Part shown: positions 1 through 64,000 of the stretch, piece by piece
Layout: each line of letters opens with the position of its first letter
Position numbering within the stretch: the stretch's first letter is position 1
Assembly: GCA_947167715.1 (NCBI GenBank)
Contig: CAMVJD010000009.1
Span: 1-64,000, forward strand
From: an uncultured Eubacteriaceae bacterium
Lineage (GTDB): Bacteria > Bacillota > Clostridia > Lachnospirales > CAG-274
Reading direction: 5' to 3'
DNA length: 64,000 nt
The notes under the pieces: model-generated
Database searches by the model: none
What the model saw: only the letters and a program-made list of their open reading frames with translations
Told to the model about the DNA's origin: nothing
Position numbers and translations under genes: made by a program

Positions 1-12
1 TTTAAGTAAGCA

Positions 13-33
13 CCCCCGCTTTAGAAGCGGGGG
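13..33 (-). terminator. Perfect hairpin (CCCCCGCTT-TAG-AAGCGGGGG) just downstream of the first pectate lyase gene
   Basis: 9-bp GC-rich stem with 3-nt loop, 26 bp past the stop codon of the minus-strand CDS; no strong U-tract. Confidence 0.5.
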
Positions 34-58
34 ACTTCCTTAGTTTGTTAAATTAGTG

Positions 59-3000
59 TTACTCGTTTGTCAAATATACATACTCATAACCATATTGCTG
101 AGCATAAAATTCTGCTTGTGGGGTGCTTATATACAGGACGCAGCTCGCTTCCGCAATCGCACCTTCAAAGCTTTGTGTATTTGTGGGTATAACAAGTTTT
201 TCAAGTGCCGTACAGCCTCTGAATGTGTCACGCTGAAGCTTTTTAAGCGACGGCGGCAAGGTCACATCCGTCAGGGCAGTGCAGTTCATAAACGCAGAAT
301 CATATATTACCATAGATGGATTGTTTTCAAACACGACCGATTTCAGTTCTTTACAAAATGCAAAGGCATCTCCGTATATTTTGTTATAATTTTGAGGAAT
401 TACAACCTCCCTGATATTTGATGAACGGAAAGCGGACTCATCGACAGCGTTTATCCGTACACCGTTTACTTCCTCCGGCAGTGTGCCGCCTAAATAATCA
501 TCCGAGCAGCCCACTATTCTGCCTCTTGTCAAATCGACATAAATGGTTCCACTCGCTGTTTTATACGGATAATATGTGTCACTTGTTATGATTTCTGTTG
601 TTGTTTCGGTCGTCGTTTCTGTAGTGGTTTTTGTTGTAGTCTCTGTGGTTGATTCGATGGTGGTTTCTGTTGTGGTTATCAATTCGGCAGGCATTTTGTA
701 TGTGTCTACAAGTACTTTCTGCAATATCATTGCCGAATCACTTGCTGTCAAAACTCCGTCGGCATCGACATCAATATATCTCATATAATTATCGGTTTTG
801 CCTTCTATCGTCATTTTATAACTATCCACCAAAACTTTCTGTAAAACCATTGCCGAATCGCTTGCAGTCAGCACTCCGTCTGCATCGGCATCACCTATCA
901 CAAATCGTTCGTTATCAAGTGCCGTCAATGTGAAATTATCATAAAAAATAACGTCACTGCTGTTATTTCGCATTAAATAAGCGCTCTTAAAATTGGGCGA
1001 TGATATTCGTTCTTCGTCTATCGGTATATCATTTATATAATATCGTATAACACCCTTTTTCTTATTAACTTCTATTGCTAAGGTTCCCCAGTCATTAAAT
1101 GCCGATATGTATCGTTCCATATTTTCAAGATAAGTATCGCTTACTGTCTTGTAGGGATCCAAGGTCAGCGGATAGCTCTTGTTTTCCAACTTATCAACTT
1201 TTAAATCTACCGATACAATAAAATGTTCGGGGGTATACGGAAAATCGCATACATAAGGCCATGCATCGTTGCTGCCTATAGCTTCATTGGTCGCTACTCT
1301 TGTTTGATTTGAGCCCGTACCCTTAGTGGTAACTATTTTGTAATTACCGTGGTTTGTATGAAAGGTCTCCGTGTTTTCATCCGACTCAAAATCCTGCAAT
1401 GCAATAATTTCGCCCTTGTTTTTTCTCTCGTATCTTCCGAGGGTAACTATTTCTGTCAGGCTTTGTATTGCGGCATTTATTTCTTCATCGCTCGCAGCTT
1501 TATTTTTATAGACCTTTTCGGCATTGTTCAAAGCAGCTTTTATTCTGCTTTGAGAGTCATCTGTCAAATGGCTTATATCCATAGCTTTTATGCGGTCTAT
1601 ATCATCAAGAAGTGCCTTTTTAGTGCCGTATTTCAAGGAATTGACCGCAGAATAAATATCATCGGCAAGTGTCTTATAGTTTTCTTCATTCTTTTCTTCA
1701 AGCGCTTTCTTCCCGTCCAAAACAGCGTTATTCAGTAATTCTACACTTTCTTTTGTGTAGGGAATAGCGTCTGTAAGTTCCGCTTTTTCTATTGCGGCTT
1801 TAAGATATTCCTCGTCAGACATGATAAGTGTGTCAAGTGCGATTTTTAATTCGGCGGCCACATTATCTACCTGCGCCTGTGTCGGAGCGGTCAGGTCATA
1901 TACATTTTTTGCCTGTGTAAGTTTATTTTGCAGAGTTTCCCAATCCTTTACCGCAAAAAGTGTGGGATCGGCTTTTTCGGCACTTTTTATCAATGCTTTT
2001 AATTCATTAAAATTAACGCTATAACCCGCATAATGGTCTTTTATTATGTCATTTGCATAGTTTTCAAGGTTTGTGTAACCGTTTGCGGCAATATTGGCGC
2101 TGTCAAAAGCATTGGGGTCAAGACTGTTTGCCTGTTCCCATTTGTCGGGTATTCCGTCATTATCTGTATCGGCTTCTTTCACACCGTGCAAAGGTGTATA
2201 ACCGCCCACATCCTCGGGCGAGTCGATAAGCCCATAGCCCGAAGTATGTCCCGTCTGCATAGTGCCGTTGATAACGTCATTTATTATCCTTTGGTCGGTA
2301 TCATCCCTGAAATAGCTTGCGCCGACATTTTTCAAAACCGTATTGTACGCATCTTCCGCAGTCTGGGTATTTACAGGAAAATCGTTTATGTATTGATCGT
2401 TAGGCCAAAGCTTGCCGCTGTCGTCCGTAAAGCCGTCCGAAATGCTTTCGCATTTTGTTCCGTAATTTATATTTGCAACGCCCAGCCAGTTGTTTTCGGT
2501 CATATTGTCGCGGCCTTCCATTATATTTCCGTCAACGTGAATTGTTGTTCCGTACTTTTTGGAGCCCTGCCACACCTCGTAAAAGCGGATGTTTTTTGCT
2601 ATCGAGGTCGGCTTGTAATAGTTATTTACAAAATTTACCCTTACGCCGTTTTCGCCGCCGTAGCCTGCCTCTTCACGCCAGTTATAAAAAACATTGTTGC
2701 GTATATCCACAAGGCTTTCATAGTCGGGCGTACCTTGATATGAGCTTACGGTCGCACTCGTTCCTATCCTCGGCATACGGCTTTTATGCGATGATATAAG
2801 GTTATGGTGGAAGCTTGCGTTTATACCGCCCCAGATACCGCCGTAGCCGTGAGCGCCTTTGCTGTGATTTGAAACATTAAGGCTTTCGCTTATAATGCAG
2901 TATTGTGCAGTAAAATCCTTGTTTTCGTAAGCCGAAAGACACTCGTCCACCGACCAGTTCACAGAACAGTGATCGACAATAAAATTTGTACATTTTCTTA

Positions 3001-3445
3001 CGCCCAATCCATCCTCCTGCGAATAGCAGGTATCTCCCGGGCGTATGCGGATATATCTTAAAATAACATTATCACAGTTTGAAAACAAAACGCTTTCGCC
3101 CGCAATACAGATACCCTCTCCGGGTGCTGTCTGCCCGAGTATAGTTATATTGTCAATATCTTTTATATCCAAAATCGACTCCAGACGGACATTGCCCGCA
3201 ACATCAAAAACAACTATCCTGTTACCCTTTGATACCGCATCACGAAATGAGCCTTTGCCGCTGTCCTTAAGGTTTGTAACATGGTACACCTCAATATTCT
3301 CCGCCGCACGCGACCCCTTTGAATACATACCGCCACCCTCGGCACCGGGAAAGGCCGGCAGTTTGTCCGCCGCATAAGCAGGGCTGTTTACACAAGGCAT
3401 TGCCAAAGCCGCCGCAAGCATAAAAGACAATATTCTTTTTTTCAT
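59..3445 (-). CDS. Secreted pectate-lyase-like protein with dockerin pair, Thr/Glu-rich linker and C-terminal BspA-type (LRR_5) repeats
   Basis: Signal peptide MKKRILSFMLAAALAMPCVNSPAYA; FPGAEGGGMYSKGSRAAEN pectate-lyase N-terminus; GDADADGVLTASDSAMVLQKVL x2 dockerin repeats; TTETTTESTTETTT linker; DSAFMNCTALTDVTLPPSLKKL LRR_5-like repeats. Confidence 0.9.
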   Translation of the reverse strand: MKKRILSFMLAAALAMPCVNSPAYAADKLPAFPGAEGGGMYSKGSRAAENIEVYHVTNLKDSGKGSFRDAVSKGNRIVVFDVAGNVRLESILDIKDIDNITILGQTAPGEGICIAGESVLFSNCDNVILRYIRIRPGDTCYSQEDGLGVRKCTNFIVDHCSVNWSVDECLSAYENKDFTAQYCIISESLNVSNHSKGAHGYGGIWGGINASFHHNLISSHKSRMPRIGTSATVSSYQGTPDYESLVDIRNNVFYNWREEAGYGGENGVRVNFVNNYYKPTSIAKNIRFYEVWQGSKKYGTTIHVDGNIMEGRDNMTENNWLGVANINYGTKCESISDGFTDDSGKLWPNDQYINDFPVNTQTAEDAYNTVLKNVGASYFRDDTDQRIINDVINGTMQTGHTSGYGLIDSPEDVGGYTPLHGVKEADTDNDGIPDKWEQANSLDPNAFDSANIAANGYTNLENYANDIIKDHYAGYSVNFNELKALIKSAEKADPTLFAVKDWETLQNKLTQAKNVYDLTAPTQAQVDNVAAELKIALDTLIMSDEEYLKAAIEKAELTDAIPYTKESVELLNNAVLDGKKALEEKNEENYKTLADDIYSAVNSLKYGTKKALLDDIDRIKAMDISHLTDDSQSRIKAALNNAEKVYKNKAASDEEINAAIQSLTEIVTLGRYERKNKGEIIALQDFESDENTETFHTNHGNYKIVTTKGTGSNQTRVATNEAIGSNDAWPYVCDFPYTPEHFIVSVDLKVDKLENKSYPLTLDPYKTVSDTYLENMERYISAFNDWGTLAIEVNKKKGVIRYYINDIPIDEERISSPNFKSAYLMRNNSSDVIFYDNFTLTALDNERFVIGDADADGVLTASDSAMVLQKVLVDSYKMTIEGKTDNYMRYIDVDADGVLTASDSAMILQKVLVDTYKMPAELITTTETTIESTTETTTKTTTETTTETTTEIITSDTYYPYKTASGTIYVDLTRGRIVGCSDDYLGGTLPEEVNGVRINAVDESAFRSSNIREVVIPQNYNKIYGDAFAFCKELKSVVFENNPSMVIYDSAFMNCTALTDVTLPPSLKKLQRDTFRGCTALEKLVIPTNTQSFEGAIAEASCVLYISTPQAEFYAQQYGYEYVYLTNE

Positions 3446-3460
3446 CTTTATTCCCCTTTC

Positions 3461-6400
3461 TTACTTTTCGGCAGGCATAAAATATGACTCCTGCAAGGTC
3501 TTTTGCATTATCTCCGCCGCATCACTTGCGGTGATATATCTGTCCTTATCCACATCAATATATTTAAACCAATCATCGGTTTTATTTTGTATAGGCAGAA
3601 TGCTCTCTTCCGTAAGCGTTTTTTGCAGTACGAATGCGGCATCGCTTGCTGTTATACTGCCGTCCGCATCGGCATCGCCGTATAAAAACGGCTTATTCGA
3701 TACATTAAGCTTGAATATATTTATATTGCCAAGTCGGCTGCCCTTATTTTCAATAAAGGTATATAAATTATACGAATCGAGCTTTGGCGCGGAGAGGTCG
3801 CAGGCGGTAAGCTTTTTACAATTTCCCGCATTTTCCGTTATACATTTTTTATATACAAGCGCATTGTTTAAATATACGGTCAAAACCCCTGTTTCTTCAT
3901 TGTAATTGCTGTACACGGTGTTTCGTTTTCCCTCGACAAACGGTGGATTTTTTATATCATCGCTATTCAGGGTAAACTTTTTATTGTCAAACGCTATTCT
4001 CATATATCTGTCATCATCCACCGCATTATCCATTACAATACAGCAATCCCACTTATTTTCAAGCTCGTAGCGAAACAGCATAGTATCGGAGTTTTCGTCA
4101 TCAAGCATAAGATCCGCGGAAAGATATGTATCATTGTCAATTTTTTCAAGCGGCAGGGGGATAACGGTATCTATCGCGGGGCGAATATAGGTGCTGCCGT
4201 TTTCCGTAACATATTCGGCGTTTATATCCCCGCGCTTCGCTTCAAGATCCTCGGTATAAACGATCGACTTATAGCCGTCCTTGTATTCAAGCCCTATCAG
4301 CGCATTTTTGACCTTATCGTAAAACTTTAAGGCCGCATCATTTTCCCCGCTTTGGGTCTGCGACAGTTCAAGTCCCTCGGCTTTGAGTGTTTCTGCGTCC
4401 TTTTGGGACTTATCCGTTAAGCTGTCCCTTGCAAACAAGCCGTCCGACAGATAGAAAACAGCATTTTTTAATGTGGTATTATCCAAAAGCACCATTTTCT
4501 TTGACGTTTCATCAATTTTGCTCATCATATCGCGCATTTGTGCATTTGTGGCATCGGGGCTTGCGGCAAGCGCATCCGCCTCGTCTATCACCTGCTGCAT
4601 AAGCTGTGTCGAGGAGCTTGTATATCTGCCGCTTGTAATGTACTGCGCCCTTGCATCCTCTTTTTTTTGCTTAAATTCCTCCAAAAGCGATTCTTCAAGG
4701 CTGTCCAGAGCCGACTGCAAAAGCTCGGCATCTTCTTTGAAAAGCTCGTTGTCCTCTTCCTCTTCAAGGTCTGTTTTTGACTTATTAATTGCCGACATCA
4801 AAGCATCAAGGCTTTCGCGCGAATACTGCTGCGGCTCAAAGCCGCTTATTTTCTGTTCCGTTTCGGCAACAAGCCTTTCCAGAATATTTCTGTACCTTGG
4901 AACAAGCGAATCAAGCATATTATTCAGCTTTTCGGTCTCGTCGTTGATCTCGTCCTGATCTTCGCTTGTGCCGAGAATAATTTTTGCCGTTTCCGTTTCG
5001 GCATCTATCTTTTTTATATCCTCCTCTTCAAATTTCCACCTTTCAAGATACATGGAACGCGACACGGCAAGCCCCAATTCGACCCGGTTTACCTTAATTT
5101 CGGTAAAGCTTTCAACAAGGCTGTTTGCATACAGCTCAATATTTGTATATCCGCTTGATGATATCTGCGCCGCATCTGACGGGTCGTTTTTGTCAAGGCC
5201 GTTGTTATCCTCCCAGCTGTCGGGTATGCCGTCAAGGTCGGTATCCTCGGGCTTTTTTCCCCCTTGCAGCCAGCACCAGCCGCCCACATCGTATACGCTG
5301 TCAACAAAGCCTATACTGCCGTTGCTGCCGTTTGGATATACGCCGTTTTTAACATTTTTTACAACTCGCTCATCTATGGTATCACGGTGCAGGCTTGCAC
5401 CCGCATATTTCAAAACATCAGTGTACGCTTCTTCTGCGGTCTGCGTTTTTACGGGATAATCCGAAAGGTATTGATCGTTTGGCAGGAGAACCTCGGGAAC
5501 CTCTTTGTCGGTCTCTTCAAACCCGTGCATAACAACGCCTTTTTCCGAAATGTTTTCACGTTTTATCCACCAATATTGACCGTTGCTGAAAAAGTCAAGC
5601 CCTTTATAATTATCATCGGTAAGGTCCTTCATACCTTCCATTACATTTCCGCTTAAATGTAAGGTTGTCGATTGACTGTCAACACCGTCTATACAAGAAT
5701 TTCTTCCGCTGTAAAACTCGTAAAATGTATGCACTATTGCAATATCGGTCGGTTTAAAATAGTTGTTTACAAAATTTACCCTGACACCGTTTTCTCCGCC
5801 GTAGCCCGCATTTTTACTCCAACTGTATATAACATTGTTTCTTACATCGATAAGTGCTTCGGTATCGGGTACGGATGCACGTAGCGTTTCGGTCGAGCCT
5901 ATGCGCGGGTTTCTGCTTTCGTTATTTGCAAGCAGATTATGGTGAAAACTTGCATTTGTGCCGCCCCAAAGACCGCCGTAGCCGTGGGTGCCCTTTGCAT
6001 GGGTAGACTTGCGCAGTGCCTCGCTGATAATATTCCATTGTGCGGTAAAATCTGTGCTTCCGTACCAGCTTAAAAGCTCGTCCACAGACCAGCTTATCGA
6101 ACAATGGTCGATGATCACATTGCTGCAGCCCTTGCCGCCCAGACTGTCCTCGTAGCTGCCTTCGCCGCTTCTGAAACGCAGATAGCGTATAATGATATTG
6201 TCGGCATATTCAAACTGTACGGAATTGCCGCCTATACAAACCCCCTCACCCGGCGCGGTTTGTCCCAGTATCGTCAAATTGCTTGATTTTACTATTATTT
6301 TATTTTCAAGCATAATATTTCCCGCAACATCAAAAACTATTATTCGGTTACTTTGCGAAACCGCATCACGGAATGAGCCATCGCCGCTGTCATCCAAATT

Positions 6401-6583
6401 GGTAACGTGATAAATTTCGAAATTCTCCGCCGCACGCGCACCCTTTGTGTACATACCGCCGCCCTCCGCGCCGGGAAAGGCAAGCAGTTTATTTTCCGCC
6501 GCACAAATGTTGAACGAATTGCTGTCAATGCTGCCAAAAAACATAAATGCAGCAAGAAGCATAGAAAATACACGTTTTTTCAT
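3461..6583 (-). CDS. Secreted pectate-lyase-like protein with C-terminal dockerin
   Basis: FPGAEGGGMYTKGARAAENFEIYHVTNLDDSGDGSFRDAV; C-terminal GDADADGSITASDAAFVLQKTL...YIDVDKDRYITASDAAEIMQKTL. ORF track extends to 6634; ATG at 6583 has the signal peptide and a GGGAG SD. Confidence 0.9.
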   Translation of the reverse strand: MKKRVFSMLLAAFMFFGSIDSNSFNICAAENKLLAFPGAEGGGMYTKGARAAENFEIYHVTNLDDSGDGSFRDAVSQSNRIIVFDVAGNIMLENKIIVKSSNLTILGQTAPGEGVCIGGNSVQFEYADNIIIRYLRFRSGEGSYEDSLGGKGCSNVIIDHCSISWSVDELLSWYGSTDFTAQWNIISEALRKSTHAKGTHGYGGLWGGTNASFHHNLLANNESRNPRIGSTETLRASVPDTEALIDVRNNVIYSWSKNAGYGGENGVRVNFVNNYFKPTDIAIVHTFYEFYSGRNSCIDGVDSQSTTLHLSGNVMEGMKDLTDDNYKGLDFFSNGQYWWIKRENISEKGVVMHGFEETDKEVPEVLLPNDQYLSDYPVKTQTAEEAYTDVLKYAGASLHRDTIDERVVKNVKNGVYPNGSNGSIGFVDSVYDVGGWCWLQGGKKPEDTDLDGIPDSWEDNNGLDKNDPSDAAQISSSGYTNIELYANSLVESFTEIKVNRVELGLAVSRSMYLERWKFEEEDIKKIDAETETAKIILGTSEDQDEINDETEKLNNMLDSLVPRYRNILERLVAETEQKISGFEPQQYSRESLDALMSAINKSKTDLEEEEDNELFKEDAELLQSALDSLEESLLEEFKQKKEDARAQYITSGRYTSSSTQLMQQVIDEADALAASPDATNAQMRDMMSKIDETSKKMVLLDNTTLKNAVFYLSDGLFARDSLTDKSQKDAETLKAEGLELSQTQSGENDAALKFYDKVKNALIGLEYKDGYKSIVYTEDLEAKRGDINAEYVTENGSTYIRPAIDTVIPLPLEKIDNDTYLSADLMLDDENSDTMLFRYELENKWDCCIVMDNAVDDDRYMRIAFDNKKFTLNSDDIKNPPFVEGKRNTVYSNYNEETGVLTVYLNNALVYKKCITENAGNCKKLTACDLSAPKLDSYNLYTFIENKGSRLGNINIFKLNVSNKPFLYGDADADGSITASDAAFVLQKTLTEESILPIQNKTDDWFKYIDVDKDRYITASDAAEIMQKTLQESYFMPAEK

Positions 6584-6769
6584 CCTTCTATCTCCCTTCA
6601 CAATATAAACAATACTTAATTGCAATGTTTTCAATTGGCCTTAAAGCCAATTTATTATATTTGAATTATACTGTACTTTATCGCTTTTGTCAACGGAAAT
6701 TTTCTATTGACTTATTAAATGCATTGTTATATAATAATATAAGCAGATAACTTAAAAGCCAACAGAAAA

Positions 6770-6783
6770 GGTAACGTGTTACC
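6770..6783. promoter_or_regulatory. Perfect palindrome GGTAACGTGTTACC upstream of BlaI-family gene; candidate autoregulatory operator
   Basis: 14-bp perfect inverted repeat 27 bp upstream of the start codon of the repressor gene. Confidence 0.5.
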
Positions 6784-6809
6784 GTCTCATCAGAAAGGAG
6801 AAATTTGCA

Positions 6810-7202
6810 ATGAAAAAGAATTTGACCGACAAGGAATTTGAGATAATGGAAGTCCTATGGAAAAGCGACAGGCCGCTGCACGCGGGCGAATTGCTGAAGG
6901 GCACATCCACTATATCGGCAAACTCCATACACAGGATAATAAGTCACCTGTTGGAAAAGAAATACATTAAGGTCGCTGGTTCGGTACTGATATCAAAATC
7001 AATGAGCCGACTGTATTCCCCATTGGTCTCGGCGGAAGAATACACGCTGTGGCAAATGAACAAAATTTTCAGAAAAGATACCGGGAAAAGCCCTATATCC
7101 TCGCTTATTATGTATTTTGCAAAAAAGAACAAGAATAATACGGATGAGCTTAAACAGGAGCTTTTGGACATAATAAACAGTATAGACGATAAAAAAAATT
7201 AA
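6810..7202 (+). CDS. BlaI/MecI/CopY-family winged-helix transcriptional repressor
   Basis: LTDKEFEIMEVLWKSDRPLHAGELL...ANSIHRIISHLLEKKYIKVAG, typical penicillinase-repressor wHTH; followed by M56 peptidase. Confidence 0.9.
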   Translation: MKKNLTDKEFEIMEVLWKSDRPLHAGELLKGTSTISANSIHRIISHLLEKKYIKVAGSVLISKSMSRLYSPLVSAEEYTLWQMNKIFRKDTGKSPISSLIMYFAKKNKNNTDELKQELLDIINSIDDKKN

Positions 7203-7216
7203 CGGAGATGTTTTAA

Positions 7217-8362
7217 ATGATAGATCTTACACCTTACTCCGTTTTTTGGGTCTGTGTTGTTTCAAGCATTTTCATAACGCTGCTTGTACTTATATCAAAA
7301 AGCACAAAGCTTGTTTCGAGCGTACCTATGTGGCTTACTATAGCGGTTTTCGCGGTCGTTGCGGTAAGGCTTGTGCTTCCCGTTGAATTTTTGGGCATCA
7401 GTAAAACCTGCATTGATTATAAGGTACTGCCGGGCATATACGATTTTATCACATACAGCTCGGGCAAAATATGGATATTCGACAGGACTATACTTAATTA
7501 TATTTATTTAATTTGGTTTGGTATTTCGGCGGCATTACTTGTTTACTACATTGTCCAAAATTTTATGATGTGCAGGTATATAAAGCGCACACCCGCTGCT
7601 TTGGGCAGAGAATGCGATATGCTTGACAAGCTGAAGAAAAAGCTTAACTGCCGCTTTAAAACAAAACTGATAGTAAGCGACGCAATTCCGTCCCCGTCCG
7701 AATACGGGTATTTTAAACACATAATTTTTTTAAACAAGGCCGACTACACCGATGAAGAGCTTGAATTTATCCTTACGCACGAGCTGTATCACTTTAAATA
7801 CGGCACGCAATGGTTCAAGCTGTTATCAGAGGTGCTGTGGATATTGTTTTGGTGGAACCCGATAATTTATTTTTATAAAAAGCATCTTACGGCAAGAATA
7901 GAGATATATGTGGATTCAAAAATAACAAAAAGGCTTGCGGCAGGTCAAGTAAAGGCATATCTGCAGGCAATATTTAATGTATATTACGGCAATACCGATA
8001 AAAGCGCCCTTTCACCGCCGTTTGTAGGCACACTTGTGCAGGAGGACGAAAAGCTTTTAAAGCAGCGTTTTATGCTTTTAAGCGATCCGCGCAAAATGAA
8101 TATTCCCTTGTGCCTTGCGGTCACGGCATTAACGGCGGCATATTTGTTTGTATCGTGCCGATATATCGTTCAGCCCGGTTGGGAACCGTCTCCGATCGAT
8201 ATGCCGACTTTCGGATTGATTCTGTCACCCCAAAATTCATATATACTCTATGAAAACGGAGAATACCGACTATACTGTTACGGAGAATTATTGGTGGCAG
8301 AAATAAAGGATCCATCCGTATTTGAAAATGTTCCCGTTTTGGATAAGCCTCCCGAGGATTAG
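7217..8362 (+). CDS. BlaR1-like M56 family membrane metallopeptidase
   Basis: Multiple TM helices, LTHELYHFKYG HExxH zinc motif, WWNPIIYFYKK; adjacent to BlaI-type repressor. Confidence 0.9.
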   Translation: MIDLTPYSVFWVCVVSSIFITLLVLISKSTKLVSSVPMWLTIAVFAVVAVRLVLPVEFLGISKTCIDYKVLPGIYDFITYSSGKIWIFDRTILNYIYLIWFGISAALLVYYIVQNFMMCRYIKRTPAALGRECDMLDKLKKKLNCRFKTKLIVSDAIPSPSEYGYFKHIIFLNKADYTDEELEFILTHELYHFKYGTQWFKLLSEVLWILFWWNPIIYFYKKHLTARIEIYVDSKITKRLAAGQVKAYLQAIFNVYYGNTDKSALSPPFVGTLVQEDEKLLKQRFMLLSDPRKMNIPLCLAVTALTAAYLFVSCRYIVQPGWEPSPIDMPTFGLILSPQNSYILYENGEYRLYCYGELLVAEIKDPSVFENVPVLDKPPED

Positions 8363-8454
8363 CATTAACGCCTTGCTTGCTTTACACGCAGTCCGATATT
8401 TGTCCGACTGTATCATTATAAACGGCATTTACTGAAAAGAAAGGATGAGAAATT

Positions 8455-10020
8455 ATGAAATTAAGAAAAACAGCACTTTTGTTAACATTTACGTTATTAT
8501 TCAACACAACCGCATTCGGAAGCTCGGAAAACTCATCCGCGTATGCAGCCGCAGTTTACCCCTTTGCCGCGGATGAGACCGCAAGTCCCGCCGCGGATGA
8601 AACGGTAAGTCCCGCTGCGGTAAAGCTTGAATTAGACTGTGTATCCTGGACACCGTATAACGGTGCCTGCTGGCAGCTGAAAAACCGGAATATCAAGTGC
8701 GTACCAAAGTATATTGTAAACCTGTATAAAAACGGTACGCTCCAAAAGGAATACCAACTAACGGACAGCCATAACTATGACATTATACAGTATTACTACA
8801 ACAGCTTTGACATCAATGTTGATTTTAACGAGGAAATGAAAAAAGACCCAAGCGGGGAGTACACATTTGATGTTACCGCCATTGGCGACGGCAAGGAAAC
8901 GCTTAACAGCGATACGGTAAAAATAGATACGGTATATTTATATAAGGAACCGTATTATTCCGCAAATATATATGCTGCGGCAGCAAACAGCGGTATCATA
9001 GAGCTGCTGCTTATGAATTCCGCCATACCCTATGTATGGTATTGTGATTATGACGAAAGCTTTTTTGAAAAAACCTCGCAGGCAAATATAACGCAGGGCA
9101 TAGATATTCCCGGCGGTGAGAGCGGCGATTTAATAAACCTAAGACCCGTTAAAAGCGGCAGTACGGAAATAAGGTTTGTTTTTCGCGATTATTCGCCTGA
9201 AAGCACACCTTATGACAACGTAACATACAAAATAGATATTGACGAAAATTTGATACCCACGTTAAGTGTACTTGACCCGACGGCGGAATATAGTTTCGGC
9301 GATGCGGATGCCGACGGTATGCTTACATCGGCCGATGCCGCAGTTATTTTGCAAAAGGTACTGACAGACAGCTACACTATGCCGCTTGAAGAAGTCACCG
9401 AATATTATATGGCATACCTTGATGTTGACAGAGACTTTTCCCTTACCGCAGCCGATGCCGCAACGGTAATGCAAAAGGTAATTACAGACAGCACGGTAAT
9501 GCCTGTAGAGGCCGAATTTGCCCGAAAGTCGGAATACCTGGGCGGGTACGCGCTTGACTTTGAAAGCACGATGCTTTCATATAACAACGACAGCGATTTT
9601 TTTTACGGCAACGGATTTTTCCCAAAAAACGATGCAAAAATGATAACATCCGCAAATGAGTTGGATGCATATTGCCAAGCGGAGGACATAAAAGGAAAAT
9701 TAAATGAGGATAAATTTAAACAGCATTTATACGATACCTTTGGCAAAGATGTTTTCAAGACAAAAAATATTGTGCTTTTATCGACCACCACGCCAAGTAT
9801 TGCAGATAAACTAAAGGTAACCAAGGTCTTAAGCGAGAATAAAGCACTTAAAATAACGCTTAACGCTGTAGCCCCCGAGGTATACCCCGATGCACTTGAC
9901 GGAAGGATAGCTGCAATTTGTATAGATAAAAGCCGATACGGTGATATTTCGGTCGAAACTGACCATTACCTAACGGAAAATGGCAAAGGTGTATTTTTCT
10001 ATAACGAAATATGGCAGTAG
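8455..10020 (+). CDS. Secreted protein with internal dockerin repeat pair
   Basis: Signal peptide; GDADADGMLTSADAAVILQKVLTDS...YLDVDRDFSLTAADAATVMQKVITDS in mid-protein. Confidence 0.85.
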   Translation: MKLRKTALLLTFTLLFNTTAFGSSENSSAYAAAVYPFAADETASPAADETVSPAAVKLELDCVSWTPYNGACWQLKNRNIKCVPKYIVNLYKNGTLQKEYQLTDSHNYDIIQYYYNSFDINVDFNEEMKKDPSGEYTFDVTAIGDGKETLNSDTVKIDTVYLYKEPYYSANIYAAAANSGIIELLLMNSAIPYVWYCDYDESFFEKTSQANITQGIDIPGGESGDLINLRPVKSGSTEIRFVFRDYSPESTPYDNVTYKIDIDENLIPTLSVLDPTAEYSFGDADADGMLTSADAAVILQKVLTDSYTMPLEEVTEYYMAYLDVDRDFSLTAADAATVMQKVITDSTVMPVEAEFARKSEYLGGYALDFESTMLSYNNDSDFFYGNGFFPKNDAKMITSANELDAYCQAEDIKGKLNEDKFKQHLYDTFGKDVFKTKNIVLLSTTTPSIADKLKVTKVLSENKALKITLNAVAPEVYPDALDGRIAAICIDKSRYGDISVETDHYLTENGKGVFFYNEIWQ

Positions 10021-10029
10021 ATACTTAAA

Positions 10030-10160
10030 AAAACTATTTCATTTTTGCCCCGATCGTGGTATACTTATTATATCATATCGGGGCTCTTTTAATGAAAAAA
10101 AGCATTTTATATGAGTGTTAAAAAACGAGACGGCAAAAATCAGATTTTGCCGGAAATCTT
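10030..10160 (+). pseudogene. Remnant of a tyrosine integrase gene start (upstream hairpin plus first codons), copy of 27975-28095
   Basis: 'ctatttcatttttgccccgat..' hairpin leader and 'atgagtgttaaaa.acgaga.cagcaaaaatc' match the leader and first codons of the intact integrase at 28060. Confidence 0.8.
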
Positions 10161-10163
10161 GAA

Positions 10164-10230
10164 AACATCGGCATTTGGAAAGGTTTGAGAAAATGATAAA
10201 AATAATGTTCGTCTGTCACGGCAATATGTG
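10164..10230 (+). repeat. Direct repeat of 5' end of LMW phosphatase gene (candidate attL)
   Basis: 63 of 67 positions identical by eye to 29406-29472, including a 42-bp identical core; encodes only MIKIMFVCHGNMCKF then stop. Confidence 0.85.
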
Positions 10231-10287
10231 TAAGTTTTGAAGAAAAACCGCATAAACAGCAGGCATTGAGCATTATTGAAACTTGCC

Positions 10288-10310
10288 TTTACAACTACTT
10301 TACAACTTTT
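10288..10310 (+). repeat. Tandem TTTACAACT repeats; candidate integrase arm-type sites at left end
   Basis: TTTACAACTACTTTACAACTTTT, matching repeats just after the integrase gene at 29279-29332. Confidence 0.5.
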
Positions 10311-10621
10311 AAATAAAAAGGCAGAAATTTATATTTTGAAATGAGCTTCGATATGATAAACCACTAAAACCTGCAAGTTGCGGCTTGTGGGTTTTATTTT
10401 TCTGCCACGGGATATCAGTAAATCGTGACAGAAAAAATCGTCTTGAATTATTATTACGCATAAGAAGAAAATAATATAAAAAACCTACAAGATGTAATTA
10501 TCCAAGTTTTAAAACTTTAAATAGCCTTATAAATTTTAAATTATGTTTTTAAATTTAAAATTCAATTGACATATTTAAAATTTTGTGTTAATATTTTAAA
10601 TATAAGGCGGTGAAATTTAAA

Positions 10622-12064
10622 ATGAATGAGACAGAATTAAAAAATATTGTAAAAAGAATTCAAAATGCCCAAGCCGAGTTTCAAACAGTCGAAGTAAAAC
10701 GAAGCAAGACCAAGGCGACCGAAAGGCTGTTTGATACCTTATCCAGTTTCTCTAATCAGGATGACGGCGGCGTTATAGTGTTTGGCTTGTACGAAAGTGA
10801 GGGCTTTACCGTGACGGGTGTGGATGATGTTCAGGAACTTCAAAAAAGCGTGATGAATCAGTGTATGCAAATGGAACCTCCCGTAAGAGCTGTTTTTACG
10901 GTTGCGGAGATAGACGGGAAAAATGTTGTTTCGGCGGAAATACCGCCCATTGACATAACGGAACGCCCTTGTTTTTATAAAGGAAAAGGGCGACTTAAAG
11001 GGTCGTATGTGCGTGTTGGTGAAGCCGACCAGCCTATGAGTGAATACGAGGTGTACAGTTTTGAAGCGTACCGCAAAAAGTATCAGGATGATATTCGTAT
11101 CGTTGAAAGAGCGGAAATAACATCGCTTTCCGGCGATAAGCTTGAAAACTATCTGAAACTTTTAAAAACAGACAAGCCGAACCTCGGTAATCTTGAAGAC
11201 AATCAGATAATGGAACTTATGAGCGTTATAAGGGAGAACAAACCTACTCTTGCAGCAGAGTTTTTGTTTGGACTTTACCCACAGGCGTTCTTTCCTCAAC
11301 TCGGTATTATAGCGGTATCAGTTCCGGGTACAGAGGTCGGTGATACCGATGTCGATGGTTCAAGATTTATAGATAATCAGCGTATTGAGGGCACGATCCC
11401 CGAAATGGTAGATGCAGCACTGCATTTTGTTCGAAAGAATATCCGTAAAAAAACCATCGTCGATCCCGAAACGGGCAAACGCAACGATAAAATGGATTAC
11501 CCTATAAATTCCGTTCGTGAGGCGGTGCTTAATGCCCTTGTACACCGCGACTACAGTATTCACACAGAGGGTATGCCGGTGCAGCTCAGTATATTTGCAG
11601 ACCGTCTTGAAATAACAAATCCCGGTGGTCTTTACGGCAGGCTTACTATCGATACACTCGGCAAGATACAGCCCGACACAAGAAATCCCGTACTTGCCAC
11701 GGCGCTTGAAGTTATGGACGTTACAGAAAACCGCTATTCAGGTATACCGACAATACGCAGAGAACTGAAAGAACATGGTTTGCCCGCTCCCGAATTTCGC
11801 AATGAGCGCGGGGAGTTTACCGTATGTTTCAGACTTGGCGAAAAGAATGTGGATGCCGGTACGGGAAAAGATATAATCAATTTCTGTAAAATACCGAGAA
11901 CCCGCCAGGAAATAGCGGAGTATATCGGTCTTGGCTCGGTGACTTACGCAATGAAAAAGTACGTTCAGCCACTTGTGGATAGTAAAAAGATAAAACTGAC
12001 TATCCCCGATGCACCATCCAGCCCAAATCAGAAATATTATTCGGGAGCTGTTGCTGGAAATTAA
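10622..12064 (+). CDS. AlbA_2/Schlafen-like ATP-binding (putative DNA-binding) protein
   Basis: ETVEVKRSK...LSSFSNQDDGGVIVFGLYE AlbA_2 signature; SVREAVLNALVHRDYSIHTEGMPVQLSIFADRLEITNPGGLYGRLT HATPase_c_4-like region. SD AAGGCGGTGA favours ATG at 10622. Confidence 0.85.
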   Translation: MNETELKNIVKRIQNAQAEFQTVEVKRSKTKATERLFDTLSSFSNQDDGGVIVFGLYESEGFTVTGVDDVQELQKSVMNQCMQMEPPVRAVFTVAEIDGKNVVSAEIPPIDITERPCFYKGKGRLKGSYVRVGEADQPMSEYEVYSFEAYRKKYQDDIRIVERAEITSLSGDKLENYLKLLKTDKPNLGNLEDNQIMELMSVIRENKPTLAAEFLFGLYPQAFFPQLGIIAVSVPGTEVGDTDVDGSRFIDNQRIEGTIPEMVDAALHFVRKNIRKKTIVDPETGKRNDKMDYPINSVREAVLNALVHRDYSIHTEGMPVQLSIFADRLEITNPGGLYGRLTIDTLGKIQPDTRNPVLATALEVMDVTENRYSGIPTIRRELKEHGLPAPEFRNERGEFTVCFRLGEKNVDAGTGKDIINFCKIPRTRQEIAEYIGLGSVTYAMKKYVQPLVDSKKIKLTIPDAPSSPNQKYYSGAVAGN

Positions 12065-12402
12065 ATCTACAGACAGGAGTGGGTTTGCAAGTCTCTGAGG
12101 ATGTCTTTGCCTTTGCCGGGGAAAAATGTCGACTTTTAACACATTAAGAAAAGCTCAAAACAAAACTTGGTAGCTTTTCTCCAAACAAAACATTATCGGA
12201 CTCTGCCTGATACCAAATTTAAGTTGGGTCGAAGATAGGTTGAGAAAAAAGGAAAAAATGTAATATTATTTTGCGAGGGCAAAGATAAGACAACAAAATA
12301 TATAAGATTTTTTTAAGCCGCCTTTGACCATTATGTTCAAGAGCGGCTTTCTGTTAAAATAGTTTTATAAAAAAAGAACTACATTTTTGTAGCGGTTAAC
12401 AA

Positions 12403-12774
12403 CTAATCTAAATATATATATGATTGTGGTGCCTGATTAACTCCAAAATCAATAAGTTTTTTAGGAGTTTCATATATTACAACATTTTTCAATTTATAGG
12501 CAAAAGCTTTATTTTTTCCATCATAATAGGAAAAATAGAATTTTTTAGTTATTCCGGCTGCGGTTTTTGCAATTTCCCAAATTTCTTCTGGTGTTCCCTC
12601 TAAAATCTTGTCTATAGTAGCTTCTCCGACGATTTGTTTTTGAGGGGATGAAGCATAGAAAATAATGCGGTCTACACAATTTTTAGGTTTGTTCTTTCTG
12701 AATTCATATTGTTTTTTTCCTTCTAATATTACTTTAGCATATTTTGGTTTAATCGATAATAACATTGTTGACAT
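12403..12774 (-). CDS. ASCH/PUA-like domain protein
   Basis: MLLSIKPKYAKVILEGKKQYEFRKNKP...IIFYASSPQKQIVGEATI, ASCH fold motif. Confidence 0.8.
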   Translation of the reverse strand: MSTMLLSIKPKYAKVILEGKKQYEFRKNKPKNCVDRIIFYASSPQKQIVGEATIDKILEGTPEEIWEIAKTAAGITKKFYFSYYDGKNKAFAYKLKNVVIYETPKKLIDFGVNQAPQSYIYLD

Positions 12775-13852
12775 TAATGTTACCCTCCCATAATATTTGT
12801 TTGAATTCGTTTGGTGAAAGTCTAATTAACGCGGGATATATACCCCCGTGGCTTTTACTCCAATATCCATTAGCTTCGAGTGTATTATTGTTAATATTAT
12901 TACCTTCACCAAAATAGCCATAATAGAGCATTTCTATGACGAACATATGATTATTATTATCATATTGCATTTTTAGTTCATCTTTATCAAATACCGACTT
13001 ATTGCTAATTCTTTGAAGTAGTTCACTAAAAGACATAAAGAATTTCCTGTTTTGTTTAACCATGATTACATCTGTAACAATACAAAAAGATGTAATACAC
13101 GATTTATATTTTTTTGAGCCTTCACCAGTGTGAATGCGGTAAATGAAAATAGGTTCTCCGATTTTATATGGTGGTTGGGTATATTGAGCTCCAACATAAA
13201 TCTTACTAAGACCATTTCTTACGTTTAGCGCAACGTAACTTTGTAAAGTATTTTTCAGTTCCGAATACGGAAACATAGTATCATGATAATTATCATTGAT
13301 TAGCAAGTAGCCTGCATTTTGAAAATTGGGATTTATAAATGGAAATGATTTATATGGATTAGAATAATCTACATTTTTTCTGCTTCTTAGATACACACCT
13401 TCGTTATTGGAGTTATAGCCAATTTTGTTAAATCCAAATTTTGTTAATTGGGAAATTAAAACATCTTGTTTGTCAAACGCCGTTACATATACTTCTTCAT
13501 GTTCCAGTTGTTGCCATTTCCATAGCACAAGGCCAATAGCCCCTTCTCCAAGACGTTGACCGCGAAAGCGTTCGGCAATTTTTATTGTACTTATTTTACA
13601 ACGCATTATTTCCGGTAAGGAGTGATTCTGAAGTATAATACTTTCTTTTTCTGATTTAATAGATATAAAAGCACCGAGGCCATCTTCATCATTAAAAACA
13701 AGTGCAGTTCTTCCTTCGTTTGCCTTCTCCACAAACCATTTATCAAACGAAGGTGTCTTATCATTACCGGGATAGTCAGACTTTAAAGAATCAAAAAAAT
13801 GATCATTCAAATCAATATCGCTAAATTTTTTGAGAGAAAATTTCCCCGCCAC
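12749..13852 (-). CDS. GNAT N-acetyltransferase with C-terminal PUA/EVE-like region
   Basis: KISTIKIAERFRGQRLGEGAIGLVLWKW acetyl-CoA loop; C-terminal KIGEPIFIYRIHTGEGSKKYKSCITSFCIV; overlaps the ASCH gene by 26 nt. Confidence 0.75.
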   Translation of the reverse strand: MAGKFSLKKFSDIDLNDHFFDSLKSDYPGNDKTPSFDKWFVEKANEGRTALVFNDEDGLGAFISIKSEKESIILQNHSLPEIMRCKISTIKIAERFRGQRLGEGAIGLVLWKWQQLEHEEVYVTAFDKQDVLISQLTKFGFNKIGYNSNNEGVYLRSRKNVDYSNPYKSFPFINPNFQNAGYLLINDNYHDTMFPYSELKNTLQSYVALNVRNGLSKIYVGAQYTQPPYKIGEPIFIYRIHTGEGSKKYKSCITSFCIVTDVIMVKQNRKFFMSFSELLQRISNKSVFDKDELKMQYDNNNHMFVIEMLYYGYFGEGNNINNNTLEANGYWSKSHGGIYPALIRLSPNEFKQILWEGNINVNNVIID

Positions 13853-14134
13853 AAGTAGTTCCTCCTTAAAGTTGCTAAATACATCAAATTAACGGTAACA
13901 TTATTATATCTCTAAAATACAATCTGACTAAAGCTTATAATATTAGAAATAAAAACAACAGTTTTTAATAAATAATTTGACAGTTCATCACTATTTAATC
14001 ATTATAACAGATTAAACAGTAGAATTCAAGAGAAATATGATAATCTGTAATTATATAAATATAATTTTAGGGTTTTCAAATTTTTAATTCTATTGTATAA
14101 TATGATTATATAGATTTACTATTGAGGTTGATTT

Positions 14135-14971
14135 ATGAGAAATAATAAAATGAGATTTTCAGATTCGCTAGAAATATATAATTTATTTAAAAATAAAAAT
14201 TGGCAGATAGTTGAAGACAATAAGCATAGTTTATTTAATCGCTTTGTTAACCTGTTTAATTCTCTTAATGATGATAAACAGAGAAAATTATTAATAAAAC
14301 TTGCCAGTGAATATAAAACAATTCGTTTGGAACAATATAAAGAAAAAATGATAACAATCCTAAAACAGATCATAAAGAATGAATTTTCGCAATCACGGGC
14401 TATAAATATTATGCCTATCAAACTGCAAGAAGACCAATATACTGTTAAAAGTTCAGATTTTGTTAGTTATTTAATTAATTTAATTGATTTTAAATATGAA
14501 GATGAATTAGGTAGTAAAAATTATCATATAATAGGTTCGTTTTCTGAATTGAAAAAGAATAAAAATAAATTTCAAAGTAAAGATATTATAATAATAGATG
14601 ATTTTATAGGAAGTGGAGAATATGCATCAGGCGTTATAAAAGAAATAAACGATTTAGGAATAAACAATAAAAACATCATCATAACATCTTTATTTATAAC
14701 ACAAAGAGCGATTAATGTTTTATCCAGCTTAACCCCTAAAATTAAACTGTATTATGGAGAAATCGCTGAATCTCTTTTAAATTCTATTGATGAAAGTGAA
14801 AAAGAAACATTATTAGAAATAGAAAAATTACTAAATATTGATGGAAAATTTAGTCTGGGGTATGGTCAATGTGGATGCGGTATTACATTGATTAGAACGC
14901 CTAATAATACATTGCCTTTATTTTGGGTTGACGATAAGAATAAAACTAGAGCCCCATTCCCAAGAAATTGA
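14135..14971 (+). CDS. Retron-associated phosphoribosyltransferase-like protein (PRTase-CE type)
   Basis: IIIIDDFIGSGEYASGVIKEI, PRTase PRPP-loop-like motif (DDxxGSG); C-terminal FSLGYGQCGCGITLIRTPNNTLPLFW; immediately upstream of wHTH, ncRNA and retron RT. Confidence 0.8.
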   Translation: MRNNKMRFSDSLEIYNLFKNKNWQIVEDNKHSLFNRFVNLFNSLNDDKQRKLLIKLASEYKTIRLEQYKEKMITILKQIIKNEFSQSRAINIMPIKLQEDQYTVKSSDFVSYLINLIDFKYEDELGSKNYHIIGSFSELKKNKNKFQSKDIIIIDDFIGSGEYASGVIKEINDLGINNKNIIITSLFITQRAINVLSSLTPKIKLYYGEIAESLLNSIDESEKETLLEIEKLLNIDGKFSLGYGQCGCGITLIRTPNNTLPLFWVDDKNKTRAPFPRN

Positions 14972-14988
14972 ACTAAGGAGATAACTAT

Positions 14989-15297
14989 ATGGACTATGAT
15001 ATAAATGATATACTATTATTATTAGTTTCAATAAAAAAAACAGATCTCATATCGGATTATTTATTTGAAAACTTAGGTACTCTTAAAATTGCTAAAATAT
15101 GCGAATTTGCATTAGAAAACAATTACATAATTAATAACAATGGAATGTATTCTTTAACAAGCGATGGAGAAAACTATATAGAAAAGCTAAACAAAGATTT
15201 GAAAAAAAGGGGAATAGACAAGTGGATTGTGATTCCATCTAATTATAAAATCGACAAAATATCATTAGAATATATTTACTTACCTAACAAAATATGA
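14989..15297 (+). CDS. Small putative winged-helix protein of retron locus
   Basis: 102 aa; IAKICEFALENNYIINNNGMYSLTSDGENYIEKLNK resembles a wHTH with beta-wing; 17 nt after the PRTase stop. Confidence 0.6.
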   Translation: MDYDINDILLLLVSIKKTDLISDYLFENLGTLKIAKICEFALENNYIINNNGMYSLTSDGENYIEKLNKDLKKRGIDKWIVIPSNYKIDKISLEYIYLPNKI

Positions 15298-15303
15298 TAT
15301 AAT
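15298..15303 (+). promoter_or_regulatory. Candidate -10 box (TATAAT) for the retron ncRNA
   Basis: Perfect TATAAT 7 nt before the candidate ncRNA start (about 15310-15311). Confidence 0.55.
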
Positions 15304-15309
15304 ATATTT

Positions 15310-15522
15310 AGTGTTTTGCAAGTGTGTGATTTCCCTGAAATCTAGTAATACGAGTCGTATTGCGAATGTAATGTATGTTTCAAGCCCTGCAAGCAGAATT
15401 CTTTCGAAAGGGATTTCAAAATAATTCTGCTTTGCATGCAACAACTTAAGTTGTTGCACACGACATACGATGAAAGTTTATGCTTTCATCGTATGTCGTA
15501 GGATATTTTTAGTTGCAACACA
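15310..15522 (+). ncRNA. Retron msr-msd ncRNA
   Basis: a1 GTGTTTTGCAA (15311-15321) pairs with a2 TTGCAACAC (15513-15521) with 2-nt bulge; msr hairpins GATTTC-CCT-GAAATC (15328-15342) and AATACG-AGT-CGTATT (15347-15361); AAGCAGAATT/AATTCTGCTT stem (15391-15400/15423-15432); 22-nt palindrome 15437-15458; perfect 16-bp hairpin 15461-15498; located just 5' of the RT. Confidence 0.88.
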
Positions 15523-15541
15523 TCTATCTGAGGCGATAAAA

Positions 15542-16585
15542 ATGGATAAAAATCAATATATTAATGCATTACAGCAAAAATGCAAAGAAACCAAAAAAAG
15601 TGATAAATACACAACCAAAGTAATTAAATATGCAGAAAACCTACTAGAAAAAGGTATGCCAGTTATTTTTGATCCTACTCATTTTAGTATGCTTGTAGGA
15701 TATAAGACAGAATTTCTATACGCAATAACAAATAGTCAATCGGATTTTTATAGGCATTTTAAAATTCCTAAAAAAAATGGCAAAAAACGTTGTATTTCAG
15801 AACCGTTGCCGGCTCTTAAAGAAATCCAATATTTTATTTTAAATAATATTTTATTAAATGATAAATGCCACGATTGTTCAAAAGCATACAGAAAAAATGT
15901 ATCTATTAGAGACAATGCGAGATTTCATCGAAACCAAAAGATAATTTTAAAAATTGATATTAAGGATTATTTTCCTTCTTTATCAGAGTCTTTAGTTTTT
16001 GATTATTTCACAAGTCTTGGATATAGCAAAGCTTTGACAACTCTATTGACGAAATTATGTGTTCTTGACCATGGGTTGCCTCAGGGAGCACCAACAAGTC
16101 CATATTTGTCCAATCTTTTAACCCAAAAAATGGATAATATGATTTTTGAATTATGTAGAAAGAATACTTCTCCTTTGCGATATACACGATATGCTGATGA
16201 TATTACAATATCTGGTGACTTTGATGTTAAAGAAATAATAAAAAAAACATTGACAATTATATATAATAATGGCCTTACTCCTAATTATGATAAAATATCA
16301 GTAATTAGAGATAATAAAAGCCAAATAGTTACCGGCATTGCAGTAAACAAGGTTATCCAGGCTCCTAAAAATTATCGTAAAGATATCCGTAAGCAGATGT
16401 ATTATATAAATAAATTCGGAATAATAGAACATATTAAATATTCAAAAATTGATTTGCCACCCCAAAAGTTCTGTCAACAGTTATTGGGAAAAATAAATTA
16501 TTGCCTACAGATTAATAATAAAGATAGTGAAATGATAAAATATAAGGATGATTTAACAAAAATTATCAAACAAAACTTGTTATAA
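15542..16585 (+). CDS. Retron reverse transcriptase
   Basis: NARFH (NAxxH, 15914-15928), GLPQGAPTSPYLSNL, YTRYADDITISG (YADD 16190-16201), IVTGIAVN (VTG 16328-16336). ORF track start 15470 lies inside the msd hairpin; ATG at 15542 has upstream GAGG. Confidence 0.96.
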   Translation: MDKNQYINALQQKCKETKKSDKYTTKVIKYAENLLEKGMPVIFDPTHFSMLVGYKTEFLYAITNSQSDFYRHFKIPKKNGKKRCISEPLPALKEIQYFILNNILLNDKCHDCSKAYRKNVSIRDNARFHRNQKIILKIDIKDYFPSLSESLVFDYFTSLGYSKALTTLLTKLCVLDHGLPQGAPTSPYLSNLLTQKMDNMIFELCRKNTSPLRYTRYADDITISGDFDVKEIIKKTLTIIYNNGLTPNYDKISVIRDNKSQIVTGIAVNKVIQAPKNYRKDIRKQMYYINKFGIIEHIKYSKIDLPPQKFCQQLLGKINYCLQINNKDSEMIKYKDDLTKIIKQNLL

Positions 16586-16716
16586 AAAAGGCTTTGTATT
16601 ATTAGAATAAATCTTGTGGCTTTTATAATTAGTGATGTTTTTATAATAGCCACCCCGAGCTAGAAGCAAAAAGAATTAGAAGATGGTATTCAGACAAACA
16701 TATATATATCATAATA

Positions 16717-16760
16717 TACACAACAAAAGCGGCATTTTTATGTGCTACTTTTGTTGTGTA
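16717..16760. repeat. 13-bp perfect inverted repeat (TACACAACAAAAG...CTTTTGTTGTGTA) downstream of retron RT
   Basis: Perfect arms with 18-nt loop, between convergent genes. Confidence 0.7.
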
Positions 16761-16768
16761 AGAAAACC

Positions 16769-16798
16769 GCCCCGGGTCAGAAGCAAAACCCCGGGGCG
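16769..16798 (-). terminator. Terminator of third pectate lyase gene
   Basis: CGCCCCGG...CCGGGGCG stem; on minus strand followed by GGTTTTCTT. Confidence 0.65.
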
Positions 16799-16878
16799 TA
16801 AAAACATATCAGCAACGTCGCACGCCATCACCGACATGGTTTTTATTAAATTATTTATACGGATTTTAGCCGGTGGTC

Positions 16879-19800
16879 TTAATCAGTTGTCAGATACACA
16901 TATTCATATCCGTTTTGCTGGGCATAAAATTCCGCCTGCGGGCTGCTTACATAAAGTATACAGTCCGGTTCCGCTATCATTCCCGAGAATTGTTGTGTGT
17001 TTGTCGGTATCACAAGTTTTTCAAGGGAAGTACAGCCTTTGAATGTGTTTTGCATCCTCTTTAAAGACGGCGGCAATGTTACATCCGTCAGGGCGGTACA
17101 GTTCATAAATGCCGAATTATATATTGTCATAGAAGGATTATCTTCAAATATAACCGATTTTAGTTTTTTGCAGTTTTTAAAAGCACCCGACGCTACCGTA
17201 TTATAGTTTTGAGGAATTATTATATCTTCAATATCGGAATTTGCAAAAGCATCCGATTCAACATAATTTATCGTCACTCCATTCACTTCTTCGGGTAAAG
17301 CTCCTCCCGAATAATCATCCGCACAGTCAACTACCATTCCGTTTATAAGATCGACAAATATTGTTCCGTTTGCGGTCTTATACGGATAATAAGTATCGCC
17401 CGTGGTGGTCTCGGTGGTGGTTTCTTCCGTGGTCGTTTCGGTAGTGGTCTCTGTGGTTGATTCGGTTGTGGTTTCGGTTGTGGTTATCAATTCGGCAGGC
17501 ATTTTATAAGTGCTGACTAAAACCTTTTGTAGAATAACCGCCGAATCACTTGCAGTTATCACACCATCCGCATCCGTATCTATATAGTACAGATAATTAT
17601 CGGTCTCATTTTCAATAGGCAGAGTGAAAGTTGATACAAGAACTTTCTGTAAAACCATTGCCGAATCACTTGCAGTCAAAACTCCGTCTGCATCTGCATC
17701 GCCTATCACAAATCGTTCGTTATCAGGTGCCGTTAATGTGAAATTATCATAAAAAATAATATCACTGCTATTGTTTCTCATTAAATAAGCACTATTGAAA
17801 TTGGGCGATGATATTCGTTCTTCGTCTATCTGTATATCATTTATATAATATCGTATAATACCCTTTTTCTTATCAACTTCTATTGACAAAGTTCCCCAAT
17901 CGTCAAATGCCGATATATATCGTTCCATACTTTCAAGATAAGTATCGCTTACTGTCTTGTAAGGATCTAATGTCAACGGGTAACTCTTATTTTCCAATTT
18001 ATCAACTTTTAAATCTGCCGATACAATAAAATGTTCGGGAGTATACGGAAAATCGCATACATAAGGCCATGCACTGCCGCTGCCCATAGCTTCATTGGTC
18101 GCTACCGATGTTTGATTTGACCCCGTTCCTTGCGTTGTAATTATCCTGTAGTTTCCGAAACTTGAATGGAAAACTTCCGTATTTTCGTCGGATTCAAAAT
18201 CCTGCAAAGCAATAACTTCACCTTTGTTTTTTCGCTCGTATCTTCCGAGAGTTACTATTTCAATAACACTTTGTACTGCGAGATCTATTTCTTCATCTGT
18301 TGCATCAGCGTTTTTATAGACCTTTTCGGCATTATTCAAAGCGGTTTTTATTCTGCTTTGAGAGTCCTCTGTCAAATAGCTTAGATCCTTTGCTTTTATG
18401 CGGTCTATTTCGTCAAGAAGCGCCTTTTTTGTGCCGTATTTCAAGGAATCGATCGCAGAATAAATATCATCGGCAAGTGTCTTATAGTTTTCTTCATTCT
18501 TTTCTTCAAGCGCTTTCTTCCCGTCCAAAACAGCGTTATTCAGTAATTCTACACTTTCTTTTGTGTAGGGAATAGCGTCTGTAAGTTCCGCTTTTTCTAT
18601 TGCGGCTTTAAGATATTCCTCGTCAGACATGATGAATGTATCAAGTACGGTTTTTAATACTGCGGCCGCATTATCCACCTGCGCCTGTGTAGGAGCGGTA
18701 AGGTCATAAATTCTTTTTGCCTGTGCAAGTTTATCCTGCAAGGCTTCCCAATCTTTTGACGAGAAAAACATAGGGTCGGCATTCTCTGCCTTTTTTATCA
18801 ATGCTTTTAATTCATCAAAATCAACGCCATAGCCCGCATAATAACCTTTTATTATGTCATTTGCATAGTTTTCAAGGTTTGTATAACCGTTTGCAGCTAT
18901 ATTGGTGCTGTCAAAAGCATTGGGGTCAAGGCTGTTTTTATTTTCCCATTCATCGGGTATGCCGTCACTGTCTGTGTCAAGTTTCTTCGTGCCATGCAAA
19001 GGCGTATAACCACCGACATCATCGGGTGAGTCGATAAGCCCATAGCCCGAAGTATGTCCCGTCTGCATTGTGCCGTTGATAACATCGTTTATTATCCTTT
19101 GGTCGGTATCATCCCTGAAATAGCTTGCGCCGACATTTTCCAATACCGTATTATACGCATCTTCCGCAGTCTGAGTATTTACGGGATGATCCGATATATA
19201 TTGGTCATTGCGCCAAAGAGTTCCCTTGTCATCGGTAAAGCCGTCCGAAATACTTTCGCATTTTGTTCCGTAACCGATATTTGAAACGCCGAGCCAGTTG
19301 TTTTCGCTTATACTGTCGCGCCCTTCCATTACATTCCCGTCAACGTGTATTGTTGTTCCGTATCTCTTTGAACCCTGCCACACATCATAAAAACGGATAT
19401 GTTTTGCTATTGATGACGGCTTGTAATAGTTATTTACAAGATTTACTCTGACGCCGTTTTCGCCGCCGTAGCCTGCTTCATCACGCCAGTTATAAAAAAC
19501 ATTGTTGCGTATATCAACAAGACTTTCATAGTCGGGTGTGTCCTGATATGAGTGTACGGTTTCGCTTGTGCCTATTCTCGGCATACGGCTTTTGTGCGAG
19601 GATATAAGATTATGATGAAAACTTGCGTTTATACCGCCCCAGATACCGCCGTAGCCGTGAGCACCTTTGCTGTGATTTGAAACATTAAGGCTTTCGCTTA
19701 TAATGCAGTATTGTGCAGTAAAATCCTTGTTTTCGTAAGCCGAAAGACACTCGTCCACCGACCAGTTCACAGAACAGTGATCGACAATAAAATTTGTACA

Positions 19801-20259
19801 TTTTCTTACGCCCAATCCATCCTCCTGCGAATAGCAGGTATCTCCCGGGCGTATGCGGATATATCTTAAAATAACATTATCACAGTTTGAAAACAAAACG
19901 CTTTCGCCCGCAATACAGATACCCTCTCCGGGTGCTGTCTGCCCGAGTATCGTGATATTGTCAATATCTTTTATATCCAAAATCGACTCCAGATGGACAT
20001 TGCCCGCAACATCAAAAACAACTATTCTGTTACCCTTTGAGACCGCATCACGGAAAGAGCCTTTCCCGCTGTCGTTTAGGTTTGTAACATGATACACCTC
20101 AATATTCTCCGCTGCCCTTGCTCCCAAAGAATACATACCGCCGCCCTCTGCACCGGGGAAGGCAACTATTTTTTCTTCGGCATATATGTATGCGCAATTT
20201 ACAGAAGTAAAAAGCAATACTGCCGATAATAAGATACTGATACTTTGTTTAAATTTCAT
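16879..20259 (-). CDS. Secreted pectate-lyase-like protein with dockerin pair, Thr/Glu linker and LRR_5 C-terminus (paralog of 59-3445)
   Basis: Nearly collinear protein with 59-3445; GDADADGVLTASDSAMVLQKVL and ETTTETTTEETTTETTT linker. Confidence 0.9.
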   Translation of the reverse strand: MKFKQSISILLSAVLLFTSVNCAYIYAEEKIVAFPGAEGGGMYSLGARAAENIEVYHVTNLNDSGKGSFRDAVSKGNRIVVFDVAGNVHLESILDIKDIDNITILGQTAPGEGICIAGESVLFSNCDNVILRYIRIRPGDTCYSQEDGLGVRKCTNFIVDHCSVNWSVDECLSAYENKDFTAQYCIISESLNVSNHSKGAHGYGGIWGGINASFHHNLISSHKSRMPRIGTSETVHSYQDTPDYESLVDIRNNVFYNWRDEAGYGGENGVRVNLVNNYYKPSSIAKHIRFYDVWQGSKRYGTTIHVDGNVMEGRDSISENNWLGVSNIGYGTKCESISDGFTDDKGTLWRNDQYISDHPVNTQTAEDAYNTVLENVGASYFRDDTDQRIINDVINGTMQTGHTSGYGLIDSPDDVGGYTPLHGTKKLDTDSDGIPDEWENKNSLDPNAFDSTNIAANGYTNLENYANDIIKGYYAGYGVDFDELKALIKKAENADPMFFSSKDWEALQDKLAQAKRIYDLTAPTQAQVDNAAAVLKTVLDTFIMSDEEYLKAAIEKAELTDAIPYTKESVELLNNAVLDGKKALEEKNEENYKTLADDIYSAIDSLKYGTKKALLDEIDRIKAKDLSYLTEDSQSRIKTALNNAEKVYKNADATDEEIDLAVQSVIEIVTLGRYERKNKGEVIALQDFESDENTEVFHSSFGNYRIITTQGTGSNQTSVATNEAMGSGSAWPYVCDFPYTPEHFIVSADLKVDKLENKSYPLTLDPYKTVSDTYLESMERYISAFDDWGTLSIEVDKKKGIIRYYINDIQIDEERISSPNFNSAYLMRNNSSDIIFYDNFTLTAPDNERFVIGDADADGVLTASDSAMVLQKVLVSTFTLPIENETDNYLYYIDTDADGVITASDSAVILQKVLVSTYKMPAELITTTETTTESTTETTTETTTEETTTETTTGDTYYPYKTANGTIFVDLINGMVVDCADDYSGGALPEEVNGVTINYVESDAFANSDIEDIIIPQNYNTVASGAFKNCKKLKSVIFEDNPSMTIYNSAFMNCTALTDVTLPPSLKRMQNTFKGCTSLEKLVIPTNTQQFSGMIAEPDCILYVSSPQAEFYAQQNGYEYVYLTTD

Positions 20260-20351
20260 AAAAACACTCCTTACCCACGTTAAGGGATGAACCCAAATGG
20301 ATCCATCCCTGTTTTGATTATCAATATGTTTTTAGAATATAAAAATGAGCT

Positions 20352-23300
20352 TTAACTTTCATATGATTCCGTATTTTCATCAGCTTCATTTGCAGCAGGA
20401 ATATCCGAATTACCAGTAGAGTTCGTGGATTCTGCCAAAAAATCATCTTCTTCCAACTCATTTTCAGATGTTTCGATAATACTGCTATCTTCTGCAATAA
20501 TCTCGATGCTTTCCACACTGTCCTCAACAACTTCTTCTATCTGCATCTGTTCATTTACGGAACTTATCTCCGAATTATTATTTTCAGATACTTCTTCTGC
20601 AAAAGAATTATCTACAGATTCTATAAATTCATTTGAAGCCATGGATGATTCGTTTGAAATATCATTTACATAGGAAGAATTTGTATTACTTACAGCCACA
20701 TCATAAATGTATATCTTGTCTGAACTCTGTGTTGTGGGACCGATTATATAAAGTCTGTCCGCACCGCCGGAATAGGTTGCGATATACTTATTTGTAGTTG
20801 TATTTGTATCAAATCTGCCTATTATTTCACCATAGGCATTTACAATAAGCAGTTTACCTGTTTGTGAGTTTATACCATTTGCAATTATTGCTATCTTTGT
20901 AGGAGTATCTTCTGAATCGGGAACCTCAAAACTCATGCGGCATCTTTCAGCATTATCCATTCTGCTGTCACCAAATTCTATGGCACGGCTATAAGATACA
21001 CCATTATAAGTTGTGCTCTCGTTTACAAACCTAACGGGTCTGGTATTTGTTCCCTCAAATCTGATTTTAGGTTCGCTGCTGTTTGAATTAGAAGGATATT
21101 CAACTGTTCCGGTGATGTTGCCGTAACCTGAAAATGCACTGTCGCTGAAATTCCATTCCTTATTTATTGTAAAGTATGTTTCATCAATAGGAACAACGGA
21201 AATCTTATATACTCTCATAGCATCGTACAAGCTGAACAGAAGTATTCTTTGTGTAGGACCGGTATTTCTAATTCTATAAGTTCTTGCTGTTTTTATAATA
21301 GAAATTGTATCATCGGAGTTTCCGTTGATAATATCAAGACCCGAATTAGTATCGCCGTACGCATTTGCAACTTTCATATACAGAATTTCGTTGTCATTAT
21401 CACCGTTTCTTGCTGTTATATATATATCAGAGTTCGCTTTTGCGATAAATGACAGGCTGTTATAGTCACGGCCGCCGGCTCCGTTAAAGTCAATAGAGCC
21501 ATTATACTTGAAACCGTCTTCTATATCACTGAAACCTAAAGGATTGATGCCTCTTGTAAAAGTGATTCCGTTAATAACGGTTTTAGCGGAAATATGTCCC
21601 ATACTTTGATAAGCTGAATCCGAGAAATCCCATGTTTCAACCGATTCTGCAACACTTGTATCTTTCGGAACAACTGAAATAGAATATATATGTAAGTTGC
21701 CGGGCTTCATATATAAACAAAGCGTATCTGCAGACTGACTGTTGTAATCAAACTTGATCGTATTATGTGTTGAAAGAGTTGCGCTGCTAAAATAATTGTT
21801 GCCATACATACTTTCGAGATATACTGTTTTCGGGTATTCATCACTTGTTTTTCCTGTTAAATATATATATGATGGTCCGTCAACATCAAAAATAAGGCTT
21901 CGTTCATCTTTTCCGCCTTGTCCCATCAGAACTAAACAACCACCATAATTCAAGCCATTTATATGTGTACAACACTTATCTAATCTTATAGGCTTATCAT
22001 CTGTAGCAGTTATTTTCAAGCCGCCTTCATTTACATTTCTGTAAATTAAAGAACCATCTCCGCTTGATGCAGGTCTATAAGCGTCAAAGTATTCACCGCC
22101 CATGTCCCAAGTGATCTCACCGTTTGAGTCGATAATACTTGGCATATTTTTGGTATAAACTTTAATTTCGGCCGAATAGTTTCCCAACATAGTTCTGTTG
22201 CCTGATTTCATATTGTTCATAGATGATGCAATTGCACATTTATTGACCCCGTTTGTTAAAGTTCGTGTATTGTCATGTTTCGGGATCGTCTGCGCATTTG
22301 CAATACTGTTGTACACTTCGAAAGCAACAATTATATCGCTGTCTTCATCGACCTCTATAGGTTCGTCAAGGTTAAATGTAACATAACCTATATTAGAAAC
22401 CGAACCGTTATGACTTACCGTGGATTCTGCTGGAAGTCCATCAGCAACGTGAAGTCCGTTGTTTATAACATTTGTTACATTAACCTTTTGTAAATCAGCA
22501 TATTCGCCCGTGGTGCTGACATACACATCAAATCTTGAATTGGGAACAAGATTATAAGTGGAAACGGCTGTTATCTTCTCATCATAATCTGTATCAAGAG
22601 TCAGTTTCATCGAATATGCGTTTGTTGTTACTGAGGAAGATGCGTCATCTGACCACTCGGGTCTTACCTTTGAGTATTCATAAATGTTGTCATAAAAATC
22701 TTTGTATGTCAGGTCGGTTATTGCGCTTACATCGTGGAGACCTTTGACCATATCGTAAGATATGTAGAAATATCTTCTTGTGGTATAGCCGGGAACCTGC
22801 GATGATTGTACAATAAATGCACCGTTTTGAGTAGGCGAGTTTTTAAAGTTGCTTGCAGAATAATTATCATCCCAACCAACGATAGCTACTCCGTGTTCTT
22901 TATAATTGTCGCCGACATTCAAGCAGAAATAGTTTTTCATATTTGTGCTGAATCCGCTTGCATCAAGATACATACCTGCATATACTGCTCCGTTATCATT
23001 GATCATATTTTTTATGTCAATAATTCGTTGGCTTACTTGCAGTGTGGATGGGTTTGCTCCTATCCACGAAAGCGTAACTGTATTTTTTGTATAATAGTTT
23101 TCGGGGGAATATGTATCCAGTACACTCTCGTTGATCGTTAAGTTGGTCGCAGGATCAAATGGCATATTTGACTGTATAACAGGACCCGAAACATCATTTC
23201 GTCTCCAGTATCCTGCTGCATAATCAAACAGTCCGCCGTCACGGCAGCTTCTGTACCACTGATAGGGATTTTCAAGGTTATCGGCAGTGCCATACCTTAA

Positions 23301-23771
23301 ATGCTGTGCTGAAAACTCTTTGTTATTAATACCGAATTTTTTGTTCAAAGAAGTTTCAAGGACGGCATTGGATGCAAATACCCAACCTAATTCCGTGTTG
23401 TACTGGTTCTTGCCAAGCGCAGAAGAATTCATTAAAGCCGTATTATAGCTGCTTGGCAAAGAACTGCTGCTTCTGTTTGTTACTTTTGCTAGGTTGCTTT
23501 CGCCACCGTATTTTTCACCATAAATATACTTGCTTGGCGGTACAGCCTTTAATCGTTTTGCTTCTTCTGGCGATGCTGTTTTTAACTTTTCTTCGTAGGT
23601 AACATATTCAGGGTTTAAAAAATCTTCCTGACTCAAATATGAGACTGCATAATTTCCGCTTGGTGGGAGTGTTTTTTCTGATTCGCCGAAGACAGTTATC
23701 GACGATAACCCGGAAACTGCGTTGCTTATAACCAATAAGGCTGCTATATTTCGCTTATAGCTTTTTTTCAT
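20352..23771 (-). CDS. Secreted papain-fold (C1) pseudopeptidase with three W-x-[FM]-x beta-rich modules and acidic tail
   Basis: LGWVFASNAVLE at the catalytic-Cys position (Gly replaces Cys); KEHGVAIVGWDDNY His region retained; repeated modules start WDMGGE, WDFSDSAY, WNFSDSAF and end in IYxxxVVP or similar. ATG at 23771 begins the signal peptide. Confidence 0.75.
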   Translation of the reverse strand: MKKSYKRNIAALLVISNAVSGLSSITVFGESEKTLPPSGNYAVSYLSQEDFLNPEYVTYEEKLKTASPEEAKRLKAVPPSKYIYGEKYGGESNLAKVTNRSSSSLPSSYNTALMNSSALGKNQYNTELGWVFASNAVLETSLNKKFGINNKEFSAQHLRYGTADNLENPYQWYRSCRDGGLFDYAAGYWRRNDVSGPVIQSNMPFDPATNLTINESVLDTYSPENYYTKNTVTLSWIGANPSTLQVSQRIIDIKNMINDNGAVYAGMYLDASGFSTNMKNYFCLNVGDNYKEHGVAIVGWDDNYSASNFKNSPTQNGAFIVQSSQVPGYTTRRYFYISYDMVKGLHDVSAITDLTYKDFYDNIYEYSKVRPEWSDDASSSVTTNAYSMKLTLDTDYDEKITAVSTYNLVPNSRFDVYVSTTGEYADLQKVNVTNVINNGLHVADGLPAESTVSHNGSVSNIGYVTFNLDEPIEVDEDSDIIVAFEVYNSIANAQTIPKHDNTRTLTNGVNKCAIASSMNNMKSGNRTMLGNYSAEIKVYTKNMPSIIDSNGEITWDMGGEYFDAYRPASSGDGSLIYRNVNEGGLKITATDDKPIRLDKCCTHINGLNYGGCLVLMGQGGKDERSLIFDVDGPSYIYLTGKTSDEYPKTVYLESMYGNNYFSSATLSTHNTIKFDYNSQSADTLCLYMKPGNLHIYSISVVPKDTSVAESVETWDFSDSAYQSMGHISAKTVINGITFTRGINPLGFSDIEDGFKYNGSIDFNGAGGRDYNSLSFIAKANSDIYITARNGDNDNEILYMKVANAYGDTNSGLDIINGNSDDTISIIKTARTYRIRNTGPTQRILLFSLYDAMRVYKISVVPIDETYFTINKEWNFSDSAFSGYGNITGTVEYPSNSNSSEPKIRFEGTNTRPVRFVNESTTYNGVSYSRAIEFGDSRMDNAERCRMSFEVPDSEDTPTKIAIIANGINSQTGKLLIVNAYGEIIGRFDTNTTTNKYIATYSGGADRLYIIGPTTQSSDKIYIYDVAVSNTNSSYVNDISNESSMASNEFIESVDNSFAEEVSENNNSEISSVNEQMQIEEVVEDSVESIEIIAEDSSIIETSENELEEDDFLAESTNSTGNSDIPAANEADENTESYES

Positions 23772-23797
23772 AAGATTACCTCCTTGTCTTTTGAGTT

Positions 23798-24226
23798 TCA
23801 ATAACTATGAATGGTACTGTAATTTGTAACTGATGATTGTACAGTTCCATTTCCATCCAATGCACTATGAGTTACCTTCAACCTATAAGAATATCCGCTT
23901 GTGACGGAATATTCTTTGTCTATAACAGCATAGGAAGAGTTTGTCGCTGTCCAACTTTTTATTGTTGACCACGAACCGCTTTTCTTACGTTGTAATTCGA
24001 CTTTTACTTTTGCTGTATATCCGGATGAAGAACGTGTAGTACCATAACATGTAGCTGTGCCATTTGAAGATATATCAAAATAATGGCTTATGCTATCGAT
24101 ACCCACATAACGTAAAGCAATTTCTTCTACAATTTTAACATCCGTTTCATCAGCAAAACAGTTAAGTGTTGAAATGCTGCTTAATGACAATATAAAAGCA
24201 GCTAAAAATGCAAGGCTTCTTTTCAT
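23798..24226 (-). CDS. Small secreted protein of unknown function
   Basis: MKRSLAFLAAFILSLSSISTLNCFA signal peptide; beta-rich mature region; SD AAAGGAGGGG upstream. Confidence 0.7.
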   Translation of the reverse strand: MKRSLAFLAAFILSLSSISTLNCFADETDVKIVEEIALRYVGIDSISHYFDISSNGTATCYGTTRSSSGYTAKVKVELQRKKSGSWSTIKSWTATNSSYAVIDKEYSVTSGYSYRLKVTHSALDGNGTVQSSVTNYSTIHSY

Positions 24227-24304
24227 AGAAACCCCTCCTTTCTTGATTGTTATATATATAAAACCAATGAGAGGAGGGTTTTGCGACAAGATTTATTAAA
24301 TTTT

Positions 24305-24997
24305 TCAAAAAATATTTTCTGCGATATTTATAACTTCGGTTTTATCAAGATCACTCTTTATCCAATAAACATACCCGTTCTTTTCCCATGTGATCATGGT
24401 CTCGTTGTTTTTAACAAACATTACAGCATCACTTTCGTTTACGGTCAGTTCGCTTACTTCGGCGTTTTCCGAATCAAAGGACATCTCGTTTACGGCGGCT
24501 ATTTTGCTTATCTCAAAATAGCTTTTGCCATTTTCATATCTCATATGATTTTCTATTTTACTGCTGTATTCTGTTTTCAATTCAAAACCCTGCGGAACAT
24601 AATTTACCGTAAAAGCAAATTCTTCGTTTACAAGAGAGTCATCATCGGATGAATACTCTATATCTGTACTGTAACTTGTTGTACGGATAAATTTTTCTAT
24701 GATTTTTTTCCTTATCGCACTTACTGACAGTACTGATATTAAAAGCAGTATCAATGCAATTATAGCAGCAATAAGCAGTTTTCTTCTGAGCTTTTTATAC
24801 TGTTTGCGCAATATTTTATATCTTTCTTGTGCTATTATTTTTTGAATTGCAGTATTATGTTCATTAGAGAAAACAATTTCGTTGTCGGGGATACTGTTTT
24901 CTATTTCATCAAATAATCTATCGGCAGCAGCAGAGCCTGCATATTCGATTAGATTATCAATAGTGGAATCATAGAGATTTTTAATATCTTTAGCCAT
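24305..24997 (-). CDS. Putative membrane anti-sigma factor (single TM, extracellular DUF4367-like region)
   Basis: Single TM LLIAAIIALILLLISVLSVSA; FVNYVPQGFELK-type C-domain; overlaps the ECF sigma gene. Confidence 0.65.
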   Translation of the reverse strand: MAKDIKNLYDSTIDNLIEYAGSAAADRLFDEIENSIPDNEIVFSNEHNTAIQKIIAQERYKILRKQYKKLRRKLLIAAIIALILLLISVLSVSAIRKKIIEKFIRTTSYSTDIEYSSDDDSLVNEEFAFTVNYVPQGFELKTEYSSKIENHMRYENGKSYFEISKIAAVNEMSFDSENAEVSELTVNESDAVMFVKNNETMITWEKNGYVYWIKSDLDKTEVINIAENIF

Positions 24998-25529
24998 TAT
25001 TTTTCTCCTTGTCAAGGAATTCGATTATTTTAATTCTTGCTCTTTCCAATCTTTTTTGAACCGTTTTGGGCTTGATGTTCAATATGTCCGAGATCTCGGC
25101 AACGCTCAGATCCTGTGACTTCAGCAAAACAACTTCCCTATAAATATCGTCCATACCATATATAAATTCCATAACCTTATTAACATTATCTTTACTTATG
25201 ATTATAACCGACAAATCAAAATTTGGACTATATGTATTTATTCCTGTATCATCTTCTGTCAATACAGCTTTTTTGTCTTTGTTATAAATATTGAAAGAGA
25301 CATTTCGGCATATTATTCCTATCAAATTTCGGGTTCTTCTTTCGTCCGAAAAATCAAGCTTGTCATATTTATCTATTAACTTCAAAAAAGTTTGCTGTAC
25401 CGAATCTTCTGCGTCATATTGATTTTTTAAAATACCAAAAGCCACCTTATACATAAACTTTGAGTATTTATTATATAATTTTTCTACGAAAATGACATCT
25501 TCTTCGGTGTTTAGAATTATAAAAAACAT
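24990..25529 (-). CDS. ECF-type RNA polymerase sigma factor
   Basis: YNKYSKFMYKVAFGILKNQYDAEDSVQQTFLKLIDKY (sigma2) and YREVVLLKSQDLSVAEISDILNIKPKTVQKRLERARIKI (sigma4). Confidence 0.9.
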   Translation of the reverse strand: MFFIILNTEEDVIFVEKLYNKYSKFMYKVAFGILKNQYDAEDSVQQTFLKLIDKYDKLDFSDERRTRNLIGIICRNVSFNIYNKDKKAVLTEDDTGINTYSPNFDLSVIIISKDNVNKVMEFIYGMDDIYREVVLLKSQDLSVAEISDILNIKPKTVQKRLERARIKIIEFLDKEKNNG

Positions 25530-26153
25530 AGTGCCTCTCTTATATTCGTTAGTATTTATCAAATAAAGTCAAGTATATACCATAAGATATACTTGTCAGC
25601 TCAGAATCATTATACTATAAATAATGTGATCTTTCAAATATGAGATTTATAATCATATATATAATGAATCATCTTGTTAAATTAACATTATATCACAAAA
25701 AATGACAAATACAACCCAAATGTCGTAATATGCACGTTTTTTGTCGTATAATGCATTTTTTATTATTTTTGCTCCGCAAAACGATGGGTTTGGGAATGCT
25801 TTTCCAAATCGGTTTCAGGGCGGCAGACCTGACAAGCGGTAATGGGCGTGACACGAGTGGGATTTCGTAAAATGCGGTTAGCATTTTTAAGAAATTTCAA
25901 TTGGGGCGTCCCATTTCCATACTTGCTATGTAGTGAAACCGAGAATTTTGATACATATTTTTTCGAATTTGTCAATATCCTCAAAGAAAATATCTTTTAT
26001 GAAAAATTTTACATTAATTGACATTGCTTTGTTTAACTGTCCCAAAAATAAAATATCTTAAAAATTTGCTTTAGTTTTTGTTCTCCCAAAGGAAATATAT
26101 ATTATAGAGAGAAAAATAGGCGTTACATTTTACAAAAAAAGAGAGGAGAGCGT

Positions 26154-27719
26154 ATGGCTTATGTGAAACTATCGCAAATCAAATCGGAGGGATATCTGAA
26201 ACGGGCGATAAATTATATTCTTAATCCAAAGAAAACCGAAAACGGAATGAACACAGCTTCTTATATGTGCAGCACGGAATATGCTGATATTGAATTCAAT
26301 GAGGTACGAAAGCTGGCCGTAAAGCAAGGCAAGGTTATTGCGCACGAAATATATCAGTCATTTTCGCCCGAGGATGATATAACGCCGCAAAAGGCATTGG
26401 CTATCGGGCGCGAACTTATGCGGCGAACATTTCCCGACTTTCAGTATGTGATAGCCACGCATAATGACAAGGAGCATATACACAACCACATAATAATCTG
26501 TTCTGTAAATTTCGATAACTTTCATATGTTCCCGAATAAACTTGCTACTTTGGAAAGAGTACGGCAGGTAAGCAACGAATTGTGCAAGGAATATGGATAT
26601 TCGGTTATTACGCCAAATCCTAAAGGGCATAGAGAAAAATTAAAAGCGGTAATTGATGAAATAATTAAAAACTGCGATACATACAATGATTTTTTCAGAG
26701 AACTGAAAAAGCGGGGCTATGAAATTAAAATAGGAAAATATATTTCCTTAAAAGGCATTGGGAATAAATCGTTTATAAGAACGGCTACACTTGGCTCGGC
26801 TTACACCGATAAAAATATCCGCAAGAGGATTGAGGAAAAGGCGGTTATAGAAAATGTCGAGAGGAATGTTTATGCTAATGCTGCAAAGAAAATGCTGCAT
26901 AGATTAAGGCTGAAAAGATTTATAAATGAAAATCTGAAAACGGCGAAAGATTTTGATAGTTTTATTTTGCTGATGCAGAAAGATTATTCTGTAAAGTTTG
27001 GAAAGCATTTAGCCTTTAAGCATACCACGGGCAGGCGTTTTCTTCGTCTTGACAGTTTGGGCGAGGAATACTCGGAAGAAATGCTGCGATTATATTTCAG
27101 CGATCCTACTGAATACAAAACTCGTCTTGACGAAATTTCGGCAAGGAAAATATCACGATTAAAGGCAGATGATGAAACCACAAACCGATACACCCACATC
27201 AAAGCTGCCAATACGGAAATCAAAATGCTTAACTACCTCCACGCTTACAATATAGAAAGCTATGAGGTACTTACAGCAAATATATTCATTCTTGAAAAAC
27301 GTATAGCGAACTATAAGAGCGATATTCAAAAAATCAACGCTCAAATATCGGCAAGTCGCAGCATAACAAACGCTGTAAGGGAATACTGGAGATATAAGCC
27401 TGTCTATCAAAAGTATCTGTCCATAACAGAAGAGAGCGCAAAAGAAGTATACCTGCAAAACTACTCGGCAGAGATTGCTAAATATAAAAATGCCGTGGAG
27501 GTTATGAACAACTCAAAAATAAACGGTGTTTTACCTCGGTCGTCAGTACTCAAATCCGAAATTCTGAAATTTACAGAAGATAAAGAAAATATTTCAGCCA
27601 AGCAGGACAAATTGTTGCTTGAACTGGAACGCCTTAAAACTATCAAGCATAATGCCGATATTATTTTGGGAACTGACATCCCAAAAACCTCAAAACATTA
27701 TTGCAACCAAGAAAGATAA
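26154..27719 (+). CDS. MobA/VirD2-family relaxase
   Basis: FQYVIATHNDKEHIHNHIIICSVNF (HxH relaxase motif III), KLSQIKSEGYLKRAINYILNPKKT N-terminus. Confidence 0.92.
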   Translation: MAYVKLSQIKSEGYLKRAINYILNPKKTENGMNTASYMCSTEYADIEFNEVRKLAVKQGKVIAHEIYQSFSPEDDITPQKALAIGRELMRRTFPDFQYVIATHNDKEHIHNHIIICSVNFDNFHMFPNKLATLERVRQVSNELCKEYGYSVITPNPKGHREKLKAVIDEIIKNCDTYNDFFRELKKRGYEIKIGKYISLKGIGNKSFIRTATLGSAYTDKNIRKRIEEKAVIENVERNVYANAAKKMLHRLRLKRFINENLKTAKDFDSFILLMQKDYSVKFGKHLAFKHTTGRRFLRLDSLGEEYSEEMLRLYFSDPTEYKTRLDEISARKISRLKADDETTNRYTHIKAANTEIKMLNYLHAYNIESYEVLTANIFILEKRIANYKSDIQKINAQISASRSITNAVREYWRYKPVYQKYLSITEESAKEVYLQNYSAEIAKYKNAVEVMNNSKINGVLPRSSVLKSEILKFTEDKENISAKQDKLLLELERLKTIKHNADIILGTDIPKTSKHYCNQER

Positions 27720-27756
27720 GCGTATATGCGTTAAATAAAAAAAGGAGGATGATCTA

Positions 27757-27972
27757 TTGAAAATTGCAAATGACATTGCTTTACCGTGGTGGGAGAAATA
27801 CACATTGACAATAAAAGAGGCATCAATGTATTTCGGAATAGGCGAAAAGACTTTAAGGCGCTTTATCCGTGAACACAAGGACGAAAGTTTTGTGTTCTAC
27901 AACGGAACAAAAGCGCAGATAATCAAAAAGGATTTTGAAAAATATATAAGCAATAACCTTGCGGTCATTTAA
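27757..27972 (+). CDS. xis: Tn916-type excisionase
   Basis: LTIKEASMYFGIGEKTLRRFIREHKDESFVFYNGTKAQIIKKDFEKYI; directly upstream of integrase. Confidence 0.88.
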   Translation: MKIANDIALPWWEKYTLTIKEASMYFGIGEKTLRRFIREHKDESFVFYNGTKAQIIKKDFEKYISNNLAVI

Positions 27973-28059
27973 AATTACTATTTCATTTTTGCCCCGATTG
28001 TGATATACTGTTTATATATCATATCGGGGCTCTTTCTATGAAAGGAAAGGAGCATTACT

Positions 28060-29271
28060 ATGAGTGTTAAAAGACGAGACAGCAAAAATCGCATTTTACA
28101 CAACGGAGAGAGCCAAAGAAGTGATGGCAGATATATGTACAAGTACACCGATAATTGGGGAAGGGTAAAATATATTTACAGTTGGAAACTTGTAAGAACA
28201 GACACTCTTCCTGTCGGTATAAAAGAAGATGTAGCTTTGAGGGATAAGATAAAGCAGCTGCAAAGAGATATGGATGACGGTATAGTCCCGTGTGGTGGAA
28301 ATTACACCGTGCTTGAACTTGTCAAAAAGTATTTGTCGCAGAAAACAGGCGTAAAAGAGAACACAAGAGCCAACTACAACTTTGTTCTCAATATTCTCAA
28401 AAAAGAGGATTTCAGCGGCAAAAGAATAGACAAAGTCAAGTTATCCGATGCAAAAGCGTTTCTCATTAAACTGCAAAGCGATGGCAGGGGTTACAGTTCC
28501 ATACATTCTATCAGAGGAGTGTTAAGACCCGCCTTTCAAATGGCTGTTGATGATGATTTGATACGCAAAAATCCCTTTGAGTTTCAGCTTGTGACGGTTG
28601 TTGTAAATGACAGCGTAACAAGAGAGGCGATTACAAGAAAACAGGAAAGAGCGTTTCTCGAATTTGTCAAAAACGATAAGCACTTCAGTAGGTATTATGA
28701 GGGTATTTACATACTGTTTCATACCGGACTGCGTATTTCGGAATTTGTCGGTCTGACAATAGATGATATAGACTTTAAAAATGATGTTATAAATGTTGAC
28801 CACCAGCTTCAGCGCAAAAGAAATATGGAGTACATAATAGAAACTACCAAAACCAACAGCGGAACAAGGCTTGTGCCTATGACAGCAGAGGTCAAGGAGT
28901 GTTTCAAGCGTATTATCGAAAACAGAAAAAGCCCGAGAAAAGAGCCTGTTGTCTATGGCAAGCGCAAAAAGGCATATAAGGGTTTTCTGTATTTGGATAA
29001 AAACAATATGCCTATGGTCGCACTGCATTGGGAAAAGTATTTTCAGCATATCTGTCATAAATATAATTCAATTTATAAGGAAGAAATGCCAAAGGTAACG
29101 CCGCACGTTTGCAGACATACATTTTGCTCGAATATGGCTAAAGCAGGGACTAATCCCAAGACTTTGCAGAAAATAATGGGTCATTCGGACATAGGGGTCA
29201 CGCTCAACACTTACACTCATTTAGGTGTGGATGATATCAAAAGTGAGATGCAGAAATTGTGTGATTGGTGA
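28060..29271 (+). CDS. int: Tn916-type tyrosine integrase
   Basis: HTGLRISEFVGLTIDDIDF, TPHVCRHTFCSNMAKAGTNPKTLQKIMGHSDIGVTLNTYTHL catalytic R-HxxR-H-Y. Confidence 0.96.
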   Translation: MSVKRRDSKNRILHNGESQRSDGRYMYKYTDNWGRVKYIYSWKLVRTDTLPVGIKEDVALRDKIKQLQRDMDDGIVPCGGNYTVLELVKKYLSQKTGVKENTRANYNFVLNILKKEDFSGKRIDKVKLSDAKAFLIKLQSDGRGYSSIHSIRGVLRPAFQMAVDDDLIRKNPFEFQLVTVVVNDSVTREAITRKQERAFLEFVKNDKHFSRYYEGIYILFHTGLRISEFVGLTIDDIDFKNDVINVDHQLQRKRNMEYIIETTKTNSGTRLVPMTAEVKECFKRIIENRKSPRKEPVVYGKRKKAYKGFLYLDKNNMPMVALHWEKYFQHICHKYNSIYKEEMPKVTPHVCRHTFCSNMAKAGTNPKTLQKIMGHSDIGVTLNTYTHLGVDDIKSEMQKLCDW

Positions 29272-29278
29272 GTTGTAT

Positions 29279-29332
29279 AAAGTTGTAAAGTTGTAAATTG
29301 AGATTGATTTTACAACTTTTTTACAACTTTTG
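29279..29332. repeat. Direct and inverted AAAGTTGTAAA/TTTACAACTTT repeats after int; candidate arm sites and/or terminator
   Basis: Two forward and two reverse copies; same motif as 10288-10310. Confidence 0.6.
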
Positions 29333-29405
29333 GCGGTAAAAATGTGCCGAATTATGCCAAATTATACCAACTTGTTATTAAGGTAAAATGTCGGCAAAGT
29401 CGCAA

Positions 29406-29472
29406 AACAACGGCGTTTGGAAAGGTTTGAGAAAATGATAAAAATAATGTTCGTCTGCCACGGCAATATTTG
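29406..29472 (+). repeat. Direct repeat spanning the start of the intact LMW phosphatase gene (candidate attR)
   Basis: 63/67 match by eye to 10164-10230. Confidence 0.85.
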
Positions 29473-29893
29473 CCGTTCGACAATGGCGGAATTTGTTATG
29501 GCGGACATGGCAAAAAAGGCGGGGCTTAAAATTGCGGTGGACTCGGCCGCGACAAGCCGCGAGGAGATAGGAAACGGAGTGCATCACGGCACCTTGCGCA
29601 AGTTAAGGGAAGTCGGCGTTCCTGTTTATCCGCACTATGCAAAGCAGCTGACCAAGGCCGATTACAAAAATTTTGATTATATAATCGGCATGGACGATTG
29701 GAATATGAAGAACATAAGGCGAATAGTGGGAGAGGACAGGGACAAAAAAGTCTTTATGCTTTTGGATTTTACCGCAAGAAAGGGGCAGAGCATTGCCGAC
29801 CCGTGGTATACGGGCAATTTTGATGTCACATACGATGACATAAAAGAGGGCTGCGAGGGGCTTTTACACTTTTTGAAAGAGCGTGATCGATAA
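29435..29893 (+). CDS. Low-molecular-weight protein-tyrosine phosphatase
   Basis: MFVCHGNICRSTMAE P-loop (CxxxxxR) and DPWYTGNFDVTYDDI. Confidence 0.93.
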   Translation: MIKIMFVCHGNICRSTMAEFVMADMAKKAGLKIAVDSAATSREEIGNGVHHGTLRKLREVGVPVYPHYAKQLTKADYKNFDYIIGMDDWNMKNIRRIVGEDRDKKVFMLLDFTARKGQSIADPWYTGNFDVTYDDIKEGCEGLLHFLKERDR

Positions 29894-30888
29894 TGGAAGA
29901 AAAATACATAGACCTGCATTTACACCTTGACGGGGCGATAACCGTTGATATAGCAAAAAAGCTTGCCGCAATGCAAAACATCGCTTTGCCGTCGGAAGAC
30001 GAAAAAGAGCTTGAAAAATTGCTTTCGGTACCCGATGACTGCGCAAGCCTGAACGATTTTTTAAAATGCTTTGCCCTGCCGGGGGCGCTGATGCAGACAA
30101 AAGACGGACTTTCGGCGGCGGTGGAGATGGTGCTTGACGATGCCGGGAAAAACGGTGTTATTTATGCGGAGATACGCTTTGCGCCGCAGCTGCATACACA
30201 AGGCGGTATGTCGCAGAAGGATGCCGTGCTTGCCGCTCTTGACGGATTGAAGAAAGCAAAAATAAAGGGAAATCTTATTTTATGCTGTATGCGCGGCGAG
30301 GATAATGATGCTAAAAACGAGGAAACTGTAGAGCTTGCAAAAAAATATCTGGTCGAGGACGGCGGTGTGGTCGCAATCGATCTTGCGGGTGCGGAGGCGC
30401 TTTTCCCGACAAGCAAATACAGGCAGCTTTTTGCAAAAGCCAAGGAATACGGCATACCGTTTACCATACACGCGGGTGAGGCCGACGGGGCGGAAAGTGT
30501 GCGCCTTGCGATAGAATACGGTGCTGTAAGGATAGGCCACGGTGTACGCGCCTGCGAGGATGCGGCTGTGCTTGAACTTATCAGGCAAAGGGGCGTTACG
30601 CTTGAAATGTGTCCCACAAGCAACCGTCAGACCCATGCGGTAGAGGATATGTCCGATTATCCGTTTATTGATTATCTGCAAAGCGGTATAAAGGTCACTG
30701 TAAATACGGATGACCCTGCAATAGAGCGCACCAATATTGCAAAGGAATACGAATATATGGAAAAGAACTTTGCATTGACAGCGCAGCAGGAAAATATTTT
30801 GCTTGAAAATGCCGTAAATGCCGCTTTTACAAGCAATGCCGTCAAAGCAAAGCTGAAAAAAACAATATTTGTTGATTTCGGTAAATAA
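29893..30888 (+). CDS. add: Adenosine deaminase
   Basis: YIDLHLHLDGAI, FTIHAGEADGAESVRLAI, RIGHGVRA, EMCPTSNRQT, VTVNTDDPAI. Confidence 0.92.
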   Translation: MEEKYIDLHLHLDGAITVDIAKKLAAMQNIALPSEDEKELEKLLSVPDDCASLNDFLKCFALPGALMQTKDGLSAAVEMVLDDAGKNGVIYAEIRFAPQLHTQGGMSQKDAVLAALDGLKKAKIKGNLILCCMRGEDNDAKNEETVELAKKYLVEDGGVVAIDLAGAEALFPTSKYRQLFAKAKEYGIPFTIHAGEADGAESVRLAIEYGAVRIGHGVRACEDAAVLELIRQRGVTLEMCPTSNRQTHAVEDMSDYPFIDYLQSGIKVTVNTDDPAIERTNIAKEYEYMEKNFALTAQQENILLENAVNAAFTSNAVKAKLKKTIFVDFGK

Positions 30889-31110
30889 AAATTTGAAAAC
30901 CTCACATTACAAAAGTATTATTCCCCGTTACGCTGTTATTTACCGCATTTTAAGCAAAAATCATACAAAAAAACGGGGGAACTAAAAGGATTTTTATTGT
31001 ATCTTTGGCGAAAATATGATATACTTAAGTGTAACTTAAAAAATCGGGATCATGTCATTTTTTACTGATCCCCGAAACAAATATACAATACAAAACAGGA
31101 GGGCGGGAAA

Positions 31111-31908
31111 ATGTATTTAGTTGATTATCATTTGCACACAAGCTTTTCGTCGGACAGCGAGGCACCTATGGAGGATATGATACTGTCCGCTATAGATAAG
31201 GGTCTTGATGAGATCGCGTTTACGGATCATGTTGATTTTGACGATAGATATACTTTGCCGGATTATAATCTTTATATACCGTATCTGGAGGACCTTAAAC
31301 ATAAATATAAAAATGATATCACGATCAAGCTTGGTATTGAGATTGGACTGGAAAGCACAAAGGCAGATCTGGTAAACACTATGACCGCTGCTTTTCCCTT
31401 TGATTTTATTATAGGCTCGTCTCACAGCGTAAGATGCTATGACCTTTATTTTGACCAAAACGAGTATTTTTCAACGCGGACAAAGCAGGAGGCTTACAGC
31501 ACCTATTTTGAGGAAATGCTGCTTAATATAAAAAGCTGCAATGATTTTTGCGTTTACGGACATATGGATTTTATTTCGCGTTATGGGCTTTACGAGGATA
31601 ATACACTTAATTATATGGAGTATGCACCGTTTATTGATGCGGTCTTAAAGGAGCTTATCGCACGCGGCAAGGGTATTGAGATAAATACCTCGGGTTATCG
31701 CTACGGCATAAACAACTGCTATCCGGATATTGAGATATTAAAACGCTATAAGGCGCTTGGCGGTGAAATAATAACAATAGGCTCCGATGCGCACTATACA
31801 AAAGATGTGGGCGACCATATAGGCGTGGCTTATGATATGCTGCATACGGCAGGCTTTAAGGATATTACTGTTTTTAAGGGAAGAAGACCCGAATTTATCA
31901 GGCTTTGA
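31111..31908 (+). CDS. PHP-domain histidinol-phosphatase family protein
   Basis: VDYHLHTSFSSDSEAPMEDMI, AFTDHVDFDD, YGHMDFISRYG, TIGSDAHYTKDVG. Confidence 0.9.
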   Translation: MYLVDYHLHTSFSSDSEAPMEDMILSAIDKGLDEIAFTDHVDFDDRYTLPDYNLYIPYLEDLKHKYKNDITIKLGIEIGLESTKADLVNTMTAAFPFDFIIGSSHSVRCYDLYFDQNEYFSTRTKQEAYSTYFEEMLLNIKSCNDFCVYGHMDFISRYGLYEDNTLNYMEYAPFIDAVLKELIARGKGIEINTSGYRYGINNCYPDIEILKRYKALGGEIITIGSDAHYTKDVGDHIGVAYDMLHTAGFKDITVFKGRRPEFIRL

Positions 31909-31923
31909 TTTTTGGAGAGAAAA

Positions 31924-32907
31924 ATGAGCGTAAATCATACAAGCACGGCAAAGCTTAAACTGCTTTACCTTATGAAATACTTTATTGAAAATACGGACGA
32001 AAATCATACGACCAATTCAAAAGAATTGATAGCATATCTTAATTCGCTTGGGATAGAGGCCGAAAGAAAGGCTATATATAATGATATTGAAGCCCTTAAA
32101 ACCGTAGGCATGGATATAATTAATAAGGGTAAACGCGGAGGCTGCTATCTTGCCTGCGGCGAATTTCAGCTGGCGGAACTTAAGCTGTTGGTGGATGCGG
32201 TACAGGTAGCCAAGGTAATTACACCTAAAAAAACGCAGGAGCTTATTAAAAAGCTGTCTGCACAGACAAGCAAATATCACGCAAACGAATTTCAGCGGGA
32301 TGTTGTTATAATGGACCGTGCCAAAACCGCAAACGAGACCATATACTACAATATTGATACCATACATAAGGCAATTGCCGAAAGAAAGGCCATAACCTTT
32401 AAATATATGGAATGGACAATGGCCAAAAAGCTTGTGGAAAAGCCAAAGCAATATCATGTTTCGCCCTGGCTTTTGGTTTGGGACAACGAAAATTATTATC
32501 TTGTAGGTTATGATGACCTGCTTAAGGAAAAACGTCACTACAGGGTAGACAAAATGAAAAAAGTCAGCATAACAAAGGATGACTGCGAAAACGAGGAGGG
32601 TTATCTGGCACTTGACAAATCAGCCTACGGCAAGGCCACCTTTGGTATGTATGACGGCAGCAGAACACAGGTGAAGCTGCGGTTTGATAACGAGCTTATA
32701 GGCGTTATAATCGACCGCTTCGGTACCGATATCATAACGGCGCCTTACGATGAACACAGCTTTTGCGTTCAGCTTAATATTGATGTAAGCAGTAATTTTT
32801 TTGGCTGGCTGGCAGGTCTGGGCACGGGCGCAAAAATTCTGGAACCGTATATGGCGGCGGAGGAATTCAGAAGATATATGCAAAATATTGCGGATATTTA
32901 CAGATGA
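31924..32907 (+). CDS. WYL-domain helix-turn-helix transcriptional regulator
   Basis: N-terminal HTH; YHVSPWLLVWDNENYYLVGYDD WYL-type region. Confidence 0.9.
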   Translation: MSVNHTSTAKLKLLYLMKYFIENTDENHTTNSKELIAYLNSLGIEAERKAIYNDIEALKTVGMDIINKGKRGGCYLACGEFQLAELKLLVDAVQVAKVITPKKTQELIKKLSAQTSKYHANEFQRDVVIMDRAKTANETIYYNIDTIHKAIAERKAITFKYMEWTMAKKLVEKPKQYHVSPWLLVWDNENYYLVGYDDLLKEKRHYRVDKMKKVSITKDDCENEEGYLALDKSAYGKATFGMYDGSRTQVKLRFDNELIGVIIDRFGTDIITAPYDEHSFCVQLNIDVSSNFFGWLAGLGTGAKILEPYMAAEEFRRYMQNIADIYR

Positions 32908-32932
32908 TGGGATGCAAAATTGCATCCCTGTT

Positions 32933-33472
32933 TTATTGTGCCGATAAATAATTATCTATTCCGTTGGCAATACCGATAGCGCAGTTTTCGCGAAAAACAG
33001 GCTCGGCAAGCAGGGCGGCCTCTTCGGGGTTGCTTAAAAATGCGGTCTCTACAAGTATGGCAGGCATTTGGGTGCGGCGCAAAACGGCAAAGTTTGCTGT
33101 CATAACGCCAAGATCCGGGGTGCCGATAGCTTCGATAAGTGCTGTATTCACATACTCGGCAAGCACGGCCGCGGGGATCCCAAGCCTGAAGCAATAGGTC
33201 GAGGTACCCTTGTATATGGGGTCGGGGTTTGAATTGCAATGTATACTTATAAAATAATCGGCGCCCCAGCTGTTTGCAGCCTGCGCACGCTGTGCAAGGC
33301 TTACCGTGGTATTTTCCGTGCGGGAGTAATCCACCTCGTAACCTCTGTTTTTTAATATACGCCCAAGCCGCAAACCAATGTCAAGCGTTACATCCGCCTC
33401 TTGTAAGCCGCTTGCCGCAATTGCTCCGGGATTAGCACCACCGTGTCCGGGATCGATAAATATTTTAGTCAT
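32933..33472 (-). CDS. N-acetylmuramoyl-L-alanine amidase (Amidase_3)
   Basis: IFIDPGHGGANPGAIA, FISIHCNSNPDP, ILVETAFLSNPEEA. Confidence 0.93.
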   Translation of the reverse strand: MTKIFIDPGHGGANPGAIAASGLQEADVTLDIGLRLGRILKNRGYEVDYSRTENTTVSLAQRAQAANSWGADYFISIHCNSNPDPIYKGTSTYCFRLGIPAAVLAEYVNTALIEAIGTPDLGVMTANFAVLRRTQMPAILVETAFLSNPEEAALLAEPVFRENCAIGIANGIDNYLSAQ

Positions 33473-33667
33473 ATTAACTCCTTAATACTGTTTTATTTAT
33501 ATAGTATTGCATTTTATGGAAATTGTGACGCATAGTTTTTCGGTAGCTTTTGCGTTTTTCGACAAATTCCGATTTTTTATAATTTACTATTGATTTTATA
33601 AGGTATTTGTGTTACTATTTGTTAAAGAACTGTGCAAATAAAGCGGATACTTGATGGAGGATAGGCT

Positions 33668-34354
33668 ATGATATGCTTGTTTTATGATAATGATATTGAA
33701 AGAATGAACAGAAATTTTGAATATTTTGTGAAAAAAAGTAATATTACTTTTGTCCGTATCAGCTCGCTGAATAAGATCAAGGATTTTTCAATGACTGCAA
33801 ATGCAGTATTTATCTATTATCAGGAAGAAATGTGGCTGGAAAGCCTATACTTGCAAAATCCCGGCCGCGCCAGAATATTTATTTTGGGCATGGAAAGCAA
33901 AGCGGAAAATACTATGACGGGATATATGTTAAATGCTGCTTTTGTAAAAGAAATGTATGAAGCGGAGATGCTTTACCATCTTATAGATAGCGAGAAAAAG
34001 AATATCACCTCCATAGCCGACAATGTCAAGGCACGCAGCGTAGACGAGCTTTTTAAAAAATGTAAGATATCTATTCATTTACAGGGGATAGCATACTTAA
34101 AACAGGCCGTAATGCTGTGCTGCACTAATAATGAAATGCTTTGCGGCATAACAAAAATGCTTTATCCGCAGATAGCTGCAAACTTTGACTCCAATGCGGC
34201 ATCCGTTGAAAGGGCGATGAGAACGGCTATAGAGCATATTTGGGTTGAAAACAGGGAGGAATTGAGCCGCCTGCTGTTTTTAAAATGCGACGCAAGGCCT
34301 ACAAACAAAACATTTATTTATGCCTGTGTAAGATATATTAAGGACACTTACTGA
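33668..34354 (+). CDS. Spo0A C-terminal-domain-like protein with degenerate N-terminal domain
   Basis: ISIHLQGIAYLKQAVMLCC...ITKMLYPQIAANFDSNAASVERAMRTAIEHIW parallels Spo0A; no receiver Asp motif recognisable. Confidence 0.8.
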   Translation: MICLFYDNDIERMNRNFEYFVKKSNITFVRISSLNKIKDFSMTANAVFIYYQEEMWLESLYLQNPGRARIFILGMESKAENTMTGYMLNAAFVKEMYEAEMLYHLIDSEKKNITSIADNVKARSVDELFKKCKISIHLQGIAYLKQAVMLCCTNNEMLCGITKMLYPQIAANFDSNAASVERAMRTAIEHIWVENREELSRLLFLKCDARPTNKTFIYACVRYIKDTY

Positions 34355-34431
34355 TTTTTTTTAAAATAGTACTGGAATTTACCGCGGTTTTGTTTTATAA
34401 TATATTAAGTAAAACTTTTTTTGGAGGTATT

Positions 34432-35373
34432 ATGAGATATTTAAACGAACTTAGAGAAGGCGAAAATGTTATAGAGTTTTATTTTTGCAAGCTTAAGCAA
34501 AGCATGAAGTCAAAGGCGGGCAAAAATTATCTTTCGGTCGTGCTTCAGGATAAGACGGGTACGGTAAATGCAAAGGTTTGGGATGTTTCAAGTAAAACGC
34601 AAAATTTTGAAACAGGCGATTTTATTAAAATTGACGGACTTGTACAGCTTTACAACGGTGAAACACAGGTGATACTGCATCGTGTAAGACGTGCATTGGA
34701 AGGCGAATATGACGAGTCGGACTATATTCCCTCCACAAAGAAAGATATTGAAGAAATGTGGAAGGAATTTATTGCTTACATAGACACATTTGAAAATACA
34801 TATATAAAAAAATTGACCTCGGCTGTGTTTATAGACAACGAGGAGGTCAATAAAAAGTTTAAAAAACATACTGCCGCTAAAAGCATGCACCATAATTATC
34901 TTGGCGGTCTGCTTGAACATTCATTGTCTGTAACACAGATGTGTGATATGATGGCAAAGCACTATACAAAGGCAAACAGGGATATTCTTGTTTCCTGTGC
35001 AATGCTGCATGATGTAGCCAAAATAAAGGAATTATCCGATTTTCCCAATATTGACTATACGGACAGCGGCGAGCTTTTGGGACATCTTGTGATGGGTTGC
35101 GAAATGGTGGGAAGAGAGGCCGATAAAATAGAGGGCTTTCCGCCGGAGCTTAAAAATATGATGCAGCATTGTATTTTGTCGCATCATGGCCAGCTGGAAT
35201 ACGGCTCGGCAAAGACACCGCGTACCCTGGAGGCTATGCTTTTGCACTATGCCGATGATATGGATGCGTATGTTAAAATGTTTGAGGATGCTGTGGAGGC
35301 CGATAATACGCAGGGCGCATGGGTAGGCTATCATCGCGTTATGGAGCGTAATTTGCGCAAGACACAGTTTTAA
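34432..35373 (+). CDS. YhaM-type 3'-5' exoribonuclease (OB fold + HD domain)
   Basis: OB-like N-terminus VVLQDKTGTVNAKVWD; MHHNYLGGLLEHSLSVTQMC, CAMLHDVAKI, HCILSHHGQLEYGS. Confidence 0.9.
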   Translation: MRYLNELREGENVIEFYFCKLKQSMKSKAGKNYLSVVLQDKTGTVNAKVWDVSSKTQNFETGDFIKIDGLVQLYNGETQVILHRVRRALEGEYDESDYIPSTKKDIEEMWKEFIAYIDTFENTYIKKLTSAVFIDNEEVNKKFKKHTAAKSMHHNYLGGLLEHSLSVTQMCDMMAKHYTKANRDILVSCAMLHDVAKIKELSDFPNIDYTDSGELLGHLVMGCEMVGREADKIEGFPPELKNMMQHCILSHHGQLEYGSAKTPRTLEAMLLHYADDMDAYVKMFEDAVEADNTQGAWVGYHRVMERNLRKTQF

Positions 35374-35385
35374 GCAGGTGTTTAT

Positions 35386-36774
35386 ATGAATTTTAAGAAA
35401 AACGACAAATGTATCGTGGATATTGCCGATCTTGGCACAAACGGCGAGGGTATTGGCAAGGCAGACGGCTTTACCGTATTTGTAAACGGCGCGCTTCCCG
35501 GCGAAAGGGCAGAGGTGCTGCTTATGAAAGTCAAGAAAAATTATGCCTATGGCAAGCTTTTAAACCTTATCAAGCCGTCAAAAAACAGGGTAAGACCTGT
35601 TTGCTCCGTTTCGGGCAAATGCGGCGGATGCAGTATCCAGCACCTTGACTATGCCGCCCAGCTTGAATACAAAAAAAATAAGGTGATTGAAAATTTAAGG
35701 CGTATAGGCGGTTTTGAGGGCATAGATGTCTGTGATGTTATAGGTATGAAATATCCTTATTTTTACCGTAATAAAGAGCAGTACCCCGTAAGAACGGACA
35801 GCCGGGGCAAAATTGCCGTGGGCTTTTATGCAATGAACAGCCATAGGGTAGTGGAGTGCGCAAAATGCCATATATCAAATGAGGGCAATGAAAAAATAAT
35901 CAACTGTGTTAAAAAGTTTATGCTTGACAATAATATCAGACCCTATGACGAGGAAAGCAACAGGGGCAGCATAAGGCATATACTTATAAGAAACGGTGTT
36001 AAGACAAATCAGCTTATGGTGTGCCTTGTTGTAAACGGTACGGAATTTAAGCACAAGCAGCAGCTGATAAAGGCATTTGAGGGCTTTGAAAATTTGAGAA
36101 GTCTTGTAATAAATTACAATAGTGCCAAAACAAATGTTATTCTTGGCGATAAATGTGAAATTGTGTATGGTGACGACCATATATCAGATTATATAGGAAG
36201 CTTAAGGTTTAATATTTCGCCGCTTTCGTTTTTTCAGGTAAATCCCGTGCAGACCGAGCAGCTTTACGGCAAGGCGCTTGAATTTGCCGCTCTTACGGGT
36301 GAGGAAACCGTAATTGACGCATACTGCGGTATAGGAACTATAACGCTGTTTTTGGCGCAGAATGCAAAAAAGGTATATGGTATTGAAATAGTACCGCAGG
36401 CCATTGAAAATGCCCGTAAAAATGCCGAGATAAACCATATTAAAAACGTGGAGTTTTTTTGCGGCAGATCGGAGGAAGTAGTCCCCGAATTATACGAACA
36501 GCAAGGCATCAAACCCGATGTTATGGTGGTGGATCCCCCAAGAAAGGGCTGTGATGCGGCGCTTTTGGATATGCTTTTAAAAATGTCGCCAAAGAGGATA
36601 GTTTATGTTTCCTGCGACAGCGCGACCCTTGCAAGGGATCTTAAAGTGCTTTGTGAAAGCGGAGAGTATAAGGTCAATAAAGTACAGCCTGTGGATATGT
36701 TTCCGCATAGCGTGCATATAGAGACGGTTTGCTTACTTTCCAAGGAAGATATCAAGAGCAAAAGTGATAAATAA
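35386..36774 (+). CDS. 23S rRNA (uracil-5-)-methyltransferase, RumA/RlmD family
   Basis: CSVSGKCGGCSIQHLDYAAQLEYK Fe-S region; DAYCGIGTITLFLA; VDPPRKGCD; VYVSCDSATLARDL. Confidence 0.93.
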   Translation: MNFKKNDKCIVDIADLGTNGEGIGKADGFTVFVNGALPGERAEVLLMKVKKNYAYGKLLNLIKPSKNRVRPVCSVSGKCGGCSIQHLDYAAQLEYKKNKVIENLRRIGGFEGIDVCDVIGMKYPYFYRNKEQYPVRTDSRGKIAVGFYAMNSHRVVECAKCHISNEGNEKIINCVKKFMLDNNIRPYDEESNRGSIRHILIRNGVKTNQLMVCLVVNGTEFKHKQQLIKAFEGFENLRSLVINYNSAKTNVILGDKCEIVYGDDHISDYIGSLRFNISPLSFFQVNPVQTEQLYGKALEFAALTGEETVIDAYCGIGTITLFLAQNAKKVYGIEIVPQAIENARKNAEINHIKNVEFFCGRSEEVVPELYEQQGIKPDVMVVDPPRKGCDAALLDMLLKMSPKRIVYVSCDSATLARDLKVLCESGEYKVNKVQPVDMFPHSVHIETVCLLSKEDIKSKSDK

Positions 36775-36852
36775 CAAAATAGTTTAAGAGATTTTTATTT
36801 TCTTTGAACATTTGCGGCGGCATTTGGCACACTTGCATTGTTTATTAAAAAA

Positions 36853-36873
36853 CCCCCGGTTTAAAACCGGGGG
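36853..36873. terminator. Bidirectional intrinsic terminator
   Basis: CCCCCGGTT-TAA-AACCGGGGG with T-runs on both strands between convergent genes. Confidence 0.9.
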
Positions 36874-36886
36874 TCGTTTTGTTTAA

Positions 36887-39310
36887 TTAACCTAAACTTC
36901 TGATAGCGTTATCAAAGTTAACGTTGTCAGGGAACTTGTTGGAAGCAACAGTATTTTCAATGTTGTTTCTTACAGAGTAGAAGCTGTTTGTTGCCGAAGA
37001 AGTGTTACCGGGCTTCTTAAGGCTCTGGCTCTGCTTGGACTGATCGCTCTTCTTTGCGCCCCAGCTCCAGTTATTTGACCATGTTGCAAATACATAAGGA
37101 AGCTGATAGTTAATATTGTTGTTGAACGATGCACAGTTTGAAATGTAGCCTGTGCAGCCCTCGCTGTTATTGTTGTCAAAGCCCTTTGACTTGTGGTCAA
37201 ATGCTGCGCAGTAATCTGCTGTTCTCTTAACGGATGTGCTCTTTTCTGTGGTCTTTGAACCAAACTTGAAGCCGTTGCCGTTCATCTCGCCCTGTGCTGT
37301 TGAGTACCAGCTTGAAGCGCTCTTGCCGTTGATCTTACCCTTGGAGATATCGATCTTGCCGCTTCTGTAGTTGTTTTCAAAGCTGCCGTCCGAAGAGCAA
37401 AGCTGCTGGATGGTCCACATATTCTTATCGAGTGATTTTCCTCTTGATAAGTCGTACTTACCTGTGAATACATCGGGGTTACCGTTGTTCCAGCAAGCGG
37501 AGTGCTTATAGGTAACGGTTGCTGACTTGTCGCCCGACTTGTCGTAGCTGTCCCAACCGTCATCACTATTGTCCCAAGCGAAGCAGTACTCAAATACTGT
37601 GTTGGATGCGCCTAACTTAGGTGCGAAACCGTCAGCGTTTGCGCCGTATGTGGGAACGTCACAGTTTCTGTAGGAATAGCAGTATTTTAATGTATTTCCG
37701 TTAGCATTATCGGAAAGCTGAATACCCGAGTCATTGTTGTAACGTGCGATAACGTGGTCAAGAGTATTCTTTGCACCGGATACCCAGATACCGTTGTCAC
37801 CTGCGTTTTCAACTATAACATTCTTTATATACTGGTTCTGGCCGCTGATCGTGAAACCTCTTGATGTAGAACCTTTGCTTCTTGCGTTCTTGAAGTCAAG
37901 GCGGGGATATGTGCCGTCCGACTGCTTAACACCAACGATACCGCCCGATTTTGTACCGGAAAGCTTGATAGTTGATGTTGTGCTGATGCTTACAACGGGA
38001 GTATTGATATAAACAGTACCGCCGCTGCTGTTAACTTTCTTGATAGCATCAAGTAAAGCCGATTCATTGTTGCTTGTAATGGTAGCTACACCGCCTGCAA
38101 CCGTTGTTCCGCTGCTTGAGCTGCTTGACGATGAAGAGCTTGAGCTTGAAGAACTTGAGCTGCTGCTTGATGATGAGCTTGAACTTGAAGAACTTGAACT
38201 GCTGCTTGAGCTGCTTGATGATGAGCTTGAACCGCCGTTTGAAGTAGCTTCAAATCTGAACTGCTGGCAAGCACCGCCGTTGTATGTCCAAAGGTTGATG
38301 TTGCCTCCGTTAGCTGTTGACCAGCCGTATACGTCAAGGGCCTTTGTGTCGCCGCTTGATTTTGAAAGAAGTGCGTAAACGCCGTCGGAGATCTTCTTTA
38401 CTTTAAATACCTGTGCATCTGCATTGTTTGCGGAGTAAAGCTGAACATTAGCACCGTCTTTGTTTTCGCCGTTTGCAACATCCATCATCTTGCCGTTTGA
38501 CATACCGTTTTTAAGTGTGATGTAATTGTTGCCCTTGTTTGTTACATACCATTTCTGGCAAGCATTGCCGTTGCCTGCGTACTGCTGTACGTTAGCACCG
38601 TTGCTGTCCTTTGCGTTTGCTACTTCAACATACTTCTGGCTGTTTATATTTTTGATGTAGTACCAGCCGTCTTTAATGTATGCAGACTCATTTTGAGTCG
38701 AAGAAGACGACGATGAAGATGAAGAAGATGAGGATGATGACGAAGACGAGGACGATGACGAACCGTCTTTGCTGTCAACCTGGATCTTATAAATATTTAT
38801 ACCGCTGTTAGCAGAATAAATATAAACCGTACCTGTATAGTTGATGGTAGCAGTACCGAGAGCAGCCGATGAGCCTGCTGTTATTTTGCCAAGCTGATTG
38901 CCCTTGCCGTCTGCAATAACAAGATCTCTTGAAGAAGAGCCCGAAGATCTTGCAGTTACTTTAATAGTAGAAGTACCGCTTGCATCAAATGATACGGACC
39001 TGTAGGAAGTGCCGCCCGAACCGCCGAGAGCAAGTGTATATTTGTAAGTATTGCCGTCAACAGTAACTGTTTCTGACTTTATCTGCATTGACTTGCTGTC
39101 TGTTGCGTGGAATCTGAGTCCGTCAACAGTAAATGCTTTTGTAATGTTGCCAAGACTTTTGAAGTTTGAGTTGCCGAAGTTCCAACTGGTGGATGCAGCC
39201 TCAACTACATAAGCCGTAGGTAAAAATGACTTATCGGCTGTAACGAAACCGCTTGTTGCGATCAACATTACGCTGAGTGCCAGTGAAAGGGGTTTTTTGA
39301 ATTTTTTCAT
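36887..39310 (-). CDS. Secreted right-handed beta-helix pectate lyase (PL9-like) with N-terminal WNFGNS module, RICIN/CBM13-like domain and two poly-Ser linkers
   Basis: WNFGNSNFKSLGNITKAFTVDGLRF module; QKWYVTNKGNNYITLKNGMSNGKMMDV RICIN repeats; ENAGDNGIWVSGAKNTLDHVIARYNNDSGIQLSDNANGNTLKYCYSYRN..DADGFAPKLG beta-helix lyase. Confidence 0.88.
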   Translation of the reverse strand: MKKFKKPLSLALSVMLIATSGFVTADKSFLPTAYVVEAASTSWNFGNSNFKSLGNITKAFTVDGLRFHATDSKSMQIKSETVTVDGNTYKYTLALGGSGGTSYRSVSFDASGTSTIKVTARSSGSSSRDLVIADGKGNQLGKITAGSSAALGTATINYTGTVYIYSANSGINIYKIQVDSKDGSSSSSSSSSSSSSSSSSSSSSTQNESAYIKDGWYYIKNINSQKYVEVANAKDSNGANVQQYAGNGNACQKWYVTNKGNNYITLKNGMSNGKMMDVANGENKDGANVQLYSANNADAQVFKVKKISDGVYALLSKSSGDTKALDVYGWSTANGGNINLWTYNGGACQQFRFEATSNGGSSSSSSSSSSSSSSSSSSSSSSSSSSSSSSSSSSSSSSSSGTTVAGGVATITSNNESALLDAIKKVNSSGGTVYINTPVVSISTTSTIKLSGTKSGGIVGVKQSDGTYPRLDFKNARSKGSTSRGFTISGQNQYIKNVIVENAGDNGIWVSGAKNTLDHVIARYNNDSGIQLSDNANGNTLKYCYSYRNCDVPTYGANADGFAPKLGASNTVFEYCFAWDNSDDGWDSYDKSGDKSATVTYKHSACWNNGNPDVFTGKYDLSRGKSLDKNMWTIQQLCSSDGSFENNYRSGKIDISKGKINGKSASSWYSTAQGEMNGNGFKFGSKTTEKSTSVKRTADYCAAFDHKSKGFDNNNSEGCTGYISNCASFNNNINYQLPYVFATWSNNWSWGAKKSDQSKQSQSLKKPGNTSSATNSFYSVRNNIENTVASNKFPDNVNFDNAIRSLG

Positions 39311-39969
39311 TTAAATTTCCTCCTCTTTTTTTAATGAAAATGATCCCTTTTTGTATTTTGTTCATCCGGATATAGTTTAATGTAGATTACATCAAGCTAT
39401 ATCTTGTAATAATAAGATATCATATAATATTTTGTTTGTAAATACTATTTACTGCCAAAATAAAAACGATGTTTTTGTGCATAATTAATAATATAAAAAT
39501 TAAAAGTCTTTGAAAAGCCCTAAAAAAGGCACTTTCTATTTTGGGATAAAGTTTCTTCTTATAAAAAGTTTACAAAATTTAAACTATTGTTCACAATTTG
39601 TTCTTATTTTGCGATTTTTGTTTGTTCGATACAAATGTCACAAAATTACCAAACCGCTGATAGAGCGGGTTTGAGGTCGATATTATGTTCGTTTATAATT
39701 TGTTTACAATTAATTCACACAATTTTCGGTTATTTTTTTATCAAATTTTTATACAAAATATATAAATACTCTTTTTACATACCCAATTTATTTAATGCAG
39801 TTTAAACTAAAGCTTTGACACATTCTTAACAATTAGCAAAACAGCACTAAAATATATTACAATAATTGGTAAAAAAACATATTTAAAAATATATCTTCTT
39901 AATTATATAATGACAGCGTAAAGAAATTGTGCTTTAAAGGTATATAAGACAAGAGAAGGAGGATCTAAA

Positions 39970-42648
39970 ATGTCATTTAAAGCAAAAAGAGTTATCGGCG
40001 GTCTTCTTGCCGCAACACTTGCAGTTACGGCAGGCGCAGCAACAGCTGTTTATCTTAAGCCCGTAACTATAGTAGAAGCAGCTTCTTCGGTATCTATCAC
40101 AAAGGGTGCAGGTTGGTTTGAATCGGCTTATATCCAGTGGTCATCCGTAAGCGGTGCAGCACAGTACAAGGTATATGTAAAGGGTTCAAGCGGTTCTTAT
40201 ACACAGCTTGACGATCCGCTTGTAAGAAGCTATGGCAGCTACTGGCGTGCCGATGCTGTAGGTCTTGCTCCCGGCAGCTACACAATGAAGGTAGACGCTC
40301 TTAACTCTTCGGGCAGCGTGATCGCATCAAGCGAGAAATCGGGTCTTACGGTTTCTGCTTATGACCGTTCCGGTTCTGCTTTCTCATCAAAGTCTACATA
40401 TAAAACATCATCCGGTGCATACAATGACAACGGTACATTAAAGAGCGGCGCACAGGTTATATATGTAACCGCAGACAACGCAAAGACAGTTAAATGTGAC
40501 GTTATCTCCGATGCAAAGGGCAACAAGACAACATACACAGGTTTCCAGAACATTATCTACGGCTTACAGAAGGGCTACGATACAAGAGGCTTTGACTTCC
40601 GTATCATCGGTACTATCGATGCAAGCAATATGGATGCTTTCGGTTCCTCCGCAGAGGGTCTTCAGGTAAAGGGCAAGGCAGCTTACAGCTTAATGAACCT
40701 TACTATCGAAGGTATCGGCGAGGATGCAGCTATCAAGAACTTTGGTATCCTTATAAGAAACGCAGCTAATGTAGAGATCAGAAACTTCGGTATCATGCTT
40801 TGCATGGACGATGCTTTATCGCTTGATACATCAAACTGCAATATCTGGGTACACAATATGGACTGCTACTACGGCTCAACAGGCGGCGACGCAGACCAGG
40901 CAAAGGGCGACGGTACAATGGACGTTAAGAGCGGCTCTACATTTGTTACCTTCTCCTACAACCACTTCTGGGATAACGGTAAGTCATCTCTTTGCGGTAT
41001 GAAGTCAGAATCTACTGATTCCTTCATTACATATCACCACAATTGGTTTGACCACTCCGATTCAAGACACCCCAGAATCAGAACAATGTCCGTACACATT
41101 TACAACAACTATTTTGACAGCTGTGCAAAATACGGTGTTGGTATGACAATGGGCGGTTCCGCATTCGTAGAAAACAATTATTTCCTTGATACAACAAAGC
41201 CTATGATGATCTCCGGTCAGGGTACAGATGCTAACGGTGCAGGTACATTCTCCGGTGAAAACGGCGGTATTATCAAGGCATATAACAACAAGTTCACATT
41301 CAAGACAGTTGACAGCAGCAAGCTTCAGTACATCAACCAGAGCAAGAGCTCAACAGGTTTTGATGCAGTAGAGGTCAGCTCCAGAACAGCTAAGGTAGAT
41401 TCTTCCTACAAGGCAGTTAAGGGCGGCTCCACATACAATAACTTTGATACAAGCTGGGATCTCGGTGTTAAGTCTATCGACTCCGTTGACAATGTTCCTT
41501 CCGTAGTTATGGCTAAGGCAGGCCGTATGAACGGCGGCGACTTCCCGTCAAACAGAAATTCTTTCAGCATCATCAACGATGCAACAAGCTACAGCGTTGA
41601 CTCTTCATTCAAGAACGCTATGGCATCTTACAAGAGCTCTCTTGTAAAGGTTGGCGGTTCCGTAAGCGGTTCTGCAAACTATGTTGTAACAGAGGCAGCT
41701 ACAGAGGCTACAACAGCAGCACAGGTTACTACGACTGCTCCCAAGACAACAACTACAAAGAACACTACAACAACTACTACAACTACAGTTGCACAGAATG
41801 ACAATACTTCAACAGGTACTTCAAAGAGCTGGTGCTTCGGTGATTCCATATTTACCGCACGCCCCAATATCGTTAAGGCATTTACGGTTGACGGTCTTCG
41901 TTTCCACTCAACTTCCGAGAAGCCTATGTCTATAGTTGATGATTCTGCATCTGTAAACGGCCAGAACTTCACAAAGGCACTTTCACTCGGCGGCGCAGGT
42001 ATTGCTCAGTATAGATCATTCTCTATCGAAGCTACAGGTGCTTCTACAATTAAGTTAACAGCAAGATCTACAGGTTCCGATACAAGAACACTTGTAGTTG
42101 CAGATCTTCAGGGCAACCGTCTTGCAACATTAAACTTCGGCGGTTCCGCAAGCGTTCAGTCGGCAGACTTTAGCTTTAACGGCACAGTATTTGTATACTC
42201 AACAGGCAGCAACCTTAACGTATACAAGGTACAGTTAGACAGCAAGAGCAGCTCTTCTTCATCAAGCAGCTCAAGCAGTTCAAGCAGCAGTTCTTCATCA
42301 AGCAGCAGCTCTTCAAGCTCAACAACAGCAGCAGGCGCAGTTGCAATGGGAACATACGCACTTAACTCTTCAACAGTAACAAGCAAGGTTGCTACATATG
42401 CAAATATGAAGTTCAACGTAAGAAGCGTTGACAGCACAGGCGTTAAGTTAAGAAGCGACAATACAATTACTTTCACAGTAGACAGAAACTGCACAGTAAC
42501 AGCAGCAGTTTCGGGCAAGGGACTTAATATTGCAGGTACAACAACAGGTACAGGCAATGTAAGTGTTAAGCTTACTCCCGGCACATACACAATAAAGGGT
42601 GCCACAACAAGCAATTCTACTCTTACAAGACTTACATTTGCTTCGTAA
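39970..42648 (+). CDS. Secreted PL1-type pectate lyase with FN3-like N-terminus, Thr and Ser linkers, WCFGDS module and C-terminal beta domain
   Basis: GTIDASNMDAFGSSAEGLQVKG, NIWVHNMDCYYGSTGGDADQAKGDGTMDVKSGSTFVTFSYNHFWDNGKSSLCG, HHNWFDHSDSRHPRIR; poly-Ser linker. Confidence 0.92.
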   Translation: MSFKAKRVIGGLLAATLAVTAGAATAVYLKPVTIVEAASSVSITKGAGWFESAYIQWSSVSGAAQYKVYVKGSSGSYTQLDDPLVRSYGSYWRADAVGLAPGSYTMKVDALNSSGSVIASSEKSGLTVSAYDRSGSAFSSKSTYKTSSGAYNDNGTLKSGAQVIYVTADNAKTVKCDVISDAKGNKTTYTGFQNIIYGLQKGYDTRGFDFRIIGTIDASNMDAFGSSAEGLQVKGKAAYSLMNLTIEGIGEDAAIKNFGILIRNAANVEIRNFGIMLCMDDALSLDTSNCNIWVHNMDCYYGSTGGDADQAKGDGTMDVKSGSTFVTFSYNHFWDNGKSSLCGMKSESTDSFITYHHNWFDHSDSRHPRIRTMSVHIYNNYFDSCAKYGVGMTMGGSAFVENNYFLDTTKPMMISGQGTDANGAGTFSGENGGIIKAYNNKFTFKTVDSSKLQYINQSKSSTGFDAVEVSSRTAKVDSSYKAVKGGSTYNNFDTSWDLGVKSIDSVDNVPSVVMAKAGRMNGGDFPSNRNSFSIINDATSYSVDSSFKNAMASYKSSLVKVGGSVSGSANYVVTEAATEATTAAQVTTTAPKTTTTKNTTTTTTTTVAQNDNTSTGTSKSWCFGDSIFTARPNIVKAFTVDGLRFHSTSEKPMSIVDDSASVNGQNFTKALSLGGAGIAQYRSFSIEATGASTIKLTARSTGSDTRTLVVADLQGNRLATLNFGGSASVQSADFSFNGTVFVYSTGSNLNVYKVQLDSKSSSSSSSSSSSSSSSSSSSSSSSSSTTAAGAVAMGTYALNSSTVTSKVATYANMKFNVRSVDSTGVKLRSDNTITFTVDRNCTVTAAVSGKGLNIAGTTTGTGNVSVKLTPGTYTIKGATTSNSTLTRLTFAS

Positions 42649-42673
42649 TAATTCATTCCTTTCACAAAAACGA

Positions 42674-42692
42674 CCCCGACTAAAAGTCGGGG
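42674..42692 (+). terminator. Intrinsic terminator
   Basis: CCCCGAC-TAAAA-GTCGGGG then CCGTTTTTTG. Confidence 0.9.
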
Positions 42693-42743
42693 CCGTTTTT
42701 TGTATTTGAAATAACCGGATAGACCGGATCGTTTCGTTATATA

Positions 42744-43262
42744 TTACATTTTTTCGGGCTCGGGATAATCCACACCAAAGGTCTCTACCGTAACATCATC
42801 CATGACCTGATCCTCAACGGGTCTGTCCATCATGCCTGTGCGAACGCTTGCAAGCTTGTCAACTACATCCATACCCTCGATCACCTTGCCAAAGGCTGCA
42901 TAAGCGCCGTCAAGATGGGGAGCATCCTTGTGCATAATAAAGAACTGTGAGCCTGCGGAATTTGGCATCATAGAGCGTGCCATTGAAAGCACGCCTGCGG
43001 TATGCTTTAAATCGTTTTTAAAACCGTTTTGTGCAAATTCGCCCTTAATGCCGTAGCCGGGGCCGCCTGTGCCGCGTCCCTGAGGACAGCCGCCCTGTAT
43101 CATAAAGCCCTTGATTATACGGTGGAAAATAAGGCCGTTGTAAAAGCCCTTGTTAATAAGGCTGATAAAGTTGTTTACCGTGTTTGGCGCAATATCGGGG
43201 TAAAGCTCCGCCTTAATGATATCGCCGTTTTCCATTTTAATAGTTACTATTGGGTTTGCCAT
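42744..43262 (-). CDS. Cyclophilin-type peptidyl-prolyl cis-trans isomerase
   Basis: IIKGFMIQGGCPQGRGTGGPGYGIKGEF, GVLSMARSMMPNSAGSQFFI. Confidence 0.95.
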   Translation of the reverse strand: MANPIVTIKMENGDIIKAELYPDIAPNTVNNFISLINKGFYNGLIFHRIIKGFMIQGGCPQGRGTGGPGYGIKGEFAQNGFKNDLKHTAGVLSMARSMMPNSAGSQFFIMHKDAPHLDGAYAAFGKVIEGMDVVDKLASVRTGMMDRPVEDQVMDDVTVETFGVDYPEPEKM

Positions 43263-43291
43263 TTTGTTGTTTCCTTTCGTATTAAAAAATT

Positions 43292-43434
43292 ATTGTAAAC
43301 GACAAAAGTATTTATACTTTTGCTCGTTTACTCGCGCCGGCTGCGTGCCGCAAAGCGGCTAACTACCTTGTACGCAGCCGTGTGCATACCCCGTAGGGTT
43401 ATAGTAAACGACATTTTTTAATGTCGTTTACTAT
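43292..43434. repeat. MITE-like structured intergenic repeat with terminal inverted repeats
   Basis: Hairpins at 43295-43331, 43339-43379 and 43401-43434; ends ATTGTAAACGACA / TGTCGTTTACTAT are inverted. Confidence 0.7.
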
Positions 43435-44128
43435 AAATATTTATTTGCAGCGGTCTGAAATCCAGATAATCGCTTGCTGTTAAAAAATAGCTTGTGCCGT
43501 TTACCTCGCCTTGTATACCGCTTTTGTGCGACTGTTCGCCGTGAAGATGACCGTATACAACGGTTTTGACACCGTATTTTTCAATTATGTCCATAAACTC
43601 CGAGCGCTCGCCCTTGTCGTTTGCGGGCGGGAAGTGGAGCATTACGATAAATTTATCGCAGTCGGCTTTTTGCGCTGCCTGTAAGGACAGTTCGAGGCGC
43701 AGGCATTCGCGCTTATATATTTTTTCGTCTTTTGACTTTTTATACATGGAGTCACCGGGGCATATCCAACCCCTTGAACCGCAGACTGCATATTCGCCCA
43801 GCCGATAAAAATTTGTCCTTATAAAAAACATATTCTCGTCCATAGCGTTAAGCTTTTGCACGGATGTCCACCAATAATCGTGGTTGCCGCTGACAAAGAC
43901 CTTTTTGCCGTTAAGCTTTGAAATAAATTTAAGATCGGGGGCAAATTCGGTCATATTCTGCGCCCAGGAAATATCGCCTGCGACCAGCACGGTGTCATCG
44001 GCTGTGACGATGCTGTTCCAGTTATCGCGTATTTTTAAATGGTGGTCTTTCCAGTTTTTGCCGAAAATATCCATCGGCTTATCCTTGTAAAGGCTTAAAT
44101 GAAGGTCGGCTATTGCATAAACTGACAT
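43418..44128 (-). CDS. Calcineurin-like metallophosphoesterase
   Basis: AIADLHLSLYKDKPMDIFG, VAGDISWAQN, VSGNHDYWW, VYGHLHG. Confidence 0.92.
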   Translation of the reverse strand: MSVYAIADLHLSLYKDKPMDIFGKNWKDHHLKIRDNWNSIVTADDTVLVAGDISWAQNMTEFAPDLKFISKLNGKKVFVSGNHDYWWTSVQKLNAMDENMFFIRTNFYRLGEYAVCGSRGWICPGDSMYKKSKDEKIYKRECLRLELSLQAAQKADCDKFIVMLHFPPANDKGERSEFMDIIEKYGVKTVVYGHLHGEQSHKSGIQGEVNGTSYFLTASDYLDFRPLQINIYSKRH

Positions 44129-44934
44129 TAAACATACCTCACATTGTAAATTTCGGCCATAGTTTCAAGCTTGTGATTAAATTCGGACAGCTTATTTACA
44201 TCGCCGACACGGAATATCTCCATAAATTCGCGGTTATAGTCGTTTAAATGCTCTACCTTGCCGTAAGCGTAAAGATTATGTATATTTTTGACTATCTCGT
44301 TTACAAGAAAATCCTGCGTTTGCTTTGTCTTTTGCGCCTGCAAAAGCTCACCGCGTATGGTCGTCATTTCCGTATCCAGCTTAAATGCGGCCTCTGCGCA
44401 GTTATGCAGCCTTTCCTTAAGATGTTCGGGCAGGTGGCCGTCATACTTGTAGCGCAGTGAATGCTCGATAGTCGCCCAGAAGTTCATAGCCAGCGTTCTT
44501 ATTTGTATCTCGCATTTAAGCGGCAAAACCTCGCCCTCGTACATAATTTTGTATTCAATGGTTATATGATAGCTGCGGTAGCCGCTTTTTTTTGTATTGG
44601 TGACATAATCCTCCTCCTGGAGTATCTTCATATCATAGTCGTTTCTTGCGCGTATCATATTTACGACCTTGTCAATATCCTCTACAAAGCGGCAGATTAT
44701 GCGTATGCCCGCTATATCCTCCAAAACCTCGAGTGCATTGTCAATGGGTATATTGCGGTCATTTGCCTTTGCTATTATACTTGCTATGCTTTTTACGCGG
44801 CCCTCGACCTGCTCAATGGGCGAGTGGAGCTGACGGCGCAAAAAATCCCTGCGTACACTTTTAAGCTTTAAAACTATCTCATCAACTGCCTGTTCAAAGG
44901 GCAGAAGCTCTGTATTCCAATTAGTTATTCCCAT
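44128..44934 (-). CDS. Small alarmone (ppGpp) synthetase, RelA/SpoT synthetase domain
   Basis: RVKSIASIIAKANDR, DIAGIRIICRFVEDI, GYRSYHITIEYKI, CEIQIRTLAMNFWATIEHSLRYK. Confidence 0.95.
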   Translation of the reverse strand: MGITNWNTELLPFEQAVDEIVLKLKSVRRDFLRRQLHSPIEQVEGRVKSIASIIAKANDRNIPIDNALEVLEDIAGIRIICRFVEDIDKVVNMIRARNDYDMKILQEEDYVTNTKKSGYRSYHITIEYKIMYEGEVLPLKCEIQIRTLAMNFWATIEHSLRYKYDGHLPEHLKERLHNCAEAAFKLDTEMTTIRGELLQAQKTKQTQDFLVNEIVKNIHNLYAYGKVEHLNDYNREFMEIFRVGDVNKLSEFNHKLETMAEIYNVRYV

Positions 44935-45215
44935 AAAAATTCCCCCAGTTTTTTTTATTATAGCATATCCGAATGCTAATTACAATAGACATATAGCAAA
45001 TTTTAACATAAATATTTTGCAAAATATGTCAAAACAGGTATTTTTGTATAAAAAATACTCTTATAGGACAGGGCCGCGGAATATATTATCTTTCCGTATT
45101 TTTTGTTATTGACGGCGGTCACCTTAGCAGGCAAAAAAATAAACCATACGGCATTGATCAAGCTTCAAATTACCAAATATACAACAGTTCTTTTAAACAA
45201 AACGGGCTTATCCTT

Positions 45216-45725
45216 TTAATACCTGTGATTTATATAATAGTCGATAAGCGATTTTTTTGTGCCGCTTTCAAACACGCCCTCGTCTGTAAGGCGCTTTTTT
45301 ATCAGCTCGCTTGTGGAGTGCAAAATGGTGTTGTTATGCTCCTTTAAAACTATTTCAAACAGCCTGCCCTTAAGCTCCTTGCTGCGTACCGAGATATGAT
45401 AGGCGGTAACGCCGCGAAAGTCCAAAAGCTCAAGTAGTTTTAAGGTGGCACGATCCTTTTGCGAGTAGTAGTAGTTCATCTGCTCGTTAAAGTGGCACTC
45501 GTAATCGCCGTAGGCGCTCATTTTGCTGTCCTTTGCCATTGCGTTGTAGTATTGATAGTTAAACAGCGCCTTGTCTATATTGTCTATATTTTTAAAGGGC
45601 TTTATATTAAGGGAGAGTACGGCATCAAGATTGCGGTCAAGGTATTCGCGCTTTGTCATATCGCCCTTTATATATTGCTCGATAAGTGCCTGACGGTAGT
45701 TAAAATACTTTTGCAGCACATTCAT
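45216..45725 (-). CDS. Conserved hypothetical protein
   Basis: Uninterrupted 169-aa ORF, plausible codon usage, no recognised motif. Confidence 0.6.
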   Translation of the reverse strand: MNVLQKYFNYRQALIEQYIKGDMTKREYLDRNLDAVLSLNIKPFKNIDNIDKALFNYQYYNAMAKDSKMSAYGDYECHFNEQMNYYYSQKDRATLKLLELLDFRGVTAYHISVRSKELKGRLFEIVLKEHNNTILHSTSELIKKRLTDEGVFESGTKKSLIDYYINHRY

Positions 45726-45843
45726 ATTATCACATCCGTTTTTGAGGTTATGTAAAAATCAATATACATATTTAATATTTGCCTGTGTGTTGTTTTTATG
45801 TTATTATACTATTATAGAAATAAAAATTCAAGGGGGTTTGAAT

Positions 45844-46329
45844 ATGAATGTAAACAATACCGAGATAGAGCGAAAATTTTTGGTGGACAGGCTGCCCGAA
45901 GATCTGGATAAATGCGAATGCCGCAGCATCCGTCAGGGCTATATATCCACCGACCCGACCATACGCTTAAGGCAATGCGATGATGAATATATACTTACCG
46001 TAAAGGGCGCGGCACATAATAACGGCCTTGACAGGACGGAGTTTGAGCTGTCGCTTACCGAGGCGCAGTTTTTAAAGCTGTGGGAAAAGACCGAAACGGG
46101 CGCGATCGTCAAAAAACGCTATCTTGTACCGCTTGAAAACGGTCTGACCGCAGAGCTTGATATATATGAAGAAAAACTTGCCGGTTTTATGAATGTTGAG
46201 GTCGAGTTTTCGTCGTTAAAACAGGCAGTTTTATTTGATGCTCCGAATTGGTTTGGTGCAGAAGTTACAGAAGACAGACGTTATTCCAATGCTTCTTTGG
46301 TAAAATATGGTATTCCTGTAAAAAAATAA
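45844..46329 (+). CDS. CYTH-domain (thiamine triphosphatase/adenylate cyclase-like) protein
   Basis: TEIERKFLVDRLPED, IRQGYISTDPTIRLRQCDDEYILTVKG, VKKRYLVPLENGLTAELDIY. Confidence 0.93.
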   Translation: MNVNNTEIERKFLVDRLPEDLDKCECRSIRQGYISTDPTIRLRQCDDEYILTVKGAAHNNGLDRTEFELSLTEAQFLKLWEKTETGAIVKKRYLVPLENGLTAELDIYEEKLAGFMNVEVEFSSLKQAVLFDAPNWFGAEVTEDRRYSNASLVKYGIPVKK

Positions 46330-46428
46330 AAATAGTGCTTGCATTTTTCCTTTTATTGGTTTATAATGATTATAAATGGTAGAAATTACCAGTTAATACA
46401 AACATAAATCAATATGGAGGGAAATACT

Positions 46429-47208
46429 ATGAATAACAAGAAAATAACGGTTTTGGTGGCGGATGATAACAGAGATTTTTGTGATTGTCTGTGTAATTAT
46501 CTGGAAAAACAGCCGGATATGGAGGTAATATCCAAGGCCTATGACGGTTTGGAGGCGTATAATAAAATAATTTCCGACCGCCCGGATGTTGCGCTTATCG
46601 ACGGCATAATGCCAAAGCTTGACGGGATAGGCGTGCTTGAAAAGCTTGCGGAAAGCGGGAACGAGGATGCGACCATGTGTATAATGCTTACCGCCATAAC
46701 CGGCGAGCAGATAACGCAAAAAGCATTTATGCTCGGGGCAAAGTATTATATTGCCAAGCCGTTTGATATGGAGCTTTTGGTGTCACGCATACGCCAGCTT
46801 AAGGAGCCCATACCCGCAAAAAACATAAAGCTTGGCTTTGCAAGGATAAGCGACGTGGACCTTGAAACAAGGGTAACGAATATCCTGCACGAGATAGGCG
46901 TGCCCGCACATATACGCGGCTATCATTATATGCGCGAGGCAATACTTATGGCGATAGACGATATAGATGTGCTTAATTACATTACAAAGGAGCTTTATCC
47001 GTCCATTGCCAAAAAGTGCAATACAACGCCCAGCCGCGTTGAAAGAGCAATAAGGCACGCTATAGAGGTGGCGTGGAGCAGGGGCAAGGTAGATGCGATA
47101 GACAGCCTTTTCGGATATACGGTGTCAACAAATAAGGGAAAACCGACAAACAGTGAATTTATTGCGCTGATAGCAGACAGATTACGTTTGGAATTGAAAG
47201 CGGGTTGA
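46429..47208 (+). CDS. spo0A: Stage 0 sporulation protein A
   Basis: Receiver [32 protein letters not shown]-domain [47 protein letters not shown]. Confidence 0.95.
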
Positions 47209-47262
47209 CAAAACCTTTTAAAACCACATTTTAAGCGGTTCACAAATAAAAAACACATAATA

Positions 47263-47301
47263 GGGCGTAGGTTGCGTAACTATGTTAAGTAACCTACGCC
47301 C
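47263..47301 (+). terminator. Hairpin terminator of spo0A
   Basis: GGGCGTAGGTT...AACCTACGCCC 11-bp stem followed by TTGTTTAAT. Confidence 0.7.
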
Positions 47302-47475
47302 TTGTTTAATGTACCGAATATGTCACAATAAATCAAATTTTTAAAATTTTTTTAAAATTGTGAATTTTTTTTTGTGATTTTATTTGACGAATTGAATAAA
47401 AAGTGGTATTATATAAATTAAATAAGACCGTTTAGTATTTTTCGGTCGGCTTAACACAATTACGGAGGTGATTTT

Positions 47476-49011
47476 ATGAGTACAAAGGACGCTTTGGCGT
47501 TGCTTGAAAGTGTCAGCGATGATAAAAAGGTCTTTCTTGACATTGCCAGATCCTATGTGGCTGATAAATTAAACGTTTATTACAGTGTTGAAAACTGCAT
47601 CTGCCTTAAAGAGGACGATATGATCCCGTTTGGCGAGCTGCCCGAGTTTGCGGAACTCAGACAGAAGATCAAAAACATTGAAAACGCAAAGGGTATTATT
47701 AATGATTTCTTTGAATTGGACGACGATATTGCAAAGATAAAACAATACCTTGACGACGAGCTTCTTATTGCTTATATGGAGGTCGATGATTACGACAGCG
47801 ACAACAGCGCGGATGGCTTCTCGTCATCTGTTGCGCCCAGCTATGGCAATGACGACGAAGAAGAAGAGTCGGGTTACGATCTTTCCGGTCTTGCCGGCGG
47901 AGACGACGATTCTTATTCAAGCGGTGATACTGCTGACAGCGAAAGCAAGGAGCAGGATTATCCCGGTGAGCCCGAATTGGGTACTACCTACGGCGGATAT
48001 GATTCCGGTGAAGCCGATACCAAGGAAGAGGAAAAGAAAGAGGCTCAATCCGCACCCGAGCCCGAAGAAGAACCGGAAGAACGTATCGTAGGTATCTATA
48101 AGGAAGAATATGATACATCGTGGGCACCCGATTATGAGCCCGACGAGGACGATTATTTCCTTAAGCAGTCCGAGGCGGAGCTTCTTGGCGATGATGAAAA
48201 GCCCAAGCTTCCTTCACTTTTCAAGGATGATGTTACAAAGACCGAAAGAGACGATATACTTGCAGAGGCCGCTTATGTTATCGATCAGGGCAGCAAGTTT
48301 ATATTTACAGGCGCTTCGCCGCAGGTATACCTGAACAAGCGTTTTGAGTATTTAAGAATAAAATACGCTCTTAAAAATATAGAGGACGGCGAGGACGAGG
48401 AGTCCGAGATAGAGATCATCAAAAACGAGCTTATCAAGCTTCGCGGTTATGCACAGCGCGGCGTTATTGTTTCCATAGAGGCAATAAAGCACGACATTAT
48501 GGCTGTGGAAAAGATTTACGGCTTGCTTAAGGAATTTGATGAGTCGCTTTATCCCGCAAATTCTATACCAAGTATAGATGCTATCCTTAAGGTTATTGAT
48601 AATGCAGGCGATTATGACGAAAAGGCAACGCTTCTGCATAAGTTCTATATGGTAGATACCATCAATTTCCTTAAAACCATTTATAAGAATTGCTCCGGAC
48701 GTGAGCTTGACAAGAATAAACGTATATCTGTTGAAATGGAGAAGCTTGACGAAAAGCACTTCGAGGATATGCGCAACCTTGAAAGAGAGTTCTACGCACA
48801 AAGAAAGAAACTTTTCGGCGGCGGCAAGAACGAGTATGAAAGCAAGAAAAAAGCACTTGAAGAAGATTACAATAACAAGGTAAGAGAGCTTGAATCAAGT
48901 ATACAGGCAGTTATTGAGCAGGATACAAAGATGGTCGGCAAAAATATGAAGCTGTATACAAGAATTGACAAGATCTTAAGAAATAATGTGCTTTGCTTTC
49001 AGGCAAAATAA
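47476..49011 (+). CDS. Hypothetical protein: acidic disordered linker plus coiled-coil C-terminus
   Basis: DDEEEESGYDLSGLAGGDDDS..; C-terminal ISVEMEKLDEKHFEDMRNLEREFYAQRKKLFGGGKNEYESKKKALEEDYNNKVREL coiled coil. Confidence 0.75.
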   Translation: MSTKDALALLESVSDDKKVFLDIARSYVADKLNVYYSVENCICLKEDDMIPFGELPEFAELRQKIKNIENAKGIINDFFELDDDIAKIKQYLDDELLIAYMEVDDYDSDNSADGFSSSVAPSYGNDDEEEESGYDLSGLAGGDDDSYSSGDTADSESKEQDYPGEPELGTTYGGYDSGEADTKEEEKKEAQSAPEPEEEPEERIVGIYKEEYDTSWAPDYEPDEDDYFLKQSEAELLGDDEKPKLPSLFKDDVTKTERDDILAEAAYVIDQGSKFIFTGASPQVYLNKRFEYLRIKYALKNIEDGEDEESEIEIIKNELIKLRGYAQRGVIVSIEAIKHDIMAVEKIYGLLKEFDESLYPANSIPSIDAILKVIDNAGDYDEKATLLHKFYMVDTINFLKTIYKNCSGRELDKNKRISVEMEKLDEKHFEDMRNLEREFYAQRKKLFGGGKNEYESKKKALEEDYNNKVRELESSIQAVIEQDTKMVGKNMKLYTRIDKILRNNVLCFQAK

Positions 49012-49033
49012 TTAATGAAACGAGGTGTGAATT

Positions 49034-50518
49034 ATGGCTGATGGAGCAAATAAGTTACCGGCAAGCTTTAAGGTCGGTGATACTTTGGCAGGCCGTTATA
49101 TATTAAAAAAGGTGTTAAATCCGGATAATGGCGAGGCGGCAACATTTGTATGCGAATATGATGATTTCCCGTTTCTTGCAAAAATATATTTCCCGGATAA
49201 GGCTCCTTCCGAGGAAAGAATCGAAACGGAAAAGAAGATAAATTCACCGTTCCTTATCAAAAAGTCCGATAGGTTTACATACAACGGATGCAGCTGTGAG
49301 ATAATGCCGTTTTTCAACAAGGCCGATCTTATCTCAAGCGGTAAGGCTGTAAATGACAGACGTTTGTTTGAAACGATCATCCCAAATGTAAATGAGGCTT
49401 TAAAGGCTGTTCACGATGCAGGCCTTGTACACGGCAACGTAAGGCCCACAAATATTTTCTACAGTCCTTTCGGTCCCGATCAGGTGCTTTTGGGCGACCT
49501 TGGTATAGATGTTTCGGATGTTAAGGAATTTACAAAGCAGACAGCCTTTGCTTTCCTTCCGCCCGAAAACACAAAAGGTATTTTCGGACCCGAGGCAGAC
49601 TATTGGTCACTTGGCGTTACGCTGGTAATGCTTGTTACAGGCCGCGGCGTATTTGACGGCCTTAACAGAAAGCAGATGCTTAAAAAGGCTTGTACTTATG
49701 AAATGGAGATACCGGATAAGGCAAGCGATCAGTTAAAGAGAATTATTCGCGGCCTTACGGTCAAGGATTATAAGACACGCTGGGGCTACGATGAAATTAA
49801 AAAATGCCTTGCGGGCGAAGAGGTACCCGTTGTTGACGAGTATGTTTACGAGCCGCCTACAGATGTTTATAACTTTAACGGCGTACCCGTTAAGGGACTT
49901 GAAAGCATCGCAGAGGCATTTGCACAAAATTGGGCTGCCGCAGTTGATTGTGTAAGCGACCCCGCGCTTCTTGAAATTGTTGATAACTATGCAGAGGATA
50001 AATATGCGGATGTTCTTGCATGCTCCAAGATAGAGGACCATGACGAGGCGCTGTTTAAGCTTATCGGCATACTTAATCCTTCTCTTCCGCCTTATTGGAA
50101 GGGTCAGCAGATCGGCGATATAGCAGAATTTGCTAACGAAATGGCTATAGCATATGATAAGGATCCGTTCCTTGATGCACTTAAGAGCGGCGTTGTAAGC
50201 CTTGTTGCAGGTCAGCGCGGCATGGATGCTGATGTTGTTTCAAAGATCAAGGAAGTAGAGGCTGACGCTAAAGAGGGCGGCAACGAAGAAATGATCGCAT
50301 ACAAGCTTAACTATTATGTATCGGGCGATTATACTTACGATTTCAGAAATGTTACATGTAATTCCGTTTCCGATCTTGTAAATTATATACGATCCAATAT
50401 AGATAATCTTGACTCTATATGCGCAGAATTTATGGATGATACAAAGTTTTTCGCTTGGCTTGAGGTACTTGGCTACAGCGATAAGGTAAAGGCCTGGAGA
50501 GCATCCGTAGGCTATTGA
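49034..50518 (+). CDS. Protein kinase-fold protein, probable pseudokinase
   Basis: FLAKIY (VAIK-like Lys), LVHGNVRPTNIF in place of HRDLKPxN, LLGDLGID (DFG-like), DYWSLGVTLVMLVTGRGVFDG. Confidence 0.8.
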   Translation: MADGANKLPASFKVGDTLAGRYILKKVLNPDNGEAATFVCEYDDFPFLAKIYFPDKAPSEERIETEKKINSPFLIKKSDRFTYNGCSCEIMPFFNKADLISSGKAVNDRRLFETIIPNVNEALKAVHDAGLVHGNVRPTNIFYSPFGPDQVLLGDLGIDVSDVKEFTKQTAFAFLPPENTKGIFGPEADYWSLGVTLVMLVTGRGVFDGLNRKQMLKKACTYEMEIPDKASDQLKRIIRGLTVKDYKTRWGYDEIKKCLAGEEVPVVDEYVYEPPTDVYNFNGVPVKGLESIAEAFAQNWAAAVDCVSDPALLEIVDNYAEDKYADVLACSKIEDHDEALFKLIGILNPSLPPYWKGQQIGDIAEFANEMAIAYDKDPFLDALKSGVVSLVAGQRGMDADVVSKIKEVEADAKEGGNEEMIAYKLNYYVSGDYTYDFRNVTCNSVSDLVNYIRSNIDNLDSICAEFMDDTKFFAWLEVLGYSDKVKAWRASVGY

Positions 50519-50528
50519 TATGTATAAA

Positions 50529-50557
50529 AGGCTTTTCCTTCGGGAAGAGCCTTTTTT
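50529..50557 (+). terminator. Intrinsic terminator with UUCG tetraloop
   Basis: AGGCTTTTCC-TTCG-GGAAGAGCCTTTTTT. Confidence 0.93.
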
Positions 50558-50665
50558 ATATTTTTTAAACACATTATTGAATACTCGGCAAGTTTGTGAT
50601 ATTATATAATAAGAATTAATTTTAAAACCATTTGTAAAAATATTTTTTTTGAAGGGAGCGAAATT

Positions 50666-52777
50666 ATGAATAAAGAATTATTAAAAACGGTCCGCGTTAA
50701 AACGCAAAAGTGCAGTGTAAAAGCGGTGTTTGCCTTTTTAATTGTATTATTTTCGGCTATGCTTATGCAAAGCCGGGTGTTTGCTTATACGGGCACCGGC
50801 AGCAAAACAAACCCGTATATCATTACAACGGGCGAAGAGCTTGTAGAGCTTGCAAAAGCCAAACGCTCGGAATCTTATATCATGCTTAAAAACGACATTG
50901 AGATAAACGAGCAGACCGGAACCATAGAGGCGGACTACAAAAAACATATCTACCTTAACGGTCACACGATAAACTGTACCAAGCCGAGTATGTTTCGGTT
51001 ATATTCAAACAGCGTTGCATCCTATACCTACGGTTATATCGATTTTAACGGCGGTACCATAAACATAGATATACCGGAGCAAACCTATACACCAACGGTA
51101 TTTTCCGTAGATTATGGACATCTTGTATTTAATAATGTTACAATAAATGCCGTTATGCATAACAACAACAGCGTTCTTATATCGCAAAGTACGAGGGGTC
51201 AAAACTTTTTCAGCCAAAGCTCCCTGCAGTTTAATAACTGTACCATAAACAATAATACCGAAAACAAGGGCAGTATCGCCATAAAATCCCGCCCTGTGGT
51301 AAAAATGAAAAATACCGTTGTAAACACAAACGAAAACGGTAAAAGCTATGCCTTTGTAATTGACGGAAGAATGCCGTATTATGATATTATAAATACAACA
51401 TTTAACGGCAAAATGTCAATTACCGGTAAGGACGACAGCGAGGCGGAGAATAACCTGAAATCCTTTAAGGATGCGTCAGATAACAGCGAGCTGTACTTTG
51501 CCCGAAGCGATGATTACTACGGATGGGTCAGTACAGATATAAAAGCGGAGATGTCCTATAACAATTACAAGCTTGATGTTATGCCCGTTATAGATACACA
51601 GCCCCAGCCCGTCGAGGCAACGGTCGGAGACAATATCTACTTTAAAATAGTGTGCAGGCACGTTGAGAGCGTGGACTGGGCTTTGTACACAAAGGAATCG
51701 GACGGAAGCTACAAGGCTATCAAAAAATCACAGTGGGTGCAGGAAGGGACAGAAAGCTTCAATCAAGACGTATACACCGAGGAGACCCTGTCGGGAACTG
51801 CGACCCTTAAATTCAGCGGCGCAGGCGGCTGGTTAGATGGTCTTTATGTCGGTGCGGATCTGAACTGCGGCTCTTATACACTGTCAAGCGATATAGTCCC
51901 GATAAAAATGAATAAGCGTATTATAGAAAAACTGATCATGCACGATTTTGCGCTGCCTACACACGGTTCGGAGCTTGATACCACAATTACCTTTGACAAT
52001 AATATAGAGCCGTGTATAAAGGAATATGCAGTATATTTTATAGACAAAAACAGCAATTTTAAGCATGTATATACGGAGCCGTTAGTCGGCGGAACAAGCT
52101 GCTATGTCTGGATAGATATTACGCTGAAGGATGACGTTGCCCAATTCAAAAGCACGGGCGATGACGAATACACCTGTGATCTAAAGTGGTACGGCAGCAA
52201 GCAGCCCGATGTGACACCAATAAAATTTTATCCGCATCAAAGCAGTCTGACTGCCATATATGATTATACCGTACCCGTTGCAAACGAGGGTGCCGGAGTG
52301 CTGCTTGAAAGGGTAAATACGGGTGTAGATGCTCCCGTTGTCGGCGAACAGCCGTCAAGCTCCGCATGGAGTACAGGCGCATATGTTTCGAGGGGCTATA
52401 CGGTCAAAAGTGTAGACTGGACACCGTCGCATACGGTCTTTAAAGAGGGACAGGACTACACCGCACTCTTTACCATACAAGCCGATGCGGGATATTATAT
52501 AAGTGAAGAAACGCAGTTTTATATAAATAATACCGCTGTTACTCCCAAGGAGATCATAGGCAGCGGCGCAGGCAACAGCGCATTGGTGGCTTTAAAATTT
52601 GCCGCAAGGGGAGATATCAATGCCGACGGCTCGGTGGACGATGTTGATGCAAAACTGCTGCTTTGGCATATATCGGGCATAAAGCCGCTTACGGGTGAAG
52701 ATCTTAAAAGAGCGGACATGAATAACGATAACAGCTATGATCTGACAGATGTTATTGCAATATTTAATAATAAATAA
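50666..52777 (+). CDS. Large secreted protein with C-terminal divergent dockerin-like module
   Basis: Signal region with AVFAFLIVLFSAMLMQSRVFA; parallel-beta-like repeats; C-term GDINADGSVDDVDAKLLLWHISG...ADMNNDNSYDLTDVIAIFNNK. Confidence 0.8.
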   Translation: MNKELLKTVRVKTQKCSVKAVFAFLIVLFSAMLMQSRVFAYTGTGSKTNPYIITTGEELVELAKAKRSESYIMLKNDIEINEQTGTIEADYKKHIYLNGHTINCTKPSMFRLYSNSVASYTYGYIDFNGGTINIDIPEQTYTPTVFSVDYGHLVFNNVTINAVMHNNNSVLISQSTRGQNFFSQSSLQFNNCTINNNTENKGSIAIKSRPVVKMKNTVVNTNENGKSYAFVIDGRMPYYDIINTTFNGKMSITGKDDSEAENNLKSFKDASDNSELYFARSDDYYGWVSTDIKAEMSYNNYKLDVMPVIDTQPQPVEATVGDNIYFKIVCRHVESVDWALYTKESDGSYKAIKKSQWVQEGTESFNQDVYTEETLSGTATLKFSGAGGWLDGLYVGADLNCGSYTLSSDIVPIKMNKRIIEKLIMHDFALPTHGSELDTTITFDNNIEPCIKEYAVYFIDKNSNFKHVYTEPLVGGTSCYVWIDITLKDDVAQFKSTGDDEYTCDLKWYGSKQPDVTPIKFYPHQSSLTAIYDYTVPVANEGAGVLLERVNTGVDAPVVGEQPSSSAWSTGAYVSRGYTVKSVDWTPSHTVFKEGQDYTALFTIQADAGYYISEETQFYINNTAVTPKEIIGSGAGNSALVALKFAARGDINADGSVDDVDAKLLLWHISGIKPLTGEDLKRADMNNDNSYDLTDVIAIFNNK

Positions 52778-52790
52778 ACCTATAATACAA

Positions 52791-52828
52791 AAACAGCCCT
52801 GCGCTTAACATAAGGCGCGGGGCTGTTT
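52791..52828. terminator. Bidirectional terminator hairpin
   Basis: AAACAGCCCTGCGC...GCGCGGGGCTGTTT, 14-bp stem between convergent genes. Confidence 0.85.
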
Positions 52829-52830
52829 GT

Positions 52831-53721
52831 TTATTTTGGATTAACGTGTACCATAACGTGCTTTACTTCGGGAAAGCCGTTTTCTATTGCATCGTGTACC
52901 TTTTCGGCAATTCCGTGTGCCTCAAAAAGGCTTATTTTACCGTCGGCGCAAATTTCTATATCAACATAGATCTTATTGCCGAATACTCGGGTGCGGATAA
53001 GGTCAACGCCCGCAACGCCTGTTTGTGCAAGCGCGCATTGACGTATTTTGTTTTCCTTTTCTTCGCTGCAGGAGCTGTCAACCATTTTGGCTGCCGCATC
53101 GCGGAATATATCAAAGGCGGCTTTTAAAATAAAGGCGCATATTAAAATACTTGCGGCCTTATCCAAAACCGGAAAGCCAAGCCTTGCACCAAGTATGCCG
53201 ACAAGCGCGCCTATGGACGAGAGCGAGTCGCTGCGGTGATGCCAGGCATCCGCCATAAGTGCGGCGGAATCATAGCGCTCCGCATAAATACGGGTGTAGC
53301 GGTACATAATTTCCTTGCTGACAATGGAAACGACAGCGGCAACAAGCGCGGGTATACCGGGTATGGCTATCTCCTGTCCCGAGGATATCTGTTCAAAGGT
53401 GGTATGGCCGATAAAAAGTGCGGTTATCACCAGCACCATGGCAAGTATGACCGCGGCGACACATTCAAAACGCTCGTGGCCGTAGGGGTGATCCTTGTCG
53501 GAGTCCTTTGCCGAAATTTTAATGCCTATAATTACGATAAGACTGCTGAATACGTCCGATGCGGAGTGTATACCGTCACTTATCATTGCATCCGATGATG
53601 CGATAAAACCCGCAAGCACCTTTAACAGCGATAAAACGGTGTTTCCTATTATACTGACCATAGATACGCGGACGCTTGTTTTTTCAAAATCGCCTGTATC
53701 AACGGCATTTTTTTGTGACAT
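52831..53721 (-). CDS. Cation diffusion facilitator family transporter
   Basis: SDAMISDGIHSASDVFSSLIVIIGIKIS, DHPYGHERFE, ADAWHHRSDSLSSIGALVG. Confidence 0.94.
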   Translation of the reverse strand: MSQKNAVDTGDFEKTSVRVSMVSIIGNTVLSLLKVLAGFIASSDAMISDGIHSASDVFSSLIVIIGIKISAKDSDKDHPYGHERFECVAAVILAMVLVITALFIGHTTFEQISSGQEIAIPGIPALVAAVVSIVSKEIMYRYTRIYAERYDSAALMADAWHHRSDSLSSIGALVGILGARLGFPVLDKAASILICAFILKAAFDIFRDAAAKMVDSSCSEEKENKIRQCALAQTGVAGVDLIRTRVFGNKIYVDIEICADGKISLFEAHGIAEKVHDAIENGFPEVKHVMVHVNPK

Positions 53722-53736
53722 AACCTATCTCTCCAT

Positions 53737-55494
53737 TTATATTTGCTTTATTTTTTTTACCGCTTCCTCGTCGGGAGTGATATATGCGGTCTTGTTGGTG
53801 TCGTAAATAACAAAACCCGGCTTTGCGCCGTTTGGCTTATGCACGTTTTTGCGCTGCGTATAATCGACCGGTACAAGGGCGGAATTTTGCGCCTTGCTGT
53901 AGTAGGCGGCAAGTGTGGCGGCCTCGGTAAGGGTAGTGTCGGGGATCTCCGCACCCCTTGAAATGATTATAACATGAGAACCGGGGATGTTTTTTGTATG
54001 CATCCATATATCGGTGCTGTGCGCTGTTTTTAACGTCAGCTCGTCATTTTGCACATTGTTTTTGCCGACATAGATATCAAACCCGTCCGATGAGATAAAA
54101 TGCAGCGGTACGGAGCGCTTGCTTACCTTGCGGCCTTTTTGCTTTGCTTCTTTTTTTATATATCCCTGTTCGCGCAGCTCGCTGCGTATATCTTTAATAT
54201 CCTGCTCGTTTTCACAGTTTGCAACACTTGTCAGTACACCTTCAAGATATGCAAGTTCCTCGTCGTTTGATACTATTTGGTCTTGCAGCGCCGCAAAGGT
54301 TCGCTTTGCCTTGTTATAGCGCTTAAAATATTTTTGTGCGTTCTCCGCGGGGGTAAGGGCGCTGTCAAGCTCTATCTCCGTTTCCTCAAGCTCCTCGCTG
54401 TAAAAATTATTAAGTCTGACCGTGGTCATACCCTGTTTTATCGCATAAATATTGGCGGTTATCAATTCGCCGCAAAGCTTAAGATATTCACGGTTTTCAA
54501 TATCTTTAAGGCTTTGCTGCTGAATGGCGCGCTTTTTTGCACAGCGCTCGATATTCTGGCTTATAAGGTGCTTCAGATCGTGCGTTTTTTGGTTTAAACG
54601 GTATTGAGTGTCCTTTGTTGCATAAAAGGCCTCGGTCATTTCCGACGGCGAGGCAAAGACCTTTGCTTTAAGCCCCGAAAACTTGTTTAAGCCAAAGGGC
54701 AGCATATCTATTATCCTGTCGCCGTCATATACTATCTGCGGCGCATAGCTGTTTTGCCTTATTTTTGTGACCAATGCATCAAAGGCGGAATATACCCGCG
54801 ATATATCGTCCGCAGAAAGCATGCTTACGGGCAGGCTTGGGTCTGTTTGTGCATTGCAGCATATTTCGTCGGCGATCACAGGGCTTATGCCGTTAAAGCT
54901 TTTGTAAATAGCCGCATATATTTTTTCGGACGGCATTTTTTCAATCGAAGCATTAAAATTATTTTCGTTAAGGGTAAGGGTATCAAGCTTTTCGCCGCCG
55001 GGCGGAAGCGTGTATTCCTTGCCGGGCAGCATTTGTCTTACCGAGCTTTTGTCAAAGCTTATATGCCTTGCACACTCCAAGACCTTCATATTTTCGTCTA
55101 CAAGCATAAGGTTGCTGTGTCTGCCCATTATCTCCAAAATAAGCGTTTTTACCGTGTAATCGCCCATTTCGTTAAGTGCCTCAATTTTAATATTGACTAT
55201 ACGGTCAAAACGCGGCTGACTTATTTCTATTATTTTGCCGCTTTGGATATGCTTTCTTAAAACCATGCAAAAAAGCGGCGGCTCCTGCGGATTCTCCTTT
55301 GCCGATGAGGTAAGGTGAAGCCGCGGATGCGAAGGGTTTGCCGTAAGCAAAAGCTTGTAATTGCTGCCAAGACTTCTTACGGATAATATTATTTCGTCGC
55401 TTTCGGGCTGATATACCTTGTCTATCCTGCCGCCCAGAAGCTTGTCGTTTAATTCATGCAAAATACTGTGTATTACGATACCGTCGTATGCCAT
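53737..55494 (-). CDS. NFACT (Rqc2/RqcH, fibronectin-binding-like) family protein
   Basis: AYDGIVIHSILHELNDKLLGGRIDKVYQP; C-terminal DIWMHTKNIPGSHVIII, YTQRKNVHKPNGAKPGFVIY. Confidence 0.94.
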   Translation of the reverse strand: MAYDGIVIHSILHELNDKLLGGRIDKVYQPESDEIILSVRSLGSNYKLLLTANPSHPRLHLTSSAKENPQEPPLFCMVLRKHIQSGKIIEISQPRFDRIVNIKIEALNEMGDYTVKTLILEIMGRHSNLMLVDENMKVLECARHISFDKSSVRQMLPGKEYTLPPGGEKLDTLTLNENNFNASIEKMPSEKIYAAIYKSFNGISPVIADEICCNAQTDPSLPVSMLSADDISRVYSAFDALVTKIRQNSYAPQIVYDGDRIIDMLPFGLNKFSGLKAKVFASPSEMTEAFYATKDTQYRLNQKTHDLKHLISQNIERCAKKRAIQQQSLKDIENREYLKLCGELITANIYAIKQGMTTVRLNNFYSEELEETEIELDSALTPAENAQKYFKRYNKAKRTFAALQDQIVSNDEELAYLEGVLTSVANCENEQDIKDIRSELREQGYIKKEAKQKGRKVSKRSVPLHFISSDGFDIYVGKNNVQNDELTLKTAHSTDIWMHTKNIPGSHVIIISRGAEIPDTTLTEAATLAAYYSKAQNSALVPVDYTQRKNVHKPNGAKPGFVIYDTNKTAYITPDEEAVKKIKQI

Positions 55495-55649
55495 ATAAAA
55501 TTTACCTTTCTGTTAGTATTGACTTAAGATATTTTATCATATATATTTTTGTTTTTCAAGTATTTTGCGGGCAAAGGGGGAAATATAAACTTGCAAATAT
55601 ATTTATATAATTATTTTTTCAAGTTTTTCAAAAAATTTGTAAAAAACCC

Positions 55650-55678
55650 TTGACAAATAACAGATAAAGTGATATCTT
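55650..55678 (+). promoter_or_regulatory. Sigma-A-type promoter of hrcA operon
   Basis: TTGACA (55650-55655), 17-bp spacer, TATCTT (55673-55678), directly upstream of CIRCE. Confidence 0.8.
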
Positions 55679-55689
55679 ATAGTCAAGGG

Positions 55690-55716
55690 TTAGCACTCAT
55701 ACCAAGTGAGTGCTAA
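55690..55716. promoter_or_regulatory. CIRCE operator
   Basis: TTAGCACTC-N9-GAGTGCTAA, perfect match to CIRCE consensus. Confidence 0.97.
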
Positions 55717-55754
55717 CAATGAAGCGGGACTTACTAAAAAAGAAGGTTGGATGT

Positions 55755-56816
55755 ATGGACTTAAACGACAGAAAATTTAAAATACTTGAGGCCATTATCA
55801 CGGATTATATTAAAACGGCAGAGCCTATAGGCTCGCGTACTATCGCCAAAAAATATGATCTTGGTGTGTCCAGCGCGACTATCCGCAACGATATGAGCGA
55901 TCTTGAGGAGCTGGGGCTTATAGTACAGCCGCATACCTCCGCGGGACGTATTCCGTCGGACAGGGGCTATCGCCTTTATGTGGATAAAATGATGCAGTCA
56001 CAGGAGCTTTCTCCCGAAACGGCCGAGCTTTTGCAAAGCGTAGTTGAAAACAACGTAGGTCAGATAGATTATCTGATGCAGCAAACGGCAAAGGCACTTG
56101 CGGCGCTTACAAACTATACCATAGTTGTAACGGAGCCTAAAAGTCCCAAATTAAATATAAAGCACGTTCAGCTGGTGCCTATTGACGAGCGCTCGGTGGT
56201 GGCGGTGATAGTAACGGAAAACAAGGCGGTCAAAAACCATGTTTTGAGTGTAGGCAGCGTACCCGACAGCGAACAGCTTAACAACATTTCACAGGCTGTA
56301 AATAATGCAATTAAAAATTACACCTTGCAGGATATGGAGGCCATAGCCTCGGCAATGCTTACGACCTATCCAGAACACAAGGAGCTTGTGACAAAGCTTT
56401 TAAAGGCGCTTATAAGCGCAGTAAAGCAAAATGACAATGTACATTATTACACCAGCGGTGTAAATAATATACTCGGCTTTCCCGAATTCAGCGATGTGGA
56501 AAAGGCACAAAATATTTTCCGCGCGCTGGAGGAAAAGGATATGCTGATAACACTTTTCGATAAGGAGGGTGATCATAATGACGAGGTACACATCGTTATA
56601 GGCGGCGAGAACAATATGAAGGAACTGCAGGATTGCAGTATCGTGCGCGCCGATTATAACTACGGCAACGACAGCTATGGCACTATAGGCGTTATAGGGC
56701 CTACAAGGATGAATTACTCACAGACCGTTTCGGTTTTGAATGCAATAATAAAAAATCTTGAATCGGTAATAAAGTCCTTATCGGACGGTAAAAATAACGG
56801 AGGCAGAAATGGATAG
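55755..56816 (+). CDS. hrcA: Heat-inducible transcription repressor HrcA
   Basis: MDLNDRKFKILEAIITDYIKTAEPIGSRTIAKKYDLGVSSATIRNDMSDLEELGLIVQPHTSAGRIPSDRGYRLYV. ORF track start (55710) overlaps CIRCE; ATG 55755 preferred. Confidence 0.95.
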   Translation: MDLNDRKFKILEAIITDYIKTAEPIGSRTIAKKYDLGVSSATIRNDMSDLEELGLIVQPHTSAGRIPSDRGYRLYVDKMMQSQELSPETAELLQSVVENNVGQIDYLMQQTAKALAALTNYTIVVTEPKSPKLNIKHVQLVPIDERSVVAVIVTENKAVKNHVLSVGSVPDSEQLNNISQAVNNAIKNYTLQDMEAIASAMLTTYPEHKELVTKLLKALISAVKQNDNVHYYTSGVNNILGFPEFSDVEKAQNIFRALEEKDMLITLFDKEGDHNDEVHIVIGGENNMKELQDCSIVRADYNYGNDSYGTIGVIGPTRMNYSQTVSVLNAIIKNLESVIKSLSDGKNNGGRNG

Positions 56817-57396
56817 TGAAAAGATAAACAACGATATCCCGGAGCAGACGGAAGAGATCGAAGATACGGTCCAAACAGAAGCTCCCGAGGATACGGATTC
56901 AACAAGTGAGACCCCGCAGGAGCCCGAGGAGGATACGGTTGAAGAAAGCCTTGAAGAAAAGCTTGCAAAGGCCGAGCAGGAGGCCAAGGACAACTTTGAC
57001 AAGTACCTCAGAAAGGCTGCGGAGTTTGATAATTTCAGAAGACGTACAAACGCCGAAAAGGCGGGTATGTATTCAAACGGCGTAAGGGAGACTGTTGAAA
57101 AGCTCCTGCCGGTGATCGACAACTTTGAAAGGGCAGTAGAAATGTCGGATGACAAGGAAAGCAGCCTTTACAAGGGTGTTGAAATGATATTAAAGCAGTT
57201 TTTGGAAATTACGGCATCCCTCGGGGTCGAGGAAATACCTGCCCTTGGCGAACCGTTTGACCCGAATGTACATTCCGCAGTTATGCATATTGAAGATGAA
57301 AGCTGCGACGAAAATGTTATAGTAGAGGTATTCCAAAAGGGCTATAAGCTTGGCGACAGAGTTATAAGGCCAAGTATGGTAAAGGTGGCAAATTAG
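56809..57396 (+). CDS. grpE: Nucleotide exchange factor GrpE
   Basis: YLRKAAEFDNFRRRTNAEK..LLPVIDNFERAVE..GVEEIPALGEPFDPNVHSAVMH. Confidence 0.95.
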   Translation: MDSEKINNDIPEQTEEIEDTVQTEAPEDTDSTSETPQEPEEDTVEESLEEKLAKAEQEAKDNFDKYLRKAAEFDNFRRRTNAEKAGMYSNGVRETVEKLLPVIDNFERAVEMSDDKESSLYKGVEMILKQFLEITASLGVEEIPALGEPFDPNVHSAVMHIEDESCDENVIVEVFQKGYKLGDRVIRPSMVKVAN

Positions 57397-57397
57397 A

Positions 57398-57473
57398 GGA
57401 GTTTTGCGAAGCAAAGCTCCGACCTCGCGGAAGGTGTAGGGAATTTGCAAAGCAAAACCCGGCCTTCTGCGAG
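57398..57473 (+). other. Structured intergenic element between grpE and dnaK
   Basis: GGAGTTTTGC-GAA-GCAAAGCTCC hairpin (57398-57420); CTCGCGGAAGG/CCTTCTGCGAG stem (57424-57434/57463-57473). Confidence 0.7.
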
Positions 57474-57529
57474 AATGATGAACGAGAACGCTGAATAAGA
57501 AAATAATATTATATAAGAAAGAGGTATGA

Positions 57530-59374
<1,845 letters not shown>

Positions 59375-59386
59375 AAACATTAAAAC

Positions 59387-59570
59387 GAGGGGGCAGTTTG
59401 CCCAATGTCATTTAGTTTGTTGGTAAAAATATGTTACGGGTTCGCAGAACTGAAAATTTAGCGTTAGGAGCCGAAATGACGCGTAGCGGCATACAGGCGT
59501 AGCGTTAAAAATTTTCAAGTGACATATTTTTACCGATCCTTAATAAATGACATTGGCTATGTGTCCCCTC
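59387..59570. repeat. ~184-bp imperfect palindromic element between dnaK and dnaJ
   Basis: CAATGTCATTTA/TAAATGACATTG, GGTAAAAATATGT/ACATATTTTTACC and GAAAATTT/AAATTTTC nested inverted arms; outer GAGGGG/CCCCTC. Confidence 0.8.
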
Positions 59571-59603
59571 TTAACTAAATTGATCAGTAAGTAGGTGAAA
59601 TAA

Positions 59604-60746
59604 TTGGCTAAACGTGATTATTACGAGGTTCTCGGGGTCAGCAAGGGCGCCGACGAAAACGAGATAAAAAAAGCATACAGAAAATTAGCCAAAAAATATC
59701 ATCCCGACGCCAATCCCGGCGACAAGGAAGCAGAGGAAAAATTTAAAGAAGTAGGCGAGGCCTACGAAATATTAAGTGATGCGCAGAAACGCGCAGCCTA
59801 TGACCAGTACGGCCATGCAGCCTTTGAACAGGGCGGTATGGGCGGAGGCGGCGGCTTCAGCGGCGGCTTCGGCATGGATATGGGCGATATATTTGAAAGC
59901 TTCTTTGGCGGAAGCGGTGGCTTCGGCGATATATTCGGAGGCGGCGGCAGACGCCGTAACGGTCCCGTAAACGGTAGTGATATTCAGGTTGGCCTTACAA
60001 TAACCTTTGAAGAGGCGGTGTTTGGCTGTTCAAAGGAAATATCGCTGAATGTTACCGATACCTGCGACCAATGCCACGGTACGGGAGCAAAGCCCGGCAC
60101 AAGAGCGGAGACCTGTTCAAGGTGCCGCGGTACGGGTCAGGAAACAGTCGTGCGTCAGACGCCGCTTGGCTCAATGCGTACCGTGACTACCTGTTCCGCC
60201 TGCGGCGGCTCGGGTAAAATTATTAAGGAAAAATGCTCAAAGTGCGGCGGTCAGGGCCGTGTAAGGGTAGCCAAAAAGATAAAGGTGGATATACCCAAGG
60301 GCATAAACCACGGTCAGAGCATAAGAAAATCGGGTCTTGGCGAGGCAGGCGTAAACGGCGGCCGCGCAGGCGATCTGTATATCGAGATAAGGGTAATGCC
60401 GCATAAGCGGTTTGTAAGAAACGGCAACGATATCCTGCTTGATGTAAATATCGATATGATACAGGCGGCTTTAGGTGCAAACATAACCATACCCACGCTG
60501 GAGGGCGATGAGGTATACTGCGTAAAGGCAGGCACACAGCCCGAAAGCAAGGTTATTTTAAGAAATAAGGGCGTATGGAACGTGCGAAACAACAAGGAGC
60601 GCGGCAATATGATACTTACCTTTAAGGTAAGCATACCCACAAAGCTTACCGAAAAGCAAAAGGAGCTTTTAAGAAGCTTCAGTAACCCGGATGCCGAGCC
60701 GCAAAAAGAAGAACATAGAGGATTATTCGGTAAAAAGAAAAAATGA
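59604..60746 (+). CDS. dnaJ: Chaperone DnaJ
   Basis: [38 protein letters not shown], four CxxCxGxG zinc motifs. Confidence 0.97.
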
Positions 60747-60969
60747 TTATTTAAGCTGCTGCGGGAAACTGCGGCAGTTTTTTTGCGTAAATTATAGGAA
60801 TAAGGTAAGCTTAAGTCCGATATCGGTACAACATTTTTCGGCAAAAATAGTGCGATATTTATTGACCGCGGCCTAAATAAGTGTTATTATAAATTCAGGA
60901 CATCTCCGAAATTTTTGCTTAAAGCAATTTTCGGGGGGCTCGGTATAAAATTATAAAGGGGGTTTTACA

Positions 60970-62187
60970 ATGGCAAAGGGTGCTATGGCTATGGAATGTC
61001 CATGCTGCGGCGGCGAAATGAAATTTGACCCGGCAATTGACAAACTTAAGTGTATTTACTGCGATTCTGCGTTTACTGCGGAGGAGGTCGAGGCCGCGTT
61101 TGCGGAGAAAGAGAAAAAGACGGCTGAAAGCTCGGCTTCGGGCAGTTCCGAAGAAACGGGCGATATGAACGCCTATACCTGCTCCAACTGCGGCGCGGAG
61201 CTTATGACAGATGCAAATACCGCCGTGATGCGCTGCCCATACTGCGGCAACAGTACGGTTGCACCGTCACAGTTTGAGGGTGAACTGCGCCCCGAAATGA
61301 TAATACCTTTCGGCTTTACCAAGGAGCAGCTTATCACAAACTACAAGGCGTATTATCAAAAACGCTTTCTTGTGCCAAGGTCTTTTATAAACAACAACGA
61401 AATAGAGGAAATACAGGGCGTATATGTTCCGTTTTGGCTTTACAGCGGCAAGGCGGAGATAGATGCACAGTATGAGGGCCGCGAGGAGACCGAAAAGAAC
61501 GACACAAAAACAATTAAGTTTTATGATGTAAAAAGAAAGGGTACGCTTGATTTTGAAAACATTCCCGCAGATGCTTCAAAGCGTATGCCCGACGATCTTA
61601 TGGACTCTATAGAGCCTTATAATTTTGAGGGTGTCAAAAAGTTTTCTATCACCTATCTGCCGGGCTTTCTTGCGGAGCGCTATGATGTGACCGCAGAAGA
61701 GGACAGAAAGAGAACTGATGAGCGTGTCAGAAATACAATAAGCAGCAAGGCGCGCAGCACGGCGGATTATGATCAGCTGGACACAAAATATGAGGATATA
61801 GACGTATCCTATGACAAGGAAAAATATGCTATGCTTCCCGTATGGTACTTTACATCAAAATGGGGCGACAAAAATTACAGCTTTGCCATGAACGGTCAGA
61901 CGGGCAAGCTGATAGGCGACCTGCCCGTATCGATACCCAAGCTTATTATAACGGGAATAATTGCATTTTTGATACCGTTTATAATATTTTACCTTTTATC
62001 AAGTGCGGGTGCGGGCGCAATAGTGGGCGCAGTTGTGGCGGCGATTGCTATGTTTGCCGGCTATAGCTCCACCAAGCCCGTTGCAAGGGCAAGCAGCGCC
62101 TATAATTATCTTAAGGATGATATCAAGCTAAGCATTAAAGAGGATAAATATATCAAAACCGTTACCGAAAAAATTAAGAAAGACTGA
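60970..62187 (+). CDS. TFIIB-type/double zinc-ribbon membrane protein
   Basis: CPCCGGEMKFDPAIDKLKCIYC and CSNCGAELMTDANTAVMRCPYCGN; TM region near C-terminus. Confidence 0.85.
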   Translation: MAKGAMAMECPCCGGEMKFDPAIDKLKCIYCDSAFTAEEVEAAFAEKEKKTAESSASGSSEETGDMNAYTCSNCGAELMTDANTAVMRCPYCGNSTVAPSQFEGELRPEMIIPFGFTKEQLITNYKAYYQKRFLVPRSFINNNEIEEIQGVYVPFWLYSGKAEIDAQYEGREETEKNDTKTIKFYDVKRKGTLDFENIPADASKRMPDDLMDSIEPYNFEGVKKFSITYLPGFLAERYDVTAEEDRKRTDERVRNTISSKARSTADYDQLDTKYEDIDVSYDKEKYAMLPVWYFTSKWGDKNYSFAMNGQTGKLIGDLPVSIPKLIITGIIAFLIPFIIFYLLSSAGAGAIVGAVVAAIAMFAGYSSTKPVARASSAYNYLKDDIKLSIKEDKYIKTVTEKIKKD

Positions 62188-62199
62188 TGAGGTACCAAT

Positions 62200-63657
62200 A
62201 TGAAAAGATATAAAGCGTTATTTACCGCTGCACTTGCTGCGGCTTTGGCTGCCGTAAGCCTTACGGCTGTCCATGCAGGCGAAACCAAAATTGAATTTAC
62301 CGTAAACAGCGCCTTTATGAAGGTAAACGGCGTTTCGGCGGAGATCGACCCGGGTAAGGGTACGGCGCCCGTTATAGTAAACGGCCGCACGCTTTTGCCT
62401 ATACGCGCCGTTGTCGAGGCTATGGGAGGCGAGGTAAGCTGGATAGCCGATACCAAAACGACCGTACTTAAAAAAGGTGAAGACACCGTGGAGCTGACAA
62501 TAGGCAGCGATACCGCATATTTAAACGGAAAGGGTGATAAGCTCGATGCGGCGCCCGTTATAATGAACGGAAGGACTATGCTGCCGCTTCGCTTTGTTGC
62601 CGAAAGCTTCGGCTTTAAAACAGACTGGGATGCCGAAACAAAAAGCATAACCATAACCTCGCTTGAAGAGGAAAAGGAAATAGAATACAACAACAATGAC
62701 GGCAGCTTTACAGAACGCCGTGCGACCGACGGAAAGACCTATGCATTGGGGATGAATGACGAGATATATGTTCTCGGCAAGGATAAAAAGCCCGAGAATA
62801 AGTATACGTCTGTCGGTGATTTTGGCGTAATGTATACCGATGATGCCGGCAAGCTGTATATGCTTACCGAAAACCTTGATACCGATTTTTACGAGCTGGA
62901 GTCCAAGGCGGGAGACAAGATAAGCTTTGATGACACGGAGGAGCTTTCAAATTATGCGGTCAGCGGAAAGGGCAGCGACGGCCTTGTTTATATGGATCTT
63001 GGCGCAAAGTGTATGTATGCCCTTGACGATAAGGGAAATATAGTTAAAAAATTTACAGAAACGGGTGAGCGTGATTATATTTATGAGGATCAAAACGGCG
63101 GCAAGCTTTTGTATATTATGGCAAAGGACGGCGGCCCCGAGGATTATGTAGCCTACAGCGGCGGAAGCGCTATGCTTGAAAGGGCGTATTTTACGACATA
63201 TTTGGGCAGCGACGGCCTTACCTATACCTATGCAAACGACTATTTGATAGCGCTTGACGATAATTTTGAGCCCGTAAAGGAATATAAGCTTTCCCGCGAA
63301 TATAGTATGCTGTCGGACGACGAACACGACGATGTTTATTATATGGAGTATATGGGTATGCTGACGGGTGTTCTTGAGGGTCCGGGTGACGAAAAGACAA
63401 CCTTGACTTATGTAAACGACGGCAGCGATCAGTATAAATTCAAGGACAGCAAGGGCAATATTTATGTCGATGCGGCAGACGGCCTTGCCAAGCTTGACAA
63501 GAACGGAAAGATCGCACTTAAAATGGAGTGGATGGCGTTTTGCCGTGAATATACCGACAGTAAGGGCGAGGTATATACACTTATTTTAGGCGACGATCAT
63601 ATAACGCTTCTTATGCCAAGCGGTCAAACTATCGATTTTCAGGAAACATACGGCTGA
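62200..63657 (+). CDS. Secreted copper-amine-oxidase N-terminal-like domain protein
   Basis: PVIVNGRTLLPIRAVVEAMGGEVSWIADTKTTVLKKG and PVIMNGRTMLPLRFVAESFGFKTDWDAETKSITI. Confidence 0.88.
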   Translation: MKRYKALFTAALAAALAAVSLTAVHAGETKIEFTVNSAFMKVNGVSAEIDPGKGTAPVIVNGRTLLPIRAVVEAMGGEVSWIADTKTTVLKKGEDTVELTIGSDTAYLNGKGDKLDAAPVIMNGRTMLPLRFVAESFGFKTDWDAETKSITITSLEEEKEIEYNNNDGSFTERRATDGKTYALGMNDEIYVLGKDKKPENKYTSVGDFGVMYTDDAGKLYMLTENLDTDFYELESKAGDKISFDDTEELSNYAVSGKGSDGLVYMDLGAKCMYALDDKGNIVKKFTETGERDYIYEDQNGGKLLYIMAKDGGPEDYVAYSGGSAMLERAYFTTYLGSDGLTYTYANDYLIALDDNFEPVKEYKLSREYSMLSDDEHDDVYYMEYMGMLTGVLEGPGDEKTTLTYVNDGSDQYKFKDSKGNIYVDAADGLAKLDKNGKIALKMEWMAFCREYTDSKGEVYTLILGDDHITLLMPSGQTIDFQETYG

Positions 63658-63747
63658 TAAAATTTTAAGGTATTGAATTTTTATCCGGCTTATGCTATAA
63701 TGTGAACGTATAAGAAATTATATATATTTTTTAGGAGGAATGTGTAT

Positions 63748-64000
63748 ATGGCATGTTTTATTGTACCTGCAACGGAGGCTGTTGTAACAACGGCTGTTAA
63801 AGCAGCAGCGGACAAAAAATCAAAAAAAACATCAAAGGAGATAACAAATCCCTTTGTTAAAAGAATGGACTGGCTTAACAATATGCTTTGGGGCGGCAGC
63901 GCGCTGCTTGCTTTTGAGCATGTATGGCATGGTGAGGTAACACCTTGGTTTCCGTTTTTAACAAATGCCGCAAATGCCGCAGACCGTGCGGAAATGTTCA
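63748..64000 (+). CDS. Hypothetical protein, truncated by window end
   Basis: ATG at 63748 after TAGGAGGAATG SD; frame open to window end (MACFIVPATEAVVTTAVKAAADKK...). Confidence 0.65.
   Translation, partial: MACFIVPATEAVVTTAVKAAADKKSKKTSKEITNPFVKRMDWLNNMLWGGSALLAFEHVWHGEVTPWFPFLTNAANAADRAEMF

Follow-up and report, generated by a model that had tools for sequence, protein, structure and literature searches.

A type III-A retron with a PRTase-like putative effector in an uncultured Eubacteriaceae bacterium

Introduction

Positions 14135-16585 of a 64,000-nucleotide stretch of DNA from an uncultured Eubacteriaceae bacterium (contig CAMVJD010000009.1; the whole stretch is called the window here) encode, all in the same orientation, a PRTase-like protein, a small winged-helix (WH) protein, a structured ncRNA and a retron reverse transcriptase (RT). 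This arrangement raises the question of what kind of system the locus encodes and how its parts might act together. A preliminary description, made from the letters of the DNA, read it as an intact type III retron with the PRTase-like protein as toxic effector. Type III-A reportedly belongs to the retron classification of Mestre et al. from 2020.

Results

Locus architecture and type assignment

The PRTase-like putative effector (278 aa, 14135-14971) and the WH protein (102 aa, 14989-15297) precede the RT on the + strand, at the coordinates first given for them. PADLOC III-A models match all three proteins (PRTase_III-A, E = 1.5e-67; WH_III-A, E = 2.1e-17; RT_III-A, E = 2.4e-130), which agrees with the type III assignment of the preliminary description. 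The profile searches that it had proposed for the RT, PRTase-CE and WH all returned matches, in PADLOC and, for PRTase-CE, also in Pfam (E = 5.2e-14). The type was assigned from the operon order and not from the PADLOC model alone because the PRTase_III-A models also match one ORC-CDC6-linked PRTase that is not part of a retron. Matches to all three proteins coupled with a conserved gene order put the locus far beyond chance, and it is almost certainly a complete type III-A retron. It is a new, well-conserved member of a catalogued type and not a new kind of system.

Conservation of the locus

Relatives were found by scanning one genome per species with the PRTase alone. Single-sequence scans of viral and genome collections recovered no relatives; alignment-based patterns succeeded. 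The 55 PRTase loci found include 49 with an RT downstream. An iterated profile located the WH protein directly in 44 loci, mostly between PRTase and RT, and PADLOC detected it in L160. PRTase, WH and RT stand in one order in Bacillota, Bacteroidota and Pseudomonadota. The PRTase-WH-ncRNA-RT order, on whose conservation the preliminary description had staked its reading, is kept across phyla. The type is rare near the host. The RT model matched loosely in 5 of 48 family genomes, host included, and the PRTase was found in the host only among 388 class genomes.

Relatives L164 (4093-6888) and L167 (4189-7064) are without an RT. In both, an ORC-CDC6-like ATPase gene lies directly downstream of the PRTase-CE gene, which in L167 is preceded by an adenine-methylase-like gene. 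This adjacency indicates that the PRTase module also serves alongside other probable sensors, which is what one would expect of an effector wired to different sensors.

The PRTase-like protein

The AlphaFold2 (AF2) model of the PRTase-like protein has a pLDDT of 94.9 and a pTM of 0.90. All sixteen Foldseek matches in the PDB with E < 0.001 are type I PRTases, among them uracil, hypoxanthine-guanine and orotate PRTases, and their TM-scores lie between about 0.3 and 0.5. The fold class is thus clear and the relation distant, and the model is a divergent version of the type I PRTase fold, predicted with confidence. Identity to aligned relatives is 21-36%.

Twelve residues are invariant in 48 homologues: K105, S106, D155, D156, G159, G161, G242, P256, N258, T259, W264 and R277. 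The IIIIDDFIGSG motif contains D155, D156, G159 and G161, which together with the intervening serine we take to be the PRPP loop of type I PRTases; K105-S106 could be the pyrophosphate loop. The carboxy-terminal signature TPNNTLPLFW...APFPR holds P256, N258, T259, W264 and R277 (PxNT..W motif). Retention of the invariant K105 S106, DD, GxG and PxNT..W residues makes a catalytic role likely, as opposed to that of a dead scaffold, judging from the alignment. A sequence search of the PDB returned no relative of the III-A PRTase (best E = 0.007), and the PRTase proteins of retrons are described as probable effectors of unknown action (PMC9122126). The early remark that the effector chemistry of this class is poorly characterised still holds.

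The winged-helix protein

The AF2 model of the WH protein is a winged helix of moderate confidence (pLDDT 77.5) with an unstructured tail. Its weak Foldseek neighbours are Sso10a, MarR-type regulators and other winged helices. They also include chains of the Retron-Eco1 complex (8qbk_F, 7v9x_C, 8qbl_G and 7xjg_J; E 0.16-0.37), although winged helices are common. The modelled likeness to these effector chains is weak and suggestive only.

The WH tail ends in IYLPNKI, and the motif [IV][YF][LIVF]P is present in 46 of 49 loci, the exceptions being L028, L147 and L153. The motif is kept although its codons differ, which indicates that selection acts on the protein sequence of the tail. The PRTases of L156 and L165 carry a fused WH-like extension, and both long proteins match the long III-A models of PADLOC. 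These fusions argue that PRTase and WH work together. The PADLOC match, the model, its structural neighbours and the tail motif are consistent with a probable msDNA-binding adaptor. It is possible, as a tentative reading, that the protein is a latch: the winged helix would hold the msDNA while the near-invariant C-terminal tail docks into the PRTase or the RT and silences the effector. Type III-A would then correspond, in split form, to those retron effectors in which a winged helix is built in.

The structural neighbours of the PRTase include PyrR, a regulator that shares the type I PRTase fold, and the WH model resembles DNA-binding domains of the MarR/CggR type. Both likenesses would suit a system in which the PRTase synthesises or degrades a nucleotide signal or acts as a regulator like PyrR, growth arrest is caused elsewhere and the WH protein is an ordinary transcription regulator of the operon. 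Such a division of labour is unlikely, since an effector fits better with the WH-like fusions in two relatives and with the pairing of PRTase relatives with ORC-CDC6-like ATPases.

The ncRNA

A putative internal promoter at 15275-15303 (+) ends just before the ncRNA arm a1. The consensus scan reads it as TTTACT-N17-TATAAT with an extended -10, and the WH stop codon TGA supplies the TG of TGATATAAT. The same TGATATAAT occurs at the WH stop in L115, L116, L122 and L123, with near-matches in L113, L114 and L118. The proposal rests on position and recurrence, because shuffles of the region yield promoter-like sites at least as often.

The fold of 15304-15526 has an energy of -81.5 kcal/mol (z = -8.5), and 0 of 200 shuffles were as low. 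The predicted msDNA strand (complement of 15384-15505) forms three hairpins (z = -13.0). The dense hairpin array that had been noticed before the RT is therefore borne out. The folds give msd hairpin 1 (15388-15436) 20 bp with small interruptions, hairpin 2 (15437-15458) 9 bp and hairpin 3 (15460-15499) 18 bp; relatives show a long hairpin at the places of hairpins 1 and 3.

The minimum-energy fold pairs a1 (15311-15324, predicted branch G near 15322) with a2 (15510-15523) over 12 bp, G-U pairs included, interrupted by U/C and G/G mismatches. The a1/a2 repeats of the preliminary description thus exist as a pairing stem, but their complementarity is imperfect, unlike that of most relatives. In 14 relatives with a similar gap, most a1/a2 arms form a stem of 9-22 bp whose sequence differs by lineage, and most Bacillota relatives have this stem uninterrupted. 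The window stem resembles a 9-bp stem plus two extra T in a run of four. Judged by eye, a1 stops just before a G in most relatives. Scoring the a1/a2 pairing by duplex energy across 49 loci was dropped as noisy, the two groups differing in ncRNA length, and run lengths were used instead.

The msr (15320-15388) holds hairpins 15328-15342 and 15345-15363 (GAGTC-type loop) and the conserved TTTCAAGCC. In a partner-shuffle test, for which arms were extracted by hand and the two extra T of the window omitted, 108 of 108 a1/a2 positions pair with their own partner versus a mean of 59.0 with others; the same comparison gives 55 of 56 versus 37.7 for the msr hairpin that has the GAGTC-type loop. A covariance model was used as a second test because the shuffle-test arms were hand-picked and the two extra T left out. 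The model was built from nine relatives with the window excluded, and its top-scoring match within the 2.6-kb locus is 15320-15388 (15.1 bits, E = 0.005; next match, 7.7 bits). A 520-kb search with this model matched 12 loci outside the training set, all with E < 0.02 and just upstream of an RT. The msr sequences of the window, L113 and L114 were absent from the matches of this search under default filters, which marks them as divergent members.

Covariation was assessed in 22 matched msr sequences, a structure-fitted alignment that excludes the window and has one row matched on the reverse strand. In this alignment 88.7% of cells pair (shuffled, 64.2%), and 65 cells changed on both sides (shuffled, 20.6). 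The covariation score of 0.718 falls to at most 0.181 when the partner is slid. Covariation in the relatives supports a structured ncRNA. RNAalifold predicted no structure from a first msr alignment, in which the arms were out of register, and a covariance model from three sequences recovered only the window, itself a training sequence. A search of Rfam with the ncRNA gave no match above the gathering score. Type III-A ncRNAs are described as a class (PMC12548924). The early expectation that this ncRNA is undescribed holds for its sequence, which is new and absent from Rfam, and fails for its class; it is a new sequence and not a new class. In L123, about 170 bp (~5650-5830) with inverted ends GAACTGTTCAAAAATAA...TTATTTTTGAACAGTTC split the msr hairpin, like a small transposable element.

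A decaying type III-A retron, left inactive because its imperfect a1/a2 stem yields hardly any msDNA or none, would account for the mismatches and two extra T of the window beside the unbroken stems of most Bacillota relatives. Decay is quite unlikely: all three genes are open and full length, the stem still forms in the minimum-energy fold, and the msr and the remaining hairpins are intact.

The reverse transcriptase

The RT hallmarks NARFH, RYADD and VTG are present as first reported, and alignment shows that key residues are invariant among four relatives. Pfam RVT_1 matches the protein. The NCBIfam model of the retron St85 RT matches with E = 1.3e-64 and 218 bits, slightly below its 235-bit cut-off. 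The best PDB match is the Retron-Eco1 RT (1.4e-36), followed by the Kva2 RT (2.1e-28). A group II intron maturase or DGR RT was considered and rejected, since the group_II_RT_mat model scores the RT at 61 bits versus a 300-bit cut-off and retron models score far higher.

The RT open reading frame begins at ATG 15470, which the preliminary description had taken as the start. This codon sits within msd hairpin 3, and the RTs of relatives align from the next ATG, 15542, which is preceded by GAGG. The RT is therefore assigned to 15542-16585 (347 aa).

A quick tree search of 135 RTs, with an arbitrary root and without DGR RTs, places 48 of the 52 PRTase-linked RTs in one clade (SH-aLRT 95) that includes the window RT. 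The tree needs four label changes, with L156, L160/L162 and L165 placed elsewhere. The window RT groups with L113 and L114 (SH-aLRT 99), and its identity to relatives is at most 53%. Its place in this tree within a clade of PRTase-linked retron RTs, coupled with the RT_III-A match, speaks against the possibility raised at the start that it might group with group II introns or DGRs. The host genome has a second reverse transcriptase domain outside the window (G000:C2:118810-119418, - strand; L001).

Genomic setting

A 69-bp direct repeat (94%) at 10162-10230 and 29404-29472 corresponds to the 5' end of a low-molecular-weight phosphatase gene, whose intact copy is at 29417-29893. The repeats bracket about 19 kb that contain the retron, a relaxase (26154-27719) and, at the right end, a Tn916-type integrase (28060-29271). 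This region is probably an integrative mobilizable element. At the phosphatase gene, genomes G032 and G031 likewise have this integrase or an element remnant. An empty insertion site was not found in the relatives, in which the same integrase is present, the contig ends there or the upstream DNA differs.

Beside the left repeat, 10025-10148 is a truncated copy of the integrase start together with its leader (84% to 27969-28097). It looks like the trace of an earlier element that occupied this place and lost its integrase. Two genes adjoining the retron (12403-13852, - strand) match the PADLOC candidate defence pair PDC-M11B (ASCH domain) and PDC-M11A, and a Schlafen/AlbA_2 + HATPase_c_4 protein is encoded upstream of the retron (10610-12064, + strand). 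Two large dockerin/LRR genes (56-3355 and 16876-20163) are 84% identical; one lies inside the probable element and one outside.

Discussion

Proposed mechanism

The best explanation of the locus as a whole is a complete III-A retron whose RT-msDNA-WH complex restrains a toxic PRTase until a phage disturbs it, a reading given a probability of about 0.65. The RT would use the ncRNA (~15311-15523) as both primer and template. Synthesis would start at the branch G near 15322 and proceed through the msd (~15388-15508), giving a three-hairpin msDNA of about 120 nt. A complex of RT, msDNA and WH would hold the PRTase-like enzyme inactive, with the WH protein probably acting as an adaptor that holds on to the msDNA and links it to the PRTase. 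A phage protein that acts on the msDNA by binding, modification or degradation, or that competes with WH, would release or remodel the PRTase. The freed enzyme would halt growth through a reaction on PRPP, nucleotides or a related ribosyl compound. Production of msDNA, complex formation, toxicity, trigger, chemistry and defence are what we infer for the window locus.

The coupling role proposed for WH draws on analogy with the type IX retron Kva2. There the HEPN effector is sequestered, a WH protein binds the msDNA around it, and release is triggered by a phage HTH protein (PMC13405049). Against the restrained-PRTase reading stand the a1/a2 stem of the window, weaker than that of most relatives, the weak likeness of the WH to Eco1 effector chains, and the matches of the PRTase_III-A models outside retrons. 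In addition, the III-A Retron-Bpu1 did not protect against any of 12 E. coli phages, and for type III-A in general the evidence for anti-phage activity and effector toxicity is thin (PMC12548924). A reversed arrangement, with WH as the toxin and the PRTase regulating or neutralising it, is very improbable. WH does come close to the PRTase in how constantly it occurs in the operon, but the invariant enzyme-like residues sit in the PRTase, the WH alignment has no invariant column, and in type IX the WH protein serves as a structural component that binds msDNA (PMC13405049).

Retrons with PRTase effectors are spread over several phyla, and such proteins also lie next to other probable sensors, yet their mode of action is described as unknown (PMC9122126). 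The invariant PRTase residues, the WH tail motif and the covariation-supported ncRNA make a poorly understood retron class testable by a few point mutants.

Comparison with known systems

Retron-Eco1 (Ec86), of type II-A, has the RT that is the best solved relative of the window RT, and chains of its complex are among the weak structural neighbours of the window WH. Its effector is nucleoside deoxyribosyltransferase-like and not a PRTase, and it is not known to have a separate WH gene. Retron-Kva2 shares with the window a separate WH next to effector, ncRNA and RT, and its RT is the next-best solved relative. It differs in its effector, a HEPN RNase and not a PRTase, and a profile search with the III-A WH did not recover the Kva2 WH.

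Two systems without a retron place a PRTase next to a probable sensor. The PRTase-CE genes of L164 and L167 stand beside ORC-CDC6-like ATPases and have neither RT nor ncRNA. The DprA-PRTase defence system of P2-like phages, which protects against T7 and lambda (PMC9122126), is likened to the window by description and, unlike the window, is also without RT or ncRNA.

Retron-Bpu1, which produces RT-DNA in E. coli, and Retron-Ppe1, which was not transformable and is presumed toxic (PMC12548924), are likened to the window by their III-A type and not by sequence alignment. Type III-A retrons have PRTase, WH, ncRNA and RT in the same order as the window, whose proteins match the III-A models. The window differs in its distant sequence (PRTase and RT identities to relatives as given above), its own msd hairpins and its imperfect a1/a2 stem.

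Follow-up and report, generated by a model that had tools for sequence, protein, structure and literature searches.

A structured stretch of DNA lies immediately upstream of a reverse transcriptase (RT) gene in a 64,000-nt sequence from an uncultured Eubacteriaceae bacterium (hereafter, the window), raising the question of whether it encodes a retron noncoding RNA (ncRNA), as an earlier note had proposed, and where such an RNA would begin and end. The genes of the locus, which like all ncRNA features described below lie on the forward (+) strand, form a complete type III-A retron set, in the order phosphoribosyltransferase (PRTase), winged-helix (WH) protein, ncRNA (about 15311-15521) and RT. 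The 347-aa RT (15542..16585), whose ATG at 15542 is where the note had placed it, matches Pfam RVT_1 and the PADLOC RT_III-A model PDLC02942 (E = 1.9e-130), the best-scoring among all retron RT models. Its NARFH (N125-H129), YADD (Y217-D220) and VTG (V263-G265) motifs all fall in conserved columns. The putative effector (PRTase_III-A, PRTase-CE; 14135..14971) is recognized by PADLOC PDLC02931 (E = 1.5e-67) and Pfam PRTase-CE (E = 5.2e-14), and alignment with homologues shows an intact PRPP motif, IIIIDDFIGSG, and a retained C-terminal TPNNT..P..W...APFPR. A sequence search of the PRTase against solved structures returned no match; its AlphaFold model (pLDDT 77) has uracil phosphoribosyltransferases as top PDB folds, with a query TM of only 0.37. 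The WH_III-A partner (14989..15297; PADLOC PDLC02974, E = 2.1e-17) ends in a (D/E)xYLP motif conserved in its alignment; its single-sequence structure prediction (pLDDT 42) was too low for use.

Based on these genes and on the comparisons described below, we read the region as the msr-msd ncRNA belonging to a complete type III-A retron that most likely defends against phages by abortive infection, acting through the mechanism proposed below; we give this reading a probability of roughly 0.8. PRTase and WH genes likewise precede the ncRNA and RT in type III-A retrons as described by the PADLOC models and, experimentally, in Retron-Bpu1 and Retron-Ppe1 (PMC12548924), whose ncRNA sequences lie outside our comparison. 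The window's proteins have diverged far from those of the relatives found: the nearest RTs are 42-44% identical (loci L013, L014, L032, L033, L029 and L001), and the best match reaches 44% for the RT and about 29% for the PRTase. The order PRTase, WH, ncRNA, RT recurs in L013, L014, L032, L033 and L029, and the same gene families and order are present in L015, L036 and L030. L034 carries a III-A RT and ncRNA, and the upstream stretch examined there contains no PRTase or WH gene; a glucosamine-6-phosphate deaminase-like ORF is found in that stretch. Among viral contigs, a search with the single RT found no relatives, and one with an RT alignment found six distant loci only. Judged from these sequences, the window's element extends type III-A by one divergent member and is otherwise ordinary for its family.

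The ncRNA region folds at -82.8 kcal/mol, compared with -50.2 +/- 4.4 for shuffled sequences (z = -7.3). Sequence comparison supports an ncRNA predicted to extend from about 15311 to 15521 or 15523, closed by the arms a1 and a2 and containing two msr and three msd hairpins. Msr hairpin 1 (HP1; 15328..15342, GATTTC-CCT-GAAATC) has 6 bp and a CCT loop, and 16/1000 shuffles are as stable. The earlier note had described both msr hairpins as 6-bp stems; this holds for HP1, while HP2, with the core AATACG-AGT-CGTATT at 15347-15361, extends to 8 bp (15345..15363; 8/1000 shuffles as stable). The HP2 stem covaries and its CG-AGU-CG apex is conserved. The same hairpin, with apex CGAGUCG, is present in five Ec107-like loci (PADLOC PDLC03739; L016, L020, L026, L028 and L040), where, unlike in the window, no PRTase or WH gene was seen upstream; the window's RT scores far better as III-A than as Ec107-like. 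A (W)AGCC linker (15382..15386) between msr and msd, conserved in the linker comparison, marks the predicted region of the RT-DNA 3′ end.

For each of the three msd stems, none of 1000 shuffles was as stable. S1 contains the paired motifs AAGCAGAATT and AATTCTGCTT noted previously at 15391-15432, in a stem that is longer than had been described (15388..15436), with an internal loop, an RGGA apical loop (here GGGA) and covariation. S2 is a 22-nt perfect palindrome at 15437..15458, as reported. The terminal hairpin S3 is likewise present, and its dimensions differ from the 16 perfect base pairs first assigned to 15461-15498: we find 18 pairs (17 Watson-Crick and one G-U) around a 4-nt loop at 15460..15499. 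Downstream of S3, the sequence GATAT (15502..15506) precedes a2 and is predicted to form part of the template copied first; it is shared with L013, L032, L033 and L034, with GATAC in L014. The RGGA apex of S1 is common to the window and all five of these loci. In the portions of the retron literature consulted we found no description of this apex or of GATAT before a2; we do not claim them as new, as the figures and supplements of published III-A ncRNAs lie outside the comparison. No Rfam family matched above its gathering score anywhere in the window.

A hairpin of this kind followed by T-rich sequence could instead regulate the RT gene as part of a leader, attenuator or terminator, with S3 and the T-rich stretch ending transcription and the rest folding around it; a terminator scan does flag 15460-15499 plus AGGATATTTT as terminator-like. 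In relatives, however, the bases after S3 do not form a T tract (L032 has CGATATTATTCG and L033 has GAGATATGAATTTG), and termination leaves the conserved G residues flanking the arms, the msr hairpins and the S1 apex unexplained. We regard this possibility as very improbable.

Support for the retron fold also comes from homologous loci. A whole-ncRNA MAFFT alignment that included the window misaligned the msd and was rejected; we therefore built a model from five closer relatives with III-A-like RTs, leaving the window out (alignment A3; four of the five also carry PRTase and WH). In A3, 95.9% of cells are paired and 22 of the 30 pairs show two-sided changes, whereas sliding the partner by 1-3 columns reduces pairing to 28-43%. 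Covariation across homologous loci had been named in the earlier note as a check on its fold, and such compensatory changes are present. With filters off, the A3 covariance model scores 24.2 bits at 15328-15436 of the window, corresponding to E = 2e-5 for a 3-kb search space and 6e-4 for 92 kb. Because some reverse-strand matches at palindromic stems of training loci also reach 23-30 bits, this score lends support but does not decide the matter alone. Cmsearch with default filters missed the window. The model also recovers L001, L029, L035 and L015, each where its ncRNA was expected. Nine pairs in the window use letters of which both are unseen in the five A3 relatives. Using independent folds, stem arms pair with their own partner at 0.89-1.00 and with a relative's at 0.34-0.62 (0.98 versus 0.34 for lower S1 and 0.89 versus 0.37 for S3); as stem positions were taken from the folds, the first value is high by construction and the low cross-pairing is the informative number. 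Together, the III-A gene matches and these compensatory changes support the identification of the region as a retron ncRNA.

The boundaries of this RNA are set by a1 (GTGTTTTGCAA, 15311..15321) and a2 (TTGCAACAC, 15513..15521), both at the places originally given. The 9-bp pairing with a 2-nt bulge described for them is one of two that are nearly isoenergetic (-80.2 kcal/mol, ending at 15521, versus -80.8 kcal/mol for 10 bp with one 1x1 mismatch, ending at 15523); a2 may accordingly stop at either of these two positions. A free search for a1/a2 arms in the window recovers the same arms, as it does equally well in 107 of 200 shuffles, which is within chance alone; the boundaries thus rest on sequence comparison with homologues rather than on pairing by itself. 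In all 14 ncRNAs compared, a G directly follows a1 and another directly precedes a2 (here G15322 and G15512), a count that overstates independence because boundaries were placed partly by eye using these G residues and the pairing. The earlier note's map agrees with distant relatives almost to the base, and the inner boundary of a1 is backed by these homologues. The a1/a2 pair beside the G is A-U in 12/14 ncRNAs; the second is U-A in 9/14 and A-U in the window, a compensatory swap. G15322, the predicted branching (priming) G of the msr, aligns with the candidate branch G in each of 13 relatives, but its context is AAGT, unlike the TAGC usual for retrons and the UAG seen in most of these relatives. 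G15512 would face it, and the RT-DNA would begin at 15511 or 15512.

The unusual priming context, together with the short a1/a2, the divergent linker and the weak model score, might indicate a genuine retron that has decayed into an inactive relic. All three ORFs are intact, however, including the YADD, NAxxH and VTG motifs of the RT and the PRPP motif of the PRTase, and the stems carry compensatory changes that decay would not preserve. We therefore think it improbable that the locus is defunct.

Transcription initiation is the weakest element of the map. The TATAAT box that the earlier note had called at 15298-15303 is present within an extended -10 element, TGATATAAT (15295..15303), whose TGA is the WH stop codon and whose predicted +1 lies at about 15310. 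The -10 box by itself is marginal (p = 0.06), and the -35-like TTTACT (4/6; 15275..15280) 17 nt before it is alone not beyond chance. Promoter-like sites show no excess in the surrounding 3.1 kb (27 versus 23.0 +/- 5.5 expected). Among the loci compared, only L013 and L014 share with the window an TGATATAAT placed on the WH stop codon. The spacing between this element and a1 varies among the three, so a +1 exactly at a1, as first suggested, is plausible here from the sequence but not general. Across the 14 loci, a -10 box within a fixed spacing range has a combined p of 0.52; we dropped the general promoter claim for these ncRNAs accordingly, retaining only the TGATATAAT coincidence.

These promoter results bear on whether the retron ncRNA has other functional ends, with transcription entering from upstream of the PRTase gene, no promoter at 15298 and the 5′ or 3′ ends generated by processing. 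A promoter-like site at 14073-14101 before the PRTase gene and the lack of a good -10 before a1 in several relatives are consistent with this arrangement. Against it, the window shares TGATATAAT at the end of the WH gene with L013 and L014, although the proteins of these loci are otherwise far diverged. We judge such processed ends rather unlikely, though worth keeping in mind.

Under our preferred reading of the region as a functional III-A msr-msd, the ncRNA could have a promoter of its own, the extended -10 that overlaps the WH stop codon. The RT would dock on the a1/a2 stem and msr hairpins, and the 2′-OH of G15322 would prime synthesis at about 15511/15512, a mechanism that follows retron biology (PMC6868368). 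If copying runs back to about 15385, the product would be a three-hairpin RT-DNA of about 125 nt. Its stems may then be bound by the WH protein, which would help to silence the PRTase within a complex of RT and RT-DNA. A phage that disturbs the RT-DNA or the contact made by WH could release the PRTase, whose action on PRPP or nucleotides would stop growth. Our working analogue is Retron-Kva2, a type IX system that likewise has an operon of winged-helix protein, RT, ncRNA and separate toxic effector, and in which msDNA is bound by the WH protein and the effector is held captive by the complex (PMC13405049). The two belong to different retron types, and the Kva2 effector is a HEPN RNase where that of the window is a PRTase. 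The closest RT with a solved structure is that of the type II-A Retron-Eco1 (Ec86; E = 1.4e-36), whose msr-msd follows the same overall layout, including a priming G immediately downstream of a1; this retron is again of another type, with an RT only distantly related to the window's and a nucleoside deoxyribosyltransferase-like effector. Phage defence by type III-A retrons is an expectation: in PMC12548924, Bpu1 makes RT-DNA in E. coli and, as the sole III-A retron challenged with phages there, gave no defence against the panel, and Ppe1 could not be transformed into E. coli.

A broader and more tentative proposal, which we would sooner doubt than expect to hold as a whole, joins several of these features. 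It describes a subfamily absent from Rfam in which a three-hairpin RT-DNA, with the conserved RGGA (DNA: TCCY) loop on its first stem, serves as a docking and sensing surface specific to the WH/PRTase effector, and in which transcription of the ncRNA starts from an extended -10 within the WH stop codon. If true, the restraining RNA would be made independently of the effector, via its own promoter at the WH stop codon. The covariation-backed map makes predictions at single-base level that offer targets for mutation and sequencing, namely the predicted branch residue G15322, the facing G15512, the RGGA loop and a predicted RT-DNA of about 125 nt, and the covariance model can find divergent relatives.

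The locus looks acquired, since a search for the RT in five genomes of the same genus gave no match at E <= 1e-30. The segment from about 13.5 to 16.5 kb has a G+C content of 25-28%, with roughly 34-45% in the flanks further out. Adjoining the retron on the opposite strand is a candidate defence pair, PDC-M11B (with an ASCH domain) and PDC-M11A (12403-13852, -), and upstream of the defence genes lies an ORF resembling a Schlafen AlbA_2/RecG-C-like ATPase (10610-12064, +). On the minus strand, a large ORF (16882-20259) is accompanied in the window by two further versions (65-3439 and 4538-6577), one 84% and the other 47% identical, probably through duplication. An intergenic repeat of 84% identity is also found at 10025-10148 and 27969-28097, with a partial further copy at 29404-29472.
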